Assembly: GCA_027449025.1 (NCBI GenBank)
Contig: DAIDMK010000006.1
Location: forward strand, 27,950 to 91,949
From: Lutibacter sp.
GTDB lineage: Bacteria > Bacteroidota > Bacteroidia > Flavobacteriales > Flavobacteriaceae
DNA: 64,000 bases
Direction of reading: 5' to 3'
Shown: piece by piece, positions 1 to 64,000 of the stretch
Position numbering within the stretch: the first letter of the stretch is position 1
Layout: each line of letters begins with the position of its first letter
Notes under the pieces: model-generated
What the model saw: the letters and a program-made list of their open reading frames with translations, nothing else
Databases searched by the model: none
Told to the model about the DNA's origin: nothing
Position numbers and translations under genes: made by a program

Positions 1-1314
1 ATCGATATTGAATTTAAAACTCAATCCTTTACTGATGGTTTGTTTTTCAACCAATTGATTGTTTTGAAATAAAGAAACCTGAACTTGATCCACTGATAGG
101 TTTGTTTTGCTGTCCAAAATGTTTCCGCTCAACAATTGAACACATTCAATTGGTACTAATTTCAGTGTTTTAGTAGTCTCAGCTTTGTTTTTATCGTTGG
201 ATGTTACAGCCAATTCCGCAGTTTCATAATTCTCCTTTTCGGCAATAATTTTATAGGTTTGTTTACAATCGATATTGAATTTAAAACTCAATCCTTTACT
301 GATGGTTTGTTTTTCAACCAATTGATTGTTTTGAAATAAAGAAATAACAACCAGATTTAATGGTTGATTTGTAGATTCGCTTAATGTTAAAATGGTGATG
401 GTTTGAGCACATTCAGGTTCCTTCACATTAAACGCATAAATGTCAACATCGCCTTTACCTCCATCACGGTTTGAGGTAAAATATCCAGAATTTGCAGCAT
501 TGTCAAAAACATAGGCAAAATCATCATATTTGCTATTAAAAGGAGCCGGTAAATTTATCGCCTGTTCAAAATTGCCATTTTTGAATTCACTTTTAAAAAT
601 ATCCAATCTTCCTTTTCCTTTATGACCGGTTGAAGAAAAATAAAGGGTGTTATTTTGATCTATAAACGGAAATAATTCAGATTTTTTTGTATTAACAGTT
701 GGACCTAAATTTTTAGGAGCACCATAACTCCCATTATTGTTAATATCTACAACATAAACATCAAATTCACCAAAACCGCCAGGCATATCAGATACAAAAT
801 AAAGTTTTTTTCCGTCTTTACTCACTACGGGACTTCGAACAGAATACTCCTTACTGTTAAACGGCATTGGTGTTACTTCAGAAATTTCAAAATTTTTGTT
901 AATGGAAGCTTTGAACATATACAATGTTTTCCATTTTGCAGAATCTTTCAATTTTAAGGCGCTGTAAAAATTATTCCATGTAAAATAGATGGTTTTTAGA
1001 TCGGGCGTAAACGAAATATCAGATTCAAAATATTTATTATTTATTTCAGAAGAAAATTTATCTGTTTGGATAATATCGCCATTTTTAGTAATTATTCCGT
1101 GATATAACTCCAAAGAAAGTTGGCGATTATTAATTCGCCTGCTGTTTTCGTCTTTTTTTGAGGAAGCAAATATTACAGAATTATTGCCCGAATAAGTAAT
1201 TCCAAAATCGGCAAATTTAGAGTTTATCGAGGTATTCAAAATTTCATACACAGCCTCTTGGGCAGATAAAAAATTAAAGAACAAAATCAATAATAAGGGC
1301 AAAAACTTTTTCAT
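1..1314 (-). CDS. OmpA-family / PD40 (WD40-like beta-propeller) outer-membrane protein, C-terminus cut off by window edge
   Basis: Open minus-strand frame from ATG at 1314 with signal peptide (MKKFLPLLLILFFNFLSAQ) and PD40-like blades (SPVVSKDGKKLYFVSDMPGG, NTLYFSSTGHKGKGRLDIF, GYFTSNRDGGKGDVDIYAF), followed by repeated CarboxypepD_reg-like segments. Confidence 0.8.
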   Translation of the reverse strand, partial: MKKFLPLLLILFFNFLSAQEAVYEILNTSINSKFADFGITYSGNNSVIFASSKKDENSRRINNRQLSLELYHGIITKNGDIIQTDKFSSEINNKYFESDISFTPDLKTIYFTWNNFYSALKLKDSAKWKTLYMFKASINKNFEISEVTPMPFNSKEYSVRSPVVSKDGKKLYFVSDMPGGFGEFDVYVVDINNNGSYGAPKNLGPTVNTKKSELFPFIDQNNTLYFSSTGHKGKGRLDIFKSEFKNGNFEQAINLPAPFNSKYDDFAYVFDNAANSGYFTSNRDGGKGDVDIYAFNVKEPECAQTITILTLSESTNQPLNLVVISLFQNNQLVEKQTISKGLSFKFNIDCKQTYKIIAEKENYETAELAVTSNDKNKAETTKTLKLVPIECVQLLSGNILDSKTNLSVDQVQVSLFQNNQLVEKQTISKGLSFKFNID

Positions 1315-1326
1315 AATAAATTGGTG

Positions 1327-1791
1327 CTACTTCTTTTTTGAAAATTTTTCAAATACCCAAACGGGTCCAATCAATAAAAATTGTAAGTCTTTAAAAAATG
1401 ACGGTTTTTTCCCTTCCAATTTATGTCCGTAAAACTGCCCAATCCAAGCGATTATAAAAATAGCTAAGGAACTGTAAAATAATGGACTAACCTGGGCCAA
1501 AAAATAATTACCCATCAAACATAAAATTGAAAATGTTAACATTCTTACAAAAGTTGAAAATGATAATCGGATGTAAAAAATAAGCAATAAAACTAAAACA
1601 GGGGTTGCCCAATTCTCCAAAAACGGATTGTTGATATTAAAATTGTTCGTAATAAAAGTTGAAGGAATGCTCATTAACATCCCAACAATGCTAAAAAATA
1701 TTGCGGGAACACAGATTAAATGAATCGTTTGATTTGTTTTGTTTTGATGGCTTACGGCATACGCATCAAACCATTGATTTAATGTTTTCAT
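1327..1791 (-). CDS. DUF962 / Mpo1-like membrane protein
   Basis: N-terminus MKTLNQWFDAYAVSHQNKTNQTIHLICVPAIFFS typical of the DUF962/Mpo1 family; multiple TM segments. Confidence 0.8.
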   Translation of the reverse strand: MKTLNQWFDAYAVSHQNKTNQTIHLICVPAIFFSIVGMLMSIPSTFITNNFNINNPFLENWATPVLVLLLIFYIRLSFSTFVRMLTFSILCLMGNYFLAQVSPLFYSSLAIFIIAWIGQFYGHKLEGKKPSFFKDLQFLLIGPVWVFEKFSKKK

Positions 1792-1833
1792 AGTTTAAGT
1801 TTTTTTTGAAATGCTCAGTTTCAATATTGCAAT

Positions 1834-2529
1834 TTATTCATTTTTCTCCAATTTTTTAAGTTGATTTTTCGCCCTTAAATTTCCCGAATCAAATGTTAAA
1901 GACATTTTGTAATTTTCAATTGCTTTTACAGTATCTCCACTTTTCATATAGGCTTCTCCCAAACTATCATAAACATTGGAGCTTTTAGGATATAACGCCA
2001 CATTTATCATGAAAATTGCAGTGGCTAACTCAAAATTCTTTTCTCTCAAAGTTTTATAGCCTAAAGAATTCAGATATTTTTCATCGATTGAACTGTCCAA
2101 CGAATCCTTTTTCTTGATGACCAAATAACCTACAAGTGCTTTATCAAATTCCTTGTTTTCCAAATATTCACTTGGCACTTTTTCACCTTCCTTCAGTTTC
2201 ATAAAATTATAGACAATCTGGGTATTTTCTTCTTTTGGAACAAACACCATATACTCTTTTTGATTTGCCGGATTGTTTAAAAACCAAATTTTCTCATTCA
2301 TCTCTTTTACAAAAAAAGTAGTATCATCAACTTTTAAAGGTTTTATTTTATTTGCGCCGCGCCATTTCAAAAACATTTCATTTTCTTCAAAATAAACCTG
2401 AATTACCTCATCTGAATTGTACAAATACCTGCCAGTTACTTTTTTTATAAATTCAGGATTATTAGAATTATTTGAACAGCCAGAAAAAAGCACAAATGTT
2501 AAAAATAAGAAAAAATAGTCAAATTTCAT
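1834..2529 (-). CDS. Lipoprotein with C-terminal TPR repeats
   Basis: Lipobox LFSGC; TPR-like LGEAYMKSGDTVKAIENYKMSLTFDSGN. Confidence 0.7.
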   Translation of the reverse strand: MKFDYFFLFLTFVLFSGCSNNSNNPEFIKKVTGRYLYNSDEVIQVYFEENEMFLKWRGANKIKPLKVDDTTFFVKEMNEKIWFLNNPANQKEYMVFVPKEENTQIVYNFMKLKEGEKVPSEYLENKEFDKALVGYLVIKKKDSLDSSIDEKYLNSLGYKTLREKNFELATAIFMINVALYPKSSNVYDSLGEAYMKSGDTVKAIENYKMSLTFDSGNLRAKNQLKKLEKNE

Positions 2530-2599
2530 TACTGCAATTTAAATTAAAACGCTGAATAATATATGTTTCTGAATATTATACTCCCAAAAATACTAAAAA

Positions 2600-2628
2600 A
2601 AAAGCATTGAAAATAAATCAATGCTTTT
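2600..2628 (-). terminator. Intrinsic terminator after cyclophilin-FKBP gene
   Basis: AAAAGCATTGA-aaataaa-TCAATGCTTTT, perfect 11-bp stem with A/T tracts. Confidence 0.7.
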
Positions 2629-2650
2629 AGAATTTTTATATAAAATATTT

Positions 2651-3583
2651 TTATGAAACGTTCATTAACTCCACATCAAAAATTAAAGTGGCATCAGGAG
2701 GAATAACGCCACCGGCACCACGACTTCCATAAGCCAGTCCAGAAGGAATCACGAAACGCGCTTTATCCCCAACTTTTAATAATTGAATTCCCTCATCCCA
2801 GCCAGAAATAACTTGTCCAACCCCCAATTCAAAATCAATTGGTTGTTTGCGTGGATACGATGAATCAAAAACAGTTCCGTCTAATAACTGTCCTTTATAA
2901 TGCACAGAAACCACACTTCCTTGGGTTGCTTTTTTACCAGAACCTTCCTGCAAAATTTTATAGCGTAAACCACTTGGTGTTTCATCATAGCCTGCAGCTA
3001 TCTTATCCATTTGAGCAGCCATTGCTTTTTTAGCTTCTTCTTCTCTTTTTAATCTTGAACCTTCAAAAGTTCTAAAAGCTTCTACTGCATTAAATTTTAC
3101 TGCAGCTTCACCAACTCTTAAAATTTCAAGTGATACCAATAAGTCATTTTGCTTAATTAAATCCACAACCTCCTGTCCTTCAACAACTTTACCAAAAATG
3201 GTGTGTTTATTATCTAACCAAGGTGTTGCAACATGCGTAATAAAAAACTGACTTCCGTTTGAAGCTGGACCAGAATTTGCCATTGATAAAATCCCTGGTT
3301 TGTCATGTTTTAAATCTGGATGAAATTCATCAGCAAAGCTATAGCCTGGAGAACCTGTTCCCGTTCCTAAAGGACAACCTCCTTGAATCATAAAATCCGA
3401 TATTACCCTATGAAATTTTAGTCCGTTATAATAAGGCGTTCCTTGAGGTTTTGAATTATTTTCCAAATTTCCTTCAGCCAAAGCGACAAAGTTACCTACT
3501 GTTCCCGGTGTTTTCTCAAATTCTAAATTCACCAGTATTTCACCTTTTGAGGTGTTAAATTTTGCGTATAATCCGTTATCCAT
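2651..3583 (-). CDS. Peptidylprolyl isomerase, cyclophilin-FKBP fusion
   Basis: N-terminal cyclophilin motifs (FHRVISDFMIQGG, GSQFFIT, HTIFGKV) and C-terminal FKBP motifs (VSVHYKGQLLDGTVFDSS, VIPSGLAYG, IPPDATLIFDVELMNV). Confidence 0.95.
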   Translation of the reverse strand: MDNGLYAKFNTSKGEILVNLEFEKTPGTVGNFVALAEGNLENNSKPQGTPYYNGLKFHRVISDFMIQGGCPLGTGTGSPGYSFADEFHPDLKHDKPGILSMANSGPASNGSQFFITHVATPWLDNKHTIFGKVVEGQEVVDLIKQNDLLVSLEILRVGEAAVKFNAVEAFRTFEGSRLKREEEAKKAMAAQMDKIAAGYDETPSGLRYKILQEGSGKKATQGSVVSVHYKGQLLDGTVFDSSYPRKQPIDFELGVGQVISGWDEGIQLLKVGDKARFVIPSGLAYGSRGAGGVIPPDATLIFDVELMNVS

Positions 3584-3672
3584 TTTCTTAATTTTTTAAA
3601 CTGCTGCAAAGATACATACTTTCAAGGAAAATGAAAGTATTACAAATATTTATTCATTTCACTATTTCTTAA

Positions 3673-3710
3673 AAAAAGAAAAATCCATTTTAAAGTGGAT
3701 TTTTCTTTTT
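3673..3710 (-). terminator. Intrinsic (bidirectional-looking) terminator
   Basis: AAAAAGAAAAATCCA-ttttaaag-TGGATTTTTCTTTTT, perfect 15-bp stem. Confidence 0.75.
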
Positions 3711-3729
3711 AATTATTAAGATATTGGCA

Positions 3730-3885
3730 TTAAACTTCAGCCTTAAAATTAGCATTATTTGATGTTGTCTGTTCTATTTTATTCGCATCACTTGTTAATC
3801 CACACCCTTTTTTGGAAGCCTTGCACGAACTAAACAATAGTATTGAAAACACAATTCCTAATGAATATAAAACTATTTTTTTCAT
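3730..3885 (-). CDS. Small putative lipoprotein (51 aa)
   Basis: MKKIVLYSLGIVFSILLFSSCKASKKG with lipobox; start placed at 3885 rather than 3930 because upstream codons fall in the repeated leader element. Confidence 0.7.
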   Translation of the reverse strand: MKKIVLYSLGIVFSILLFSSCKASKKGCGLTSDANKIEQTTSNNANFKAEV

Positions 3886-3972
3886 CTGCTTAAATTTTAT
3901 TTTTTGGTGGTAACAGCTGCTGATCGCCATTAATTATTCCTTTATGTATCAAAAATTTGTTATGCTCGTTTC
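3886..3972 (-). promoter_or_regulatory. Repeated 5' leader element, copy A
   Basis: GAAACGAGCATAACAAATTTTTGATACATAAAGGAATAATTAATGGCG...TGTTACCACCAAAAAATAAAATTTAAGCAG directly before ATG; shared with 55469-55567 and 61568-61672. Confidence 0.75.
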
Positions 3973-4023
3973 ATTTTCTGAACGACATTAATATTTTAAA
4001 AACGTTGTAATATAACAATTATT

Positions 4024-4896
4024 TTATGATATTAATTTGTTTAAGGTATAAACAATCAATTTTTCAACAGCTTTGTAAGGGTCTTCACTAAAAGTTCCGT
4101 TGGCTCTGTTGGCGATAATGGCATTCATGGAACAGGCTTCATGCCCCAATAATTTAGCCAAACCATAAATGGCTGAAGTTTCCATTTCAAGGTTCGTCAC
4201 TTTATAACCATCAAATTCAAAATTGTCTATTTTACTGTTTAATGAAGGGTCTTGAATCGCCAAACGAAGTACGCGTCCTTGTGGACCGTAAAAACCTCCC
4301 GCGGTTGCGGTAACACCAATAAAAACTTTGTCGCTTTTCAGCTTTTGTATCAATAACTCACTACCTTTTACAAGATAAGGTCTCGGTTTTCTTATACTCC
4401 AATTGGTGTGTTTTATAAAAGCGTTTTCCATTTCAGCTTCTAAAATATGCTCACAATCGTATGAATGAATTAGTCCATCAAAGCCCAATCCATATTTTGC
4501 CAACACAAAACTATCCACAGGAATATCACTTTGCAAAGAACCAGAAGTACCTATTCTAACTATATTCAATTTGGTGTGGGTTGTTTTTATAGTTCGAGTT
4601 TTTAGGTCGATATTCACCAAAGCATCAAGCTCATTCATTACAATATCAATATTGTCAGGACCAATGCCTGTTGATATTACTGAAATCTTTGTTCCTTTAT
4701 AAGTGCCAGTAACAGTTCTGAATTCTCTTTTTTGTGTTTCAAATTCAACAGATTCAAAATGCACTGCTATTTTTGGCACCCTGTTTTGATCACCAACAAA
4801 AATAATGTTTGTGGCAATGTTTTCGGGTTTTAAATTTAAGTGATATACACTTCCATCGGGGTTCAGAATTAATTCTGAGGCTGCTATTTTATTCAT
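4024..4896 (-). CDS. Nucleoside phosphorylase (uridine phosphorylase-like)
   Basis: VISTGIGPDNIDIVMNEL, RIGTSGSLQ, NLEMETSAIYGLA motifs of the PNP/UDP family. Confidence 0.85.
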   Translation of the reverse strand: MNKIAASELILNPDGSVYHLNLKPENIATNIIFVGDQNRVPKIAVHFESVEFETQKREFRTVTGTYKGTKISVISTGIGPDNIDIVMNELDALVNIDLKTRTIKTTHTKLNIVRIGTSGSLQSDIPVDSFVLAKYGLGFDGLIHSYDCEHILEAEMENAFIKHTNWSIRKPRPYLVKGSELLIQKLKSDKVFIGVTATAGGFYGPQGRVLRLAIQDPSLNSKIDNFEFDGYKVTNLEMETSAIYGLAKLLGHEACSMNAIIANRANGTFSEDPYKAVEKLIVYTLNKLIS

Positions 4897-4899
4897 AAT

Positions 4900-5250
4900 T
4901 TATCCGCCTACGCGTTTTATATTATATCCTTCTTTTCTAAGGATTTCCATTATTTTATCTCTATAATTTCCCTGAATGATAATTTCATTGTCTTTTACAC
5001 TTCCGCCAACCCCACATTTTGTTTTAAGTAGTTTTCCTAGGTTTTTTAAATCCTCTTCAGCACCCACAAAGCCCGTGATAACGGTAACTGTCTTTCCTCC
5101 TCTTCCTTTATTTGAAAATTTGGCTTCCAAAAACTGTTGTTTAGGGGCTAATAAAACTTGTTCTTCTGATTTTTCAAACTCAAAGTTATCATTTGTTGAA
5201 AAAACGAATCCGCCCAAATCTTCTAAATTGTTTAATTTTTTCTTACTCAT
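4900..5250 (-). CDS. SUI1/eIF1-like translation factor (YciH family)
   Basis: GKTVTVITGFVG...LGKLLKTKCGVGGSVKDNEIIIQGNYRDKIMEILRKEGY. Confidence 0.85.
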   Translation of the reverse strand: MSKKKLNNLEDLGGFVFSTNDNFEFEKSEEQVLLAPKQQFLEAKFSNKGRGGKTVTVITGFVGAEEDLKNLGKLLKTKCGVGGSVKDNEIIIQGNYRDKIMEILRKEGYNIKRVGG

Positions 5251-5290
5251 AGTTAACTCAAAAAAAAATATAGGCTAAATTAAGAAAACA

Positions 5291-5461
5291 TTATTTATTA
5301 TTAATCTTTTTCCAAGCAAATAGTAAGGCTGCCAAAAGTTCAAAAACAAGTCCGATTGCCATCACCAAATTCGCTTGCGACCAATTAAACAGTGCTGAAA
5401 TGGCACCTGCCAAAATCAGAAACAGACCAAATGTAAAAAATGATATAACTTTGTTTGGCAT
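5291..5461 (-). CDS. Small two-TM membrane protein (56 aa), GldL-N-terminal-like
   Basis: Read from sequence; not in ORF track: MPNKVISFFTFGLFLILAGAISALFNWSQANLVMAIGLVFELLAALLFAWKKINNK*. Confidence 0.6.
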   Translation of the reverse strand: MPNKVISFFTFGLFLILAGAISALFNWSQANLVMAIGLVFELLAALLFAWKKINNK

Positions 5462-6408
5462 CATTTTATCAACCCTAATTCTCTTAAACGTTCATTTAAA
5501 AATTCACCAGCTGTAATTTCATCATACACTTTTGGACGCAGTTCATCAATGCATTCGGGCAAGCAGTCTAATTTCATTTCGCTTATTGGATGTGTGAAAA
5601 ATGGAATGGAATAACGAGGTTTTCCCCAATCTTCACGTGGTGGATTCACAACACGGTATTTAGTTGACCGCAATTTGTTATTGCTTAGCCGTTCCAGCAT
5701 ATCACCTACATTCACAAGCAATTGTTCAGGCAAATAATTTAGGGGAATCCATTCTCCTTTTTTATTTTGCACTTGCAATCCAGCAGAAGAAGCACCCATT
5801 AAAAGGGTAATTAAATTGATATCGCCATGCACCGCCGCTCTCACAGCTCCTTTTGGTTCACCAACGATTGGTGGATAGTAAATGGGGCGTAAAATGCTGT
5901 TTCCGTTAATTACATATTGATCAAAATACATTTCATCCAAACCAATATACAAAGCCAAAGCGCGCAATACGTAAATGGCAGTTTTTTCTAGCATTTTATA
6001 GGATTCCATTCCAACAATATTGAAATTTGGAATTTCTTTTACAATAATGTTTTTTGGATATTTCGCTTTTAAAGCCTCATTTCCTTCCACTTCTTGTCCG
6101 AAATGCCAAAATTCTTTTAAATCCCCTTCTTTTTTTCCTTTTGCGCTTTCTTTTCCGAAGGAAGTATAACCTCTTTGTCCGCCAATTCCTTCAATTTCAT
6201 ATGATTGCTTAATTTCATCGGGCAAATCAAAAAAGAATTTAACTTCTTTGTATAAATTTTCTATCAATTCATCCGACAAAAAATGTCCGCGAAGCGCAAC
6301 AAAGCCAATTTCTTCGTAAGCCTCCCCTATTTCTTTAATAAATTTTTGTTTTCTTTCAGCGTCGCCCGATAAAAAATCGGATAAATCAACACCAGGAATA
6401 TTTTTCAT
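5461..6408 (-). CDS. Isopenicillin N synthase-like 2OG-Fe(II) oxygenase
   Basis: VAAVHGDINLITLLMGASSAGLQV...LVNVGDMLERLSNNKLRSTKYRVV, the IPNS-like fold core. Confidence 0.85.
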   Translation of the reverse strand: MKNIPGVDLSDFLSGDAERKQKFIKEIGEAYEEIGFVALRGHFLSDELIENLYKEVKFFFDLPDEIKQSYEIEGIGGQRGYTSFGKESAKGKKEGDLKEFWHFGQEVEGNEALKAKYPKNIIVKEIPNFNIVGMESYKMLEKTAIYVLRALALYIGLDEMYFDQYVINGNSILRPIYYPPIVGEPKGAVRAAVHGDINLITLLMGASSAGLQVQNKKGEWIPLNYLPEQLLVNVGDMLERLSNNKLRSTKYRVVNPPREDWGKPRYSIPFFTHPISEMKLDCLPECIDELRPKVYDEITAGEFLNERLRELGLIK

Positions 6409-6444
6409 AAGCCAAAAAAGGTTTAAATTTTAAAGCAATAAAAA

Positions 6445-7137
6445 TTACTTTTCTTTTTTCACAAGTGGGATAAGGTAGCTTAAGGTGTAATTCACGCCAA
6501 ATCCGGTATCGTTTAAATAAACACTGTTAAAACCTGGAACGTAGAGATTTTTAAAATTTTCGGGTTCTTTGGTGCTTATCATTGCTTTGAAACTAAAACT
6601 AAACCCTAGATATAAATTTTTAAGCGTTTCTGCTTTTATTCCAAAAACCAATTCGGTCCAATGTGCCGATAAATCATTAAATTCAGTATTTGGCAAAACT
6701 TCATTTGGAATAAAATAGGTCCCTTTTACGTTTGGTGTATAACTGTTTAAAGTTTGGTTAAATATGCTAAAACCATAGCGTATTCCAACATAAATTTCAT
6801 TGTTCATTCCAATCCAGTTTTTATAGGCATTATAGTTTACTCCAGCTTTAATATAGGAGCCTTTAGTGGTATAATTCATATAATCCTCTTTGGAAATTTT
6901 ATCTTCATAACCAAGTTCAACAGCAGCATAATAGTTTCTTAAAATACGCATATCCCCAACCACTTCCATTCCTTTCGAGTCTTCTTCCAACAAAGAAATT
7001 AAAGGTTTGCTTAAGTCAACGCCAACTCGCAAACCATAACTTTCTTTTCTTTTTACGGTATCCTTCTTTTGTTGGGCATTTACTGTTGCCGAAATTAATA
7101 AACTAATGAAAAATACTAAGATGTGTCTCTGTTTCAT
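6445..7137 (-). CDS. DUF6048-like outer-membrane beta-barrel protein
   Basis: Signal peptide plus GLRVGVDLSKPLISLL and alternating beta strands; DUF number from memory. Confidence 0.6.
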   Translation of the reverse strand: MKQRHILVFFISLLISATVNAQQKKDTVKRKESYGLRVGVDLSKPLISLLEEDSKGMEVVGDMRILRNYYAAVELGYEDKISKEDYMNYTTKGSYIKAGVNYNAYKNWIGMNNEIYVGIRYGFSIFNQTLNSYTPNVKGTYFIPNEVLPNTEFNDLSAHWTELVFGIKAETLKNLYLGFSFSFKAMISTKEPENFKNLYVPGFNSVYLNDTGFGVNYTLSYLIPLVKKEK

Positions 7138-7555
7138 TGTCTATGGTTGTATTTTTAATGGTATCATTTTTTATCCAATTTGCGCTTCTGCTTTCTATTT
7201 TCAAGTTTTCAAAAATGGTTTTATAGCCACAAGATCGAGAAACAAACACATCTTTTCTTTCGTATGTAAAATTAATGGTATCAATTATTGTACCCGATTT
7301 AAATTTATAAAGGGTGTTGTTCTGTGTCAAATCTAATGGAATTGCAATAGAATCTAGCGATTTATTTTCATAGATATTCCCTTTTTCATCGGCTGAAACC
7401 GTTAAAAGAGTTACCACTTTTTTTGTGGTAGGAATATCATTATTGTAAAAAACAATAATCAATTTTGGTGTAGTAGTTTCAATACAGATATCATCCTTTT
7501 CACAATTTATTAGTGTAAAACTTAAGATGATTAACAAAATTAAATATTTTCTCAT
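7103..7555 (-). CDS. DUF6452-like lipoprotein
   Basis: MRKYLILLIILSFTLINCEKDDIC lipobox; overlaps and precedes 6445-7137 gene. Confidence 0.6.
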   Translation of the reverse strand: MRKYLILLIILSFTLINCEKDDICIETTTPKLIIVFYNNDIPTTKKVVTLLTVSADEKGNIYENKSLDSIAIPLDLTQNNTLYKFKSGTIIDTINFTYERKDVFVSRSCGYKTIFENLKIESRSANWIKNDTIKNTTIDNETETHLSIFH

Positions 7556-7557
7556 AA

Positions 7558-8997
7558 CTAATTCGATTTCAATTCCAAAAGTACAACATTTTCCACATGA
7601 TGGGTTTGCGGAAACATATCAACTGCCTGGGTTTTAATAATGTTGTATTGTTCTTTCATTAACGACAAGTCGCGGGCTTGTGTTGCCGAATTGCAACTTA
7701 CGTAAACAATGCGTTTCGGCAAAATTTCCAACAATTTTTCCACAACATTTTTGTGCATTCCGTCACGTGGCGGATCGGTAATTACAACATCTGGCTGTCC
7801 GTGTTTTTTGATAAAACTGTCGTTAAAAACATCTTTCATATCGCCGGCAAAAAATTCAACATTATTTATATTATTTAATTTTGCATTTTGCTTTGCATCT
7901 TCAATTGCTTCTGAAACCGATTCCACACCAATCACTTTTTTAGCGTTTTTGGCGACAAATTGTGCGATGGTTCCTGTGCCCGTGTAAAAATCGTAAACAA
8001 TCTCATTTCCGGCTAAATTGGCGAAATCACGGGTGATTTTGTACAATTCATAAGCTTGTGCAGAGTTTGTTTGATAAAATGATTTTGCCCCAATTTTAAA
8101 TTTCAGACCTTCCATTTCTTCAAAAATATGATCTCTTCCGCTGAATAAAATAATATTTTGATCGTACAAAGTATCGTTTCCTTTACCATTAATTACATAT
8201 TGAAGCGATGTAATCTGAGGAAATTCCTGAATTAAGGCATTTAATAAAGCCCCCCGTTTTTCTTTTGCCTCTTGTAAAAATTGAATCACCACCATTATTT
8301 CGCCTGTTGATGAAATACGGATCATTATAGTGCGCAAAAGACCTTTTTGTTCTCGTGGATTGTAAAATTCAATTTCATTTTTTATTCCAAAATCTTTAAC
8401 AAAATTTCTGATTTGATTAGAAGGATCTTCCTGCAAATGGCATTTTTCAATATCCAAAATTTTATCCCACATTCCTGCAATATGGAATCCGCAGGCGTTT
8501 CTATTGTCAATTTCTTCAGAAGAATTTATCTCTTCCAAAGTGAGCCAACGACTATTTGAAAAAGAAAACTCCATTTTATTTCTGTAAAAATAGGTATTGG
8601 AGCAGCCTAAAATAGGTATTGGCTCGGGCAAATCCAAATGCCCTATACGTTTTAAGTTATTGATGACTTCCTTTTCCTTGTAAGCCAATTGGTGTTCATA
8701 AGCCATGTCCTGCCATTTACAACCGCCGCAAAACTCAAAATGCTGGCAAACAGGTTGCGTTCTTTTTTCAGAATATTTATGAAATTTTATGGCTGTGCCT
8801 TCAAAATAGGCTTTTCTTTTTTTGCCTGTTTTAATATCAACAATATCACCAGGAACTGTATTGGATAAAAATATGACACATCCGTCTGGTGACTTGGCAA
8901 TTGTTTTGCCTTGTGCGCCCGCATCAATCACTTCAATATTTTCAAAAATAAATTGCTTGTTTTTTCTTGCCATTTTGCAAATGTACCATTTTTGCAT
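7558..8997 (-). CDS. rlmD: 23S rRNA (uracil-C5)-methyltransferase RlmD/RumA family
   Basis: TRAM domain, Fe-S cysteines CQHFEFCGGCKWQ, DPPRDGMH and VYVSCNSATQARDL motifs; likely start at internal MARKNK. Confidence 0.93.
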   Translation of the reverse strand: MQKWYICKMARKNKQFIFENIEVIDAGAQGKTIAKSPDGCVIFLSNTVPGDIVDIKTGKKRKAYFEGTAIKFHKYSEKRTQPVCQHFEFCGGCKWQDMAYEHQLAYKEKEVINNLKRIGHLDLPEPIPILGCSNTYFYRNKMEFSFSNSRWLTLEEINSSEEIDNRNACGFHIAGMWDKILDIEKCHLQEDPSNQIRNFVKDFGIKNEIEFYNPREQKGLLRTIMIRISSTGEIMVVIQFLQEAKEKRGALLNALIQEFPQITSLQYVINGKGNDTLYDQNIILFSGRDHIFEEMEGLKFKIGAKSFYQTNSAQAYELYKITRDFANLAGNEIVYDFYTGTGTIAQFVAKNAKKVIGVESVSEAIEDAKQNAKLNNINNVEFFAGDMKDVFNDSFIKKHGQPDVVITDPPRDGMHKNVVEKLLEILPKRIVYVSCNSATQARDLSLMKEQYNIIKTQAVDMFPQTHHVENVVLLELKSN

Positions 8998-9024
8998 AAA
9001 AAAAACATCCCAAATTTTGGGATG
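8998..9024 (-). terminator. Intrinsic terminator downstream of cytochrome c gene
   Basis: CATCCCAAATTTTGGGATG hairpin followed on minus strand by a T-run. Confidence 0.65.
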
Positions 9025-9049
9025 CTTTCAAATAAAAATTTTTACTTGT

Positions 9050-9469
9050 TTATTTTACACTACTCATATAAACGGACAGTGCAGCAAGCTCTTCAGCGGT
9101 TAAGTCTTTTACAAAACCATCTATATTTGCTTTCATAATAGCAACTTGGCCTGGATCTGTATCAACAATTGCAGGAGATTCACCTTTTAAAAAGGCTACA
9201 ATGTTTCCTCCTTTTTCAGTGTAAATTTTATTGATATCTTTTATGGATGGTCCAATCACTTTAACGTCTGGTTGGTGACATGTTACGCAAGTTTTTGTTG
9301 TAAATAATTCTTTGCCTAAGGCGAGATAATCATCAGACGTTTTAACTTTTTCTGAAGCAGGTGCTTCTTCTACTGCTTCAACATCCTTTTTCACTTCCTC
9401 TTTTTTTGTTTCACCGCAGCTAGTAAAAAAGAAAGCTACCAACCCTAATATTAATACTGATTTTTTCAT
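9050..9469 (-). CDS. Monoheme cytochrome c lipoprotein
   Basis: Lipobox FTSCGE, heme motif CVTCH, distal Met region. Confidence 0.85.
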   Translation of the reverse strand: MKKSVLILGLVAFFFTSCGETKKEEVKKDVEAVEEAPASEKVKTSDDYLALGKELFTTKTCVTCHQPDVKVIGPSIKDINKIYTEKGGNIVAFLKGESPAIVDTDPGQVAIMKANIDGFVKDLTAEELAALSVYMSSVK

Positions 9470-9707
9470 TTTTTAAATTTTAATTTTAGTTAATGCAAAT
9501 TTATTTAATTAATTTGAAAAGGTATGTAATTTTTTTGATAAAATTTAGCGTTTTTAAAGAATCTTTTTCCGAAGAGATTTTATCCAATAAAATAAACAAT
9601 TAATGCCATTTCTAAGTCTGGAATATTTTGTAATTTGCACAAAATATGAGGATGATTTCTCTCCTAAAAGAGGAATTGAAGATTTCAAATTTTAATTTTT
9701 CACTAAA

Positions 9708-10949
9708 ATGGTTTCAGAAAAAATTTCATCACAACAAGCTATTGATCTAGAAAATAATTACGGGGCGCATAATTACCACCCTTTACCAGTAGTTTTAGCA
9801 AAAGGAGAAGGCGTATATGTTTGGGATGTGGATGGCAAACGTTATTACGATTTTTTATCGGCTTATTCTGCTGTCAATCAAGGACATTGCCACCCTAAAA
9901 TTATTAAAGCTTTAAATGATCAGGCAAGTATTCTAACATTAACTTCCAGAGCATTTTTTAATGATGTGCTTGGCAAATATGAAAAATATGTCACGGAATT
10001 TTTTGGTTTCGACAAAGTTTTACCGATGAATACGGGTGCCGAAGCAGTTGAAACTGCAATTAAAATTTGCAGAAAGTATGCTTATGAGAAAAAAGGGATT
10101 CCAGAAAATCAAGCGCAAATAATTGTTTGTAAGAATAATTTTCATGGACGCACAACCACCATCATTTCTTTTTCTAACGATGAAGATGCGCGTAGAAACT
10201 TTGGGCCTTATACGGAAGGATTTATAAAAATCGACTACAACAATATTGAGGCACTGGAAGAAGCCATAAAATCGAGCAAAAATATTGCGGGATTTTTAGT
10301 GGAACCAATTCAGGGAGAGGCTGGTGTTTTTGTTCCTGCGGAAGGCTATTTGGCAAAGGCAAAAGCACTGTGTGAAAAATATGGTGTTTTATTTATTGCT
10401 GATGAAGTGCAAACAGGTATTGCAAGAACTGGAAAATTATTGGCAGTAAGCCATGAAAATGTAATTCCAGACATTCTAATATTAGGAAAAGCATTAAGTG
10501 GTGGCGTTTATCCAGTATCAGCAGTTCTGGCTAACAATCATATCATGGATGTCATAAAGCCAGGACAACATGGTTCAACTTTTGGAGGAAATCCTTTAGC
10601 CTGTGCTGTTGCTATTGCTGCGCTAAAAGTCATAAAAGATGAAGATTTGGCTGAAAATGCAGACAAATTAGGTGAACTTTTTAGAAGTGAATTGCAAAAA
10701 TTTATTGACACACAATCCCTCATAAAGTTTGTGCGTGGTAAAGGCTTGCTAAATGCCATTGTGATTAATGACAGCCCGGATAGTTCAACCGCTTGGGATA
10801 TTTGTTTAAAACTACGCGACAATGGCTTGTTGGCAAAACCTACCCACGGTAACATTATTCGTTTTGCGCCACCTTTGGTAATGAATGAAGAACAACTGCT
10901 GGATTGTGTTTCCATCATTAAAAAAACAATTATCGAATTTGAATCTTAA
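9708..10949 (+). CDS. rocD: Ornithine--oxo-acid aminotransferase
   Basis: [51 protein letters not shown] and [13 protein letters not shown]. Confidence 0.93.
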
Positions 10950-10971
10950 AAATGACTTTTAACTTTTAATC

Positions 10972-11024
10972 ATATCCCCAACCCCTACCTCGATAGGCAG
11001 GTAAACTTTCTGAAGGAAAGGGAG
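10972..11024. repeat. REP-like intergenic repeat, copy 1
   Basis: ATATCCCCAACCCCTACCTCGATAGGCAGGTAAACTTTCTGAAGGAAAGGGAGTTT; resembles 30145-30192. Confidence 0.5.
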
Positions 11025-11083
11025 TTTGTTTAAACTAAAACTCTTTTATTTTATACTTATTCAATCTTAATAATATATCAAAA

Positions 11084-11110
11084 AAAAAGGCCTGCGATGC
11101 AGGCCTTTTT
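11084..11110 (-). terminator. Intrinsic terminator
   Basis: AAAAAGGCCTGC-gat-GCAGGCCTTTTT perfect 12-bp stem. Confidence 0.8.
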
Positions 11111-11111
11111 C

Positions 11112-13241
11112 TTAATAATCTAATTGTCTTAGAAAGTCTAATTTCGCTTTCCAAACATCTAATTTTTCCTTATATACATTGATTTGATTTCTCACATTAA
11201 TCACCAAAGGATTATCTTCAGAAACGTTGGATATAAATCCGATATTGTTTTCTAATTGTTGTATTTCTTTGAAAGTCTCCTCCATTTTTCGTCGCACGAA
11301 AAGCTGTTCGGAATCTAATTTTCGATAATTCCTTTGTTCAACATAGCTGTTCACCAAATTTTCAAACTTAATCATTTCAATACTTTGCTTATCAATAGCA
11401 TTTTCTTCAACAATTTTGTCCAATAATTTATTAAACTTCACTTCAATATGCTTCATTTCTTGCGGCACTCTTCCCATTTCTCGCCATTTTTTTACATATT
11501 CTTTAAGCGCTTCAATGGTCATTTCAGTTTTGTTTTCAATAGCCTCCTTTATTTCTGCCAAAAGTTCTTTCTTTTTGCTAAAAACATCCAACTCCAATTT
11601 TGAACCTTTATCTTGGTGTTGGTGAAATCTATCAAAGTAATGGTTGCAGGCTTCTTTAAATTCTTTCCACAATTTGTCAGAATATTTTTGTGGCACGTGA
11701 CCAATTTTTTTCCATTCCATCTGAATTTTTTTCATGACTTCAGTAGTGGTGTCCCAATCTTCACTGTCTTTAATGGCTTCAGCCTGCTCAATTAATGCTT
11801 TCTTTTTGTTTAAATTCTCGAGATGTTCACGTTTAACAAGCTTAAAGTAATTGTTTTTTTCGACATTAAATTTTCTGGTAGCCTCTTTATATTTGTGCCA
11901 AATTAAATCACTTTTTTCTCTTGGCACTTGCTTAATTTCTGAAAACTTATTGCGCAAAATTTCCAAATCTTTAATACTTTTTTGCCAATCGGCTCGTGTC
12001 AAATTTTTTGAAGTATCAAGTTCCTCTATCTCAGCAATCACATCTAATTTTTTCTCAACATTGCCTTCATATTTTGATTTCATATCTTTGAAAAAATCAT
12101 GGCGTTTGTCGTGTACTTTTCTGGTTGCTTCACTAAATCTATCCCAAACTACATCTCTGTGCTCAGCAGCTATTGGCCCATAATCTTCCTTCCAAAGTTT
12201 ATGCAAAACCTGCAACTCCTTAAAAGCTACATTTACATCATCAGATTCCACCAACTCTTCAGCCCTAGTAACAAGTTTTAGTTTTTCTTCCAAATTATGT
12301 TTAAAATCTAGGTCGCGTAAATCATTGTTTAAATGCAATAAATCATAAAAACGTTCCACATGATGCTGGTAAGTTTTCCACGTATCGTTATATTTAACAC
12401 GGGGAATAAGTCCAACTTTCACCCATCTGTTTTGAATGTCCTTAAACATTTTATACATCGTGGCGCCTTCAGCATTATCAATTAAATGTTTAAGTTCTTC
12501 AATTAAGCCAAGTTTTACCTGCAAATTATCCTTTAATTGTTTTTCTTGGCTGGCATAAAATTCATTTCTTTTTATCTTAAAATCGTAAAGAATACTATTA
12601 TAGGTAGATTTTATCGGGCTGCTGAATTGAAAATCAATCAAGTTGCCACCAAGTTCCAAAAATTTCTCTTTTTCAGTTTTTAATAGCTCACCGTATTTAA
12701 TATGAAAAGCCTGTTTAATGGCATTAACATTATTGGTAATGCTTTGAACTGGGTTATCTTTTACAAGTTTGCCTAATTCTGCCACCAAATTTTCCAAACT
12801 GAGTTCGGCATATTCAATCATTTCAATAGTTGAATGCTCAATATTTTCTGAACTTTCAGCAATTTCGTTGTCTATTTCATCAACGGCATTATTAGATGTG
12901 GTTATTTTTTTAGGTCTTAATTTTCTTTTAGGCTCATCTTGAATATCAGAAACTTTTGCTGTTGCAGCACCTTCAACATCTTCACTTGCTGCCTTCTCGT
13001 CAATTTTCAATGTTGCAGCCGATTCTTCGGTGGTGATTTCATTTTGGATAGGGTCCTGAATTTCAGAAATTTGTGGAGTTAAAGTGCTTTTTGCAACTTC
13101 ACTTTTAGGGTCATCAGCGGCTTCGGTGGCGGAAGGTAATGCTTCTTCTGTTATTTTGTTTTGGATATTTTCCTGAATCTCAGAAACTTGTGGTGTTGAG
13201 GTAATTTCGTCAACTGGCAATTTGTTGTCATCGTCTAACAT
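11112..13241 (-). CDS. DUF349-repeat protein
   Basis: Multiple copies of W-x(n)-F-x-E-A-x(2)-K/H-F-x(2)-R repeats (e.g. WKTYQHHVERFYDLL, WDRFSEATRKVHDKRHDFF, WHKYKEATRKFNVEKNNYF, WKEFKEACNHYFDRFH). Confidence 0.85.
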   Translation of the reverse strand: MLDDDNKLPVDEITSTPQVSEIQENIQNKITEEALPSATEAADDPKSEVAKSTLTPQISEIQDPIQNEITTEESAATLKIDEKAASEDVEGAATAKVSDIQDEPKRKLRPKKITTSNNAVDEIDNEIAESSENIEHSTIEMIEYAELSLENLVAELGKLVKDNPVQSITNNVNAIKQAFHIKYGELLKTEKEKFLELGGNLIDFQFSSPIKSTYNSILYDFKIKRNEFYASQEKQLKDNLQVKLGLIEELKHLIDNAEGATMYKMFKDIQNRWVKVGLIPRVKYNDTWKTYQHHVERFYDLLHLNNDLRDLDFKHNLEEKLKLVTRAEELVESDDVNVAFKELQVLHKLWKEDYGPIAAEHRDVVWDRFSEATRKVHDKRHDFFKDMKSKYEGNVEKKLDVIAEIEELDTSKNLTRADWQKSIKDLEILRNKFSEIKQVPREKSDLIWHKYKEATRKFNVEKNNYFKLVKREHLENLNKKKALIEQAEAIKDSEDWDTTTEVMKKIQMEWKKIGHVPQKYSDKLWKEFKEACNHYFDRFHQHQDKGSKLELDVFSKKKELLAEIKEAIENKTEMTIEALKEYVKKWREMGRVPQEMKHIEVKFNKLLDKIVEENAIDKQSIEMIKFENLVNSYVEQRNYRKLDSEQLFVRRKMEETFKEIQQLENNIGFISNVSEDNPLVINVRNQINVYKEKLDVWKAKLDFLRQLDY

Positions 13242-13367
13242 ATTAAAATGTTTAAGGTTCGTTAATTATATTCATTAATAATTTTAAAAACAGCCTTTTA
13301 CCTAAAGACCACCTCATTAAAAGATGTGAATTTTTAAGAAAAGTTGCGTAAATTTAGGGAATTCTTT

Positions 13368-14120
13368 TCACGAATGCCATATTTCCCAAGACTTTTCCGC
13401 TTGTAATTCAAGCATTTCCAATCCGTTTTTAATATTGGCTCCAAGTTTTTTGCCTTTTTGTAAAAATTTGGTTTCTGCCGGATTGTAAATCAAGTCGTAC
13501 AACAAGTGTTTGTCTGATAAATATTGATATGGGATTTGCGGCGCGTTTTCAATAGCCGGATGTGTTCCAACTGGCGAGCAATTAACAATTATTGAATAAT
13601 CATCCATAATTTCTGTATCCAATATCTCATAGGTAAACCTATTTTCACCCACAGTTCTTGACACAAATTTATAGTCGATGTTTAATTTATTAAATACATA
13701 AGCAATGGCCTTGGAAGCGCCTCCAGTTCCCAAGATTAACGCCTTTTTATGATGCGTTTTCAGCAATGGTTCTATCGATTTTTGAAAACCGTACACATCG
13801 GTATTGTAGCCAACAAGCTTATTGTCATCAGTAACTTTAATAGTATTTACAGCACCAATTTTTTTGGCTTCAGCATCAATTTCATCCAAATATTTTATGA
13901 TGGCTTCTTTATAAGGGATGGTAACATTTAATCCCCTAAATTCATCTTCTCGATGATATAACAAAAAAGGAAATTCTTCTATTTCAGGAATGTCAAAATT
14001 GTAATATTTATAAGCATTCAAACCTAATTTTTTAAATTTTTCCTGAAAATAATTTCGGGAGAAAGAATAGGAAATATCCTTTCCTATGATGCCAAATTTT
14101 GTGCGATTATTTATTGTCAT
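13368..14120 (-). CDS. aroE: Shikimate dehydrogenase
   Basis: GIIGKDISYSFSRNYF, FRGLNVTIPYKEAI, LILGTGGASKAIAYVF, NGLEMLELQAEKSWEIW. Confidence 0.93.
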   Translation of the reverse strand: MTINNRTKFGIIGKDISYSFSRNYFQEKFKKLGLNAYKYYNFDIPEIEEFPFLLYHREDEFRGLNVTIPYKEAIIKYLDEIDAEAKKIGAVNTIKVTDDNKLVGYNTDVYGFQKSIEPLLKTHHKKALILGTGGASKAIAYVFNKLNIDYKFVSRTVGENRFTYEILDTEIMDDYSIIVNCSPVGTHPAIENAPQIPYQYLSDKHLLYDLIYNPAETKFLQKGKKLGANIKNGLEMLELQAEKSWEIWHS

Positions 14121-15129
14121 ATTCTATATTTTCAGATCCATATTTATCTATTAACAGTACCAGTAAGGCGCCCATAAAAATAAAGAAAATGGCAATCCAG
14201 GTTTCCTGTTGCGAAAAATCCGGGAAATATCTTTTATAATTTTCAATGACTTTATCTCCATTAATATCAAATAAATTTTTCCCATCCACAATTTTATAAA
14301 CCACTTTTTTCCAGGGCCATACTATACCTAAAGAACCTGCGATAAAACCTATAATTATTGCGGTAACCGTTTGGTGCCATAACTTTAGCACATAGCCTAA
14401 AATATGGGAAATTACCACCAAACCAAAACCAGAACCTGCCGTAAATACCGAAATAATCTTTAGGTATCTTATACGGCTAGCGCTTTCTAAAAAACTAAAA
14501 TCACCCATAAAAACTTCCGCAATGGTTTTGTACAACATGGTAACGGAATCTACAAGGAGCAACACATAATTCCCCATTAAAATAAGAATAAACGACCCTG
14601 AAAGCCCCGGCAATGTCATTCCTGTTACTCCAATTATTCCACAGAAAAAAACAAACCACAAGTTGTCATTTTCCTTGGCAGGATTCATAAAACTAATGGC
14701 AATTCCAATAGCAATTCCAATAGCCATCGCAATGATATTGCTTCGCCTCCAATCGTTAAAATCTTTTGAAATATAGTAGATTGAGCCAATAATCATCCCA
14801 AAAAAGGAACTCCAAACATACAGCTCATAATGTCTTAACAAATAATCTAAAATCAACGAAACGCTGAAATAACTAAAAACGCTTCCTCCAATAACAAGCA
14901 ATAAAAAAGTGCCGTTTATGTAGTAATAAAAACTTTTAAACCGCCCGTTAATCAGCAATAAAAGAGCTTTGTAATTTACTTTACGAAGCGAGTAAATCAA
15001 CTCTTCATAAAAACCAAATACAAATGAAACCATGCCACCCGAAACACCGGGAACTTTGTTAGCTGCTCCCATGGAAAGTCCTTTAATAAAAAGGAAAAAC
15101 TTATCTGAAAAGCTGCGGTCTCTTGCCAT
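14107..15129 (-). CDS. DUF368 (PopT-type polyprenyl-phosphate transporter family) protein, paralog 1
   Basis: GLSMGAANKVPGVSGGMVSFVFGFYEELI, TLPGLSGSFILILMGNY. Confidence 0.85.
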   Translation of the reverse strand: MARDRSFSDKFFLFIKGLSMGAANKVPGVSGGMVSFVFGFYEELIYSLRKVNYKALLLLINGRFKSFYYYINGTFLLLVIGGSVFSYFSVSLILDYLLRHYELYVWSSFFGMIIGSIYYISKDFNDWRRSNIIAMAIGIAIGIAISFMNPAKENDNLWFVFFCGIIGVTGMTLPGLSGSFILILMGNYVLLLVDSVTMLYKTIAEVFMGDFSFLESASRIRYLKIISVFTAGSGFGLVVISHILGYVLKLWHQTVTAIIIGFIAGSLGIVWPWKKVVYKIVDGKNLFDINGDKVIENYKRYFPDFSQQETWIAIFFIFMGALLVLLIDKYGSENIEYDNK

Positions 15130-15132
15130 AAA

Positions 15133-16065
15133 TTATTCTTTATTAGTAATATTGGCCAGTTTTTCCAGCAATAAAATGACTGCAATACCAGTAGTTGCCA
15201 AAATAATGGCCATCATTATTTGCGGATCTCCCTGATAGGAAAAAGGCGAAATGCTTTGTTCATTAAACGGAACCTCTATTCCATGAGAATTTACACGGGT
15301 GGTCAGCGTTTCTTTCCAAGGCCATATTTTGTTTAACGATCCTAAAATAAAACCGGTTAATACCGACAAAGTAAAATTTTTATGATGGTCAAACAGCCAA
15401 CGCAACACTTTTGAAAACGACAATAATCCAATTACAGCGCCAATTGCCACTATCGCAAGTAATTGAAAATTTTTATTGTGAATGGCATCCAAAACAGGTT
15501 TATATGCACCTAATAGCACCAAAATAAATGAACCGGAAATACCGGGTAAAATCATTGCGCAAATGGCCAAAGCACCCGCAAAAAAGTAAAATAACAGCGA
15601 AGAGCTTTCAGAAATAGCAGGATGTAACGTGGTGATGAAATAGGCCGCAAAAGCACCAATTATAAACAAAATTATAATGGGGGCATTCCATTTTTCAATT
15701 TGCTTGCCTACAAATAAAATACTTGCCAAAACAAGTCCAAAAAAGAAAGACCAAACCAAGATTGGTTTGTTTTCGAGCAACCAAGAAATAAGTTTCGCCA
15801 ATGAAACAATGCTGATAAAAATCCCCGATAAGAGCGCCAACAAAAAGTTACCATTTATGGCTTTCCAAGCGGCTTTAAGCCCTTCCTTTTTCAGCAATTT
15901 TAAATTGGCCATGTTGATGCCACTGATTGAGGACAATAACTCTTCGTAAATGCCAGAAATAAAAGCGATAGTTCCGCCAGAAACACCTGGAACCACGTCG
16001 GCTGCTCCCATAGCAATACCTTTGAGTGAAATAATGAAGTAATCTATAAATTTTCGTTGTTGCAT
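15133..16065 (-). CDS. DUF368 (PopT-type polyprenyl-phosphate transporter family) protein, paralog 2
   Basis: GIAMGAADVVPGVSGGTIAFISGIYEELL, ILPGISGSFILVLLGAY. Confidence 0.88.
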   Translation of the reverse strand: MQQRKFIDYFIISLKGIAMGAADVVPGVSGGTIAFISGIYEELLSSISGINMANLKLLKKEGLKAAWKAINGNFLLALLSGIFISIVSLAKLISWLLENKPILVWSFFFGLVLASILFVGKQIEKWNAPIIILFIIGAFAAYFITTLHPAISESSSLLFYFFAGALAICAMILPGISGSFILVLLGAYKPVLDAIHNKNFQLLAIVAIGAVIGLLSFSKVLRWLFDHHKNFTLSVLTGFILGSLNKIWPWKETLTTRVNSHGIEVPFNEQSISPFSYQGDPQIMMAIILATTGIAVILLLEKLANITNKE

Positions 16066-16110
16066 TTGTTGCTAAAGTTAATAGGCAAATGTAACATTTT
16101 ATAATGAAAT

Positions 16111-17496
16111 TTATTTGTATTGCTTTATTATATCCTTTACTTTTTGCAGTTTATAAACTTCGGGAAATAGTTCCTTAATAATTGAATGGTATTCAAAATC
16201 AATGAACATTGCTGCTTTTAAATGCAAAGTTCCTTTTGGGTAATTTTTAAATTTAAAATACAAACTGGCGAGCCTGTATTCGATTTCCGCGAAATCTTCA
16301 AAATACAATTTTGCTTTCAATAAGTTTGCTAAAGCATCTTCATATTCCCCTAAAAAGCATAGCACATCGCTCAAGCCAACCCAAATCACCAAATCCAAAT
16401 CTTGCAATAAAATACATTGTTGAAATGCTATTACAGCTTCTTCAAAATAGTTGAGTTTTAAAGTGATTTCGGCATATTTCCGCCAATAAACCGAGTTTGA
16501 CTCATCAATTTCAATGGCTTTATTCAAATAAAATAGTGCTTTATCGTATTTTTTTCCTTTGATATGCAGATTGGCAATGGCAACCCAGCCTTTGTCCAAA
16601 AGCGGATCTTCCTGAACTGCTTTTTTAAAATATTTTAGGGCTAAGGTCGATTTTTTTAATTTTTCGTTACATTCTCCTATTCTAAAAAAAACGAATGAAG
16701 TTGGGTCATCTAGTTTAATGGTAATCTTATAATTTTCTATGGCTTCTTCAAAACGGCCCAATTCTTCCAAAGTTTTCGCTTTTTCAAGATAGGCGCCAAC
16801 AAAATATTCATCAATCAAAACGGCAAAATCGAAGGATCGTAATGCTTCACTATAATTTTCCAAAATAAAGTATTGTCGTCCCAATTGGTGCCAAGCAATT
16901 TCATTGTATGGATCTTTATTGATATAGTTGTTCAAATATTCGACGGCTTCAATGTGCTTATTTTGCATATCAAAGCAATAAATCACATTATAAAGTGCAG
17001 AATAATCTTCGACATCAGCTTCCAAACACTTTGAAAAATTAGAAAGTGCTTCATCAAAATCATCCAAATACAAATATTCCATCCCAAGCAAAGAATAAAT
17101 ATCAGCCTCGTCTTCCGTATAAGCCAAAGCAATTTTTAATAAAGAAATAGCCTTTAAATGATTGTCCCTTTTCGAAAAAATACTTGCCTGCTGTACATAA
17201 ATTTCGTCATTTGCAGGTTCTATGGCCTGCAACTCTTTTAATAATGCCGTAGCCTTTTGATATTCTTCGTCAAAAATCAACAATTCTGCCTGCAATAATT
17301 TTAACATGACAGAATTTGGGTGTTGCTTTAACCCTAAATTAATTGCTTTTTTAGCCAACGAATTTTTGCCGTAGTCTAAATAATAATGCACAATTTCCTC
17401 AAATTCAACAGAATCGAAAAAATAAACACTATTTGTTTTTAGCATTGATTCGAATTTAGAAAGCGGAATGTTATTATCTTTTGGAGTTAAAGCCAT
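16111..17496 (-). CDS. TPR-repeat protein
   Basis: About ten successive TPR units (AWHQLGRQYFILENYSEALRSFDFAVLIDE etc.). Confidence 0.85.
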   Translation of the reverse strand: MALTPKDNNIPLSKFESMLKTNSVYFFDSVEFEEIVHYYLDYGKNSLAKKAINLGLKQHPNSVMLKLLQAELLIFDEEYQKATALLKELQAIEPANDEIYVQQASIFSKRDNHLKAISLLKIALAYTEDEADIYSLLGMEYLYLDDFDEALSNFSKCLEADVEDYSALYNVIYCFDMQNKHIEAVEYLNNYINKDPYNEIAWHQLGRQYFILENYSEALRSFDFAVLIDEYFVGAYLEKAKTLEELGRFEEAIENYKITIKLDDPTSFVFFRIGECNEKLKKSTLALKYFKKAVQEDPLLDKGWVAIANLHIKGKKYDKALFYLNKAIEIDESNSVYWRKYAEITLKLNYFEEAVIAFQQCILLQDLDLVIWVGLSDVLCFLGEYEDALANLLKAKLYFEDFAEIEYRLASLYFKFKNYPKGTLHLKAAMFIDFEYHSIIKELFPEVYKLQKVKDIIKQYK

Positions 17497-17599
17497 AATA
17501 AAAGTTGCCTAATTAGTGCCACATTAAAATTACGGCAACAAAGTAAGTTATTAAAAATAACTTCTAAATGTTTTTAACAAATTAATTAACAAAATGCTT

Positions 17600-17607
17600 T
17601 ATATTTG
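17600..17607 (+). promoter_or_regulatory. Bacteroidota-type -7 element (TATATTTG) for pyrR
   Basis: Exact TAnnTTTG match about 25 nt before pyrR ATG at 17633; -33 element not convincing. Confidence 0.5.
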
Positions 17608-17632
17608 TATTCCAAACAATGTTTGGTACATC

Positions 17633-18172
17633 ATGAGTAAAAAAATTCTGCTTAGCTCAAAAGAAATTCACATCATTTTACATCGATTGGCCTGTCAATT
17701 AATTGAGAATCATACCAATTTTGATAATACCGTGCTGATAGGAATTCAACCAAGAGGCACTTATTTGGCGGAACGTTTGGTTTCTGTTTTAGAAAATGAT
17801 TACCACATTCCAAATGTAAAATTGGGCTTGTTGGACATCACTTTTTATCGCGATGATTTTAGACGACGGGAAACCCCTTCGGAAGCAAATAAAACCAATA
17901 TCAACTTTATTGTGGAAGATAAGAAAGTAGTTTTTATTGATGATGTCCTTTTTTCAGGAAGAAGTATTCGTTCAGCACTAACCGCTATTCAATCGTTTGG
18001 AAGACCCTCAGAAATAGAGCTTTTGGTATTGATCGACAGAAGGTTTAGCCGTCATTTACCCATTCAGCCAAATTACAGAGGAAGTCAGGTCGATGTTTTT
18101 AACGAAGAAAAAGTAAGCGTACACTGGCAAGAAAAAGATGGTAAAGACGCCGTATATATTGTAAATAAATAA
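17633..18172 (+). CDS. pyrR: Bifunctional pyr operon regulator / uracil phosphoribosyltransferase PyrR
   Basis: VLIGIQPRGTYLAERL, KVVFIDDVLFSGRSIRSAL, LVLIDRRFSRHLPIQPNYRG; start moved from 17594 to MSKKILLS. Confidence 0.93.
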   Translation: MSKKILLSSKEIHIILHRLACQLIENHTNFDNTVLIGIQPRGTYLAERLVSVLENDYHIPNVKLGLLDITFYRDDFRRRETPSEANKTNINFIVEDKKVVFIDDVLFSGRSIRSALTAIQSFGRPSEIELLVLIDRRFSRHLPIQPNYRGSQVDVFNEEKVSVHWQEKDGKDAVYIVNK

Positions 18173-18178
18173 TTAACT

Positions 18179-19114
18179 ATGAGTCAGTTAAGCGTAGAGC
18201 ACCTTTTAGGAATAAAACATATAAATAAGGCTGATATTGATTTGATTTTTAAAACAGCCGACCATTTTAAAGAAGTGATTAACAGGCCCATAAAAAAAGT
18301 GCCTTCGCTTCGCGACATTACCATTGCCAATCTGTTTTTTGAAAACAGCACCCGAACAAGACTTTCCTTTGAACTGGCAGAAAAAAGACTTTCTGCAGAT
18401 GTCGTTAATTTTTCGGCAGGCCAGTCTTCCGTCACAAAAGGAGAAACCCTCATTGATACCGCCAACAATATTTTATCTATGAAAGTTGATATTATTGTTA
18501 TGCGGCATCCAGCCGTTGGTGCCTGCGATTTTTTATCGCAGCACGTAAACGCAAAAATAGTAAACGCCGGTGACGGCACGCACGAACATCCAACACAAGC
18601 ATTGCTAGACTCATTTTCAATTCGTGAAAAACTAGGAAATGTTGAAGGTAAAAAAATTGTGATTGTGGGCGATGTTTTGCATTCCCGCGTAGCGCTTTCA
18701 AATATTTACGCCTTAAAGCTTCAAGGTGCCGAAGTAAAAGTTTGCGGACCTAAAACCCTTATTCCCAAATACATTGAAAGTTTGGGCGTTGGCGTTGAAT
18801 TCGACATTAAAAAAGCGTTGGAATGGTGTGATGTTGCCAATGTGTTGCGTGTACAAAATGAACGTATGGAAATTAACTATTTCCCTTCAACCAGAGAATA
18901 TTCACAACTATTCGGCATTAATAAACAACTATTAGACTCCTTGAGTAAGAAAATTTTAATTATGCATCCTGGACCTATAAACCGAGGTGTTGAACTTACA
19001 AGTGATGTTGCCGACTCCGTTGACCAGTCCATTATCCTAAATCAGGTAGAAAATGGTGTGGCCATACGTATGGCAGTCATTTATTTATTGGCACAACAAA
19101 TTGAACGAAATTAA
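18179..19114 (+). CDS. pyrB: Aspartate carbamoyltransferase catalytic subunit
   Basis: FFENSTRTRLSFELAEKRL, GDGTHEHPTQALLD, MHPGPINRGVE. Confidence 0.96.
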   Translation: MSQLSVEHLLGIKHINKADIDLIFKTADHFKEVINRPIKKVPSLRDITIANLFFENSTRTRLSFELAEKRLSADVVNFSAGQSSVTKGETLIDTANNILSMKVDIIVMRHPAVGACDFLSQHVNAKIVNAGDGTHEHPTQALLDSFSIREKLGNVEGKKIVIVGDVLHSRVALSNIYALKLQGAEVKVCGPKTLIPKYIESLGVGVEFDIKKALEWCDVANVLRVQNERMEINYFPSTREYSQLFGINKQLLDSLSKKILIMHPGPINRGVELTSDVADSVDQSIILNQVENGVAIRMAVIYLLAQQIERN

Positions 19115-19116
19115 TT

Positions 19117-19449
19117 ATGATTGTCTCTAAAACTAAAACATACACACATATAAAACCAACTAAAATTTCAGTGGCTCAGTTATTTACAGCATTGAAAGAA
19201 CGCCATAAAGAATTTAAAGGGCAACACCTTATTATCGATCTTTCTGACAAAATTAACATAGAAATTAAAGAAATTTTATTATTTTTGAAATTGAGTGTGC
19301 AATATAGAAAAAATGGTACAAGTTTTGTACTTATTTGTAAAGGTACATCAATTGATGATTTACCAGACGAATTAAATGTTGTTCCAACATTTAACGAAGC
19401 ACTAGACATCCTTGAAATGGATGCCATTGAACGAGATTTAGGATTTTAA
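19117..19449 (+). CDS. STAS-like / anti-sigma-antagonist-like small protein
   Basis: Alternating beta/alpha pattern HLIIDLSDKINIEIKEILLFLKLSVQYRKNGTSFVLI; between pyrB and rnz. Confidence 0.5.
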   Translation: MIVSKTKTYTHIKPTKISVAQLFTALKERHKEFKGQHLIIDLSDKINIEIKEILLFLKLSVQYRKNGTSFVLICKGTSIDDLPDELNVVPTFNEALDILEMDAIERDLGF

Positions 19450-19463
19450 AACCAATTGGCTTA

Positions 19464-19820
19464 TTGATGAAAAAACTACTTTTAATTACTTTTTTACTGT
19501 TTTTCTCATTTACTTTTGGGCAACAATCCGAGAAAAATAATGTGGTTCAAAATATTCCGCAAGTAACAATTCTATCCGTTTCTGCCTACCCAAATCCGTT
19601 TATTTCAGATACCAACATTAATTTTAGGTCTGTAAAAGCACAAACCATTATGTTTACGGTAAAAAATTTGTTGGGAACAACGGTTTATGAAGAGCAAATT
19701 AATGCCTCTTTAGGAAATAACACTATTACTTTCAACCGAAATAGTTTAACAAAAGGCATGTATATTTACTCATTGCAATCCGATGTTGAGATTATCTCCA
19801 AAAGATTGATTATTAAATGA
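19464..19820 (+). CDS. Secreted protein consisting only of a T9SS type A C-terminal sorting domain
   Basis: Signal peptide then VSAYPNPFISDTNINF...GTTVYEEQINASLGNNTITFNRNSLTKGMYIYSLQSDVEIISKRLIIK*. Confidence 0.75.
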   Translation: MMKKLLLITFLLFFSFTFGQQSEKNNVVQNIPQVTILSVSAYPNPFISDTNINFRSVKAQTIMFTVKNLLGTTVYEEQINASLGNNTITFNRNSLTKGMYIYSLQSDVEIISKRLIIK

Positions 19821-20734
19821 GTTTGAAACTCACTATCTTAGGTTGCCATTCTGCAACACCTCGCGTAAATGCACATCCGACTGCACAATTTTTAGAAATC
19901 AAAAATCATCATTTTTTAATTGACTGCGGTGAAGGAACTCAAGTGCAATTGCGCAAATACGGTGTTAAATTCTCCAAAATTAAACACATTTTCATTTCTC
20001 ATTTACACGGAGATCACTTTTACGGATTGGTTGGATTAATTTCAACCTTCAGACTACTGAACCGTGAAGCTGAATTGCATATTTACGGACCAAAAGGGCT
20101 GAAAGAAATTATTACCTTACAATTAAAACTCTCCAATTCCTGGACGCAATATCCTTTACTTTTTCACGAGCTAAACGCAACTAAAAGCGAGCTTATCTTT
20201 GAAGACAACATGATTGAAGTACACACCATTCCTTTGGATCACCGTATTTACACAAACGGTTTTTTATTCAAGGAGAAATTAGGGGAACGCAAATTAAATA
20301 CGAATGCCATTGCAAAATATAAAGAAATTGAAATTTGCGATTTTCAAAATTTAAAAAATGGCCGAGATTTCATCTTAAAGAACGGTACAATCATAAAAAA
20401 CGAAATGCTCACCCTTAATCCCCCTTTGCCTTTAACCTATGCCTTTTGCAGTGATACCGCTTATTTTCCTGAAATTGTGCCTTTGATAAAAAACGTCACC
20501 TGTTTGTATCATGAAGCTACTTTTTTGAAAGACAAAGAAGCACTTGCCACCACAACCCAACATGCAACCGCAGCGCAAGCAGCTAAAATAGCACAACTGG
20601 CAAATGTAAACCAATTAATTATTGGTCATTATAGTGGTCGTTACAAAAACAAAGAGGACTTCAAAATTGAAGCTCAGGAATTTTTTGAAAATACCCATTT
20701 GGCAGTGGAAGGAGAAATTTTTGAGTTATCTTAA
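19817..20734 (+). CDS. rnz: Ribonuclease Z
   Basis: FLIDCGEGTQVQLRKYGVKFSKIKHIFISHLHGDHFYGLVGL metallo-beta-lactamase core, LPLTYAFCSDTAYFPEI. Confidence 0.95.
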   Translation: MSLKLTILGCHSATPRVNAHPTAQFLEIKNHHFLIDCGEGTQVQLRKYGVKFSKIKHIFISHLHGDHFYGLVGLISTFRLLNREAELHIYGPKGLKEIITLQLKLSNSWTQYPLLFHELNATKSELIFEDNMIEVHTIPLDHRIYTNGFLFKEKLGERKLNTNAIAKYKEIEICDFQNLKNGRDFILKNGTIIKNEMLTLNPPLPLTYAFCSDTAYFPEIVPLIKNVTCLYHEATFLKDKEALATTTQHATAAQAAKIAQLANVNQLIIGHYSGRYKNKEDFKIEAQEFFENTHLAVEGEIFELS

Positions 20735-20850
20735 TCATCATTAAGCGCACTTTTCATAAATAAAGACTGTTGCAAGTGAATTTTTCAAAAAAAATAAAAA
20801 TATAGTATTAACTATTTGGATATGAGAACATTAAATTGCATTTTTAATTT

Positions 20851-21064
20851 GTGAGCCTCGTAAAAAACCTAACTTTATCAGATATCATTTATGATTTAGG
20901 TACACGAAAGATTAAAACGGTATTTTTCAACCAAATTAACACACTTCTAGACTGGGATAAAATAAGCCGTATAATAATCAATCACTACACAAAAGGAATA
21001 GTACAACTAGAATCCCTAGCTATGATGGACTTCTATTATTCAAAATGCGTTTATTTCAAATCTT
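20851..21064 (+). pseudogene. IS5-family-like transposase N-terminal remnant, frameshifted
   Basis: First frame LSDIIYDLGTRKIKTVFFNQINTLLDWDKISRIIINHYTKG; after a frameshift near 21020 the other frame reads YDGLLLFKMRLFQILYG, continuing the transposase N-terminal domain; then decays. Confidence 0.8.
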
Positions 21065-21190
21065 GTACGGAAACACCAAATTGAATAATAAAACACCAAT
21101 ATTTGGGATTGATTAATTACAAAAAAACGAATGACTTTATTCAATTGTAAAATTAAGGGCTATTTAACTTTAGGCACCAATCCTGTAAAA

Positions 21191-21553
21191 TTAAATTGAC
21201 TTGATTAAAAGTTCTGCTGTTGCTGGGTTTGTAGCCAATGGCACATCATGAACGTCACACAAACGCATTAACATGGCAATATCTGGTTCATGTGGATGCA
21301 TCCCCAAAGGATCCCTAAAAAAGAAAACCATATCTGTTTTTCCTTCCGCAACACGTGCCGCAATTTGTGCATCACCACCATAGGGACCAGATAAAAATTT
21401 CACCACTTCAAATCCTGCTTTTTCTGCATTTTTACCAGTAGTTCCTGTGGCAATCAGGGTAATTTTTTTGGAGATGATGAATGCTTTGAAATCCATTAAA
21501 AACTGAATCATTTCAGCTTTTTTCCCATCATGGGCTATGATTGCTATTTCCAT
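21191..21553 (-). CDS. mgsA: Methylglyoxal synthase
   Basis: IAIIAHDGKKAEM, LIATGTTGK, LSGPYGGDAQIAARVAEGKTDMVFFFRDPLGMHPHEPDI. Confidence 0.96.
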   Translation of the reverse strand: MEIAIIAHDGKKAEMIQFLMDFKAFIISKKITLIATGTTGKNAEKAGFEVVKFLSGPYGGDAQIAARVAEGKTDMVFFFRDPLGMHPHEPDIAMLMRLCDVHDVPLATNPATAELLIKSI

Positions 21554-21581
21554 ATTTTAGTATTGAGAAGTACGTATTTTA

Positions 21582-22577
21582 TTATTCAAGTGACGAAGCA
21601 TATTCTATTAGTTCAACAATTTTGGTGGCGTAACCAAATTCATTGTCATACCATGAAATAATTTTATAAAAATTAGGATTCAGTTCGAATCCGGCTCCTG
21701 CATCAAAAACTGATGTTCTTGGCTCAGAAACAAAGTCTTGTGAAACCACTCCTTCTTCTGTGTATCCTAAAATTCCCTTAAACTCATTTTTGGATGCATT
21801 TTCCATCACCTCTTTAATTTCCTGATAAGATGTAGATTTTTGCAACCGAACCGTTAAATCCACCAAAGAAACATCTGCAATGGGAACCCTTATGGCCATC
21901 GCCAACAATTTCCCCTGCAATTCAGGCATAATATTGGTTACCGCTATTGCCGCATTTGTAGTAGTTGGAATCATATTGTTTAAAGCAGCCCTTCCTCTAC
22001 GCCATTGTTTTTCTGGACCATCAACTGTTTTTTGACTGGCCGTTACCGCATGAACAGTGGTTACAACCCCCTCAATAATTCCAAAATTTTCATGCAATAT
22101 TTTGGCAATGGGCGCCAAACAGTTTGTGGTGCAAGAAGCATTTGAAAAAATAAGGTCATCTTTGGAAAGTTTTTTATGGTTAACGCCCATTACAAACATG
22201 GGAGCATCATTTGACGGTGCTGAAATCACCACTTTTTTAGCGCCGCCTTTTAAGTGTAATTCCGCTTTATTCTTATCTGTAAATAATCCTGTTGCTTCAA
22301 TTACATAATCTACGCCAACTTTTCCCCAATCTATAGCTTCAGGATTTCTTTCTCCTGTTACTCGTATGGGATTCCCGTTTACAATCAACTGCTTGTCTTT
22401 TACCTCAATGGTTCCATTAAAACGTCCGTGAACCGAATCAAATTTCAACAAATACGCCAAGTGATCAATATCAAGCAAATCATTTATGGCAACAACTTTT
22501 ATATTTTTTTTGTTAATGGCTGTTCTAAAAGCCAGACGACCAATTCTTCCGAAGCCGTTTATTCCTATTTTAATCAT
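21582..22577 (-). CDS. gapA: Type I glyceraldehyde-3-phosphate dehydrogenase
   Basis: IGINGFGRIGRLAFR, SNASCTTNCLAPIAK, SWYDNEFGYATKIVEL. Confidence 0.96.
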   Translation of the reverse strand: MIKIGINGFGRIGRLAFRTAINKKNIKVVAINDLLDIDHLAYLLKFDSVHGRFNGTIEVKDKQLIVNGNPIRVTGERNPEAIDWGKVGVDYVIEATGLFTDKNKAELHLKGGAKKVVISAPSNDAPMFVMGVNHKKLSKDDLIFSNASCTTNCLAPIAKILHENFGIIEGVVTTVHAVTASQKTVDGPEKQWRRGRAALNNMIPTTTNAAIAVTNIMPELQGKLLAMAIRVPIADVSLVDLTVRLQKSTSYQEIKEVMENASKNEFKGILGYTEEGVVSQDFVSEPRTSVFDAGAGFELNPNFYKIISWYDNEFGYATKIVELIEYASSLE

Positions 22578-22625
22578 TCATTTTAAATTGCTGTTAATCT
22601 TCAAATTTAGTCAGGTTATTTTTCC

Positions 22626-23612
22626 TTAAATGGACATAATATCACTGACGCGCAATAATTCCTTGTCTATTTCATGGCGCCCTTTCACGGCATCTTTTAA
22701 TTCAACGGCTTCTATTTCATTATTGACCATTCCCACCATTAAATTGGTTTTGCCGTCCAATAATAATTCAACCGCTTTTACGCCTAATCTACTAGCCAAT
22801 ACACGGTCAAAACAGCTAGGGCTACCTCCTCTTTGCATATGTCCCAATACAGAAACCCTCACCTCGTATTGTGGTAAATTTTGTTCCACATAATCGGCCA
22901 ATTCAAATACATTTTTTCCAATTTTATCACCTTCAGCAACCACAACGATACTCGATGATTTCCCTGAACGTTTGCTTCGTTTTAAAGATTCCAATAAGCG
23001 ATCTAAGCCTAAATTTTCTTCCGGAATTAAAATTTCTTCTGCTCCTGCTCCAACACCTGCATTTAATGCTATAAAACCTGCATCACGCCCCATAACCTCC
23101 ACAAAAAACAACCGATTGTGTGAACTCGCCGTGTCTCTAATTTTATCAATTACTTGGACAATAGTGTTTAAAGCCGTGTCATAGCCAATGGTATAATTTG
23201 TTCCAAAAATATCATTGTCAATAGTTCCGGGGATGCCAATGCAAGGAAAATTGAATTCCTTATTAAAAACAAGACCTCCGTTAAATGTTCCGTCGCCACC
23301 GATTAAAATCAAACCGTCTATTTCAGCATTTTTAAGTTGGTTGTATGCTTTTTGCCTTCCTTCCTTGGTTCTAAATTCCTTCGAACGGTCAGTTTTTAAT
23401 ATGGTTCCTCCTCGGTTTATGATATTGCTTACATGACGCGCAGAAAGCGGTTCAAAATCACCTTCAATCATTCCTTGATAACCTCTATAAATACCAACGC
23501 ACTCAACTTTATAGTAAGTGCAAGCACGCACTACAGCCCTAATTGCAGCATTCATTCCTGGTGCATCACCACCAGAAGTTATTAATCCTATTTTTTTTAT
23601 TTTGTTTCCCAT
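22626..23612 (-). CDS. pfkA: 6-phosphofructokinase
   Basis: IGLITSGGDAPGMNAAIRAVVR, LILIGGDGTFNGG, GIPGTIDNDI, VLGHMQRGGSPS. Confidence 0.96.
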   Translation of the reverse strand: MGNKIKKIGLITSGGDAPGMNAAIRAVVRACTYYKVECVGIYRGYQGMIEGDFEPLSARHVSNIINRGGTILKTDRSKEFRTKEGRQKAYNQLKNAEIDGLILIGGDGTFNGGLVFNKEFNFPCIGIPGTIDNDIFGTNYTIGYDTALNTIVQVIDKIRDTASSHNRLFFVEVMGRDAGFIALNAGVGAGAEEILIPEENLGLDRLLESLKRSKRSGKSSSIVVVAEGDKIGKNVFELADYVEQNLPQYEVRVSVLGHMQRGGSPSCFDRVLASRLGVKAVELLLDGKTNLMVGMVNNEIEAVELKDAVKGRHEIDKELLRVSDIMSI

Positions 23613-23677
23613 AAATGAATGACAAAATTATAATTTATTTTAATTAAAAATCGATTTCCGTTGTTCTTTATGACTAT

Positions 23678-24580
23678 CTACCATAAATTGATTGGATAAA
23701 CTCCCTTATCTTTTAACTTTTGAATTTCTGAAGTCACGTATTCCTTATCTTGTTTGTAGGTAACACCGAACCAGCTGGCATCTGACTTTAACACTTTCAT
23801 TGTTGCCAATTTATTGACGATAATATGGTTGATGACCAATGGAATAAAAAATTCCGCTTTTAGTTCTTTATAATTTTTTGAAAGAAATTCCTCAAATAAA
23901 GATTCAGACAATTCAAAGTATTTTGGGGTAAATCCAAAAAGGTTCATAGAGACAATAGTTTCCTCAGAAATTGGAATTAAAGCGCCATTTTCATCCTTAT
24001 ACTTCAATTCTCCATTTACTTTTTCAATATGTGTTCTTTCGGTTACGCCAGTTAAAAAATCATTTTTGTCCACGCTGCATTCGCCTCTTGAAACAGATCC
24101 ATATTGAGAGATCGTATTTTTTATCACATAACCCATCATATTAAAATCGGTAGATTCCTTATTAATCTTTTTCAAAGAATCCGCTTCCACTTTAAAAGCC
24201 TCGGCGCCATAAAAATCATCGGCATTGATTACTGCAAAATTTTCTTTCACAACATTTTTCGCCATCAACAAAGCGTGACCGGTTCCCCAAGGTTTTTCGC
24301 GATTGTTGTCTCTATATTTTTCGGGAATATTTTCCAATTCCTGAAAAACATATTCCACTTCAATTTTTCCAGCCAATTTTTCATCAAAAAATGCTTTAAA
24401 ATCGGCTTCAATATTTTTCCTGATGATAAAAACAACTTTGCCAAATCCTGCGCGAATCGCATCATATATTGAAAAATCTAAAATGGTATCACCCTGTTCT
24501 GAAAAAGTGTCCAATTGTTTTAATCCCCCGTAACGGCTTCCTACTCCAGCAGCTAAAATTACCAATGTTGGTTTATTCAT
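23678..24580 (-). CDS. Sugar-phosphate nucleotidyltransferase family protein
   Basis: LVILAAGVGSRYGGLKQLDTF, FAVINADDFYG. Confidence 0.85.
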   Translation of the reverse strand: MNKPTLVILAAGVGSRYGGLKQLDTFSEQGDTILDFSIYDAIRAGFGKVVFIIRKNIEADFKAFFDEKLAGKIEVEYVFQELENIPEKYRDNNREKPWGTGHALLMAKNVVKENFAVINADDFYGAEAFKVEADSLKKINKESTDFNMMGYVIKNTISQYGSVSRGECSVDKNDFLTGVTERTHIEKVNGELKYKDENGALIPISEETIVSMNLFGFTPKYFELSESLFEEFLSKNYKELKAEFFIPLVINHIIVNKLATMKVLKSDASWFGVTYKQDKEYVTSEIQKLKDKGVYPINLW

Positions 24581-27500
24581 TTTTTTTATTTTTATTTTTT
24601 TTAAAATCTAAAATCCGATCAAAATTTTCAATTGTATCAAGCGGTTTTATACTATTGATTGAATCTATTATTATTTTTTTCTTTTTAAGTCCTAATTTTT
24701 GGAGTAATTCTTTACCGTTATCAAAATCAATTTGATACCTTAACCCTATTCCTTGGGTGTATCCTTCCTCTTCTTCAGAATATTGAATTTCATTTTGACG
24801 GTTGAATACTGATGATCTTAAGGTTCCTTCTTCATTCAGTAAAAACTCAACATTTACTTCGCCAATAATATTGGTTTGGCTACTGTTACCCATTGGAACA
24901 CCAACTTTTCCATTGATAATAATGCGATCATTGAGCTGATAATCCAACCCTATAGCCAATTGGTCCTCAATATTTAAATTGTCAACCTTTCCTCTTTCGC
25001 CAACGGTATATTCAGGTCTCAGCTTAAAACGATTGTTTCCCTGATTAAAAATATTATCAAAGGCATTTGAAAGAATGTCAAAACCAGTTCCATACAGCGC
25101 GGTACTACTATTAACGCTTAAATCGCTTTCATTATAAAAACTTCCCGAAATAAGCAAAGATATAAACTGGACTGTTTTGTTGTTTAAATTATCGCTGTTT
25201 AGTCTAAAATTCAACTCTGAAGCCACTGTTGAACTCGCGTTCGGGATTTCAATGTCAAATTCTCTTTGGGTATTAAACAGTTCTCCAGAAAAACGGGTTA
25301 CCAAATCTATAGGAATTTTTCTATTGGACGAAATGTTTTCAAGCATAGATCTCGGATTTGCAGAAACTCTGTAAACTGCCTCAATATCAATATCAGCAGT
25401 TAAGGGATCGCCATTCCAGGAAATACTTCCTCCTTTTTTCACAATAAACGGTTTGTTTATAAAACCACCATATTTAAAGTTATAAATTCCATTGTCCACA
25501 ATAAAGTCACCATACATTTCAAACTTATCTTTGGTGTCCAATGCAATTTGCAAATTACCTGTTCCACTTCCTCTTAAAAAACTTCCAGTTGATTTATCCA
25601 AAACCATTTCAACAACGGCATCTTTTGTGACATCAATATTGAAATTTAAGGACAACCCTTTTAGTTTTTCGGAAATATATTTTCTCCTAGTTTCTTCATT
25701 TTCTTTAGAATTGCTTTTATTTACAAAACGAATTAATTGAGAAGATTCAGCAGTTTTCACATCGCTTACAGGAATTGTAAGGTGTGTACCTCTTTTTGTT
25801 TTTCCAACAACGTTAATCACCAGCTTATCTGTTGGTCCAAATAAGTTGGCGTAGCCTTCTAAAAATCCAGTGCCGTAATACACGGAGTTTTCCTGCTCAA
25901 CGGTATTTAATACCAATAAGTTTTTTGTATTTACGTTTAAATTCAATCGCCAAGTTTCAAAATTATTATGGTTGATTGTTCCTGTTAATTTTCCTCTTGT
26001 GTTAAATTTTTTATCCTTTAATTGAACATCCTCAAAGTTAAATGTTTGATTTTTCAAAGAAACAATGCTGGTTCCTTCAAAGTCATAATCCACATTTAAA
26101 TAAGGTAAATACAATCCGGCTTGGTCTAAAAACAACTCGCCTTCCATGGTTGGATTGTTTAGCAAGCCTGTTAAATGAGCATTTCCATAGGCAAATCCCC
26201 TAATATTTGTAAACACATCTTGCCCCAAGGGCGAAAACGGAGCTAATTTAAATTCCTCAAATTCGAGCTGCATATCCAAGGTTGGATTTTTAGGTGTAAA
26301 ATCGAGATCACCAACTGCCGAAAAACTTACGGTATTTTTATTCTTCAAGGTAACATTAACGCCATATTCCCTTATTGAATTTTTTCCCTCAACTGCCACT
26401 ATTAAATCTCCAAGTTCGGAGCCATTGAGATTAAAATCATTGATTGAAAAGTTCGCTGTTGGCTTTATTTTTTTATTTAACTGTTTATAATTAAGGGAAC
26501 CGTTCATAATACCTTTTAACGCTATATTGTCAATTTCAGGTGTAATTGTGGCCAAATTTACATTTTCAAATTTAAAAGTCAAATCTTTTGAAATGGTGTC
26601 GCGCACTTGTCCGAAAAACTCAATTTTTTGATCGTCTGAAATGATTAGAAATGGACTGAAGTCGAAAGTTTTTGTTTTATCATCATAAACCAATTTATTG
26701 TCAAAATTATCTTCAGGATTGATAATCCATTTGGTGTCTTTAAAAGTAAAATTCGATTTTTGAAGTCCGAAAACGGATTTATTTTCTTTATTAAAAGTGT
26801 GATAAAATGCCAGATCATAGTTCTCAGTATCTTTATCACCTCCCAAAAATTCGGTTCTAAAATACAAGGTGTCATTTAGCGTAATGTTCACCAATTGCAA
26901 TTTGGCTATATTATAATTTTTGGTACTTATTTTAGCAACTGAAAGTTGTGTATTAAATAATGGGTTTTTGGTGTCTATTTGCAAATTCAGTGAATCAATG
27001 GTATTGTCAAATGCGATAATTTCTGGCGATTTAATATTTAGCCTAAACAAATTATCGTCAGAATTTAAATTTCCCACAATGAATGTATTTGCTGCAAGCG
27101 TTACTTCCGGATAAAAAACCTCCAAAATTTTGTTGTAAATTTTAAATTTAAAATCAAGTTCCTGACCTGCAGTAACCTCAAAAGGTTTGTAGTTTGAATA
27201 AATGCTTCCCAAGGAATTTTTCATCAGTTTCACCAATTCGGTAAACTTAAATTTCCCTTTAATATAACCATTCACAATTTCGGTAGAATTTACGGTAATT
27301 GTTCTTTCATCTCCTTCAAAAGCAGAGGTTATATTGAAATCTTTAAAGAAATAGCTATCTTTTTGGTTGATGTATAATGCATTTTTAAAATCTGCGGTTC
27401 CTGCCAAATCATTCAAAGAATTCCCAGAAACTTTTATCTCAATATCTCCTTTAACTTTTGAAATGCTGTCACGTTTAAAAAGATTCAATGTATTTAAATC

Positions 27501-29012
27501 CAAATAATCAATTTTAGTTTTAAAATCGAAGGTGTAGATTCTTTTCGAAAAATCAGCCAAACCAATAAAGTTCAGCTTAATATTATCATCATTCACCTCC
27601 ATTTCACCATCAAAATGTTTGTTTTTTATGAAACCATTTATATCAACATTGGTATAAGTATAGCCTTTAAATTGTAGTTTGGAAATATGTCCTTTAATTG
27701 AAGTATTCATTTTTTCCAAGGTAAAGCCTTTTCCGTTAACATCGGCTTCAGAAGTAAGATCCCCCAATAGAGGATCATTTAAAATATTGCCCAATCCAAA
27801 ATCAATTACTGCTACATGGCCAAAATAAGATGCGTTGTTTATATCGTCAATATTGGTCAGTTCCAAATCTGTAATCAGGGTGCCAATATCAGTTTTCATA
27901 ATAACATCGGCATTGATTAAATCTTCTGTAATATAGGTGAATCCACTTACCGAAAATTTTCCTAATTTTTTAAATGATGATGGAAGTTGTTTTCCCAAAA
28001 TATTAGGAAGTAAGTCTTTTAAATGGTCATAATCCGAAGACAATCTTGTTAAATTGGCCGCCAAAGAAAATCCTTCCTCTCGATTAAACACGTTTTGGAA
28101 ATGCAGTGTTCCAATAATTTCAGCGCCTTGGTCGGTTTCCAACGCCAATTTATCTGTCTTAAAATCATTTAGATTTCCCGATATTTTTGTTGAAAAATGA
28201 AGCACATCATTTGAGCCCAGTTCACTATAAAACTTTCTTAAATCCACCAAAGACAAATCGGCATTCTTAACGTCGGCATTAAGAACCACTTTGTTGTTAA
28301 AATCGGAGAAATCTTCTCTACTATAGGAAAAATTGATGTCGGCAACCAGCGTAGATTTGTCTGTCAACAATTCGGCATTCAAAAAATTCATGGCTGTTTT
28401 TGAATAGGAAAAATTGGTCGACAAGCTTTGAACTTCTATATTATGATTTTCAATAAAATGAAGATTATGGATATCAGCATAAACATTTGGTCCATCTATT
28501 TTAAAGTTTTTGGCGCTTCCATTAATTTCTTTAAAAAACAGCGGTTTGCTATTTTCTATATTTTCATCAAATAACTCAACATATCCGTCGGTTAATTTTA
28601 ACCTTGATGAGGTAAGCAAAAACCCAGAAGGTTTGGTAGGTGTGGTACCATCATCAAACTTATCTATAAACATGGTAAAGGCATCATACTTATCACCTTT
28701 ATATGTTTTCATATTTAAGACAAACTTCTCTAGAGAAAATTGACCGAAATTTAATTTTCCGTTAATCAAATTCCGATAACTTAAAACAGATGTTGTTAAA
28801 CTTTGAACATAAACCAAAGTATCTGAATGATGGTCTTTAATCAACACTTCATTCAATTCAACATTTCCCAAAAAAGACAAATCGACTCTTTTAACATTGA
28901 TGTCAACATTAAAATCTTTTCTTAAAAAATCGGTAGCCGCTTTCCCCAAACGCGTTTGAACGGATGATAGAGATAGCAAGAAACTTACCAGTGCCAATAA
29001 AATCACTAGCAC
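24573..29012 (-). CDS. tamB: TamB / AsmA-like translocation and assembly module protein
   Basis: N-terminal membrane anchor, long AsmA/TamB beta-repeat body, C-terminal DUF490-like region (GNLQIALDTKDKFEMYGDFIVDNGIYNFKYGGFINKPFIVKKGGSISWNGDPLTADIDIEAVYR). Confidence 0.9.
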   Translation of the reverse strand: MLVILLALVSFLLSLSSVQTRLGKAATDFLRKDFNVDINVKRVDLSFLGNVELNEVLIKDHHSDTLVYVQSLTTSVLSYRNLINGKLNFGQFSLEKFVLNMKTYKGDKYDAFTMFIDKFDDGTTPTKPSGFLLTSSRLKLTDGYVELFDENIENSKPLFFKEINGSAKNFKIDGPNVYADIHNLHFIENHNIEVQSLSTNFSYSKTAMNFLNAELLTDKSTLVADINFSYSREDFSDFNNKVVLNADVKNADLSLVDLRKFYSELGSNDVLHFSTKISGNLNDFKTDKLALETDQGAEIIGTLHFQNVFNREEGFSLAANLTRLSSDYDHLKDLLPNILGKQLPSSFKKLGKFSVSGFTYITEDLINADVIMKTDIGTLITDLELTNIDDINNASYFGHVAVIDFGLGNILNDPLLGDLTSEADVNGKGFTLEKMNTSIKGHISKLQFKGYTYTNVDINGFIKNKHFDGEMEVNDDNIKLNFIGLADFSKRIYTFDFKTKIDYLDLNTLNLFKRDSISKVKGDIEIKVSGNSLNDLAGTADFKNALYINQKDSYFFKDFNITSAFEGDERTITVNSTEIVNGYIKGKFKFTELVKLMKNSLGSIYSNYKPFEVTAGQELDFKFKIYNKILEVFYPEVTLAANTFIVGNLNSDDNLFRLNIKSPEIIAFDNTIDSLNLQIDTKNPLFNTQLSVAKISTKNYNIAKLQLVNITLNDTLYFRTEFLGGDKDTENYDLAFYHTFNKENKSVFGLQKSNFTFKDTKWIINPEDNFDNKLVYDDKTKTFDFSPFLIISDDQKIEFFGQVRDTISKDLTFKFENVNLATITPEIDNIALKGIMNGSLNYKQLNKKIKPTANFSINDFNLNGSELGDLIVAVEGKNSIREYGVNVTLKNKNTVSFSAVGDLDFTPKNPTLDMQLEFEEFKLAPFSPLGQDVFTNIRGFAYGNAHLTGLLNNPTMEGELFLDQAGLYLPYLNVDYDFEGTSIVSLKNQTFNFEDVQLKDKKFNTRGKLTGTINHNNFETWRLNLNVNTKNLLVLNTVEQENSVYYGTGFLEGYANLFGPTDKLVINVVGKTKRGTHLTIPVSDVKTAESSQLIRFVNKSNSKENEETRRKYISEKLKGLSLNFNIDVTKDAVVEMVLDKSTGSFLRGSGTGNLQIALDTKDKFEMYGDFIVDNGIYNFKYGGFINKPFIVKKGGSISWNGDPLTADIDIEAVYRVSANPRSMLENISSNRKIPIDLVTRFSGELFNTQREFDIEIPNASSTVASELNFRLNSDNLNNKTVQFISLLISGSFYNESDLSVNSSTALYGTGFDILSNAFDNIFNQGNNRFKLRPEYTVGERGKVDNLNIEDQLAIGLDYQLNDRIIINGKVGVPMGNSSQTNIIGEVNVEFLLNEEGTLRSSVFNRQNEIQYSEEEEGYTQGIGLRYQIDFDNGKELLQKLGLKKKKIIIDSINSIKPLDTIENFDRILDFKKNKNKKNE

Positions 29013-29057
29013 AAGCAGTATTTTTGCAACTATTTTTTTAAATCGTTTGATAAGCGT

Positions 29058-29065
29058 TAAATTTG
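29058..29065 (+). promoter_or_regulatory. Candidate -7 element (TAAATTTG) for tsaD
   Basis: TAnnTTTG match just upstream of the likely tsaD start (29096 or 29105); overlaps the ORF-track start at 29063. Confidence 0.4.
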
Positions 29066-29104
29066 CATTTTTTATGGCAATTTTCGTGCCTTTATATGTT
29101 ACTG

Positions 29105-30139
29105 ATGGTCAAAGATAAATCTATTTATATTCTAGGTATTGAATCTTCCTGCGATGATACCAGCGCTGCCGTAATTTGCAATGGCAAAGTACTAACAAAT
29201 GTTGTTGCAAACCAAGAAATTCACACCAAATATGGAGGCGTTGTTCCCGAATTGGCTTCGCGTGCCCATCAACAAAATATTGTGCCCGTAATTCAACAGG
29301 CAATTCAACAGGCAAATATCGATAAAAAACAGTTAAGTGCCATCGCTTTTACACGCGGACCTGGCTTAATGGGGTCATTATTGGTTGGAAGTTCTTTTGC
29401 GAGGTCACTTTCACTGGCTTTAAACATTCCGTTAATTTCTGTAAATCATATGCAGGCTCACGTTTTAGCTCATTTTATTGATGATGAAAAGCAGGAAAAA
29501 CCGCCTTTTCCATTTTTATGTTTAACCATAAGCGGCGGACATACCCAAATTGTGAAAATTACCAGCTATTTTGACATGGAAGTTATAGGCGAAACTTTGG
29601 ATGATGCCGTTGGCGAAGCTTTTGACAAATCGGCTAAAATTTTGGGATTGCCTTATCCGGGAGGACCATTTGTAGATAAATACGCGAGACTTGGAAATCC
29701 GAATACTTTTGAGTTTTCCAAGCCAAAAATGGCCGATTTAAATTTTAGCTTCAGCGGATTAAAAACGGGGATTCTCTATTTTATTCAGAAAAAAGTTAAG
29801 GAAAATCCGAATTTTATAGAAGAAAACCTCAACGATATTTGTGCCTCCATTCAACGCACCATTGTTGAAATTTTGTTTGATAAACTTGAAAAAGCAGTTG
29901 AATTGACCGGAATAAAACATATAGCCATTGCCGGAGGTGTGAGCGCAAATTCAGAAATTAGAGAAACCTTAAAAGCTACTGAAGAAGAATTTGGATGGAA
30001 AACCTATATTCCAAAATTTGAATATACTACAGATAATGCCGGAATGATTGCCATTGTGGGGTATTTAAAATACTTGGAAAATGATTTTTCAAATCAAAAT
30101 ACCCGCACAACCGCACGATTGAAAGTGAACGAGAATTAA
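29105..30139 (+). CDS. tsaD: tRNA N6-adenosine threonylcarbamoyltransferase TsaD
   Basis: ILGIESSCDDTSAAVI, VVPELASRAHQQNI, TRGPGLMGSLLVG, NHMQAHVLAH, LTISGGHTQIV, GGVSANSEIR; alternative start 29096. Confidence 0.96.
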   Translation: MVKDKSIYILGIESSCDDTSAAVICNGKVLTNVVANQEIHTKYGGVVPELASRAHQQNIVPVIQQAIQQANIDKKQLSAIAFTRGPGLMGSLLVGSSFARSLSLALNIPLISVNHMQAHVLAHFIDDEKQEKPPFPFLCLTISGGHTQIVKITSYFDMEVIGETLDDAVGEAFDKSAKILGLPYPGGPFVDKYARLGNPNTFEFSKPKMADLNFSFSGLKTGILYFIQKKVKENPNFIEENLNDICASIQRTIVEILFDKLEKAVELTGIKHIAIAGGVSANSEIRETLKATEEEFGWKTYIPKFEYTTDNAGMIAIVGYLKYLENDFSNQNTRTTARLKVNEN

Positions 30140-30144
30140 TATCC

Positions 30145-30192
30145 TATCCCCAACCTTTTCCTTCCCGATAGATCGGAAGAAAGGGAACTTTA
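30145..30192. repeat. REP-like intergenic repeat, copy 2
   Basis: TATCCCCAACCTTTTCCTTCCCGATAGATCGGAAGAAAGGGAACTTT; resembles 10972-11024. Confidence 0.5.
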
Positions 30193-30208
30193 TTAGGTTT
30201 AGAAATAA

Positions 30209-30243
30209 ACTTTGAACTTTCAACTTTGAGCTTTCAGCTTTTT
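30209..30243. repeat. Imperfect 7-bp tandem repeat (5 units)
   Basis: AACTTTG AACTTTC AACTTTG AGCTTTC AGCTTTT. Confidence 0.75.
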
Positions 30244-31508
30244 TCCGCCAAAGACCTTAAATCTTTTCCTGTTGGTTCTTCAAAAATTTCCAAATCAAAA
30301 TAAGGAACAGAAGCTATCACATGGTCAAAAATATCGGCCATAATAGCTTCAAAATTCACCCAACGCTTGTCGCTGATAAAGCAATATATTTCCAAAGGAA
30401 TTCCTTTAGAAGTTGGTTCCAATTGCCTAACCATTAAAGAAAGTTCTTTATTTACGGCAGAATTCTCATTTAAATAGCTATTCAAATATTTTCTGAAGAC
30501 ACCAAAGTTGGTTTGGTTTCTTCCGTTGATTAAAACCGATTTGTCAGCTCCAGCTTTTTCATTATACTTCAAAATTTCACGTTGTCTATGTTCAATATAT
30601 TTTGTAACCGTTTGAATTTTTTTGTATTCCTCCACTTTTTCATCTGTTAAAAATTTAATGGAAGATTGTTTAATTAAAATGGCTCTTTTGATACGTCTTC
30701 CACCAGATTCCTCCATTCCTCGCCAGTTTTGAAAAGAATCTGAAATTAAGCTGTAGGTTGGGATAGTGGTATAAGTATTGTCCCAATTTTGAACAAGAAC
30801 AGTTGCCAAATTAATGCCTGTCACATAACCATCGGCACCAAATTTGTTGTAGGTGATCCAATCACCAATTCTTACAATATCGTTAACAGAAACTTGAATT
30901 GAAGCGACAAAACCTAATATGGTGTCTTTAAAAATTAATAAGATTACTGCGGAAGCTGCCCCAAGAGTGGCAAAGCTCATAATATCTTTTCCTGTTAATT
31001 GATACACAATAAAAATTGCGGCAATCCCCCAAAAAAAAAGCATCATTACCTGCATATAACTCTCCAAAGGTTTGTCTCTGTATCTATCTTTGGTGCGCAA
31101 ATATTTTTGGGTCGATCTCAAAAAACTTCGAAGAATTTTAACAACCAATACAACGCCATAAACATTTATGGCAATACTAAAAACATTAAGCAACGTTGGG
31201 AATTCACCAACAACATAAGGAACGCTGTATTTTAAGACATAAATAGGAATTATATGCGCAATATATCTTGGAAAATTACTTTGTGCCAAAAAATCATCAA
31301 AAGCAGTTTTTGTTTGGAGGGAAAATACTTTAAAGGATGTAATAATTACTTTTCGTAAGATTCTATCGAGAAATAATGCCGCCAAGCCAATAATAATACT
31401 GGTTGCAACCAAATTTATGGAATCTGCCCAAAAAGGAATCATTCCTTTTTCAACTAAATAATTTTCAATAATATTGGTATAATTTGATATTTCGAAATCC
31501 TTTAACAT
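30234..31508 (-). CDS. MscS-type mechanosensitive ion channel family protein
   Basis: ASAVILLIFKDTILGFVASIQVSVNDIVRIGDWITYNKFGADGYVTGINLATVLVQNWDNTYTTIPTYSLIS. Confidence 0.9.
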   Translation of the reverse strand: MLKDFEISNYTNIIENYLVEKGMIPFWADSINLVATSIIIGLAALFLDRILRKVIITSFKVFSLQTKTAFDDFLAQSNFPRYIAHIIPIYVLKYSVPYVVGEFPTLLNVFSIAINVYGVVLVVKILRSFLRSTQKYLRTKDRYRDKPLESYMQVMMLFFWGIAAIFIVYQLTGKDIMSFATLGAASAVILLIFKDTILGFVASIQVSVNDIVRIGDWITYNKFGADGYVTGINLATVLVQNWDNTYTTIPTYSLISDSFQNWRGMEESGGRRIKRAILIKQSSIKFLTDEKVEEYKKIQTVTKYIEHRQREILKYNEKAGADKSVLINGRNQTNFGVFRKYLNSYLNENSAVNKELSLMVRQLEPTSKGIPLEIYCFISDKRWVNFEAIMADIFDHVIASVPYFDLEIFEEPTGKDLRSLAEKS

Positions 31509-31511
31509 TTC

Positions 31512-31787
31512 CTAAAGCTTTAAATGTTTTTTATCAATATAAATAGCGCCAAATGGAATTAATGAAGCAAACATCACAATTCCAAAAGTTTTTATACTCC
31601 ATTTTAACTCGTAAAAAACCATGATGGCTAAAACAACAAACAGCAAAAATAAGATTCCGTGCACCATTCCAACAACCCGCACCATTTGCGGCAAGTTCCA
31701 AATATATTTTAAGGGCATGGCCATAAATAATAATATTAAGAGAGAAAAACCTTCAATAAGTGTAATAATTCTAAATGCTTTAATCAT
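31512..31787 (-). CDS. DUF3817 integral membrane protein
   Basis: FRIITLIEGFSLLILLFMAMPLKYIW...RVVGMVHGILFLLFV. Confidence 0.85.
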   Translation of the reverse strand: MIKAFRIITLIEGFSLLILLFMAMPLKYIWNLPQMVRVVGMVHGILFLLFVVLAIMVFYELKWSIKTFGIVMFASLIPFGAIYIDKKHLKL

Positions 31788-32120
31788 TGTTTTTTCGATT
31801 TTTTAGTTAAATGCAAAGTTAAAATTTTTAAGCTTATATGTAGCATTTATTCGTGTCTTTAAACTTTCTGATTAATAAGCTTTCAATAAATTCACACCTT
31901 TTAAACTAACTTATTTATTTAAAAATTTAAATAATTAACGCAATGTTACTAAAGATGCATCATTAATACCTAAAATTAATTCTAACCATTCTAAATAGGA
32001 GTCAACACACTTATCTTAAAGTAATTACCCATTTTCACAAAGTAACTTAAGTCAAATAATTTGTGTTTTATGTAATTAAATTTACATACTGATTAAAACA
32101 ATAAATAAAACAAAAACATT

Positions 32121-32886
<766 letters not shown>

Positions 32887-32944
32887 ATTGGCTGCTTTTT
32901 CGCCTAACTTCCTCACTATTTAACTCTTAATACCCAACATTTAT

Positions 32945-33300
32945 AAAATTTTCTCATCCTTAGGAAAGTATCGGATTTTCAACATCTTTGGTTAAATCAA
33001 AAAAAACCGTAAATACCCTATCGGAACCCAATCGTCTTAGATTATAAGTATAGGTTTTGCTGTCAACGGTAATCTGCTAAGCATTTGAAAATGCTGCAGG
33101 AAGTACATCAACAGTTTCTTCATCAGCCGGAAATACTTGCATATTGGGCATTCCATAATTTGTTGAAGTACCGCCATACATGGTTACTTTATCATTACTG
33201 CCATCTTCATGTCGGTGATCAAATTTTAGTTCAATATTGCCATTTTTGTATTTTAAAATCCAGGTTCTTGATCGATTGTCTCTAACCTTAAAAGGAATTA
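32945..33300 (-). pseudogene. Fragment of a hypothetical secreted/lipoprotein gene with in-frame stops
   Basis: Minus-strand frame FKVRDNRSRTWILKYKNGNIELKFDHRHEDGSNDKVTMYGGTSTNYGMPNMQVFPADEETVDVLPAAFSNA*QITVDSKTYTYNLRRLGSDRVFTVFFDLTKDVENPILS*G*. Confidence 0.65.
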
Positions 33301-33370
33301 AATTTGCTAAAATACATTATTGAGTAAAAAATAAGCTCTTGAAAAATTTAGATAAAACGCCTATTATTTA

Positions 33371-33400
33371 ATTATTGTTCGTACATTTGCGAATAATAAT
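33371..33400 (+). promoter_or_regulatory. ArsR-type operator overlapping a Bacteroidota -7 promoter element
   Basis: ATTATTGTTCG-tacatttg-CGAATAATAAT, 10 of 11 positions complementary; spacer TACATTTG is an exact TAnnTTTG match. Confidence 0.7.
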
Positions 33401-33407
33401 TATTCTT

Positions 33408-33713
33408 ATGAAAACTCTTTCAAAATCGGATTATTTTACCACAGAACAAGAACAAACGGCCAGGTTTGCAAAAGCTTTGGGACATCCTGTCAGAATTGCT
33501 ATTTTACAATTGCTCAATTCACAGGCTTGCTGTTTTCACGGCGATATGGCCGAAGTGCTTCCCATCGCAAAATCTACACTTTCACAGCACTTAAACGAAC
33601 TTAAAGATGCTGGCTTAATTAAGGGAACAATTACGCTCCCTACAGTTAAATACTGCGTCAATAAAGAAAACTGGGAGCTTGCCAAACAGTTATTAAACGC
33701 AGTCTTGAAATAA
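33408..33713 (+). CDS. ArsR-family metalloregulator
   Basis: QTARFAKALGHPVRIAILQLL...ACCFHGDMAEVLPIAKSTLSQHLNELKDAGLI winged HTH; start at MKTLSKSDYF. Confidence 0.92.
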   Translation: MKTLSKSDYFTTEQEQTARFAKALGHPVRIAILQLLNSQACCFHGDMAEVLPIAKSTLSQHLNELKDAGLIKGTITLPTVKYCVNKENWELAKQLLNAVLK

Positions 33714-33757
33714 TTTTAATGAATTAATAATTATATAAACAGCTTTAAAATAAAAAA

Positions 33758-34735
33758 ATGTTTGATTGGATACAACATTTAGCAGACTGGCTTATTTATT
33801 CCGTTTTTAATATTGATGCCAAAACCCATTTGGGCATTGCCCTCAACTTCTTTATTTATGATACCTTAAAAATTTTAATCCTTTTATTTGTTATTGTTTT
33901 TTTGATGGGCATTGTAAACACCTATTTCCCCATTGAAAAATTAAAAAACTACTTGAACCGTAAAAAACTTTATGGGCTAGAATACTTTTTCGCTTCAATA
34001 TTTGGGGCGATTACACCATTTTGCTCCTGCTCTTCTGTTCCATTGTTCATTGGTTTTGTACAAGGCGGAATACCTTTGGGGGTTACCTTTGCCTTTCTGA
34101 TTACTTCCCCTTTGGTAAATGAAGTTGCCATCGCCATGTTCTTGGGAATGTTTGGATTAAAAGCCACATTAATTTATGCTGGTTCTGGCATTTTGCTAGG
34201 AACTATCGGTGGCTGGTTATTGGGTAAATTTAATTTGGAACCACTTTTAACGGATTGGGTGAAACAGATTATGGCCAACACACAAACTTCCTATTCGGAA
34301 TTTGAAGAAGAAAAAAGAACCTTTAAACAACGACTTCCTGAAATCACCAAAAGTGCCTGGGATATTGTAAGAGGTGTTGTGGTTTTTGTACTAATAGGTA
34401 TTGCCATTGGTGCAGCGATGCACGGCTATGTGCCCGAAAATTTCTTTGCAACATACTTGGGAAGCAACGCTTGGTGGACTGTTCCAATGGCGGTTATTTT
34501 GGCCGTTCCTATGTACGCTAATGCGGCAGGAATTGTGCCTGTAATTCAGGTGTTTGTGGCAAAAGGCGTTCCTATTGGCACTGCCATCGCCTTTATGATG
34601 GCTACGGTTGGGCTATCTATACCAGAAGCCACCTTATTGAAAAAAGTAATGACATGGAAGTTAATTGCCATTTTCTTTTTTGTAGTAACGGTATTTATCA
34701 TCCTTTCTGGCTATTTATTTAATATTTTATTATGA
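33758..34735 (+). CDS. Permease, ArsP/YraQ (DUF318) family
   Basis: FGAITPFCSCSSVPLFIGFVQGGIPLGVTFAFLITSPLVNEVA. Confidence 0.9.
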   Translation: MFDWIQHLADWLIYSVFNIDAKTHLGIALNFFIYDTLKILILLFVIVFLMGIVNTYFPIEKLKNYLNRKKLYGLEYFFASIFGAITPFCSCSSVPLFIGFVQGGIPLGVTFAFLITSPLVNEVAIAMFLGMFGLKATLIYAGSGILLGTIGGWLLGKFNLEPLLTDWVKQIMANTQTSYSEFEEEKRTFKQRLPEITKSAWDIVRGVVVFVLIGIAIGAAMHGYVPENFFATYLGSNAWWTVPMAVILAVPMYANAAGIVPVIQVFVAKGVPIGTAIAFMMATVGLSIPEATLLKKVMTWKLIAIFFFVVTVFIILSGYLFNILL

Positions 34736-35328
34736 AAAATTTTTGGGATGAACGCTACTGTAATCAGGAATATATTTACGGAAAAACACCGAATATATTT
34801 TTTGCCGAACAGTTAAAAACATTAATACCTGGTGAAATTCTTTTACCTTGTGAAGGTGAAGGGCGAAATGCCGTTTTTGCAGCTATAAAAGGATGGAAAG
34901 TTAGGGCTTTTGACACTAGTGAAGCAGGAAAAATAAAGGCTGATAAATTGGCATTAGAAAACAATGTTAATATCGATTATCTAATTGATGATGCCGTAAC
35001 AGTACAATATCCACCAAACAGTTTTAATACAATTGCTTTCATTTATACCCACTTTGCTCCTGCCATCAGAAAAAAAATTCATCAAAAAGCAATTACTTGG
35101 CTGAAGCCCGGAGGTAAAATTTTATTGGAAGTATTTAATCCGAAGCAACTGCAAAACAACTCGGGCGGTCCAAAAGACATAGCAATGCTATACACTGAAG
35201 AAATGTTACGTGATGATTTTGAAGGACTTACAATTGATCTTTTAGAACCAAGCACCATCGAATTAAATGAAGGTAAACACCATACAGGAAAAGCCGATAT
35301 TATTCAATTTGTGGCAACAAAAAATTGA
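34732..35328 (+). CDS. Class I SAM-dependent methyltransferase (TehB/TPMT-like)
   Basis: FWDERYCNQEYIYGKTPNIFF, ILLPCEGEGRNAVFAA, AITWLKPGGKILLEVFNP. Confidence 0.85.
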   Translation: MKNFWDERYCNQEYIYGKTPNIFFAEQLKTLIPGEILLPCEGEGRNAVFAAIKGWKVRAFDTSEAGKIKADKLALENNVNIDYLIDDAVTVQYPPNSFNTIAFIYTHFAPAIRKKIHQKAITWLKPGGKILLEVFNPKQLQNNSGGPKDIAMLYTEEMLRDDFEGLTIDLLEPSTIELNEGKHHTGKADIIQFVATKN

Positions 35329-35728
35329 GATGAACAAAAAACAATTTCATTTTTTTGGGTTATTTAAAAATACTTTTTTGGTAAATTCAATTTTTTAAGC
35401 TTCTTAATCTTGATTTTTTACTATTTTAAACGCCTTCTAAATTCTTTTCTTAACGCATTTCAATTTAAATAAAAAATCCTTAAATTGTTAAACATAATAA
35501 TCAACCGCATTTAATGATGGTAGCACTTTAAATAAATGGAAAAAACCATAAATTGATGTTGTTCCCAAAATGCCATAACTCATAGCTATTTGAAGATTTA
35601 ATGGCATCTTAAAATCGGATTTGGTTATGAAATTAGCGTATAAAACTCACATAAACAATTATTAAAAATTCCAATTTTAAAGCTTCATATAGCTAATTAC
35701 GATAGGGCTTAAAATAAATTTATCAGTT

Positions 35729-37084
35729 ATGAATGAAATTATAGAAAAACAACAACTATTTTTCAATAGCAATGCAACTAAAAGTATTGAATTTAGAATT
35801 CTACAACTAAAAAAATTAAAAAAAATATTAAAGGCGAATGAAGAAATCATGAATGTAGCCATTTATGAAGATTTCAAAAGGTCTTCTTTCGAAAACTACA
35901 CTGCAGAACAGGGCCTAATTATTGATGAAATTGATACAGCTTGTAAAAATCTAAAAAAATGGGCGAAACCAAAAAAGGTTAAAACCAACTTGGTAAATAT
36001 GCCTGCCAAAAGCTATATAATTGCTGAACCACTTGGAACAACACTAGTTATCGGGGCTTGGAATTATCCATACCTTCTTTCATTAGCACCGATGATTGCC
36101 GCTATTGCTGCAGGAAATACTGTTGTTGTAAAACCAAGTGAAATTCCGGTAAACACAAGTAAAGTTATTGCCAAGCTAATTAATGAAAACTTCAATCTTG
36201 AATTTTTAAAAGTAATTGAAGGAGGAATTACAGAAACTACCCAATTGCTCAACCAAAAGTTTGATAAAATATTTTTTACTGGAAGCTCTGCCGTTGGAAA
36301 AATAGTGTACCAAGCAGCTGCAAAAAACCTCACGCCGGTTACCTTAGAACTTGGTGGAAAAAGTCCGGCGATTTTTACGGAAAACTGCAATATAAAAATA
36401 GGCGTTAAACGCATGATATGGGCAAAGTTTTTTAATGCAGGACAAACCTGCATCGCGCCCGATTATGTTTTTGTCCATGAATCCCAAAAAGAAGAATTCC
36501 TGAAATTGGCCGTTTCTGAAATAAAAAATGCCCAGTATTCTTTTGAAAATGATAATTACGTTCAAATTATCAACAGCAAAAACACCCAAAGAATCATTGA
36601 TTTGTTAGATCCCACTAAAATTTATTATGGCGGTAATTATGATTTAGAAAAAAGATATATTGAGCCAACTTTAATGACAAATGTAACTTTTCAGGATGCT
36701 GTGATGCAAGAAGAAATATTTGGCCCTATTTTACCAGTGATAACTTATCATAATTTAGAGGAAATTATATTAAAAATAAAATCACTTCCCAAACCACTTG
36801 CCTGTTATTTGTTTACAAACGACAGCAAGATAAAAAACAAAATCTTAAATGATATTTCGTTTGGCGGTGGCGCTATAAATGATGCTATAATGCATTTTTC
36901 AAACGGTAATCTGCCTTTTGGAGGTGTCGGCAATAGCGGCACAGGATCCTACCATGGTTTGTATGGATTCAATACATTTTCACACTTTAAAAGTATTTTG
37001 GAAAAATCTACACTTTTTGAGCCCAATTTAAAATATTCACCCTACACTAAAAGTAAATTAAAAATGATTAAAAGAGTTATGTGA
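35729..37084 (+). CDS. Aldehyde dehydrogenase family protein (class 3-like)
   Basis: PLGTTLVIGAWNYPYLLSLAPMIAAIAAGNTVVVKPSE, VTLELGGKSPAIF, FFNAGQTCIAPDYVFV. Confidence 0.93.
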   Translation: MNEIIEKQQLFFNSNATKSIEFRILQLKKLKKILKANEEIMNVAIYEDFKRSSFENYTAEQGLIIDEIDTACKNLKKWAKPKKVKTNLVNMPAKSYIIAEPLGTTLVIGAWNYPYLLSLAPMIAAIAAGNTVVVKPSEIPVNTSKVIAKLINENFNLEFLKVIEGGITETTQLLNQKFDKIFFTGSSAVGKIVYQAAAKNLTPVTLELGGKSPAIFTENCNIKIGVKRMIWAKFFNAGQTCIAPDYVFVHESQKEEFLKLAVSEIKNAQYSFENDNYVQIINSKNTQRIIDLLDPTKIYYGGNYDLEKRYIEPTLMTNVTFQDAVMQEEIFGPILPVITYHNLEEIILKIKSLPKPLACYLFTNDSKIKNKILNDISFGGGAINDAIMHFSNGNLPFGGVGNSGTGSYHGLYGFNTFSHFKSILEKSTLFEPNLKYSPYTKSKLKMIKRVM

Positions 37085-37286
37085 TAAAAACAAGCCAGAT
37101 TTGAGAATAATTTGCAAAACTGTTCCATCGTTTAATTCACTTTCAAAATACCAAAATTTAATTAAGCTAACAACTTTAACTTTTCATATTGGGTTTAGTA
37201 TTTAGTTAATAAGAAAAAAAACAAAGACATTAAGTTAAAAATTCTTAAATTGTACTTCTATAACTAACTGCTAATTAAATTTTAAT

Positions 37287-37751
37287 ATGATTACACTTCA
37301 AATTAATGGAGAAAAACACAATATTGATGTTGCTCCCGAAATGCCTTTGCTTTGGGCAATTAGAGATATTGTAGGACTTACAGGCACAAAATACGGCTGC
37401 GGAATTGGGGTATGTGGTTCTTGTAAAGTATTGCTAGACAATTCACCTGTACAATCGTGCATGATTCCCGTTTCGGCAGCAGAAGGCAAAAATATTGTGA
37501 CTATTGAAGGTGTTTCAAAAAATTTACAACTACTGCAAGCATCTTGGCTGGCGCTAAATGTTCCCCAATGTGGATTTTGCCAGCCTGGTCAATTGATAGC
37601 AGCAACTGCATTACTCGACAAGTACAATAACCCAACTGATGATGAAATTAATGAGGCTATGATTGGCAATATATGCCGTTGTGGCACTTACCAACGCATA
37701 AAAAACGCCATACACCGAACTGTTGAACTTAAAAAACAAGGCTCGTTATGA
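37287..37751 (+). CDS. (2Fe-2S)-binding subunit of molybdenum hydroxylase (IorA-like)
   Basis: LTGTKYGCGIGVCGSCKVLLD, NVPQCGFCQPGQLIAATALL, GNICRCGTYQRIKNAI. Confidence 0.93.
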   Translation: MITLQINGEKHNIDVAPEMPLLWAIRDIVGLTGTKYGCGIGVCGSCKVLLDNSPVQSCMIPVSAAEGKNIVTIEGVSKNLQLLQASWLALNVPQCGFCQPGQLIAATALLDKYNNPTDDEINEAMIGNICRCGTYQRIKNAIHRTVELKKQGSL

Positions 37752-39937
37752 ATCCAATAAGAAATATAAGTCGTAGAACTTTTGTAAAAAGTGTTGGTTT
37801 GGCTTCAGGAGGATTAATTTTAGCCTGTAATACTTCAGTTTTTTCTGATAAAGAAACAGTAGATCCTAAAGATTTAGCGAATTTCAACCCAAATTTATTT
37901 GTTCAGTTAAATGCTGACGGAAGCTTAATTTTAATCGCTTCCCGTTCCGAAATGGGAAATGGTGTGAGAACTTCCTTAACCTCCGTTATTGCTGATGAAA
38001 TGGATGCAGACTGGACCAAAGTTACCGTGCAACAAGCGGTGGGCGATGCTAAATATGGCGACCAAAATACCGATGGTTCAAGAAGTGTCCGCTATTTATA
38101 TGAACCCATGCGAAAAATGGGCGCGATGGCAAGAGCCATGCTAATTACGGCTGCAGCGCAATCTTGGAAAGTTCCTGTTGCAGAATGTACCGCCGAAAAC
38201 CATTATGTATTGCATAAAAGCGGTAAAAAAATTGCCTATGGCGATTTGGTTGAATTAGCTAAAAATTTGGAAGTTCCAACCGAACTCACCTATAAAAATC
38301 CGAAAGATTTCATGTATATCGGCAAAAAATTAAGATGTGTTGATGTTGAAGAATATGCAAACGGAAGTGCCGTTTTTGGACTGGACAAGCGCTTGCCAAA
38401 TATGAAATTTGCGGCCATGCAACGCTGCCCAGTAACCTTCGGAACCGTGAAATCTTTTGATAAAACGGCTGCCCTAAAAATTCCGGGAGTTTTCGATGTA
38501 ATTGAAATTCCCCGAATTGAAAAACCTTTTGGAACGCTTGGCGGCATCGCTGTGATTGCCTCAAATACTTGGGCAGCTTTTAAAGGAAAAGAAGCCATGA
38601 AAATCGAATGGAATTACGGAGATAATGTGGTGTACGATTCAGAAAAGTATATGAAACAAATTACCGAAAATGTCCACAAACAAGGAAAAGTTGCAAAAGA
38701 TATCGGCAATGTAAATAAAGCATTTAAAAATGCCCATAAAATTGTGGAAAGCACTTATCAATTGCCACATTTGTCCCAGTCACCTATGGAAGTTCCAAAT
38801 GCAGTGGCTTGGGTTCAGGGAGATTCCTGCGAAGTATGGGCGCCAACCCAAGACCCACAATCTGCCAGAAAAGAAGTTGTTGACTTTTTAGGAACTACGG
38901 AAGAAAAAGTCACCATCAATGTGACATTTTTAGGCGGTGGATTCGGGCGGAAATCAAAACCCGATTATGTGGTTGAAGCTGTTGCGATTTCAAAAGCGAT
39001 GAATATGCCCATCCAGGTTGTTTGGACCAGAGAAGACGACATCAAACATGGCTATTACCACACCGTAAGTGCTCAATATTTAAAAGCGTCACTTGATAAG
39101 CAAGGCAATGTAACAGGCTGGCTGAATCGTTTTGCGCTTCCTTCAATTGCTTCAACATTTTCTCCGGGAGTCGATTATCCGGCAGGATTTGAAATTTCTA
39201 GCGCTGCAAATGTGCCGTTTGATATAAAAAATATGAAAATTGAAGTCGGAAAATCGCCTGCTCACGTGCGAATTGGCTGGTTGCGTTCGGTAATTAACAT
39301 TCCGCACGGATTTTCACAAAATGTTTTTGCTGATGAATTGGCTGTTGCTGCGGGCAAAGATTCGCTTGAATTTCGGTTGAATTTAATTGGAGAAGATCGC
39401 ATTGAAGAAACCGAAGATCCTATAAAATACAATACGGCACGCTTGAAAAACGTATTGAAATTGGCTGCCAAAAATGCGAATTGGGGCAAGCCGCTTCCCG
39501 AAGGTCACGCCTATGGCTTGTCGGTTCATTACAGTTTTTACTCTTATGTAGCGTCTGTAGTTGAAATTTCAATGATTGATAATAAAGTTAAAGTTCATAA
39601 TGTTTATACGGTTATAGATTGTGGAACTGTGGTAAATCGCGATACGGTAAAAGCACAAATGGAAGGTGCTGCTATTTTTGGAATGTCCTTGGCATTTTAC
39701 GGAAAAATTACGGCAAAAAATGGCGCCATTGAGCAAAGTAATTATAGCGATTATAAAATGATTCGCATGAATGAAATTCCAAAAGTTCACGTAGAAATTG
39801 TTGAAAGCACCGAAAATCCAACCGGAGTTGGGGAACCTGGTGTTCCCGTGATTGCACCAGCAATTGTAAATGCTATTTTTAAATTAACCGGAAAAAGAGT
39901 TTACAATTTGCCATTGTCAGATTACGGATTGGTATAA
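37748..39937 (+). CDS. Molybdopterin-binding subunit of xanthine dehydrogenase/isoquinoline oxidoreductase family (IorB-like), Tat-exported
   Basis: Twin-arginine leader NISRRTFVKSVGLASGGLILAC; MGNGVRTSLTSVIADEMDADW; FGRKSKPDYVVEAVAISK; GVGEPGVPVIAPAIVNAI. Confidence 0.93.
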   Translation: MNPIRNISRRTFVKSVGLASGGLILACNTSVFSDKETVDPKDLANFNPNLFVQLNADGSLILIASRSEMGNGVRTSLTSVIADEMDADWTKVTVQQAVGDAKYGDQNTDGSRSVRYLYEPMRKMGAMARAMLITAAAQSWKVPVAECTAENHYVLHKSGKKIAYGDLVELAKNLEVPTELTYKNPKDFMYIGKKLRCVDVEEYANGSAVFGLDKRLPNMKFAAMQRCPVTFGTVKSFDKTAALKIPGVFDVIEIPRIEKPFGTLGGIAVIASNTWAAFKGKEAMKIEWNYGDNVVYDSEKYMKQITENVHKQGKVAKDIGNVNKAFKNAHKIVESTYQLPHLSQSPMEVPNAVAWVQGDSCEVWAPTQDPQSARKEVVDFLGTTEEKVTINVTFLGGGFGRKSKPDYVVEAVAISKAMNMPIQVVWTREDDIKHGYYHTVSAQYLKASLDKQGNVTGWLNRFALPSIASTFSPGVDYPAGFEISSAANVPFDIKNMKIEVGKSPAHVRIGWLRSVINIPHGFSQNVFADELAVAAGKDSLEFRLNLIGEDRIEETEDPIKYNTARLKNVLKLAAKNANWGKPLPEGHAYGLSVHYSFYSYVASVVEISMIDNKVKVHNVYTVIDCGTVVNRDTVKAQMEGAAIFGMSLAFYGKITAKNGAIEQSNYSDYKMIRMNEIPKVHVEIVESTENPTGVGEPGVPVIAPAIVNAIFKLTGKRVYNLPLSDYGLV

Positions 39938-40030
39938 GCCCTTTGCCCCTAAAGTGGAAATTATTCTAGAAATTTGTATGATAAAAATAAACAATTCAAC
40001 GATTAAACAAATAAACGCTTTAACAACTAA

Positions 40031-40792
40031 ATGAATAATTGGATTGAATTATTGCAGGAGTTTAAACGAAAAAAGCAGCCTGTGGCGTTGGTTACGGTGA
40101 CAAAAATTTTAGGGTCTGCTCCTTGTAAAGTAGCTTCAAAAATGATTGTCACCAAACAAAAAGAAATCTACGGAACTATTGGTGGCGGAAAATTGGAATT
40201 TCAGGTGATGGATGAAGCCGTTGTTGCCATTCAAGAAAATAAAATAAAGGAATTGTCTTTTACTTTAGGTCCAGAATTTGAGCAATGCTGTGGTGGAAAA
40301 GTGGAATTAATTATTGAACCTATGAACCAATCTCCCGAATTATATCTTTTTGGCGCTGGACACATTGGTATTGAATTGTGTCATATCTTAAAAAACACAC
40401 CGTTCAATATTACCTTGTTGGATGTCCGTGAAAACTGGAAAAACACTATTGAAATAGACAAATCCGTTTCTTATAGCGATATTGATTTTGATTTTTACAA
40501 ACAATTTGTCAACTGGGGACCAAATTGTTATGTTGCAATTATGACGCACGACCATAAATTGGATTATGAAATAACCGCACTGGCTTTGCACTCCGAAACA
40601 AAATATATTGGATTGATTGGCAGTAAAACCAAAAAAAACAAATTCAATAATTTATTGAAAAAGGAACTCAATTTTGAACCGGGAATTTCTCCCGTTCACT
40701 GCCCGATTGGTTTGGATATTGGAGGTTATACCCCAAAAGAAATTGCCATCAGCATAGCATCGGAATTACTGAAAGAATATTATGGAAAATGA
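40031..40792 (+). CDS. XdhC/CoxI family maturation protein
   Basis: VTVTKILGSAPCKVASKMIV, GTIGGGKLEFQVMDEAV, LYLFGAGHIGIELC, CPIGLDIGGYTPKEIAISIASELL. Confidence 0.9.
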   Translation: MNNWIELLQEFKRKKQPVALVTVTKILGSAPCKVASKMIVTKQKEIYGTIGGGKLEFQVMDEAVVAIQENKIKELSFTLGPEFEQCCGGKVELIIEPMNQSPELYLFGAGHIGIELCHILKNTPFNITLLDVRENWKNTIEIDKSVSYSDIDFDFYKQFVNWGPNCYVAIMTHDHKLDYEITALALHSETKYIGLIGSKTKKNKFNNLLKKELNFEPGISPVHCPIGLDIGGYTPKEIAISIASELLKEYYGK

Positions 40793-41420
40793 GCCAGTTT
40801 TTGTATTGCTCGCAGGCGGAAAGTCGGAAAGAATGGGTGTTGCAAAAGGTTTGCTCAAATACAAACATACTTTTTGGATTTTAGAACAACTTAACCGCAT
40901 TGCAAAAACAAGTGTTAAAATGGTTTATATCGGACTGGGTTATAATTCACAGCACTATTTTGATGCAATTCCCTGGTTTAAAGACTCAATATTCAATGGT
41001 GCAGAGTATCAGGGATTAATAGTGAAAATCTTTATAAATCCGGCTCCTGAATTTGGTTCTTTTTCAACATTTCAGACGGTTTTGAAAAATATAAATTCTG
41101 GTTGTGATGTGCTTGTATGTCCAATCGATGTTCCCCTTTTAAATTCAGAAGCGCTAAACAACATCATTAAAACAAAAAACAACATTGTAATGCCGAATTT
41201 TGAAGGTAAAAACGGTCACCCCATAAAAATGAATGCCGTTTTTTGGCAAAAACTACTGTTTTTAAATGTTTCTGATGAAAATTATCGTTTGGATTTGCAG
41301 ATTAAAAAAACAAATCTGGAAGAAATTTCAATAATTAAGGTGAACGATGCTTCCGTCATAAAAAATTTAAATACTAAAGCAACCTGGCGTTCATTTTTGA
41401 ATGAAGAAAAAAATAATTAA
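40782..41420 (+). CDS. Nucleotidyltransferase (MobA/MocA-like, molybdenum cofactor)
   Basis: VFVLLAGGKSERMGVAKGLLKY, CDVLVCPIDVPLLNSEAL, NGHPIKMN. Confidence 0.85.
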   Translation: MENEPVFVLLAGGKSERMGVAKGLLKYKHTFWILEQLNRIAKTSVKMVYIGLGYNSQHYFDAIPWFKDSIFNGAEYQGLIVKIFINPAPEFGSFSTFQTVLKNINSGCDVLVCPIDVPLLNSEALNNIIKTKNNIVMPNFEGKNGHPIKMNAVFWQKLLFLNVSDENYRLDLQIKKTNLEEISIIKVNDASVIKNLNTKATWRSFLNEEKNN

Positions 41421-41425
41421 GTTAT

Positions 41426-42007
41426 TTAAAACAACAACTTAATATTTCCGTAGGTGTTTTCTAAGGCTAACTTGACTTCTGCCACATTTTTAAAAACAAC
41501 TTTTTCAATTCCTTCTTCCACTTGAGGCGTTAATTCACCTACAAAATCTGTGTGCATCAAAAACCAATAAGTCATTTTTAAAATGGTTTTGCCTTTTTCT
41601 TGATAAATATGATATGTGGTTTCCAAAGGTTCTACAATTTGAAGATTTGTGATGCCACACTCTTCTTCAACTTCCCGAACTGCACAATCAGAAATAGATT
41701 CCCTTTTTTCCAATTTTCCTTTAGGTAAATCCCATTTGTTAAATCGATAAATAAAAAGTACTTCATTATTAGCATTTATAACCTTCCCTCCTGCCGCTTT
41801 TTGAATTTTAAAATTTGATTGAAATTGATGCCAGCATCCTTCTAAATTTTTACAAAATAATGAGAGGTCTTTTAACTCATTCTGAAACATTTGAGAAACA
41901 ATTTCATCAACCTGAACGCTTTCAAAGTTAACCAAGTTAAAATTTATTACTTCTTTCTTATCATCTGTCAAAATAATTGGACAGTCATTCACAAAAACTT
42001 TATACAT
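41426..42007 (-). CDS. NUDIX hydrolase
   Basis: Nudix box GKLEKRESISDCAVREVEEECGI; start moved to MYKVFVND because longer start overlaps pyrE. Confidence 0.9.
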   Translation of the reverse strand: MYKVFVNDCPIILTDDKKEVINFNLVNFESVQVDEIVSQMFQNELKDLSLFCKNLEGCWHQFQSNFKIQKAAGGKVINANNEVLFIYRFNKWDLPKGKLEKRESISDCAVREVEEECGITNLQIVEPLETTYHIYQEKGKTILKMTYWFLMHTDFVGELTPQVEEGIEKVVFKNVAEVKLALENTYGNIKLLF

Positions 42008-42010
42008 TTG
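42003..42010 (+). promoter_or_regulatory. Candidate -7 element (TACATTTG) for pyrE, with TTG at 41978-41980
   Basis: TTG-N22-TACATTTG-C spacing; only 4 nt before pyrE ATG at 42015. Confidence 0.5.
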
Positions 42011-42014
42011 CGTT

Positions 42015-42656
42015 ATGATTTTGAACAAAGATACTGCAAAAAAAACAGCTGCACTTTTGTTGCAAATAAAAGCAATTAAATTACAGCCCAACGACCCGTT
42101 TACTTGGGCTTCAGGATGGAAATCACCTATCTATTGCGACAATAGAACCACCCTTTCTTTTCCTGAAATACGGACTTACCTTAAAGAAAATATAGCCAAA
42201 ATTATTGACCAAGAATATGGCAAACCCGATGTTATTGCGGGAGTTGCCACTGGCGCTATCGCCATCGGAATGTTAGTGGCTCAGGAGTTAAATATTCCAT
42301 TCATTTATGTAAGACCAGAACCAAAAAGCCACGGAAGAAAAAACCAGGTTGAAGGATATTTGGAAAAAAATAAAAATGTAGTGGTTATTGAAGACCTTAT
42401 CAGCACCGGAAAAAGCAGTTTAAATGCTGTAAAAGCGTTGCAGGCTGAAGGCGCAAACGTAAAAGGAATGGTAGCCATTTTTTCTTATGGATTTGATATT
42501 GCCGAAGAAAATTTTAAAGAAGCCAATGTTAAATTGCATACGTTAAGCAATTATGATTATTTGTTGGAACAATCTCTCGACAATAGTTACATTACAGAAA
42601 AAGAGTTAAAAACACTTAGAGAATGGAGAGAAAATCCGAGCGAGTGGAAACAATAA
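42015..42656 (+). CDS. pyrE: Orotate phosphoribosyltransferase
   Basis: PFTWASGWKSPIYCDNRTTLSFP, VIAGVATGAIAIGMLVAQEL, VVVIEDLISTGKSSLNAV. Confidence 0.96.
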   Translation: MILNKDTAKKTAALLLQIKAIKLQPNDPFTWASGWKSPIYCDNRTTLSFPEIRTYLKENIAKIIDQEYGKPDVIAGVATGAIAIGMLVAQELNIPFIYVRPEPKSHGRKNQVEGYLEKNKNVVVIEDLISTGKSSLNAVKALQAEGANVKGMVAIFSYGFDIAEENFKEANVKLHTLSNYDYLLEQSLDNSYITEKELKTLREWRENPSEWKQ

Positions 42657-42666
42657 ATTAGAAATT

Positions 42667-43056
42667 ATGAACTTAGAAAGTAAAAAATCCGTTGTAAATA
42701 AATCTCAAAAAGAGTTATTTGAGTTTTTAACAAACCTGCAAAATTTCGAACAATTAATGCCGGCAAACATTGACAAATTTGAAGTTGACGGAGAATCGTT
42801 TCTTTTCAGCTTAAAAGGAATGCCCGAAATTAGGCTTGTGATTAAGGAAAAAAAAGAGTTTGACAAAGTGGTATTGAGCGCCGCAAGCAGCAAATTAAAT
42901 TTTTCTTTAACCTCACTAATTCAACCTGTTTCGGAAAACAGTAGTGAGCTACAATTATTATTTGATGGTGATTTTAACCCGATGATGGCGATGATGGTAA
43001 AAAGTCCGCTTCAAAAATTTATTGACACCTTGTCCGAAAATTCAGGAAAACTATAA
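42667..43056 (+). CDS. SRPBCC family protein
   Basis: KSQKELFEFLTNLQNFEQLMP...FDGDFNPMMAMMVKSPLQKFIDTLSE. Confidence 0.75.
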   Translation: MNLESKKSVVNKSQKELFEFLTNLQNFEQLMPANIDKFEVDGESFLFSLKGMPEIRLVIKEKKEFDKVVLSAASSKLNFSLTSLIQPVSENSSELQLLFDGDFNPMMAMMVKSPLQKFIDTLSENSGKL

Positions 43057-43067
43057 ATTTAAAAAAT

Positions 43068-43811
43068 TTAGTTATTACGACTCGCAAATTTGATTTCCTT
43101 CAAATCAAATTTGCGGGTTTTTTCATTTTCCAATGCTATTACCAATTTGCCATCTTCAAAAACATCTATAATTTTTCCAAGAAAAATAGTGCCTTTATTA
43201 TCTTCAAACATCGTGGGTTTTTGAAACTTATAGAGCGATTTTAAATATAATTCTTTTAAATTTTGAAACTCTCTCTGCTCAATATAACCTACAAAATTTT
43301 GAATTGAAGCAATAATGTCTTCTAACAATAAATCCTTTTCAAAAGATTTACCCGCTAGCTTTTTTAAGGAAGTAATATTTCCAATAGTCGCAGGAAACTG
43401 TTCTTGATTCACATTAAGTCCAATGCCAATTACTGTTTGCTTAATTAAATTTCCGCTAATAATGTTTTCAATTAAAATTCCAGCAAGTTTGTCTTTATCT
43501 GCCAAAATGTCGTTAGGCCATTTAACAAATAAAGGCGATGAAATATGACTGCGAACAGCAGCCAACAATCCTAAAGAAACCGCCATGCTTAAATAAAACT
43601 GATGTTCAATATCAAACGTATTAAATTTAATTAACATACTGAATGTGAGGTTTTTGCCAACTTCAGAGTGCCAAGTAGCGCCCATTTGCCCCCTGCCGGC
43701 AGATTGAAAATCAGCAGTCACAACCGTATAACTTTCAGTATCCTTTTCAACAGCAAGCTTCTTCAAGTATAAATTTGTAGATTCAATGGCATTAAGTTTG
43801 ATAATATTCAT
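43068..43811 (-). CDS. birA: Biotin--[acetyl-CoA-carboxylase] ligase
   Basis: ESTNLYLKKL, TADFQSAGRGQMGATWHSEVGKNLTFS, VKWPNDILADKDKLAGILIE, GIGLNVN. Confidence 0.95.
   Translation of the reverse strand: MNIIKLNAIESTNLYLKKLAVEKDTESYTVVTADFQSAGRGQMGATWHSEVGKNLTFSMLIKFNTFDIEHQFYLSMAVSLGLLAAVRSHISSPLFVKWPNDILADKDKLAGILIENIISGNLIKQTVIGIGLNVNQEQFPATIGNITSLKKLAGKSFEKDLLLEDIIASIQNFVGYIEQREFQNLKELYLKSLYKFQKPTMFEDNKGTIFLGKIIDVFEDGKLVIALENEKTRKFDLKEIKFASRNN
43083..43123 (+). terminator. Intrinsic terminator lying inside the 3' coding end of convergent birA
   Basis: CGCAAATTTGATTT-ccttc-AAATCAAATTTGCG perfect 14-bp stem followed by GGTTTTTTC. Confidence 0.8.
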
Positions 43812-43831
43812 TGTAGTATAGATTATTTTAG

Positions 43832-43839
43832 CAAAGGTA
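43832..43839 (-). promoter_or_regulatory. Candidate -7 element (TACCTTTG) for birA
   Basis: Reverse complement of CAAAGGTA, exact TAnnTTTG, about 20 nt before birA ATG. Confidence 0.5.
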
Positions 43840-43869
43840 CTTTACACACATTATGTTGTAAAAAAATAA

Positions 43870-43877
43870 TAACTTTG
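43870..43877 (+). promoter_or_regulatory. Candidate -7 element (TAACTTTG) for rsfS
   Basis: Exact TAnnTTTG followed by C, about 21 nt before ATG at 43899. Confidence 0.5.
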
Positions 43878-43898
43878 CACAAAACTAAAAAAAAATTA

Positions 43899-44270
43899 AT
43901 GGCAAAAAAAAATAATAACGCAGACGACTTAATTGTAGCAATTTTAAAGGCAATAGATGATGTTAAGGGCGTAAACGTTCAAATTTTAGATTTGAGGGAA
44001 ATTGATAATACCGTTTGTGATTATTTTATTACCTGCACAGGAACTTCAAACACTCACGTAAATGCTATTTCTGGCATTATACAAAAACAAGTGAGCAAAA
44101 CAACAAAAGAAAAACCTTGGCATGTTGAAGGTGAAGGCAATGCAGAATGGATTTTATTGGATTACGTAAATATTGTGGTACATGTATTTCAAAAACATAT
44201 AAGAGAATATTACGACATTGAAAGATTATGGGGTGATGCAAAAATCACCAAAATTGCTACTACAAATTAA
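43899..44270 (+). CDS. rsfS: Ribosome silencing factor RsfS/Iojap
   Basis: DLREIDNTVCDYFITCTGTSNTHVNAI, WHVEGEGNAEWILLDYVNIVVHVFQKHIREYYDIERLWGDA; start moved to MAKKNNN. Confidence 0.93.
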   Translation: MAKKNNNADDLIVAILKAIDDVKGVNVQILDLREIDNTVCDYFITCTGTSNTHVNAISGIIQKQVSKTTKEKPWHVEGEGNAEWILLDYVNIVVHVFQKHIREYYDIERLWGDAKITKIATTN

Positions 44271-44296
44271 ATTTTACAAATAATTTAAAAAAGATA

Positions 44297-46294
44297 ATGA
44301 CTCAAAAAACTAAAAATACGCCAAATAACAAAGGCATAAAACCTCCTAAATTTAATTTTTATTGGATTTATGGCGGTATTTTCGTTCTATTTCTTGTATA
44401 TCAATTTTTTAGCGCTGGAGATTTATCTTCCAAAAATTTGAGCCAAAATGAATTTAAAACAATTTTGGTTGACAACGATATTTCTAGAATTGAAATTGTA
44501 AATAAAAATATTGCCAATATTTATATTAAAAAAGAAGCGCAAGACAAGGAAAAACACAAAAAAAATAAAATTTCCATGTACGCTGGCGATGCGCCAATGT
44601 ATTCGTATTCCTTTGGTGATTTACAAAATTTCGAAAAAGAATTAGGTGCGGAAAAGGAAGCAAAACAGTTGGATTTTGATGTTAAAAATGTTGAAAGAAC
44701 CAATTTTTTTGAACAAATATTAATGTACTTACCTTTTATATTTTTAATTGGTTTGTGGATTTATTTTATGCGAAGAATGTCGGGCGGTAGCGCTGGAGGC
44801 GGTGGTGGACAAATATTTAGCATCGGGAAATCCAAAGCAAAATTATTTGATCAGGATCAGAAAGTAAAAACTTCCTTTAAAGATGTAGCCGGATTAGAAG
44901 GTGCAAAAGAAGAAATTCAGGAAATTGTGGACTTCTTAAAAAGTCCAGACAAATATACTTCACTTGGTGGAAAAATTCCGAAAGGAGCCTTATTGGTTGG
45001 CCCTCCGGGAACAGGTAAAACATTATTAGCAAAAGCAGTTGCGGGTGAAGCAGGTGTACCGTTTTTTTCACTATCAGGTTCAGATTTTGTTGAAATGTTT
45101 GTAGGAGTTGGTGCTTCCAGAGTTCGGGATTTATTTAAACAGGCACAACAAAAAGCACCATCTATTATTTTTATTGATGAAATTGATGCAGTTGGAAGAT
45201 CGCGTGGAAAAAATAATGTTACAGGTGGAAATGATGAAAGAGAAAATACATTAAACCAATTACTGACTGAAATGGACGGTTTTGGAACCGATACCAATGT
45301 TATTGTAATTGCGGCGACCAACCGTGCAGATGTATTGGACAAAGCGTTACTGAGAGCCGGCCGATTTGACCGTCAGATTTATGTGGACTTGCCAAATTTA
45401 ACAGAGCGTGAAGCTATTTTCAAGGTTCATATAAAACCGTTAAAACTTCATAAAGATGTTGATATTAATTTTTTATCACAACAAACGCCTGGTTTTTCGG
45501 GAGCTGATATTGCAAATTTATGTAATGAAGCTGCATTAATTGCGGCTAGAAAAAGCAAAAAAGCGGTACATCATCAAGATTTCTTAGATGCTGTTGATAG
45601 GATTGTTGGCGGACTTGAGAAAAAAAACAAACTAATTTCACCTAGAGAAAAGAAAACAATCGCTTTTCATGAAGCTGGTCATGCAACTGCCAGTTGGATG
45701 TTAGAACATGCTGCACCATTGGTAAAAGTGACCATTGTACCAAGAGGACAATCCTTGGGTGCTGCCTGGTATTTACCAGAAGAACGTCAAATTGTGCAAA
45801 CAGAACAGATGTTGGATGAAATGTGTGCAACTCTTGCAGGAAGAGCAGCTGAAAAAATAATCTTTGACAGAATATCGACTGGTGCCTTAAACGATCTTGA
45901 AAAAGTAACTAGACAGGCAAGAGCAATGGTAACTGTTTATGGTTTAAACGACAAAATTGGTAATATTACATATTATGATTCTTCTGGGCAATCCGATTAC
46001 AACTTCACCAAACCTTATAGTGAAGATACGGCCCAAATTATTGATAAAGAAATTTCGATATTAATTGAAGAACAATACCAAAGAGCCATTAAAATATTGA
46101 GTGACAATAAAGATAAGTTAACTACTTTGGCTGAATTGTTATTGGAAAAAGAAGTAATCTTCAAAAAAGATTTAGAAGTTATTTTTGGGAAAAGACTTTT
46201 TGAAAATGAGTTTGCACAATTGGTAACTGAAGATGTAACTGATGAAAGTCCTCAAGAAACAAATATTGAAAATTCAATAGAAACACAAGAGTAA
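44297..46294 (+). CDS. ftsH: ATP-dependent zinc metalloprotease FtsH
   Basis: [81 protein letters not shown]. Confidence 0.98.
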
Positions 46295-46336
46295 ATTGCC
46301 AACTTTTTTATATTTTTGGAATTATTCAATTTAATA

Positions 46337-46924
46337 ATGAGTTTTTTCAAAAAATTATTTAATATCCCTGAGCCAAAAGAGACTGAAGAGGAATCTTTAG
46401 CACATCTAGACTTGCCAATTGATCAGATTTTTGTTAAAAATTTCATCAAAAATAATGGCAAGTTTTTGTATTGCACCACTTTAGTAGAAGTTACACAGAA
46501 TATAGCTAAAATAATTGAAGAGAATTCTTGGAAAACCATAAGTTGTAATGATAACGATTTACTTAAACTTTTAAAAGCAATTAAAATTGAAACTACAGAA
46601 AAATTCAATAGCAAATTGCCTTTTTTTCTAAGTTGTGAACATCTAATTGCTGAAAATGGCAGTATTTTATTTTCTTCAAATCAACTTAAAGAGCATAAAA
46701 TTTCTGAATTGTCTGAAAACTTTATTGTTTATGCAACAACCAGTCAATTAGTAAATACAAAAGGAGAAAGCCTAACAGGGATTAAATCGCGCTATCAGGG
46801 AAATATTCCCAGCAATATCAGCGCAATAAACAATTTTAATATAGAAGCCATAAAAGAAGATTTTATGAGTTACGGCAACACAAATTCAAAAAACTTATAT
46901 TTGCTATTGTTTGAAGACCTATAA
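46337..46924 (+). CDS. LUD-domain (LutC-like) protein
   Basis: FFLSCEHLIAENGSILFSSNQLKEHKISELSENFIVYATTSQLV pattern; conserved context after ftsH. Confidence 0.65.
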   Translation: MSFFKKLFNIPEPKETEEESLAHLDLPIDQIFVKNFIKNNGKFLYCTTLVEVTQNIAKIIEENSWKTISCNDNDLLKLLKAIKIETTEKFNSKLPFFLSCEHLIAENGSILFSSNQLKEHKISELSENFIVYATTSQLVNTKGESLTGIKSRYQGNIPSNISAINNFNIEAIKEDFMSYGNTNSKNLYLLLFEDL

Positions 46925-46927
46925 ATT

Positions 46928-47743
46928 ATGAAATTAATTGTAAAACGTACATTATCAGGCCTTATTTTTGTTAGTGTTTTAATATTCTCTATTCTATTCA
47001 GTAAAATATCATTCATCTTAATTTTTTTTATTTCCATGCTGTTTTGCTTGTATGAATTTAAAAAAATGATTCAGTTAAAAAGTGTATTTCCCTATATTAT
47101 TGGAACGCTACTTTTTATTTTTGGAAACATATTAAACGTGGAAGATGTACCTGCAAGAGTTATATTTGAATATGTGGGTGTCATGCTTTTTTTAACTATT
47201 TTCATCACTTTTGCTTCAATTCTGTTTGCAAAAAAGGAAGAAGTTGTAAGCCATTTGGGTAAAATTTATCTCACCATCATCTATATCGTTGTTCCATTTA
47301 CTTTAATTGTGCAAATACCCTTTTTAAACGCTACATTTAATTATGTAAATACCACAATTTTAGGCGTTTTTATTTTAATTTGGACCAGTGATACGTTTGC
47401 TTTTTTGGTTGGGAAAAATTTTGGAAAAAACAAATTATTGGAACGCATTTCACCCAATAAAACAATAGAAGGTTTTGTTGGCGGTATGGTTTTTACTTTT
47501 TTAGCGAGTTTTGTTTTAGCAAATCAATTTACGTCTCTTACCCAAAAACAGTGGCTTGTTATTGCGGGTATTGTTAGTATCTTTGGTGTATTGGGCGATT
47601 TAATTGAATCAATGTTCAAAAGACAGGCAGGCGTAAAAGACAGCAGTAATTTAATTCCAGGTCACGGTGGGTTTTTAGACAGGTTTGACAGTGTTATTTT
47701 TGCTGCACCATTTATTTTTATTTACTTACAATTAGCTAGTTAA
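46928..47743 (+). CDS. cdsA: Phosphatidate cytidylyltransferase
   Basis: IWTSDTFAFLVGKNFGKNKLLERISPNKTIEGFVGG, DLIESMFKRQAGVKDSSNLIPGHGGFLDRFDS. Confidence 0.95.
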   Translation: MKLIVKRTLSGLIFVSVLIFSILFSKISFILIFFISMLFCLYEFKKMIQLKSVFPYIIGTLLFIFGNILNVEDVPARVIFEYVGVMLFLTIFITFASILFAKKEEVVSHLGKIYLTIIYIVVPFTLIVQIPFLNATFNYVNTTILGVFILIWTSDTFAFLVGKNFGKNKLLERISPNKTIEGFVGGMVFTFLASFVLANQFTSLTQKQWLVIAGIVSIFGVLGDLIESMFKRQAGVKDSSNLIPGHGGFLDRFDSVIFAAPFIFIYLQLAS

Positions 47744-47745
47744 TT

Positions 47746-48396
47746 ATGTTTCATAAAGAAGGTTTTAAAATAATAATCATTGCCACCTTTATTATAGGTG
47801 TAGGCATCTTGGCAATTGACAAGCTGGTTGTATTAATTTGGTTAAACAAACTATTGTCGTTGATATTGTTGGGTTTTTATGCATTGATTTTACAATTTTT
47901 CAGAAATCCGAAAAGACAAACAATCATAAGTGATGCCCATATAATTGCACCTGTTGATGGCAAAGTGGTTGTTATTGAAGAAGTTTTGGAAAAAGAATAT
48001 TTTAAGGAAAAAAGACTGCAGGTTTCCATATTTATGTCGCCAATAAACGTTCATGTAACAAGATATCCGATTGGTGGAGAAATTGTATTCAGTAAATATC
48101 ATCCAGGAAAATATTTAGTGGCCTGGCATCCAAAAGCCTCTGAAGACAATGAAAGAACCACCGTTGTTATCTCCAATAATTTTGCGGGTGAAGTATTGTA
48201 TCGCCAAGTAGCAGGTGCATTGGCTAAGCGCATTGTAAACTATGCAAAACCACAAATGCAAGTAATCCAAGGAAGTGATTCCGGTTTTATAAAATTTGGC
48301 TCTAGAGTTGATGTTTTTTTACCATTAAATGCGGTAATCAAGGTGAATTTGAATGATCGCGTTAAAGGCGGGGAACAAATCATTGCAACACTCTAA
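47746..48396 (+). CDS. psd: Phosphatidylserine decarboxylase family protein (short form)
   Basis: IIAPVDGKVVVIEEV, LQVSIFMSPINVHVTRYPIGGEI, GSDSGFIKFGSRVDVFLP. Confidence 0.9.
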   Translation: MFHKEGFKIIIIATFIIGVGILAIDKLVVLIWLNKLLSLILLGFYALILQFFRNPKRQTIISDAHIIAPVDGKVVVIEEVLEKEYFKEKRLQVSIFMSPINVHVTRYPIGGEIVFSKYHPGKYLVAWHPKASEDNERTTVVISNNFAGEVLYRQVAGALAKRIVNYAKPQMQVIQGSDSGFIKFGSRVDVFLPLNAVIKVNLNDRVKGGEQIIATL

Positions 48397-48415
48397 ATTT
48401 TTTAAGACGATAATT

Positions 48416-48682
48416 ATGGCAAAAAAATTAGACATCGCTTTTAAAGAAGCATACAGAATTTCATCAACTACAACCATAAAACTTCCTCCTGATGTGATGC
48501 TGCAATTATATGCCTATTATAAGCAGGCAACAAAAGGGCGTAATTATCAACAACCTTCAGGTGATGTTGAATTAAGAAACGCTTTTAAATTAAACGCGTG
48601 GTTTCAGCTTAGTCAAATTAGCGAGGATGATGCAAAAAAAGAATATATTAAACTTGTAAATAAATATTTAATAAACTACTAA
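48416..48682 (+). CDS. Acyl-CoA-binding protein (ACBP)
   Basis: MAKKLDIAFKEAYRISSTTTIKLPPDVMLQLYAYYKQATKGRNYQQPSG...FKLNAWFQLSQISEDDAKKEYIKLVNKYL; start moved downstream of psd overlap. Confidence 0.9.
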   Translation: MAKKLDIAFKEAYRISSTTTIKLPPDVMLQLYAYYKQATKGRNYQQPSGDVELRNAFKLNAWFQLSQISEDDAKKEYIKLVNKYLINY

Positions 48683-48687
48683 CTATT

Positions 48688-49302
48688 ATGAAAAAAATTT
48701 ATGTATTCCCGTTATTCCTTTTAACAATAATACTTCTTAACTCTTGTAAAGAAAATGTAAAAAAAGAAGCAACACTACCCGAAAAATCATACACTGTATT
48801 GGCAGATTCAACTATAATTAATTGGACCGCATACAAAACAACTGCAAAAGTTCCTGTAAAAGGACAGTTTTCAGAAATAACTATTGAAAATGTAAAAAAA
48901 GACTCAACAGTTTTGGGTGCATTAAACGGGTTGAAATTTAAAATCCCGGTAAGCAGTTTGTATACAAAAGACACCATTAGAGACGCAAAATTGAAAGAGT
49001 TCTTTTTTGGTTCTATGAAAAATTCCAGCACAATTACTGGGACAGTACATATAAATAAAGAAAATGGCAGCACGGTTGATATTTCAATGAATGGCATCAC
49101 AAGAGCGCTACCAATAGCTTACATTGTAACAGATAATAAAGTTACCATCGTTGGGAACATGGAATTAGACAATTGGCAAGCTAAGGCCGCTTTAGAGGCT
49201 TTAAATGTAGTGTGCAAAGATTTGCATACTGGGGATGATGGCATTTCAAAAACTTGGAGCGATGTTAAAATTGAAGTAATTGCGGTTTTAAAACATGAAT
49301 AA
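48688..49302 (+). CDS. YceI-family lipoprotein
   Basis: Lipobox LNSCKE; STIINWTAYKTTAKVPVKGQFSEITI, NVVCKDLHTGDDGISKTWSDVKIEVI. Confidence 0.85.
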   Translation: MKKIYVFPLFLLTIILLNSCKENVKKEATLPEKSYTVLADSTIINWTAYKTTAKVPVKGQFSEITIENVKKDSTVLGALNGLKFKIPVSSLYTKDTIRDAKLKEFFFGSMKNSSTITGTVHINKENGSTVDISMNGITRALPIAYIVTDNKVTIVGNMELDNWQAKAALEALNVVCKDLHTGDDGISKTWSDVKIEVIAVLKHE

Positions 49303-49376
49303 ACGCTATAGAAGCCATGATACTGAAAATTATTGGTAAATAGGCTGTCTGGCATTATTACCATCGAGATACCAAG

Positions 49377-49410
49377 AAGTTTGATGAAATTCGTTTCATC
49401 AAACTTTTTT
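49377..49410 (+). terminator. Intrinsic terminator
   Basis: AAGTTTGATGAAA-ttcg-TTTCATCAAACTT plus T-run, perfect 13-bp stem with TTCG loop. Confidence 0.85.
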
Positions 49411-49555
49411 AATGATTAATGTCCAAAAAAAAACGATTATTTTTATATTGTTTAGTATCATCATTTAAAGCTAAATGACCAACGCCTAATAACTATTCAA
49501 CACTTTAATTATTAGTAATCTAAATTAAAACTTTCTTGTTTAAATATTAATTGCA

Positions 49556-50014
49556 TCAATCCCATAAAGATTTGGGAATTTCTCTTTTTATTTCACGGGC
49601 AAAATCTTCAATTTCTTGTTGTATCTCAACTTCACTAAGCTCTTTATTTTCAGAAACGGTATTTAAGCCTTTTGGCAAAATTTTTTCAGCGAGTTCATGC
49701 GCTTTTAATTCAATATATTTTTCAAGTGAACTATGATTTGAAACAAAACCATATACAAATTGCAGGTCTAATGCTTTTGCAACTTCCTTCATTGATTTTA
49801 TTGAAATGGAACCCGACAATTCTCTTTTTTCAACGTCTTTAACCCCTTGTGTCGAAATTTTTAATCGATGGCCAAGTTGTTGTAAGGTCATATTTAGGGC
49901 GGTTCTGATGGTATATACCCAACCCCGCTCAGGAACATCTATGTTTTTTATTTCATAAAATGGCTTAAGTTTACGATCCAGTTGTTCTATCACTATTTTT
50001 TTCTGATTGCGCAT
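49556..50014 (-). CDS. Mobile mystery protein A (HTH, XRE-type)
   Basis: RGWVYTIRTALNMTLQQLGHRLKISTQGVKDVEKRELSGSISIKSMKEVAKALDLQFVYGFV, EIPKSLWD* C-terminus. Confidence 0.85.
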   Translation of the reverse strand: MRNQKKIVIEQLDRKLKPFYEIKNIDVPERGWVYTIRTALNMTLQQLGHRLKISTQGVKDVEKRELSGSISIKSMKEVAKALDLQFVYGFVSNHSSLEKYIELKAHELAEKILPKGLNTVSENKELSEVEIQQEIEDFAREIKREIPKSLWD

Positions 50015-50050
50015 GCCCTCTTTATATTGTTTTATTAAAAATTAAGCTTC

Positions 50051-50902
50051 TTAATTTTGATGAATCACCCTTTGTGGAAATGGAATTTCAATTCCTTCCC
50101 TGTCAAATGCAATTTTTATTCTTTTGCGCAACTCACCTGTTATCTCCCATTGTTTAAGCGGCAAGGTTTCCCCTAAAATTTTTAGCATGATGGAGGAATC
50201 CGCAAAATTATTCACTCTTAAAAACTGGGGTGCTTTTATGATAGATTCTTTAAAATGGGTGTCTTGTGCCAATTCATTTCCCACTGCATTTACCACGCCA
50301 ATTACATGTTCCAGATTGGCATCATAAGCAATGCCAATATCCAGATTTACACGGGCAAAATCTTTGGCATAATTAGAGACCTCCTTAATTTCCCCATGTG
50401 GAATATGGTGAACGGTTCCGTCCATATCTCTTAAGGTTGTCATTCTCAAACTGATTTTTTCAACCACGCCTCCTAAATTTTCAAACTTTACGACATCGCC
50501 AATTCTGTATTGATTTTCTAGTATGATAAAAAGTCCGGAAATAATATCGCGAATAAGATATTGACCTCCAAAACCAAATGCCAATCCAACGATTCCTGCT
50601 GCGGCCAAAATAGGGCCTATCACAACGCCAAATTCCTGCATAACCATTAATATTAGCATGGAAAAAATAACAATTTTTGCGGAAATTGAAAAAATTTGAA
50701 TTAAGGTATCTTCCCTTTTCTTTTCTGCTTCTTTGGAAGAATGATTATTGGGAACAACCGCCAATCTAACAGTTTTATCTATTAATCTGGTGATAATTTT
50801 ATTTAGAAATAAAGCAACAACAATAATAACCATGATTCTCAATCCGCTAGATAAAAGCCAAGGAATCAAAAGTTCTGTCCATTCTACAAAGTATTCTTTC
50901 AT
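50051..50902 (-). CDS. MscS-type mechanosensitive ion channel
   Basis: GPILAAAGIVGLAFGFGGQYLIRDIISGLFIILENQYRIGDVVKFENLGGVVEKISLRMTTLRDMDGTVHHIPHG. Confidence 0.95.
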   Translation of the reverse strand: MKEYFVEWTELLIPWLLSSGLRIMVIIVVALFLNKIITRLIDKTVRLAVVPNNHSSKEAEKKREDTLIQIFSISAKIVIFSMLILMVMQEFGVVIGPILAAAGIVGLAFGFGGQYLIRDIISGLFIILENQYRIGDVVKFENLGGVVEKISLRMTTLRDMDGTVHHIPHGEIKEVSNYAKDFARVNLDIGIAYDANLEHVIGVVNAVGNELAQDTHFKESIIKAPQFLRVNNFADSSIMLKILGETLPLKQWEITGELRKRIKIAFDREGIEIPFPQRVIHQN

Positions 50903-50961
50903 TTTTTTCTATTTTTTTATTTGATGTATTTGATGATTTAATTTTAAAATCACTTCATTAT

Positions 50962-52173
50962 TTATGTGGTGTAAACAGAATTAAACAACACATAATCGGT
51001 TGTTAAATCTGTTCCCCAGCCTTTTGCTTTAGCTTTTCCATTGTGAAGATCCATCACAATTTTAAGATGCGATTCCCTCAATTGCTTTTTTATATAGTTG
51101 GGATCAAATTCCAAGGGTGTTCCTTTTTCCAACACCTTAATCGTTTTTTTATCAGAACCGATATAAAGATCAATTTTTTCATAATTAAAAGGAAGTCCAG
51201 CATTACCGGCTGCGCTAATAATTCTTCCCCAATTGGGATCGCGGCCAAACATGGCGGTTTTTACAAGGGCTGAATCGGAGATTTTCCGAATCATAATTCT
51301 GGCATATTCTTCCGTTGGCGCATTCATGATTTCATATTCGATAAACTTTGAGGCGCCTTCCCCATCAGAAACGATCAACTGGGCCAAATGCACCATCATT
51401 TCTTCCAAATGCTTTTTAAAAATGGCATAGCCTTTGTCCTTTTTAGATTTGATCATATCATTCTGAGCCAAACCATTGGCCAATACGATTACCATATCAT
51501 TGGTGGATGTATCGCCATCAACAGTAATCATATTGAACGATTTATCAACCGTTTCCTTTACCATTATTTTTAAAAGCTTAGGTTCTATGGCGATGTCAGT
51601 CACTATAAATGCCAGCATGGTAGCCATATTCGGATGAATCATTCCCGAACCTTTGGCAATTCCTCCCATATTAATTTCACGACCGTCAACTTCAAACTCC
51701 ACAAAACCTTCTTTTGCAAAGGTATCGGTCGTTAAAATAGCGTTTGCCGTAAATGATCCAGCATTGGATCTGTTGGTCAGATTTTTTGCATTTTCCCTGA
51801 TGCCGTTAACAATTTCCGTAGTTGGAAATTTAACACCAATAATACCTGTGGAAGCCACCAACACCAAGCTTTTGTCAATTTTTAATTCCTCGGCCAAGGA
51901 TTGCGTCATAGCTTCGGCTCCTTCCATCCCTTGTTTTCCTGTAGCTGCATTTGCATTTCCCGCATTAATTACAATGGCCTGTGCTTTGCCGTCGGCAATA
52001 TGTTTTTTTGATACGGTAACTGGCGCTGCAACCACTTGATTTTGCGTAAATACCGCTGCCGCACTTGCCGGCACTTTTGAGAAAATGATGGCCAAATCCC
52101 TTCTCATCGACTTAACGCCAGTATGTGCGCCCCAACAAGTTATTCCTCTTACGTTTGTTATATTTTTAATCAT
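50962..52173 (-). CDS. argJ: Bifunctional glutamate N-acetyltransferase / ornithine acetyltransferase ArgJ
   Basis: AIVINAGNANAATGKQG, GIAKGSGMIHPNMATMLAFIVTD autoprocessing site, MFGRDPNWGRI. Confidence 0.96.
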   Translation of the reverse strand: MIKNITNVRGITCWGAHTGVKSMRRDLAIIFSKVPASAAAVFTQNQVVAAPVTVSKKHIADGKAQAIVINAGNANAATGKQGMEGAEAMTQSLAEELKIDKSLVLVASTGIIGVKFPTTEIVNGIRENAKNLTNRSNAGSFTANAILTTDTFAKEGFVEFEVDGREINMGGIAKGSGMIHPNMATMLAFIVTDIAIEPKLLKIMVKETVDKSFNMITVDGDTSTNDMVIVLANGLAQNDMIKSKKDKGYAIFKKHLEEMMVHLAQLIVSDGEGASKFIEYEIMNAPTEEYARIMIRKISDSALVKTAMFGRDPNWGRIISAAGNAGLPFNYEKIDLYIGSDKKTIKVLEKGTPLEFDPNYIKKQLRESHLKIVMDLHNGKAKAKGWGTDLTTDYVLFNSVYTT

Positions 52174-52219
52174 TTTGATGCTTATTTATTATTGTTATTT
52201 TTTTTGCTGATGTAAAATA

Positions 52220-53257
52220 TTATGGATTTAACGGAATTAAATTTAGCCCGATTGTTTCTTCAAATCCAAACATAATATTCATATTTTGAACTGCCTGTCC
52301 GGCTGCACCTTTAATTAGGTTGTCAATCACACTAATAACAATCACCATATTGGTTCGCTTGTCATAGGTTACATATAAATCACAATAATTGCTTCCCCTC
52401 ACATCTTTAATGGCTGGTGTCTGTTCCCTTAACCTTACAAAAGGCGCATTTGCGTAAAAGGAAGCATAGCGTTCTTTTAGTTTCTCTTCATCTATTTTTT
52501 CTGTAGGCCGTGCATAAATAGTGGTTAAAATACCCCTATCTACAGGCAATAAATGCGGTGTAAATTGAATCAGTGTTTCTTTTCCCGAAACCTCATCTAA
52601 TATTCCCTGAATTTCAATGGTATGCCTATGATTTTTAAGTCCGTATGCCTTAAAATTGTCATTTACATTAGAATACATATTCACCGATTTCGCTTTTATT
52701 CCTGCCCCGGTAACACCCGTTTTTGAATCCACAATTATGCGTTCTGCTTTAATGAGGTTGGCTTTTAGCAAAGGTGCCAATCCTAAAATGGCCGTTGTAG
52801 GAAAACAACCTGGATTTGCAACTAAACTGGCTTCTTTAATTTTATCAAAATACAATTCCGGACTTCCGAAAACTGCTTTTTCTATTCCTTCCGGATAAAT
52901 ATGTTTTAGTTTATACCATTCTTCATAAACTTCCTTTGAATTCAAACGAAAATCACCTGAAAGATCGATAATTTTAAAAGATTTGTCTTTAAACCTTTTT
53001 ACAAAATCCATGGAAATACCATGTGGCAAAGCAAGAAAAACAAGATCGAGTTTGTAATCATCTATTTCATTTATCGACACCAATTTTTGATCAGCGATTC
53101 CCTGTAAAAAAGGATGCACATCAGAAAATAATTCTCCTGCCCTGCTTTCGGAAGTAATCATGGTGATTTCAATGCCTGGGTGATTGGTTAGAATACGCAC
53201 CAATTCTGATCCAGTATAACCCGTTGCGCCTATAATTCCTATTTTCTTTTTATCCAT
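52220..53257 (-). CDS. argC: N-acetyl-gamma-glutamyl-phosphate reductase
   Basis: IGIIGATGYTGSELVRIL, VANPGCFPTTAILGLAPL, HRHTIEIQ. Confidence 0.95.
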   Translation of the reverse strand: MDKKKIGIIGATGYTGSELVRILTNHPGIEITMITSESRAGELFSDVHPFLQGIADQKLVSINEIDDYKLDLVFLALPHGISMDFVKRFKDKSFKIIDLSGDFRLNSKEVYEEWYKLKHIYPEGIEKAVFGSPELYFDKIKEASLVANPGCFPTTAILGLAPLLKANLIKAERIIVDSKTGVTGAGIKAKSVNMYSNVNDNFKAYGLKNHRHTIEIQGILDEVSGKETLIQFTPHLLPVDRGILTTIYARPTEKIDEEKLKERYASFYANAPFVRLREQTPAIKDVRGSNYCDLYVTYDKRTNMVIVISVIDNLIKGAAGQAVQNMNIMFGFEETIGLNLIPLNP

Positions 53258-54446
53258 GATTTTTTATTTCTTTTAATGATTTTTCTAATACTTCCATGGC
53301 CTTCTCCAGATCTTCATAAGGGATGTTTAAAGGCGGCACCAAACGCAACACCTTATCGGCAGTGGCATTTGCCAACACGCCATTTTCAAGCATTTTCAGC
53401 ACCAAAGGCTTTGTTTCAAAATTAAATTCCACACCTATCATCAATCCTTTTCCTCGAATTTCTATGATGTCAGGATTTTTCATCGCTGCAATTTTCTCTT
53501 TTAACCAATTGCCCTTCTCCTCAGCCTGTTGCATCAAATTTTCAGATTCAATAACTTCTAAGGTTGCCAATGAAGCTGCACACACCAATGGATTTCCTCC
53601 AAAAGTTGTTCCGTGGTCGCCAAATTCGATCGCCGAACTCACTTTTTCGTTTGAAAGAATGGCACCAATTGGAACTCCACTTCCCAATGCTTTCGCCAAG
53701 GTCATAATATCCGGTTCTACCCCAAAATGTTCTTTGGCAAACATTTTTCCTGTTCGGCCAACACCACACTGAATCTCATCGAAAATCAATACAATATTTT
53801 GTTCATCGCAAAAATTTCTCAATGCTTTTAAGAAAGTTATATCCACAACATTTACACCGCCTTCTCCTTGGATAGGTTCTATAATGATGGCTGCGGTATT
53901 GTTGTCAGTTGCTTTTTTTACAGATTCCATGTCATTAAAAGGCACTTGGGAAAATCCCTCGGGAATCGGCTCAAATCCTTTTTGATAGGCTTTTTTACCT
54001 GAGGCAATTGTTGCCAATGTGCGTCCGTGAAACGAGTTTTCAAAAGAAATAATATTGCCACCGCGCCCAATACTATGGGCATATTTACGTGCAATTTTAA
54101 TGGCGCCCTCAACAGATTCTGCCCCACTATTCGCAAAAAACACCCGATCTAAGCCTGATAATTCCACCAATTTTTTAGAAAGCATCACCTGTGGTTCACT
54201 CAAGTAAAAGTTTGAAATATGAATTAATTTGGCTGCCTGATCCTGAATTGCTTTCACCACTTTTGGGTGACAATGGCCAAGGCTGTTCACAGCGATCCCG
54301 CCCAGCATATCAATATATTCATTGCCTTCCACATCCCAAATACGCGAACCTTTCCCGTGGTCAAATGTTAATGGGTAGCGTTTAAAAGTTTGTAAATAAT
54401 ACTTTTTATCGAGTTCATCGTATGTTTTATTATCTTTTTGTGTCAT
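53250..54446 (-). CDS. argD: Acetylornithine aminotransferase family
   Basis: EYIDMLGGIAVNSLGHCHPKVVKAIQDQ, FANSGAESVEGAIKIAR, IFDEIQCGVGRTGKMFA. Confidence 0.93.
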   Translation of the reverse strand: MTQKDNKTYDELDKKYYLQTFKRYPLTFDHGKGSRIWDVEGNEYIDMLGGIAVNSLGHCHPKVVKAIQDQAAKLIHISNFYLSEPQVMLSKKLVELSGLDRVFFANSGAESVEGAIKIARKYAHSIGRGGNIISFENSFHGRTLATIASGKKAYQKGFEPIPEGFSQVPFNDMESVKKATDNNTAAIIIEPIQGEGGVNVVDITFLKALRNFCDEQNIVLIFDEIQCGVGRTGKMFAKEHFGVEPDIMTLAKALGSGVPIGAILSNEKVSSAIEFGDHGTTFGGNPLVCAASLATLEVIESENLMQQAEEKGNWLKEKIAAMKNPDIIEIRGKGLMIGVEFNFETKPLVLKMLENGVLANATADKVLRLVPPLNIPYEDLEKAMEVLEKSLKEIKNHG

Positions 54447-54462
54447 GGTCTATTTCTTTAAT

Positions 54463-55287
54463 TTATGCGGTGATGATGGTTCCAAATTTTTTATTTTGAA
54501 AAAGAGCTGAAATTTGCTCTGGTACAGTTCCATTGATAATTCTTGCCAGTTTAGCTCCTTTTTCTAAGGCAATTTCACAAGAATCTATTTTAGGGATCAT
54601 TCCGCCCTGAATACATTTTATTTCTTTTAGGTGATTTATTTCTGATACTTTAAGTTCATAAATCATGGAAGCAGGATTGTTTTTATCAAGCCTTAATCCA
54701 TCAACATCTGTTAAAATAATAAATTGTTCTGCAGAAAGTGCACCAGCGATATGGCCTGCAAATAAATCCCCGTTAATATTGTAATCGTTGCCATTTTTAT
54801 CAGATGCAATGCAAGTGATTACCGGAATAAAATCATTTTCCAATAACAATTCAATTAAGGAAGTGTCAACGCTTGCTACATCGCCAACTTGTCCTAAATC
54901 CACCATTTCTGTTTTTCCGTTTTTTGTATGTGGATGCAAACGTTTTTTGGCAATTACTGTTTGTCCGTCCTTGCCTGATAATCCAACTGCTTTATATCCC
55001 ATCTCACTAATTGTGGAAATTAAACTGCCATTTACTTTTCCTTTTAGTGCCATTTCTACATATTCCATGGCTTCTGGGCTTGTTTTTCGTTGCCCATCAA
55101 TAAACTCAGAATCTATATTCACTTCTTCCAAAGTTTGCTTGATAAAAGGACCGCCTCCATGAACAATGACCACTTGGTATCCCTTTTCTTTTAAATCGCA
55201 GATATTTTTTAGCACTTGTTTTTTAAGTGGCTGATTGGTCATGGCATTTCCTCCATATTTAAATAAGATTAGGTGTTTTTTTGTCAT
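54463..55287 (-). CDS. argB: Acetylglutamate kinase
   Basis: LFKYGGNAM, VIVHGGGPFIKQTLEEVNI, YNINGDLFAGHIAGAL, ILTDVDGLRLD. Confidence 0.95.
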   Translation of the reverse strand: MTKKHLILFKYGGNAMTNQPLKKQVLKNICDLKEKGYQVVIVHGGGPFIKQTLEEVNIDSEFIDGQRKTSPEAMEYVEMALKGKVNGSLISTISEMGYKAVGLSGKDGQTVIAKKRLHPHTKNGKTEMVDLGQVGDVASVDTSLIELLLENDFIPVITCIASDKNGNDYNINGDLFAGHIAGALSAEQFIILTDVDGLRLDKNNPASMIYELKVSEINHLKEIKCIQGGMIPKIDSCEIALEKGAKLARIINGTVPEQISALFQNKKFGTIITA

Positions 55288-55468
55288 TATATTTTTATTT
55301 ATAATTTATAGAACATACCCATAAAAATTTATTTAGGAGCAGTAATAGGCATTGGATTGCAATTTTTGATTTTTTTGTAAACCTTAAAAGTCTTGAAAGA
55401 TTTGGATTTGCAACCTCGATATGAAATCAGGATTATAACTGATTGTGAATGATTATGAGTGATTTGAT

Positions 55469-55567
55469 CTGTTTAAACTATATTTTTTAGCGGTAACAGA
55501 TGCTGCCTTCCTACCGACGGATACGGCATTAATCATCCGTTGTGTCAAAATTTGTAACACTCGTTTC
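55469..55567 (-). promoter_or_regulatory. Repeated 5' leader element, copy B (no adjacent ATG)
   Basis: GAAACGAGTGTTACAAATTTTGACACAACGGATGATTAATGCCG...CTGTTACCGCTAAAAAATATAGTTTAAACAG then ATC; homologous to 3886-3972 and 61568-61672. Confidence 0.7.
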
Positions 55568-55705
55568 AAATAATATTGTGACAAATTTAAGGCTATTACT
55601 TTAATTTACCAAACAAATATTAAAGTTATAGCTTTAAAAAGAATTATCATTTTTGATAAATTATGAAGTCCTGAAGCTGTCAAAAGAAAAAATAGCACAA
55701 AAAAA

Positions 55706-55726
55706 AGCCTATCAGAATGATAGGCT
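55706..55726 (-). terminator. Intrinsic terminator downstream of cspA
   Basis: AGCCTATCA-gaa-TGATAGGCT, T-run on minus strand. Confidence 0.8.
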
Positions 55727-55752
55727 CTACTTTGTAAAAAGGTAAGTATATA

Positions 55753-55944
55753 TTAAATAACTTTTACATTCACTGCGTTTAATCCTTTTTTACCTTCCTG
55801 TAAATCGAATTCAACTTCGTCACCTTCGCGTACTTCGTCGATTAATCCAGAAATGTGTACAAAATGTTCTTTGTTTGAACCTTCTTCTTTTATGAATCCA
55901 AACCCTTTAGCCTCATTGAAGAATTTTACTGTCCCTTTACTCAT
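55753..55944 (-). CDS. cspA: Cold-shock protein
   Basis: MSKGTVKFFNEAKGFGFIKEEGSNKEHFVHISGL. Confidence 0.96.
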   Translation of the reverse strand: MSKGTVKFFNEAKGFGFIKEEGSNKEHFVHISGLIDEVREGDEVEFDLQEGKKGLNAVNVKVI

Positions 55945-55974
55945 CTTTAAAAATTTTTAAAATAATATTAGCCA

Positions 55975-55982
55975 CAAATGTA
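55975..55982 (-). promoter_or_regulatory. Candidate -7 element (TACATTTG) for cspA
   Basis: Reverse complement of CAAATGTA; exact TAnnTTTG about 30 nt before ATG. Confidence 0.45.
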
Positions 55983-56249
55983 ACAATTAAATTTTATAAA
56001 TCATATATTTTAAAAAAATAATTTTCCCCTTGTAAAGAGCAGCAAATTAATGTATTATAAACAATTATGTTCTTTTTTAAAGGCTATTATCTTGGCATAA
56101 TCTGCCAAAAATATGATTGCAACTTCCGCTATTATTTTTTGGATTGGATCTTAGAAATCTGTTTAAAAAAAGAAAATTTCCGTCATTATAATGATATTCT
56201 GAAATAACCCTGCCTACAAGATAGGTAAGTTTATTTTTGACAGCCAATT

Positions 56250-57086
56250 TTATTTTTCTACAGGAAATTTTTCCAATTGCCCCCATTCTGCCCAAGAACC
56301 ATCATATAAAACCTTCTTATTTTCAGAAACCAAATCACTTGCCAATAAAATAATACAAGCCGAAATTCCGGAGCCGCAGGTAAAAGCCAGAGATCGATTT
56401 TCAATATCAAAATTTTCAAAAATTTCCCTTAGCTCCTTGACGGGTTTCATTTTTCCTTTATCCAATACTTTTTCAAAAGGAAGGTTTACGGAATTTGGAA
56501 TGTGTCCACTTGCCATATTTTCTCTTGGTTCAGGGATAAGACCGTCAAATCTTTCTTGGGAGCGCGCATCAAGCACCAACATTCTTTTTGAGTCAATATT
56601 TTCTAATAAGGTATTGGCTGCAACTACCAAACCCGATTGGTATTTAGCTGTGAAATTTCCTAAATAAGATGCTTTTTTATCGAATGGTTCTGTTGGGTAG
56701 TATTCCATTTTCCAAGCTGCTAATCCGCCATCTAAAACAGCAATTTCTGCATGTCCCATTACCTTGAATAGCCACCAAACTCTCGGACTTGTATAGATTC
56801 CCAAGTTATCATAAACAACAATCAAGCTGTTATTATTAATCCCTAATTTTCGGCATGAAGCTTCAAAAATCCTTTCGCTGGGAATCATATTTGGAATTGG
56901 ATTTTCCTTATCCAAAAACACCATTTCCAAATCAAAATAACGTGCGCCTTTAATTTGGATATTTGTAAATTCGGGGACTAGATTTGATTTATTTTCTCTC
57001 GGACTGGCGTCTAAAATTACCAAGTTTGGGTTGTCCAGATTTTCAAAAAGCCAGGTTGCGGTAACGACCGAATTTAAATTCATCAA
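56250..57086 (-). CDS. Sulfurtransferase (thiosulfate/3-mercaptopyruvate type, two rhodanese domains)
   Basis: VILDASPRENKS, DGGLAAWKMEYYPTE, VLDARSQERFDG, FTCGSGISACIILLA. Confidence 0.92.
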   Translation of the reverse strand: MMNLNSVVTATWLFENLDNPNLVILDASPRENKSNLVPEFTNIQIKGARYFDLEMVFLDKENPIPNMIPSERIFEASCRKLGINNNSLIVVYDNLGIYTSPRVWWLFKVMGHAEIAVLDGGLAAWKMEYYPTEPFDKKASYLGNFTAKYQSGLVVAANTLLENIDSKRMLVLDARSQERFDGLIPEPRENMASGHIPNSVNLPFEKVLDKGKMKPVKELREIFENFDIENRSLAFTCGSGISACIILLASDLVSENKKVLYDGSWAEWGQLEKFPVEK

Positions 57087-57107
57087 AATTTTAAATTAAA
57101 CGGCTGA

Positions 57108-57734
57108 TTAATGAAGGCGGTAAATTTCCCTGATATCTTCCAGTATTTTTTCAAAATCAATTTTTAAATCGATTAATTCCCCTGAATGAATATCAAAAAC
57201 CCAACCATGAACTGTGATGCATTTTTCGAGCAACGCTTTTTGCACATCAGCTGTTTTTAGCACATTTACACATTGTTCTTGTACATTTAATTCAACAAGC
57301 CTATTGTATTTTTCATCTTTACAAACAATGATATCGAGTTCGCTTTTGTGCAATCTGTAAACATCTCGTATATTCCGTAACCAAGGATTTAAAATTCCCA
57401 AATCTTCCGATTGCATAGCCGCTTTTACGCCACCGCAATAATAATGACCACAAATCACCACATGTTTAACCTTTAAATGAGAAACCGCATAATTGATGAC
57501 CGACATCACATTCAAGTCGGTATTTGGAACCATATTGGCAATATTTCTATGTACAAATACTTCGCCAGGCTGCACGCCCATCAGTTCTTCCGCAGAAACA
57601 CGGCTGTCTGAACAACCTATATATAAAATTTCTGGATTTTGACCGGATGACAAATTTTTAAAATAATTTTCGTCAATATGAAGCCTGTCTTTAATCCATT
57701 TTTTATTGTTGCTAAAAATTTCTTCAATGTTCAA
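57108..57734 (-). CDS. can: Beta-carbonic anhydrase
   Basis: LYIGCSDSRVSAEELMGVQPGEVFVHRNIANMV, VICGHYYCGGVKAAM. Confidence 0.95.
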   Translation of the reverse strand: MNIEEIFSNNKKWIKDRLHIDENYFKNLSSGQNPEILYIGCSDSRVSAEELMGVQPGEVFVHRNIANMVPNTDLNVMSVINYAVSHLKVKHVVICGHYYCGGVKAAMQSEDLGILNPWLRNIRDVYRLHKSELDIIVCKDEKYNRLVELNVQEQCVNVLKTADVQKALLEKCITVHGWVFDIHSGELIDLKIDFEKILEDIREIYRLH

Positions 57735-57751
57735 TTTTCTGTCTTTTTAAA

Positions 57752-58435
57752 TTATTCCTTAATTTTCTTTACCATTATAGGTTCCCCATTTTCAAAATAT
57801 TCCCAATTTCCAATCTTTAGGTCATTTTCATAGTATCCTTTACGAAGCAGTTTTCCATCCACATCATAATATTTTGCGAGTCCGTGTAATTTACCGTTTT
57901 CATAGTGTAAATCGTCCAGTAAAATTCCTTCGGAAGAATATCGAAGCACATTTCCGTGCAATTCTCCATTTTTATAGGTTAAAACTTCTGTTATTTTTCC
58001 TGAAGCAAAATAAGTTGTGGAAATGCCGTTCAGCAGCCCGTTTTCATAATTTTCTTCAGAAACAATCGATTTTCCGTCGGTGTTATAATACAGCCATTTA
58101 CCAATCCTATTTATACCGTTCATACTTCCTTCACTTTGCAGTTTTCCATCATCATAAAAATAAGTTACTTGCGCAATACCACCTGCGGCTAAATAGGTTT
58201 TAACAATTATTGGCTGTTCGGGATTTAGTTCTCCATAATAGTTAAAAACGCCTATTTCCTTATCTGCCTCAAACCGACCTTCATAGCGAATGTTTTGATT
58301 GTCATAATATTTTTTCCAAACGCCTGTGCGCTTTCCCTTTGAATCGAGCTGATTTATTTTTTCCTGTGCAAATGCCGTTCCTGACACTATTAATATCAGA
58401 AAAATCAACAGGCAGTTGCAATATGAGTTTTTCAT
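57752..58435 (-). CDS. MORN/YwqK-type repeat protein
   Basis: Repeated YYxxGK-L-xxGxYxNGxxxGxW units. Confidence 0.85.
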   Translation of the reverse strand: MKNSYCNCLLIFLILIVSGTAFAQEKINQLDSKGKRTGVWKKYYDNQNIRYEGRFEADKEIGVFNYYGELNPEQPIIVKTYLAAGGIAQVTYFYDDGKLQSEGSMNGINRIGKWLYYNTDGKSIVSEENYENGLLNGISTTYFASGKITEVLTYKNGELHGNVLRYSSEGILLDDLHYENGKLHGLAKYYDVDGKLLRKGYYENDLKIGNWEYFENGEPIMVKKIKE

Positions 58436-58447
58436 GATTGTTTGTAT

Positions 58448-58885
58448 TTATTCAACTATTATGGTTTTTACCCAATCATACAATATTTGGTATTGATTCT
58501 CTGTCATTTTTGCATCCTTATGAATCAATAAATAACTTTTCAAGGGCATTTCCCGTTCATTTAACGCCTCTTTTAAATCTTTTATAAGATGTTTTTTCTG
58601 GTCGTTATTATAAGATGTCCATTCAGAAAAGTTCAAATGCTCTTTTCCGTCATTTACATGTTGTGCTAAAAACCATGATGCAGGCGCAATTTTATTATAC
58701 CATGGGTATATGGTAGAATTAGAATGACAATCGGCACATGAGGTCTGAATAATTTTATTGACTTCAACAGGAATTTCCATCACTGTGGAAATTGCATTTG
58801 TTTCATTTTTAGAATTATTTTTTTCAGGTCGTATAAATTGAATTAAAATGAAAACTGCAAATATTCCTAAAAGTACTTTTTTCAT
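58448..58885 (-). CDS. Heme-binding domain (haem_bd) protein
   Basis: IQTSCADCHSNSTIYPWYNKIAPASWFLAQHVNDGKEHLNFSEW. Confidence 0.88.
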   Translation of the reverse strand: MKKVLLGIFAVFILIQFIRPEKNNSKNETNAISTVMEIPVEVNKIIQTSCADCHSNSTIYPWYNKIAPASWFLAQHVNDGKEHLNFSEWTSYNNDQKKHLIKDLKEALNEREMPLKSYLLIHKDAKMTENQYQILYDWVKTIIVE

Positions 58886-58888
58886 AGA

Positions 58889-59875
58889 TTATAGTTTTAA
58901 AATTTCTTGTAATTGCTCGTCTGTTATCAACAATAATTTTGGCTTAATCAACCTTGGCGTTAACTCTTTCCATTTGCTATTTTGTTTAAAAATATTCTTA
59001 AAAATGATTTTGGCTTCATCTAACGCTCCAATATTTGCCAAAGTTACAGCATACCAGTATTTCATTTCCAAATTATCTGGATTTAATTCTTGCGCTTTCA
59101 TATAATTTTCTTTTGCTAACTGATTATTGCCAACTTCAACTGCCAAATCCCCTTTATTCATATAATCATAAGCCGTGTGAACAGTAAGCAAACGGCGCAT
59201 TTCCTTTAACGGATTATCATTGTCTTCCACACGTAAATCCACCACTCTATCTTCCCAACTGTTTCCGGTGCTTTTGGCTTTAACAACCAAAATTGCTGCA
59301 GATTGTTTGCCGCGGATGTCGCCTCCTTCGTTTTGAGCAGCCTCCATCGCCGCCAACATGCGTTCGGCCAAAGTTCCTGTTGATTTTTTGAAAGCCTCAG
59401 CCATCGCAGGCCAAACAGTATTTTTATCCATCAAATTTGCCTGAACCGAAAAATTATTACCAACAATATGCCCAGCTGCTTGAATGCAATTTTTACCTGT
59501 ATAGGCTTCCACATTGCCATTCACATCCAATATCGCCAACTGACGAACATCTCGACCTTCATCAAGTTCCAACAAGGATTCTACGGCTATTTTTGGTGTT
59601 AAACCATTTTCCAGTAAACTCAAACCTCTTGGACCAAAGGACGGATTCACAAACGATTGGGTAGCAACAACACCTACTCCAGCTTTTCCCCAGATTACTG
59701 ATGTTCCTACAGAAAACCAATGCGATTGCACCGCAACACCCATTTCACCAGTAACCGTATCTCTGGCTACAATGGAGTAAGTATGTGCAAAAGGTTGTTT
59801 TTTAGAATAAACTTGTTGTGAAATACCTTGATTGCCCATAATTAATCCAATAATTAATATCAATAATTGCCTCAT
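58889..59875 (-). CDS. DUF1028 domain protein with C-terminal TPR-like tail
   Basis: THSYSIVARDTVTGEMGVAVQSHWFSVG-like N-terminus, GLSLLENGLTPKIAVESLLELDEGRDVRQLAILD. Confidence 0.85.
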   Translation of the reverse strand: MRQLLILIIGLIMGNQGISQQVYSKKQPFAHTYSIVARDTVTGEMGVAVQSHWFSVGTSVIWGKAGVGVVATQSFVNPSFGPRGLSLLENGLTPKIAVESLLELDEGRDVRQLAILDVNGNVEAYTGKNCIQAAGHIVGNNFSVQANLMDKNTVWPAMAEAFKKSTGTLAERMLAAMEAAQNEGGDIRGKQSAAILVVKAKSTGNSWEDRVVDLRVEDNDNPLKEMRRLLTVHTAYDYMNKGDLAVEVGNNQLAKENYMKAQELNPDNLEMKYWYAVTLANIGALDEAKIIFKNIFKQNSKWKELTPRLIKPKLLLITDEQLQEILKL

Positions 59876-59939
59876 AATTTCGTGATTTAAAAAATAAAGA
59901 TATGCTAATCTTTTGTAAATTTATATATAATTTTTAATT

Positions 59940-60083
59940 ATGAGAATTTCAAATTTTTGGCTTTATACCATAATGGTTATGGCGATTTTGCATATAGTTA
60001 TTGGTTTTGCCTATTTGCTGTATAAATTATCACCGAAAAAAAACGATAAAGAAGATGAAATAGTGGAAAAAGACGCTTTTTAG
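59940..60083 (+). CDS. Small single-TM protein (47 aa)
   Basis: Read from sequence; not in ORF track: MRISNFWLYTIMVMAILHIVIGFAYLLYKLSPKKNDKEDEIVEKDAF*. Confidence 0.55.
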   Translation: MRISNFWLYTIMVMAILHIVIGFAYLLYKLSPKKNDKEDEIVEKDAF

Positions 60084-60222
60084 AACCTAATAAAAGTTAT
60101 ATTTAAAAGTTTATCGATATGCTTTTTACCGCATCACTCTTTTCTCATCGCTCTTTTTAACATTTTACTTCAAACTAATGTTTATTTGATTAATTTTACA
60201 CCTTTCAATCTAAAACTAGAAA

Positions 60223-61566
60223 ATGTCTTTAACCAATTTAAATGCCATTTCACCAATTGACGGCAGATACCGGAACAAAGTTGAACCTTTAGCACTATTT
60301 TTTTCAGAAGAAGCGCTTATCAAATACCGCGTAAAAGTAGAAGTTGAGTATTTTATTGCTTTATGTGAAATTCCACTTCCGCAATTGGCGGATTTTAAGG
60401 CTCAATTCTTTAAGGAATTAAGAAAAATCTATATCGATTTCTCTGCGGAAGATGCACAGAAAATTAAAGACATCGAGAAAATTACCAATCACGATGTTAA
60501 AGCCGTTGAGTATTTTATCAAAGAAAAATTTGACGGATTACAGCTTCAAAAATATAAAGAGTTTATTCACTTCGGATTAACATCTCAAGATATCAACAAC
60601 ACCGCAATTCCATTATCTTTAAAAGATGCGTTTGAGGCAGTTTATTATCCGGAATTGAAATTGCTTTTAGACAAACTGAATCAATTGGCAACCGATTGGG
60701 CAGAAATACCAATGTTGGCAAGAACACACGGACAGCCGGCATCGCCTACCAGATTAGGTAAGGAAATCTCAGTTTTTGTTGAACGTATTGCGCAACAACA
60801 AAAACCATTGAAAAACATTCCTTATGCCGCAAAATTTGGTGGAGCTACGGGGAATTTTAATGCGCATAAAGTGGCTTTTCCTACAACAGACTGGAAAGCT
60901 TTCGGAACGCATTTTGTAAAAAATGTTCTGGGATTACACCATTCTTTTCCAACCACGCAAATTGAACATTACGATCATTTGGCGGGTATTTTTGATGCCT
61001 TAAAACGTATTAACACGATAATCATTGATTTCGACAGAGACATTTGGACCTATGTTTCTATGGATTATTTTAAACAAAAAATTAAAGAAGGTGAAGTGGG
61101 TTCCTCAGCGATGCCACACAAAGTAAATCCGATTGATTTTGAAAATTCTGAAGGGAATTTAGGCATCGCCAATGCGCTTTTCGAACATTTATCGGCAAAA
61201 TTACCGTTATCCAGATTGCAACGTGATTTAACCGACTCAACGGTTTTAAGAAATATTGGCGTTCCCTTTGCCCACACAATTATTGCCTTTAACTCAACGT
61301 TAAAAGGATTGAACAAATTAATCATTAATCAAGCTAAATTTGCGGAAGATTTGGAGAATAATTGGGCGGTGGTTGCTGAAGCCATTCAAACAATTTTGCG
61401 AAGGGAAGCCTATCCGAATCCGTATGAAGCATTAAAGGAACTGACAAGAACCAACGAAAAAATCACTCAAAAATCAATGGCTGATTTTATTGATGGTTTA
61501 GCTGTTTCTGACATCATTAAAAAAGAATTAAAAACCATTACACCAAGTAATTATACTGGAATATAA
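60223..61566 (+). CDS. purB: Adenylosuccinate lyase
   Basis: ISPIDGRYRNKVEPLALFFSEEALIKYRVKVEVEYF, GEVGSSAMPHKVNPIDFENSEGNLGIAN. Confidence 0.97.
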   Translation: MSLTNLNAISPIDGRYRNKVEPLALFFSEEALIKYRVKVEVEYFIALCEIPLPQLADFKAQFFKELRKIYIDFSAEDAQKIKDIEKITNHDVKAVEYFIKEKFDGLQLQKYKEFIHFGLTSQDINNTAIPLSLKDAFEAVYYPELKLLLDKLNQLATDWAEIPMLARTHGQPASPTRLGKEISVFVERIAQQQKPLKNIPYAAKFGGATGNFNAHKVAFPTTDWKAFGTHFVKNVLGLHHSFPTTQIEHYDHLAGIFDALKRINTIIIDFDRDIWTYVSMDYFKQKIKEGEVGSSAMPHKVNPIDFENSEGNLGIANALFEHLSAKLPLSRLQRDLTDSTVLRNIGVPFAHTIIAFNSTLKGLNKLIINQAKFAEDLENNWAVVAEAIQTILRREAYPNPYEALKELTRTNEKITQKSMADFIDGLAVSDIIKKELKTITPSNYTGI

Positions 61567-61567
61567 T

Positions 61568-61672
61568 GAAACGAGCATAACAAATTTTGATTCACAAAGG
61601 AATGATTAATGGCGAACCTGCTACTGGCGGGTAGATAGGAACCGTTACCACTAAAAAATAAAGTTTAAACAA
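61568..61672 (+). promoter_or_regulatory. Repeated 5' leader element, copy C
   Basis: GAAACGAGCATAACAAATTTTGATTCACAAAGGAATGATTAATGGCG...CCGTTACCACTAAAAAATAAAGTTTAAACAA directly before ATG 61673. Confidence 0.75.
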
Positions 61673-62083
61673 ATGAAAAAATTTATATTGTTGCTTGTAT
61701 TACTAGTAGGGCTATTTTCATGTAAAGATAAAAATGCGGCGCCAAATTCAGATACTTTTAAATTGGGAAAAGATATAGATGCCGAGCGATTTAAATCTGG
61801 AATATTTGAAATCCCTGCCAGTCAAGGATATGAAAAAACCATTATCATAAGGCAAGATTCTATCCAAATTGAAAAATATGAAGACAGGATTGACACGCTT
61901 TCCATTGCCTGGAAAAACAATTTTAATTACACCCTTAAAATGTTGCATCCAAAAACCGCCATTGATGAAGATCCAATTCATATAAAAATCACCGACATCA
62001 AAGAAAATTCTTATAAATTTGAAGCAGTGATTGGACATTCTAACTATGTCCAAAAAGGCGAAATTACAAAAACACATAACTAA
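61673..62083 (+). CDS. Hypothetical lipoprotein (136 aa)
   Basis: MKKFILLLVLLVGLFSCKDKN lipobox. Confidence 0.75.
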   Translation: MKKFILLLVLLVGLFSCKDKNAAPNSDTFKLGKDIDAERFKSGIFEIPASQGYEKTIIIRQDSIQIEKYEDRIDTLSIAWKNNFNYTLKMLHPKTAIDEDPIHIKITDIKENSYKFEAVIGHSNYVQKGEITKTHN

Positions 62084-62089
62084 CGTTTT

Positions 62090-62932
62090 ATGGAAATATT
62101 TTTACATGCCGATGCTTGGATAGCGGTTTTAACGCTTACTTTTTTAGAAATTGTATTAGGTATAGACAATATTATCTTTATTTCTATTGCTGCAGGAAAA
62201 CTTCCGAAAGACCAGATTAAAAAAGCCACAAGAATCGGTTTAGTTTTGGCGATGATCTTTAGAATTGGGTTGTTATTTGGCATTTCCTACCTAATTTCAA
62301 TGAAAGATCCTTTTTACTCAGTAGAATTATCCTGGTTAAAATTTGGCGTAACGGGTCAAAGCATCATCTTAATTTTGGGTGGTCTCTTTTTATTGTATAA
62401 AAGTACGAGCGAAATTAGAGATAAGGTGGAAGGAGTTGAACATGAAACAGCCTCCTCTTCAAATATTAAGTTTGCTACCCTGCAAGGCGTAATTATACAA
62501 ATTGTGATGATTGATATCGTTTTTTCATTTGATTCGGTTCTAACAGCTGTTGGAATGACCAACGGAATACCGGGTGCCTTAATTATTATGGTAACTGCTG
62601 TGGTAATTTCCATGGTTATTATGATGGTTTTTGCAACACCTGTCGGCAACTTTGTAAATGCCCACCCAACCATTCAAATGTTGGCATTGTCATTTTTAAT
62701 TTTAATTGGTTTTATGCTAATTACAGAAGGTGCACATTTATCACATGCAGAAATATTGGGTCAAGAAGTTGGTGCCATTCCAAAAGGATATTTATATTTT
62801 GCCATAGCCTTTTCATTGGGTGTTGAAGCATTAAACATGAAAATTAGAAAAGGAAAAAATCTTATTCATGTAGGCAATCCAACGTTGGACGAAGAAAAAT
62901 TGAAAGAAGAAAAAACGACAAATAAAAAATAA
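62090..62932 (+). CDS. TerC-family integral membrane protein
   Basis: FLEIVLGIDNIIFISIAAGKLP, MIDIVFSFDSVLTAVGMTN. Confidence 0.95.
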   Translation: MEIFLHADAWIAVLTLTFLEIVLGIDNIIFISIAAGKLPKDQIKKATRIGLVLAMIFRIGLLFGISYLISMKDPFYSVELSWLKFGVTGQSIILILGGLFLLYKSTSEIRDKVEGVEHETASSSNIKFATLQGVIIQIVMIDIVFSFDSVLTAVGMTNGIPGALIIMVTAVVISMVIMMVFATPVGNFVNAHPTIQMLALSFLILIGFMLITEGAHLSHAEILGQEVGAIPKGYLYFAIAFSLGVEALNMKIRKGKNLIHVGNPTLDEEKLKEEKTTNKK

Positions 62933-62972
62933 TTTTTAGCGAATTACAAAATATCTTGATTAATTAGAAACG

Positions 62973-63998
62973 ATGGAAAATAGAAAAACAACAAATATTC
63001 TTTTATTGATTATTGTAATTCCGTTTGTTTTTTATTTGCTGAAAATATTGTCTTTTATTTTCGTTCCGCTTGTTGCTTCCATGTTTATCGCCTTACTTTT
63101 TTTACCGCTCATGCGCTGGTTTAACAGGCGAAAAGTGCCAAAAATTATCAGTATTTTTGTGGTTATTCTCCTTTTTATTGCAGTTTTTAAAATTGGCGGA
63201 GAATTGGTAAAACTTTCCAGTAGAGAGATTATGGCCACAGACAGGGTATTTTTAGAAAAGGCTGAAATGAAAGTCGCTGATTTAATTGCTACAACAGAGG
63301 ATTTTTTTGGGATAAATTACTTTGATGAAGGTGAAAATATATTTTCAAAAATATTTCAAAAAGAAAGTGTTGCTAAAAACTTTGGCACAACTTTAAATTT
63401 TATCAGCAAAACGCTTTCCATGACGCTTATGACAGCCTTCTTCGTAATTCTATTGCTTGCGGAGTCCATTAATTTTGAAAAATTACTCAATAACACCATT
63501 CTAAAACAAAAATATGCATCCGTTAAAACCTTCATGAAAATTGAAAAGGATTTACGCACATTTATAAAAGTAAAAATACTGGTTAGCTTATTAACAGGCA
63601 TTGGCACTGGTTTGGCTTGTGTGTTTTTTGATATTAATTTTCCGATATTTTGGGGGTTGTTCGCTTTTATTATCAATTTTGTTCAAATGATTGGTTCTTT
63701 TGTAACCGTTATTTTATTGTCCATATTTGCCTTTGTTCAACTTGAACCCACGAGTTATTTATTCTTTTTTATACTTACAATAACGGGTGTACAAGTTATA
63801 TTTGGCAGTATTTTAGAACCTATATTTATGGGAAGGTCTTTTTCCATCAACATTATTGCTATTTTGATTATGCTCATGCTTTGGGGTTATATATGGGGAA
63901 TTCCGGGTTTAATTATGGCAATACCATTAACGGTATTTATCAAAATTATTTTGGAAAAATTTCCAAGAACCAAAGTTATAGCCAGTTTCCTATCATAA
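62973..63998 (+). CDS. AI-2E family transporter
   Basis: Multi-TM protein with GIPGLIMAIPLTVFIKIIL C-terminal signature. Confidence 0.9.
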   Translation: MENRKTTNILLLIIVIPFVFYLLKILSFIFVPLVASMFIALLFLPLMRWFNRRKVPKIISIFVVILLFIAVFKIGGELVKLSSREIMATDRVFLEKAEMKVADLIATTEDFFGINYFDEGENIFSKIFQKESVAKNFGTTLNFISKTLSMTLMTAFFVILLLAESINFEKLLNNTILKQKYASVKTFMKIEKDLRTFIKVKILVSLLTGIGTGLACVFFDINFPIFWGLFAFIINFVQMIGSFVTVILLSIFAFVQLEPTSYLFFFILTITGVQVIFGSILEPIFMGRSFSINIIAILIMLMLWGYIWGIPGLIMAIPLTVFIKIILEKFPRTKVIASFLS

Positions 63999-64000
63999 TT

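Follow-up and report, generated by a model that had tools for sequence, protein, structure and literature searches.

A short mobile element family of Flavobacteriaceae that probably targets start codons

Three copies in the window

Why would intergenic sequences with common flanks and different cores stop exactly at the start codon of a gene? The question arises around position 61,568 of the 64,000-nucleotide stretch of Lutibacter sp. DNA analyzed here (the window), where the original prediction, made from the letters alone, described a three-copy leader ending at lipoprotein start codons and suggested a structured RNA or a mobile leader. The three copies and their common blocks are where that prediction placed them, and the 21-nt left block matches the window three times at 0 mismatches (0.08 expected). 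Copies A and C end, as described, at the ATG of lipoprotein-like genes. The homology extends further than was proposed, however, since it also takes in ATGAA at both ends, and the corrected inserted units are 61571-61677(+) for copy C, 3881-3969(-) for copy A, and 55464-55564(-) for copy B.

Copy C is a 107-nt unit (R1 match, 81.3 bits) that is exactly what the empty orthologous sites of readable relatives lack. Its left ATGAA (61566-61570, forward strand) is the ancestral target, and the first base of this motif completes the TAA stop codon of the upstream gene in a TAATGA overlap. The right ATGAA of the unit (61673-61677, forward strand) is the start codon of a 136-amino-acid lipoprotein-like open reading frame (ORF) at 61673-62083. 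The core is longer than in 88-nt units because it holds one degenerate nested 20-nt palindrome (the CCTGCTACTGGCGGGTAGATAGG region, approximately 61617-61642, forward strand), located by comparing units of 88, 107, and 128 nt. On the reverse strand, the 89-nt unit of copy A lies between a left ATGAA at 3970-3974 and a right ATGAA at 3881-3885, the latter being the start of a 51-amino-acid lipoprotein-like ORF. Copy B is a degenerate 101-nt unit, also on the reverse strand and with a nested palindrome; both ends are mutated, the left to TTGAA and the right to ATCAA, and some 180 nt separate it from a downstream gene whose start is at 55287(-). Placement at a start codon holds for copies A and C and fails for copy B.

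Copy number and distribution

The element is far more abundant than a three-copy leader, with 135 matches at an E value of ≤0.01 in the 3.34-Mb Lutibacter genome. These fall into 102 clusters, 22 of which are head-to-tail arrays of 2 to 5 units spaced 87 to 89 nt apart. The genes downstream of the genome copies show no lipoprotein bias, and that part of the prediction is dropped. Among 58 relatives, 33 carry the element, many with 50 to 100 copies. Under strict filters, related copies occur in at least 69 of 250 Flavobacteriaceae genomes and at least 67 of 237 genera; these counts are lower bounds, as the survey scored at most 17 candidates per genome. Nearly all copies examined in other genera are at start codons, and blastn against phage and plasmid records returned no element match. 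Two further families of like design, ATGAAACGCCT... with CATTTG:CAAATG and ATGAATGAGC... with CATATG:CATATG, are found mixed into arrays of the first family (L418-L430; L079; L066).

Boundaries, target, and empty sites

The inserted unit, (A/C/T)CGAGC...AAACAGATGAA, measures about 88 nt and lies directly 3' of a pre-existing ATGAA, with the result that ATGAA stands at both junctions. We place its first base at the A/C/T after the left ATGAA because in array copies that base varies with the unit. An A follows the right-hand ATGAA in 93% of cases, and the target therefore reads ATGAA^A. No terminal inverted repeats are present, as the left end ACGAGCATAAC does not match the reverse complement of the right end, TTCATCTGTTTA.

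Precise empty sites and differences in presence or absence were observed at two orthologous loci, each compared across about 30 genomes. The 107-nt unit at the window lipoprotein locus is present in this genome only, and readable relatives have empty sites such as ...GGAATATAATGAAAAAA. At the coaD locus, the site is filled in 8 and empty in most of the 30 loci; the filled species carry a single unit or several, or a unit with a second-family unit behind it, and close relatives have no unit between the same flanks. (The coaD probe beyond its first 22 residues was our own sequence and served only as a search probe.) At both loci the stop codon of the upstream gene shares bases with the start codon or abuts it (TAATG, ATGA), and retention of ATGAA at the left junction leaves this stop codon intact after insertion. 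Exact empty sites in relatives mean that the element moves: it is a mobile, precisely inserted sequence with an ATGAA^A target that also forms arrays. The "mobile leader" of the original prediction is thus borne out by the precise empty sites, the tandem arrays, and the high copy number.

Bias toward start codons

Among the 93 array-terminal copies of this genome, 75 start an ORF of at least 45 amino acids at their right-hand ATG. The remainder are interrupted by contig ends or Ns, are followed by a unit of another family, have a mutated start, or are intergenic; two of the intergenic copies lie just before hairpins that, judged by sequence, resemble terminators. In one mutated case (L092 1501-1592; G000:C29:4836-4927), the right end reads TTGAA before a YaaA-like ORF, and TTG appears to have replaced ATG as the start of this gene once the unit was in place.

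Setting aside copies that are cut or have another unit next leaves 87 evaluable copies, with the right-hand ATG serving as the start codon in 75 and lying elsewhere in 12, start calls here resting on ORFs. As background we used the ATGAAA sites in 0.85 Mb comprising the window and Lutibacter loci, where 143 are at ORF starts, 210 are in other noncoding positions, and 1,417 are coding. Relative to this background, the element is strongly enriched at starts over other noncoding sites (75:12 versus 143:210; odds ratio, 9.2; p=4e-15). Selection could make part of this bias; insertions elsewhere may be more harmful. The upstream base profile of the insertion sites is close to that of natural starts, being A-rich around positions -10 to -12, and is unlike that of other intergenic ATGAAA sites. 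Flavobacterium johnsoniae lacks Shine-Dalgarno sequences, and its translation initiation is promoted by adenines at -3, -6, -12, and -13 (PMC6847099), which makes it plausible that the A-rich right end acts as a portable start context.

Core palindromes and a helix that includes the start codon

Unit lengths, with the left ATGAA included, cluster near 93, 103 to 114, and 133 nt, and the core holds 0, 1, 2, or 3 nested 20-nt palindromes (CCTGCCTACCGGCAGGCAGG, TTTACCTGCCGATAGGCAGG), which account for the added length and share a single insertion point, with GCGAA on one side and CAGC on the other. The hairpins that were predicted for the variable cores are remnants of this second, nested palindromic repeat, which explains why they differ among the three window copies. 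One CCTACCTCGATAGGCAGG palindrome stands by itself in the window, at 10984-11001 between two genes, and is a free-standing member of the same REP-like family that is nested in cores.

The element was rightly called structured, though its conserved structure is not in the core hairpins. It is a helix in which CATNTG of the core pairs with CAN'ATG of the right end, the start codon included. In an alignment of 67 copies from many genera, no column pair covaries more strongly than N:N' (MI with APC), and over all loci this pair reads CG in 131 copies, GC in 22, TA in 3, and AT in 1, with 5 mismatched. The six-pair helix is 98.9% paired in 30 diverse copies, its covariation score is reached by 0 of 500 shuffles, and sliding the helix along the alignment yields scores of 0.03 or less. 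RNAalifold, unaided, recovers this helix and no other. Three of the outer pairs are dictated by ATG and the bases complementary to it and only the central pair varies freely, so that the covariation is that of N:N' alone and comes from a restricted set of lineages. C:G is present in more than one subfamily and so is G:C (L302 and L346 depart from the types nearest to them); the second family has T:A, the third has A:T, and this spread requires more than one compensatory change. Had a search shown no further copies and no covariation, the original prediction would have been refuted; both are found. A left helix (GC...GC, AAY...RTT) is 63.9% paired and has partial support, and the right segment of the unit is an A-rich loop. 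A helix over the start codon might lower translation rather than stay neutral, and burying the AUG may possibly have a regulatory effect.

Alternative functions and the search for an enzyme

A cis-regulatory RNA leader, whether of a regulon or a riboswitch, would account for this helix as a mask over the start codon that opens on a signal. Such a leader is in keeping with an AUG enclosed in a helix conserved through compensatory changes, with the sense orientation of the copies, and with the element at the start of five lysine/diaminopimelate pathway genes of this genome (asd, lysC-like, dapD, dapA, and dapB at L098, L100, L101, L110, and L062). A diaminopimelate-pathway regulon is suggestive in this genome, yet we rejected it because the pattern does not recur in the other species and loci sampled. 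Overall, the genes behind the copies are unrelated (coaD, dapA, purN, lysC, and others). Pfam assigns unrelated functions to 20 downstream genes of this genome, among them DHDPS, DapB, Formyl_trans, an SPOUT methyltransferase, an adenosine deaminase, an epimerase, a response regulator, TetR, and FtsX, and the 149 distinct downstream protein starts at other loci are equally mixed. The same gene occurs with or without the element among close relatives, some copies have no gene behind them, and CAGCTG cores weaken the helix in many Lutibacter copies. Neither the window nor the elements at 11 diverged loci match an Rfam family, Flavo-1 included, at gathering score, and nothing meaningful appears around copy C at an E value of ≤5; the likeness to Flavo-1 and other Rfam families is limited to a flavobacterial intergenic origin. 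Given the unrelated downstream genes, sites that are empty in most relatives, and no Rfam match, we find no support for a cis-regulatory or standalone RNA as the main function and regard a regulatory leader as improbable. A small coding cassette, copied in front of genes and encoding the leader peptide MKRALQILIHKGMINGEQHLLPLKNKI, is more improbable still. Some Lutibacter arrays do keep a frame of 25 to 27 codons ending a few bases before the next ATG, but a major Lutibacter subfamily has an in-frame TAA at codon 5, frameshifted GCCATAAC variants occur, and other genera encode MKRAC* or MK*. Since TAA codons or indels interrupt the frames of most copies and no ORF is conserved, the cassette is rejected and the original judgment that the element is not coding stands.

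How the element moves is a separate matter, and the most concrete version of this step has a Y1 (HUH) transposase move the unit as an element of the IS200/IS605 or REP type, with single-strand excision and insertion 3' of a short fixed target and internal guides pairing with the cleavage sites. The missing terminal inverted repeats, the insertion 3' of a fixed ATGAA resembling the right end, and a putative internal guide complementary to that end are all features that point this way, and guide-cleavage pairing has been described for IS200/IS605 (PMC6006769, PMC8266576). By analogy, this pairing would be the nearest known mechanism. Within Lutibacter, Y1 presence and copy number also go together, as Y1 genes are found in 13 of 14 high-copy versus 8 of 23 low-copy genomes (p=0.0006, uncorrected for kinship). 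Against this, the Y1 loci inspected (L234-L240, L390-L417) have no transposase between element ends and no element matches around them. The three RAYT-like Y1 genes (L238, L239, and L240) are each flanked by a palindrome of their own (GCGGATTTGCAATCCGTGCC, GCGAAGTCTCCCGACTTCGAAGC, and AACCTAACTGGTTTTCAAAACCTGTTAGGTT), no strong subterminal hairpins are evident in the element, and a Y1_Tnp match is absent from 32 of the 69 element-positive genomes and from 7 of the 20 that have at least four copies. By a hand count, the element and the L240 RAYT co-occur weakly (18 of 41 genomes element-positive versus 69 of 250 overall). Nor did nhmmer over 1.36 Mb of loci reveal an autonomous version with the same ends; all it returned were full units, fragments at contig ends, and copies that were truncated or had long cores. 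On balance we consider movement by a Y1 transposase rather unlikely. Separately, a Y1_Tnp-like match lies inside open frames of about 1,000 to 1,290 amino acids in several Lutibacter genomes (L237, L405, L407, L415, and L416), possibly a Y1 domain fused to a large protein.

Comparison with known elements

Non-autonomous elements derived from IS200/IS605 (PATE-like, relatives of IS608/ISDra2) are alike in having no terminal inverted repeats, a fixed 4- to 5-nt target on their 5' side, a similar right-end motif, and, probably, an internal guide complementary to an end. The element described here differs in that its target is in practice the start codon, its unit is 88 nt, an A-rich loop replaces the hairpin between guide and right end, and no transposase with its ends is found at the Y1 loci examined. 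REP elements and REPtrons (TnpA_REP; subclass 2.6, RAYT group 5 in Bacteroidetes) share its short length, high copy number, extragenic position, and probable movement in trans, and RAYT genes are present in element genomes too. A REP or REPtron is a 20- to 40-bp palindrome tagged GT[AG]G and clustered around a RAYT gene. The 88-nt unit, in contrast, is not a tagged palindrome, flanks no RAYT gene seen here, and is fixed in orientation and position at start codons. We do not file the element under IS200/IS605 or REP because the examined Y1 genes lack its ends and because some element-rich genomes lack Y1. MITEs of DDE transposons are likewise short and non-autonomous, with a possible counterpart to their target duplication in the 5-bp ATGAA, but the element has no terminal inverted repeats and its target is always the same.

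Proposed mechanism and implications

We therefore favor, with good though not full confidence, a family of short non-autonomous mobile elements that target start codons and bring along their own translation-start context. In this scheme, a unit of about 88 nt inserts after ATGAA in ATGAA^A, overwhelmingly at start codons; the old ATGAA stays on the left, and the AAACAGATGAA right end of the unit becomes the new start of the gene. The A-rich right third, similar to natural starts in Flavobacteria, would supply the translation-start context, and insertion would be tolerated for this reason, while the restored target would allow head-to-tail arrays. Pairing of the internal guide CATNTG with the right end CAN'ATG may be needed to recognize the end or choose the target, in a reaction that would be directed by the guide, perhaps proceed on a single strand, and be carried out by an enzyme acting in trans. 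We tentatively extend this scheme, as a possibility only, to a guide whose anti-start-codon CAT, by pairing with CAN'ATG, makes the element land on start codons and replace the translation-start region of hundreds of genes, with an enzyme or route, perhaps RNA-based, outside the known transposase families.

Short non-autonomous mobile repeats are a known kind of sequence; the part that appears new is start-codon targeting with an anti-start guide. We found no description of the element in the open-access papers searched, a set with most subscription journals and preprints outside its scope, and a choice of start codons as target appears to be undescribed. Many mobile elements limit harm by using tRNA genes, terminators, or other safe sites, and the start codon as a safe harbor, with the start context brought along, would be a new target strategy. 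The element would also amount to a natural experiment: in very many genes of one bacterial family, a single sequence would stand in place of the original 5' leader, and this group initiates translation with no Shine-Dalgarno pairing. Annotation is affected through right-hand ATG starts and spurious short ORFs, and the system may offer precise DNA insertion at gene starts.

Two minor observations concern other sequences. At locus L307 of a relative, positions 267-303 match the Rfam DUF805b RNA at 36.9 bits, away from the element. In the window, positions 1-105 and 268-372 are two 105-nt direct repeats that are 89% identical and spaced 267 nt apart.
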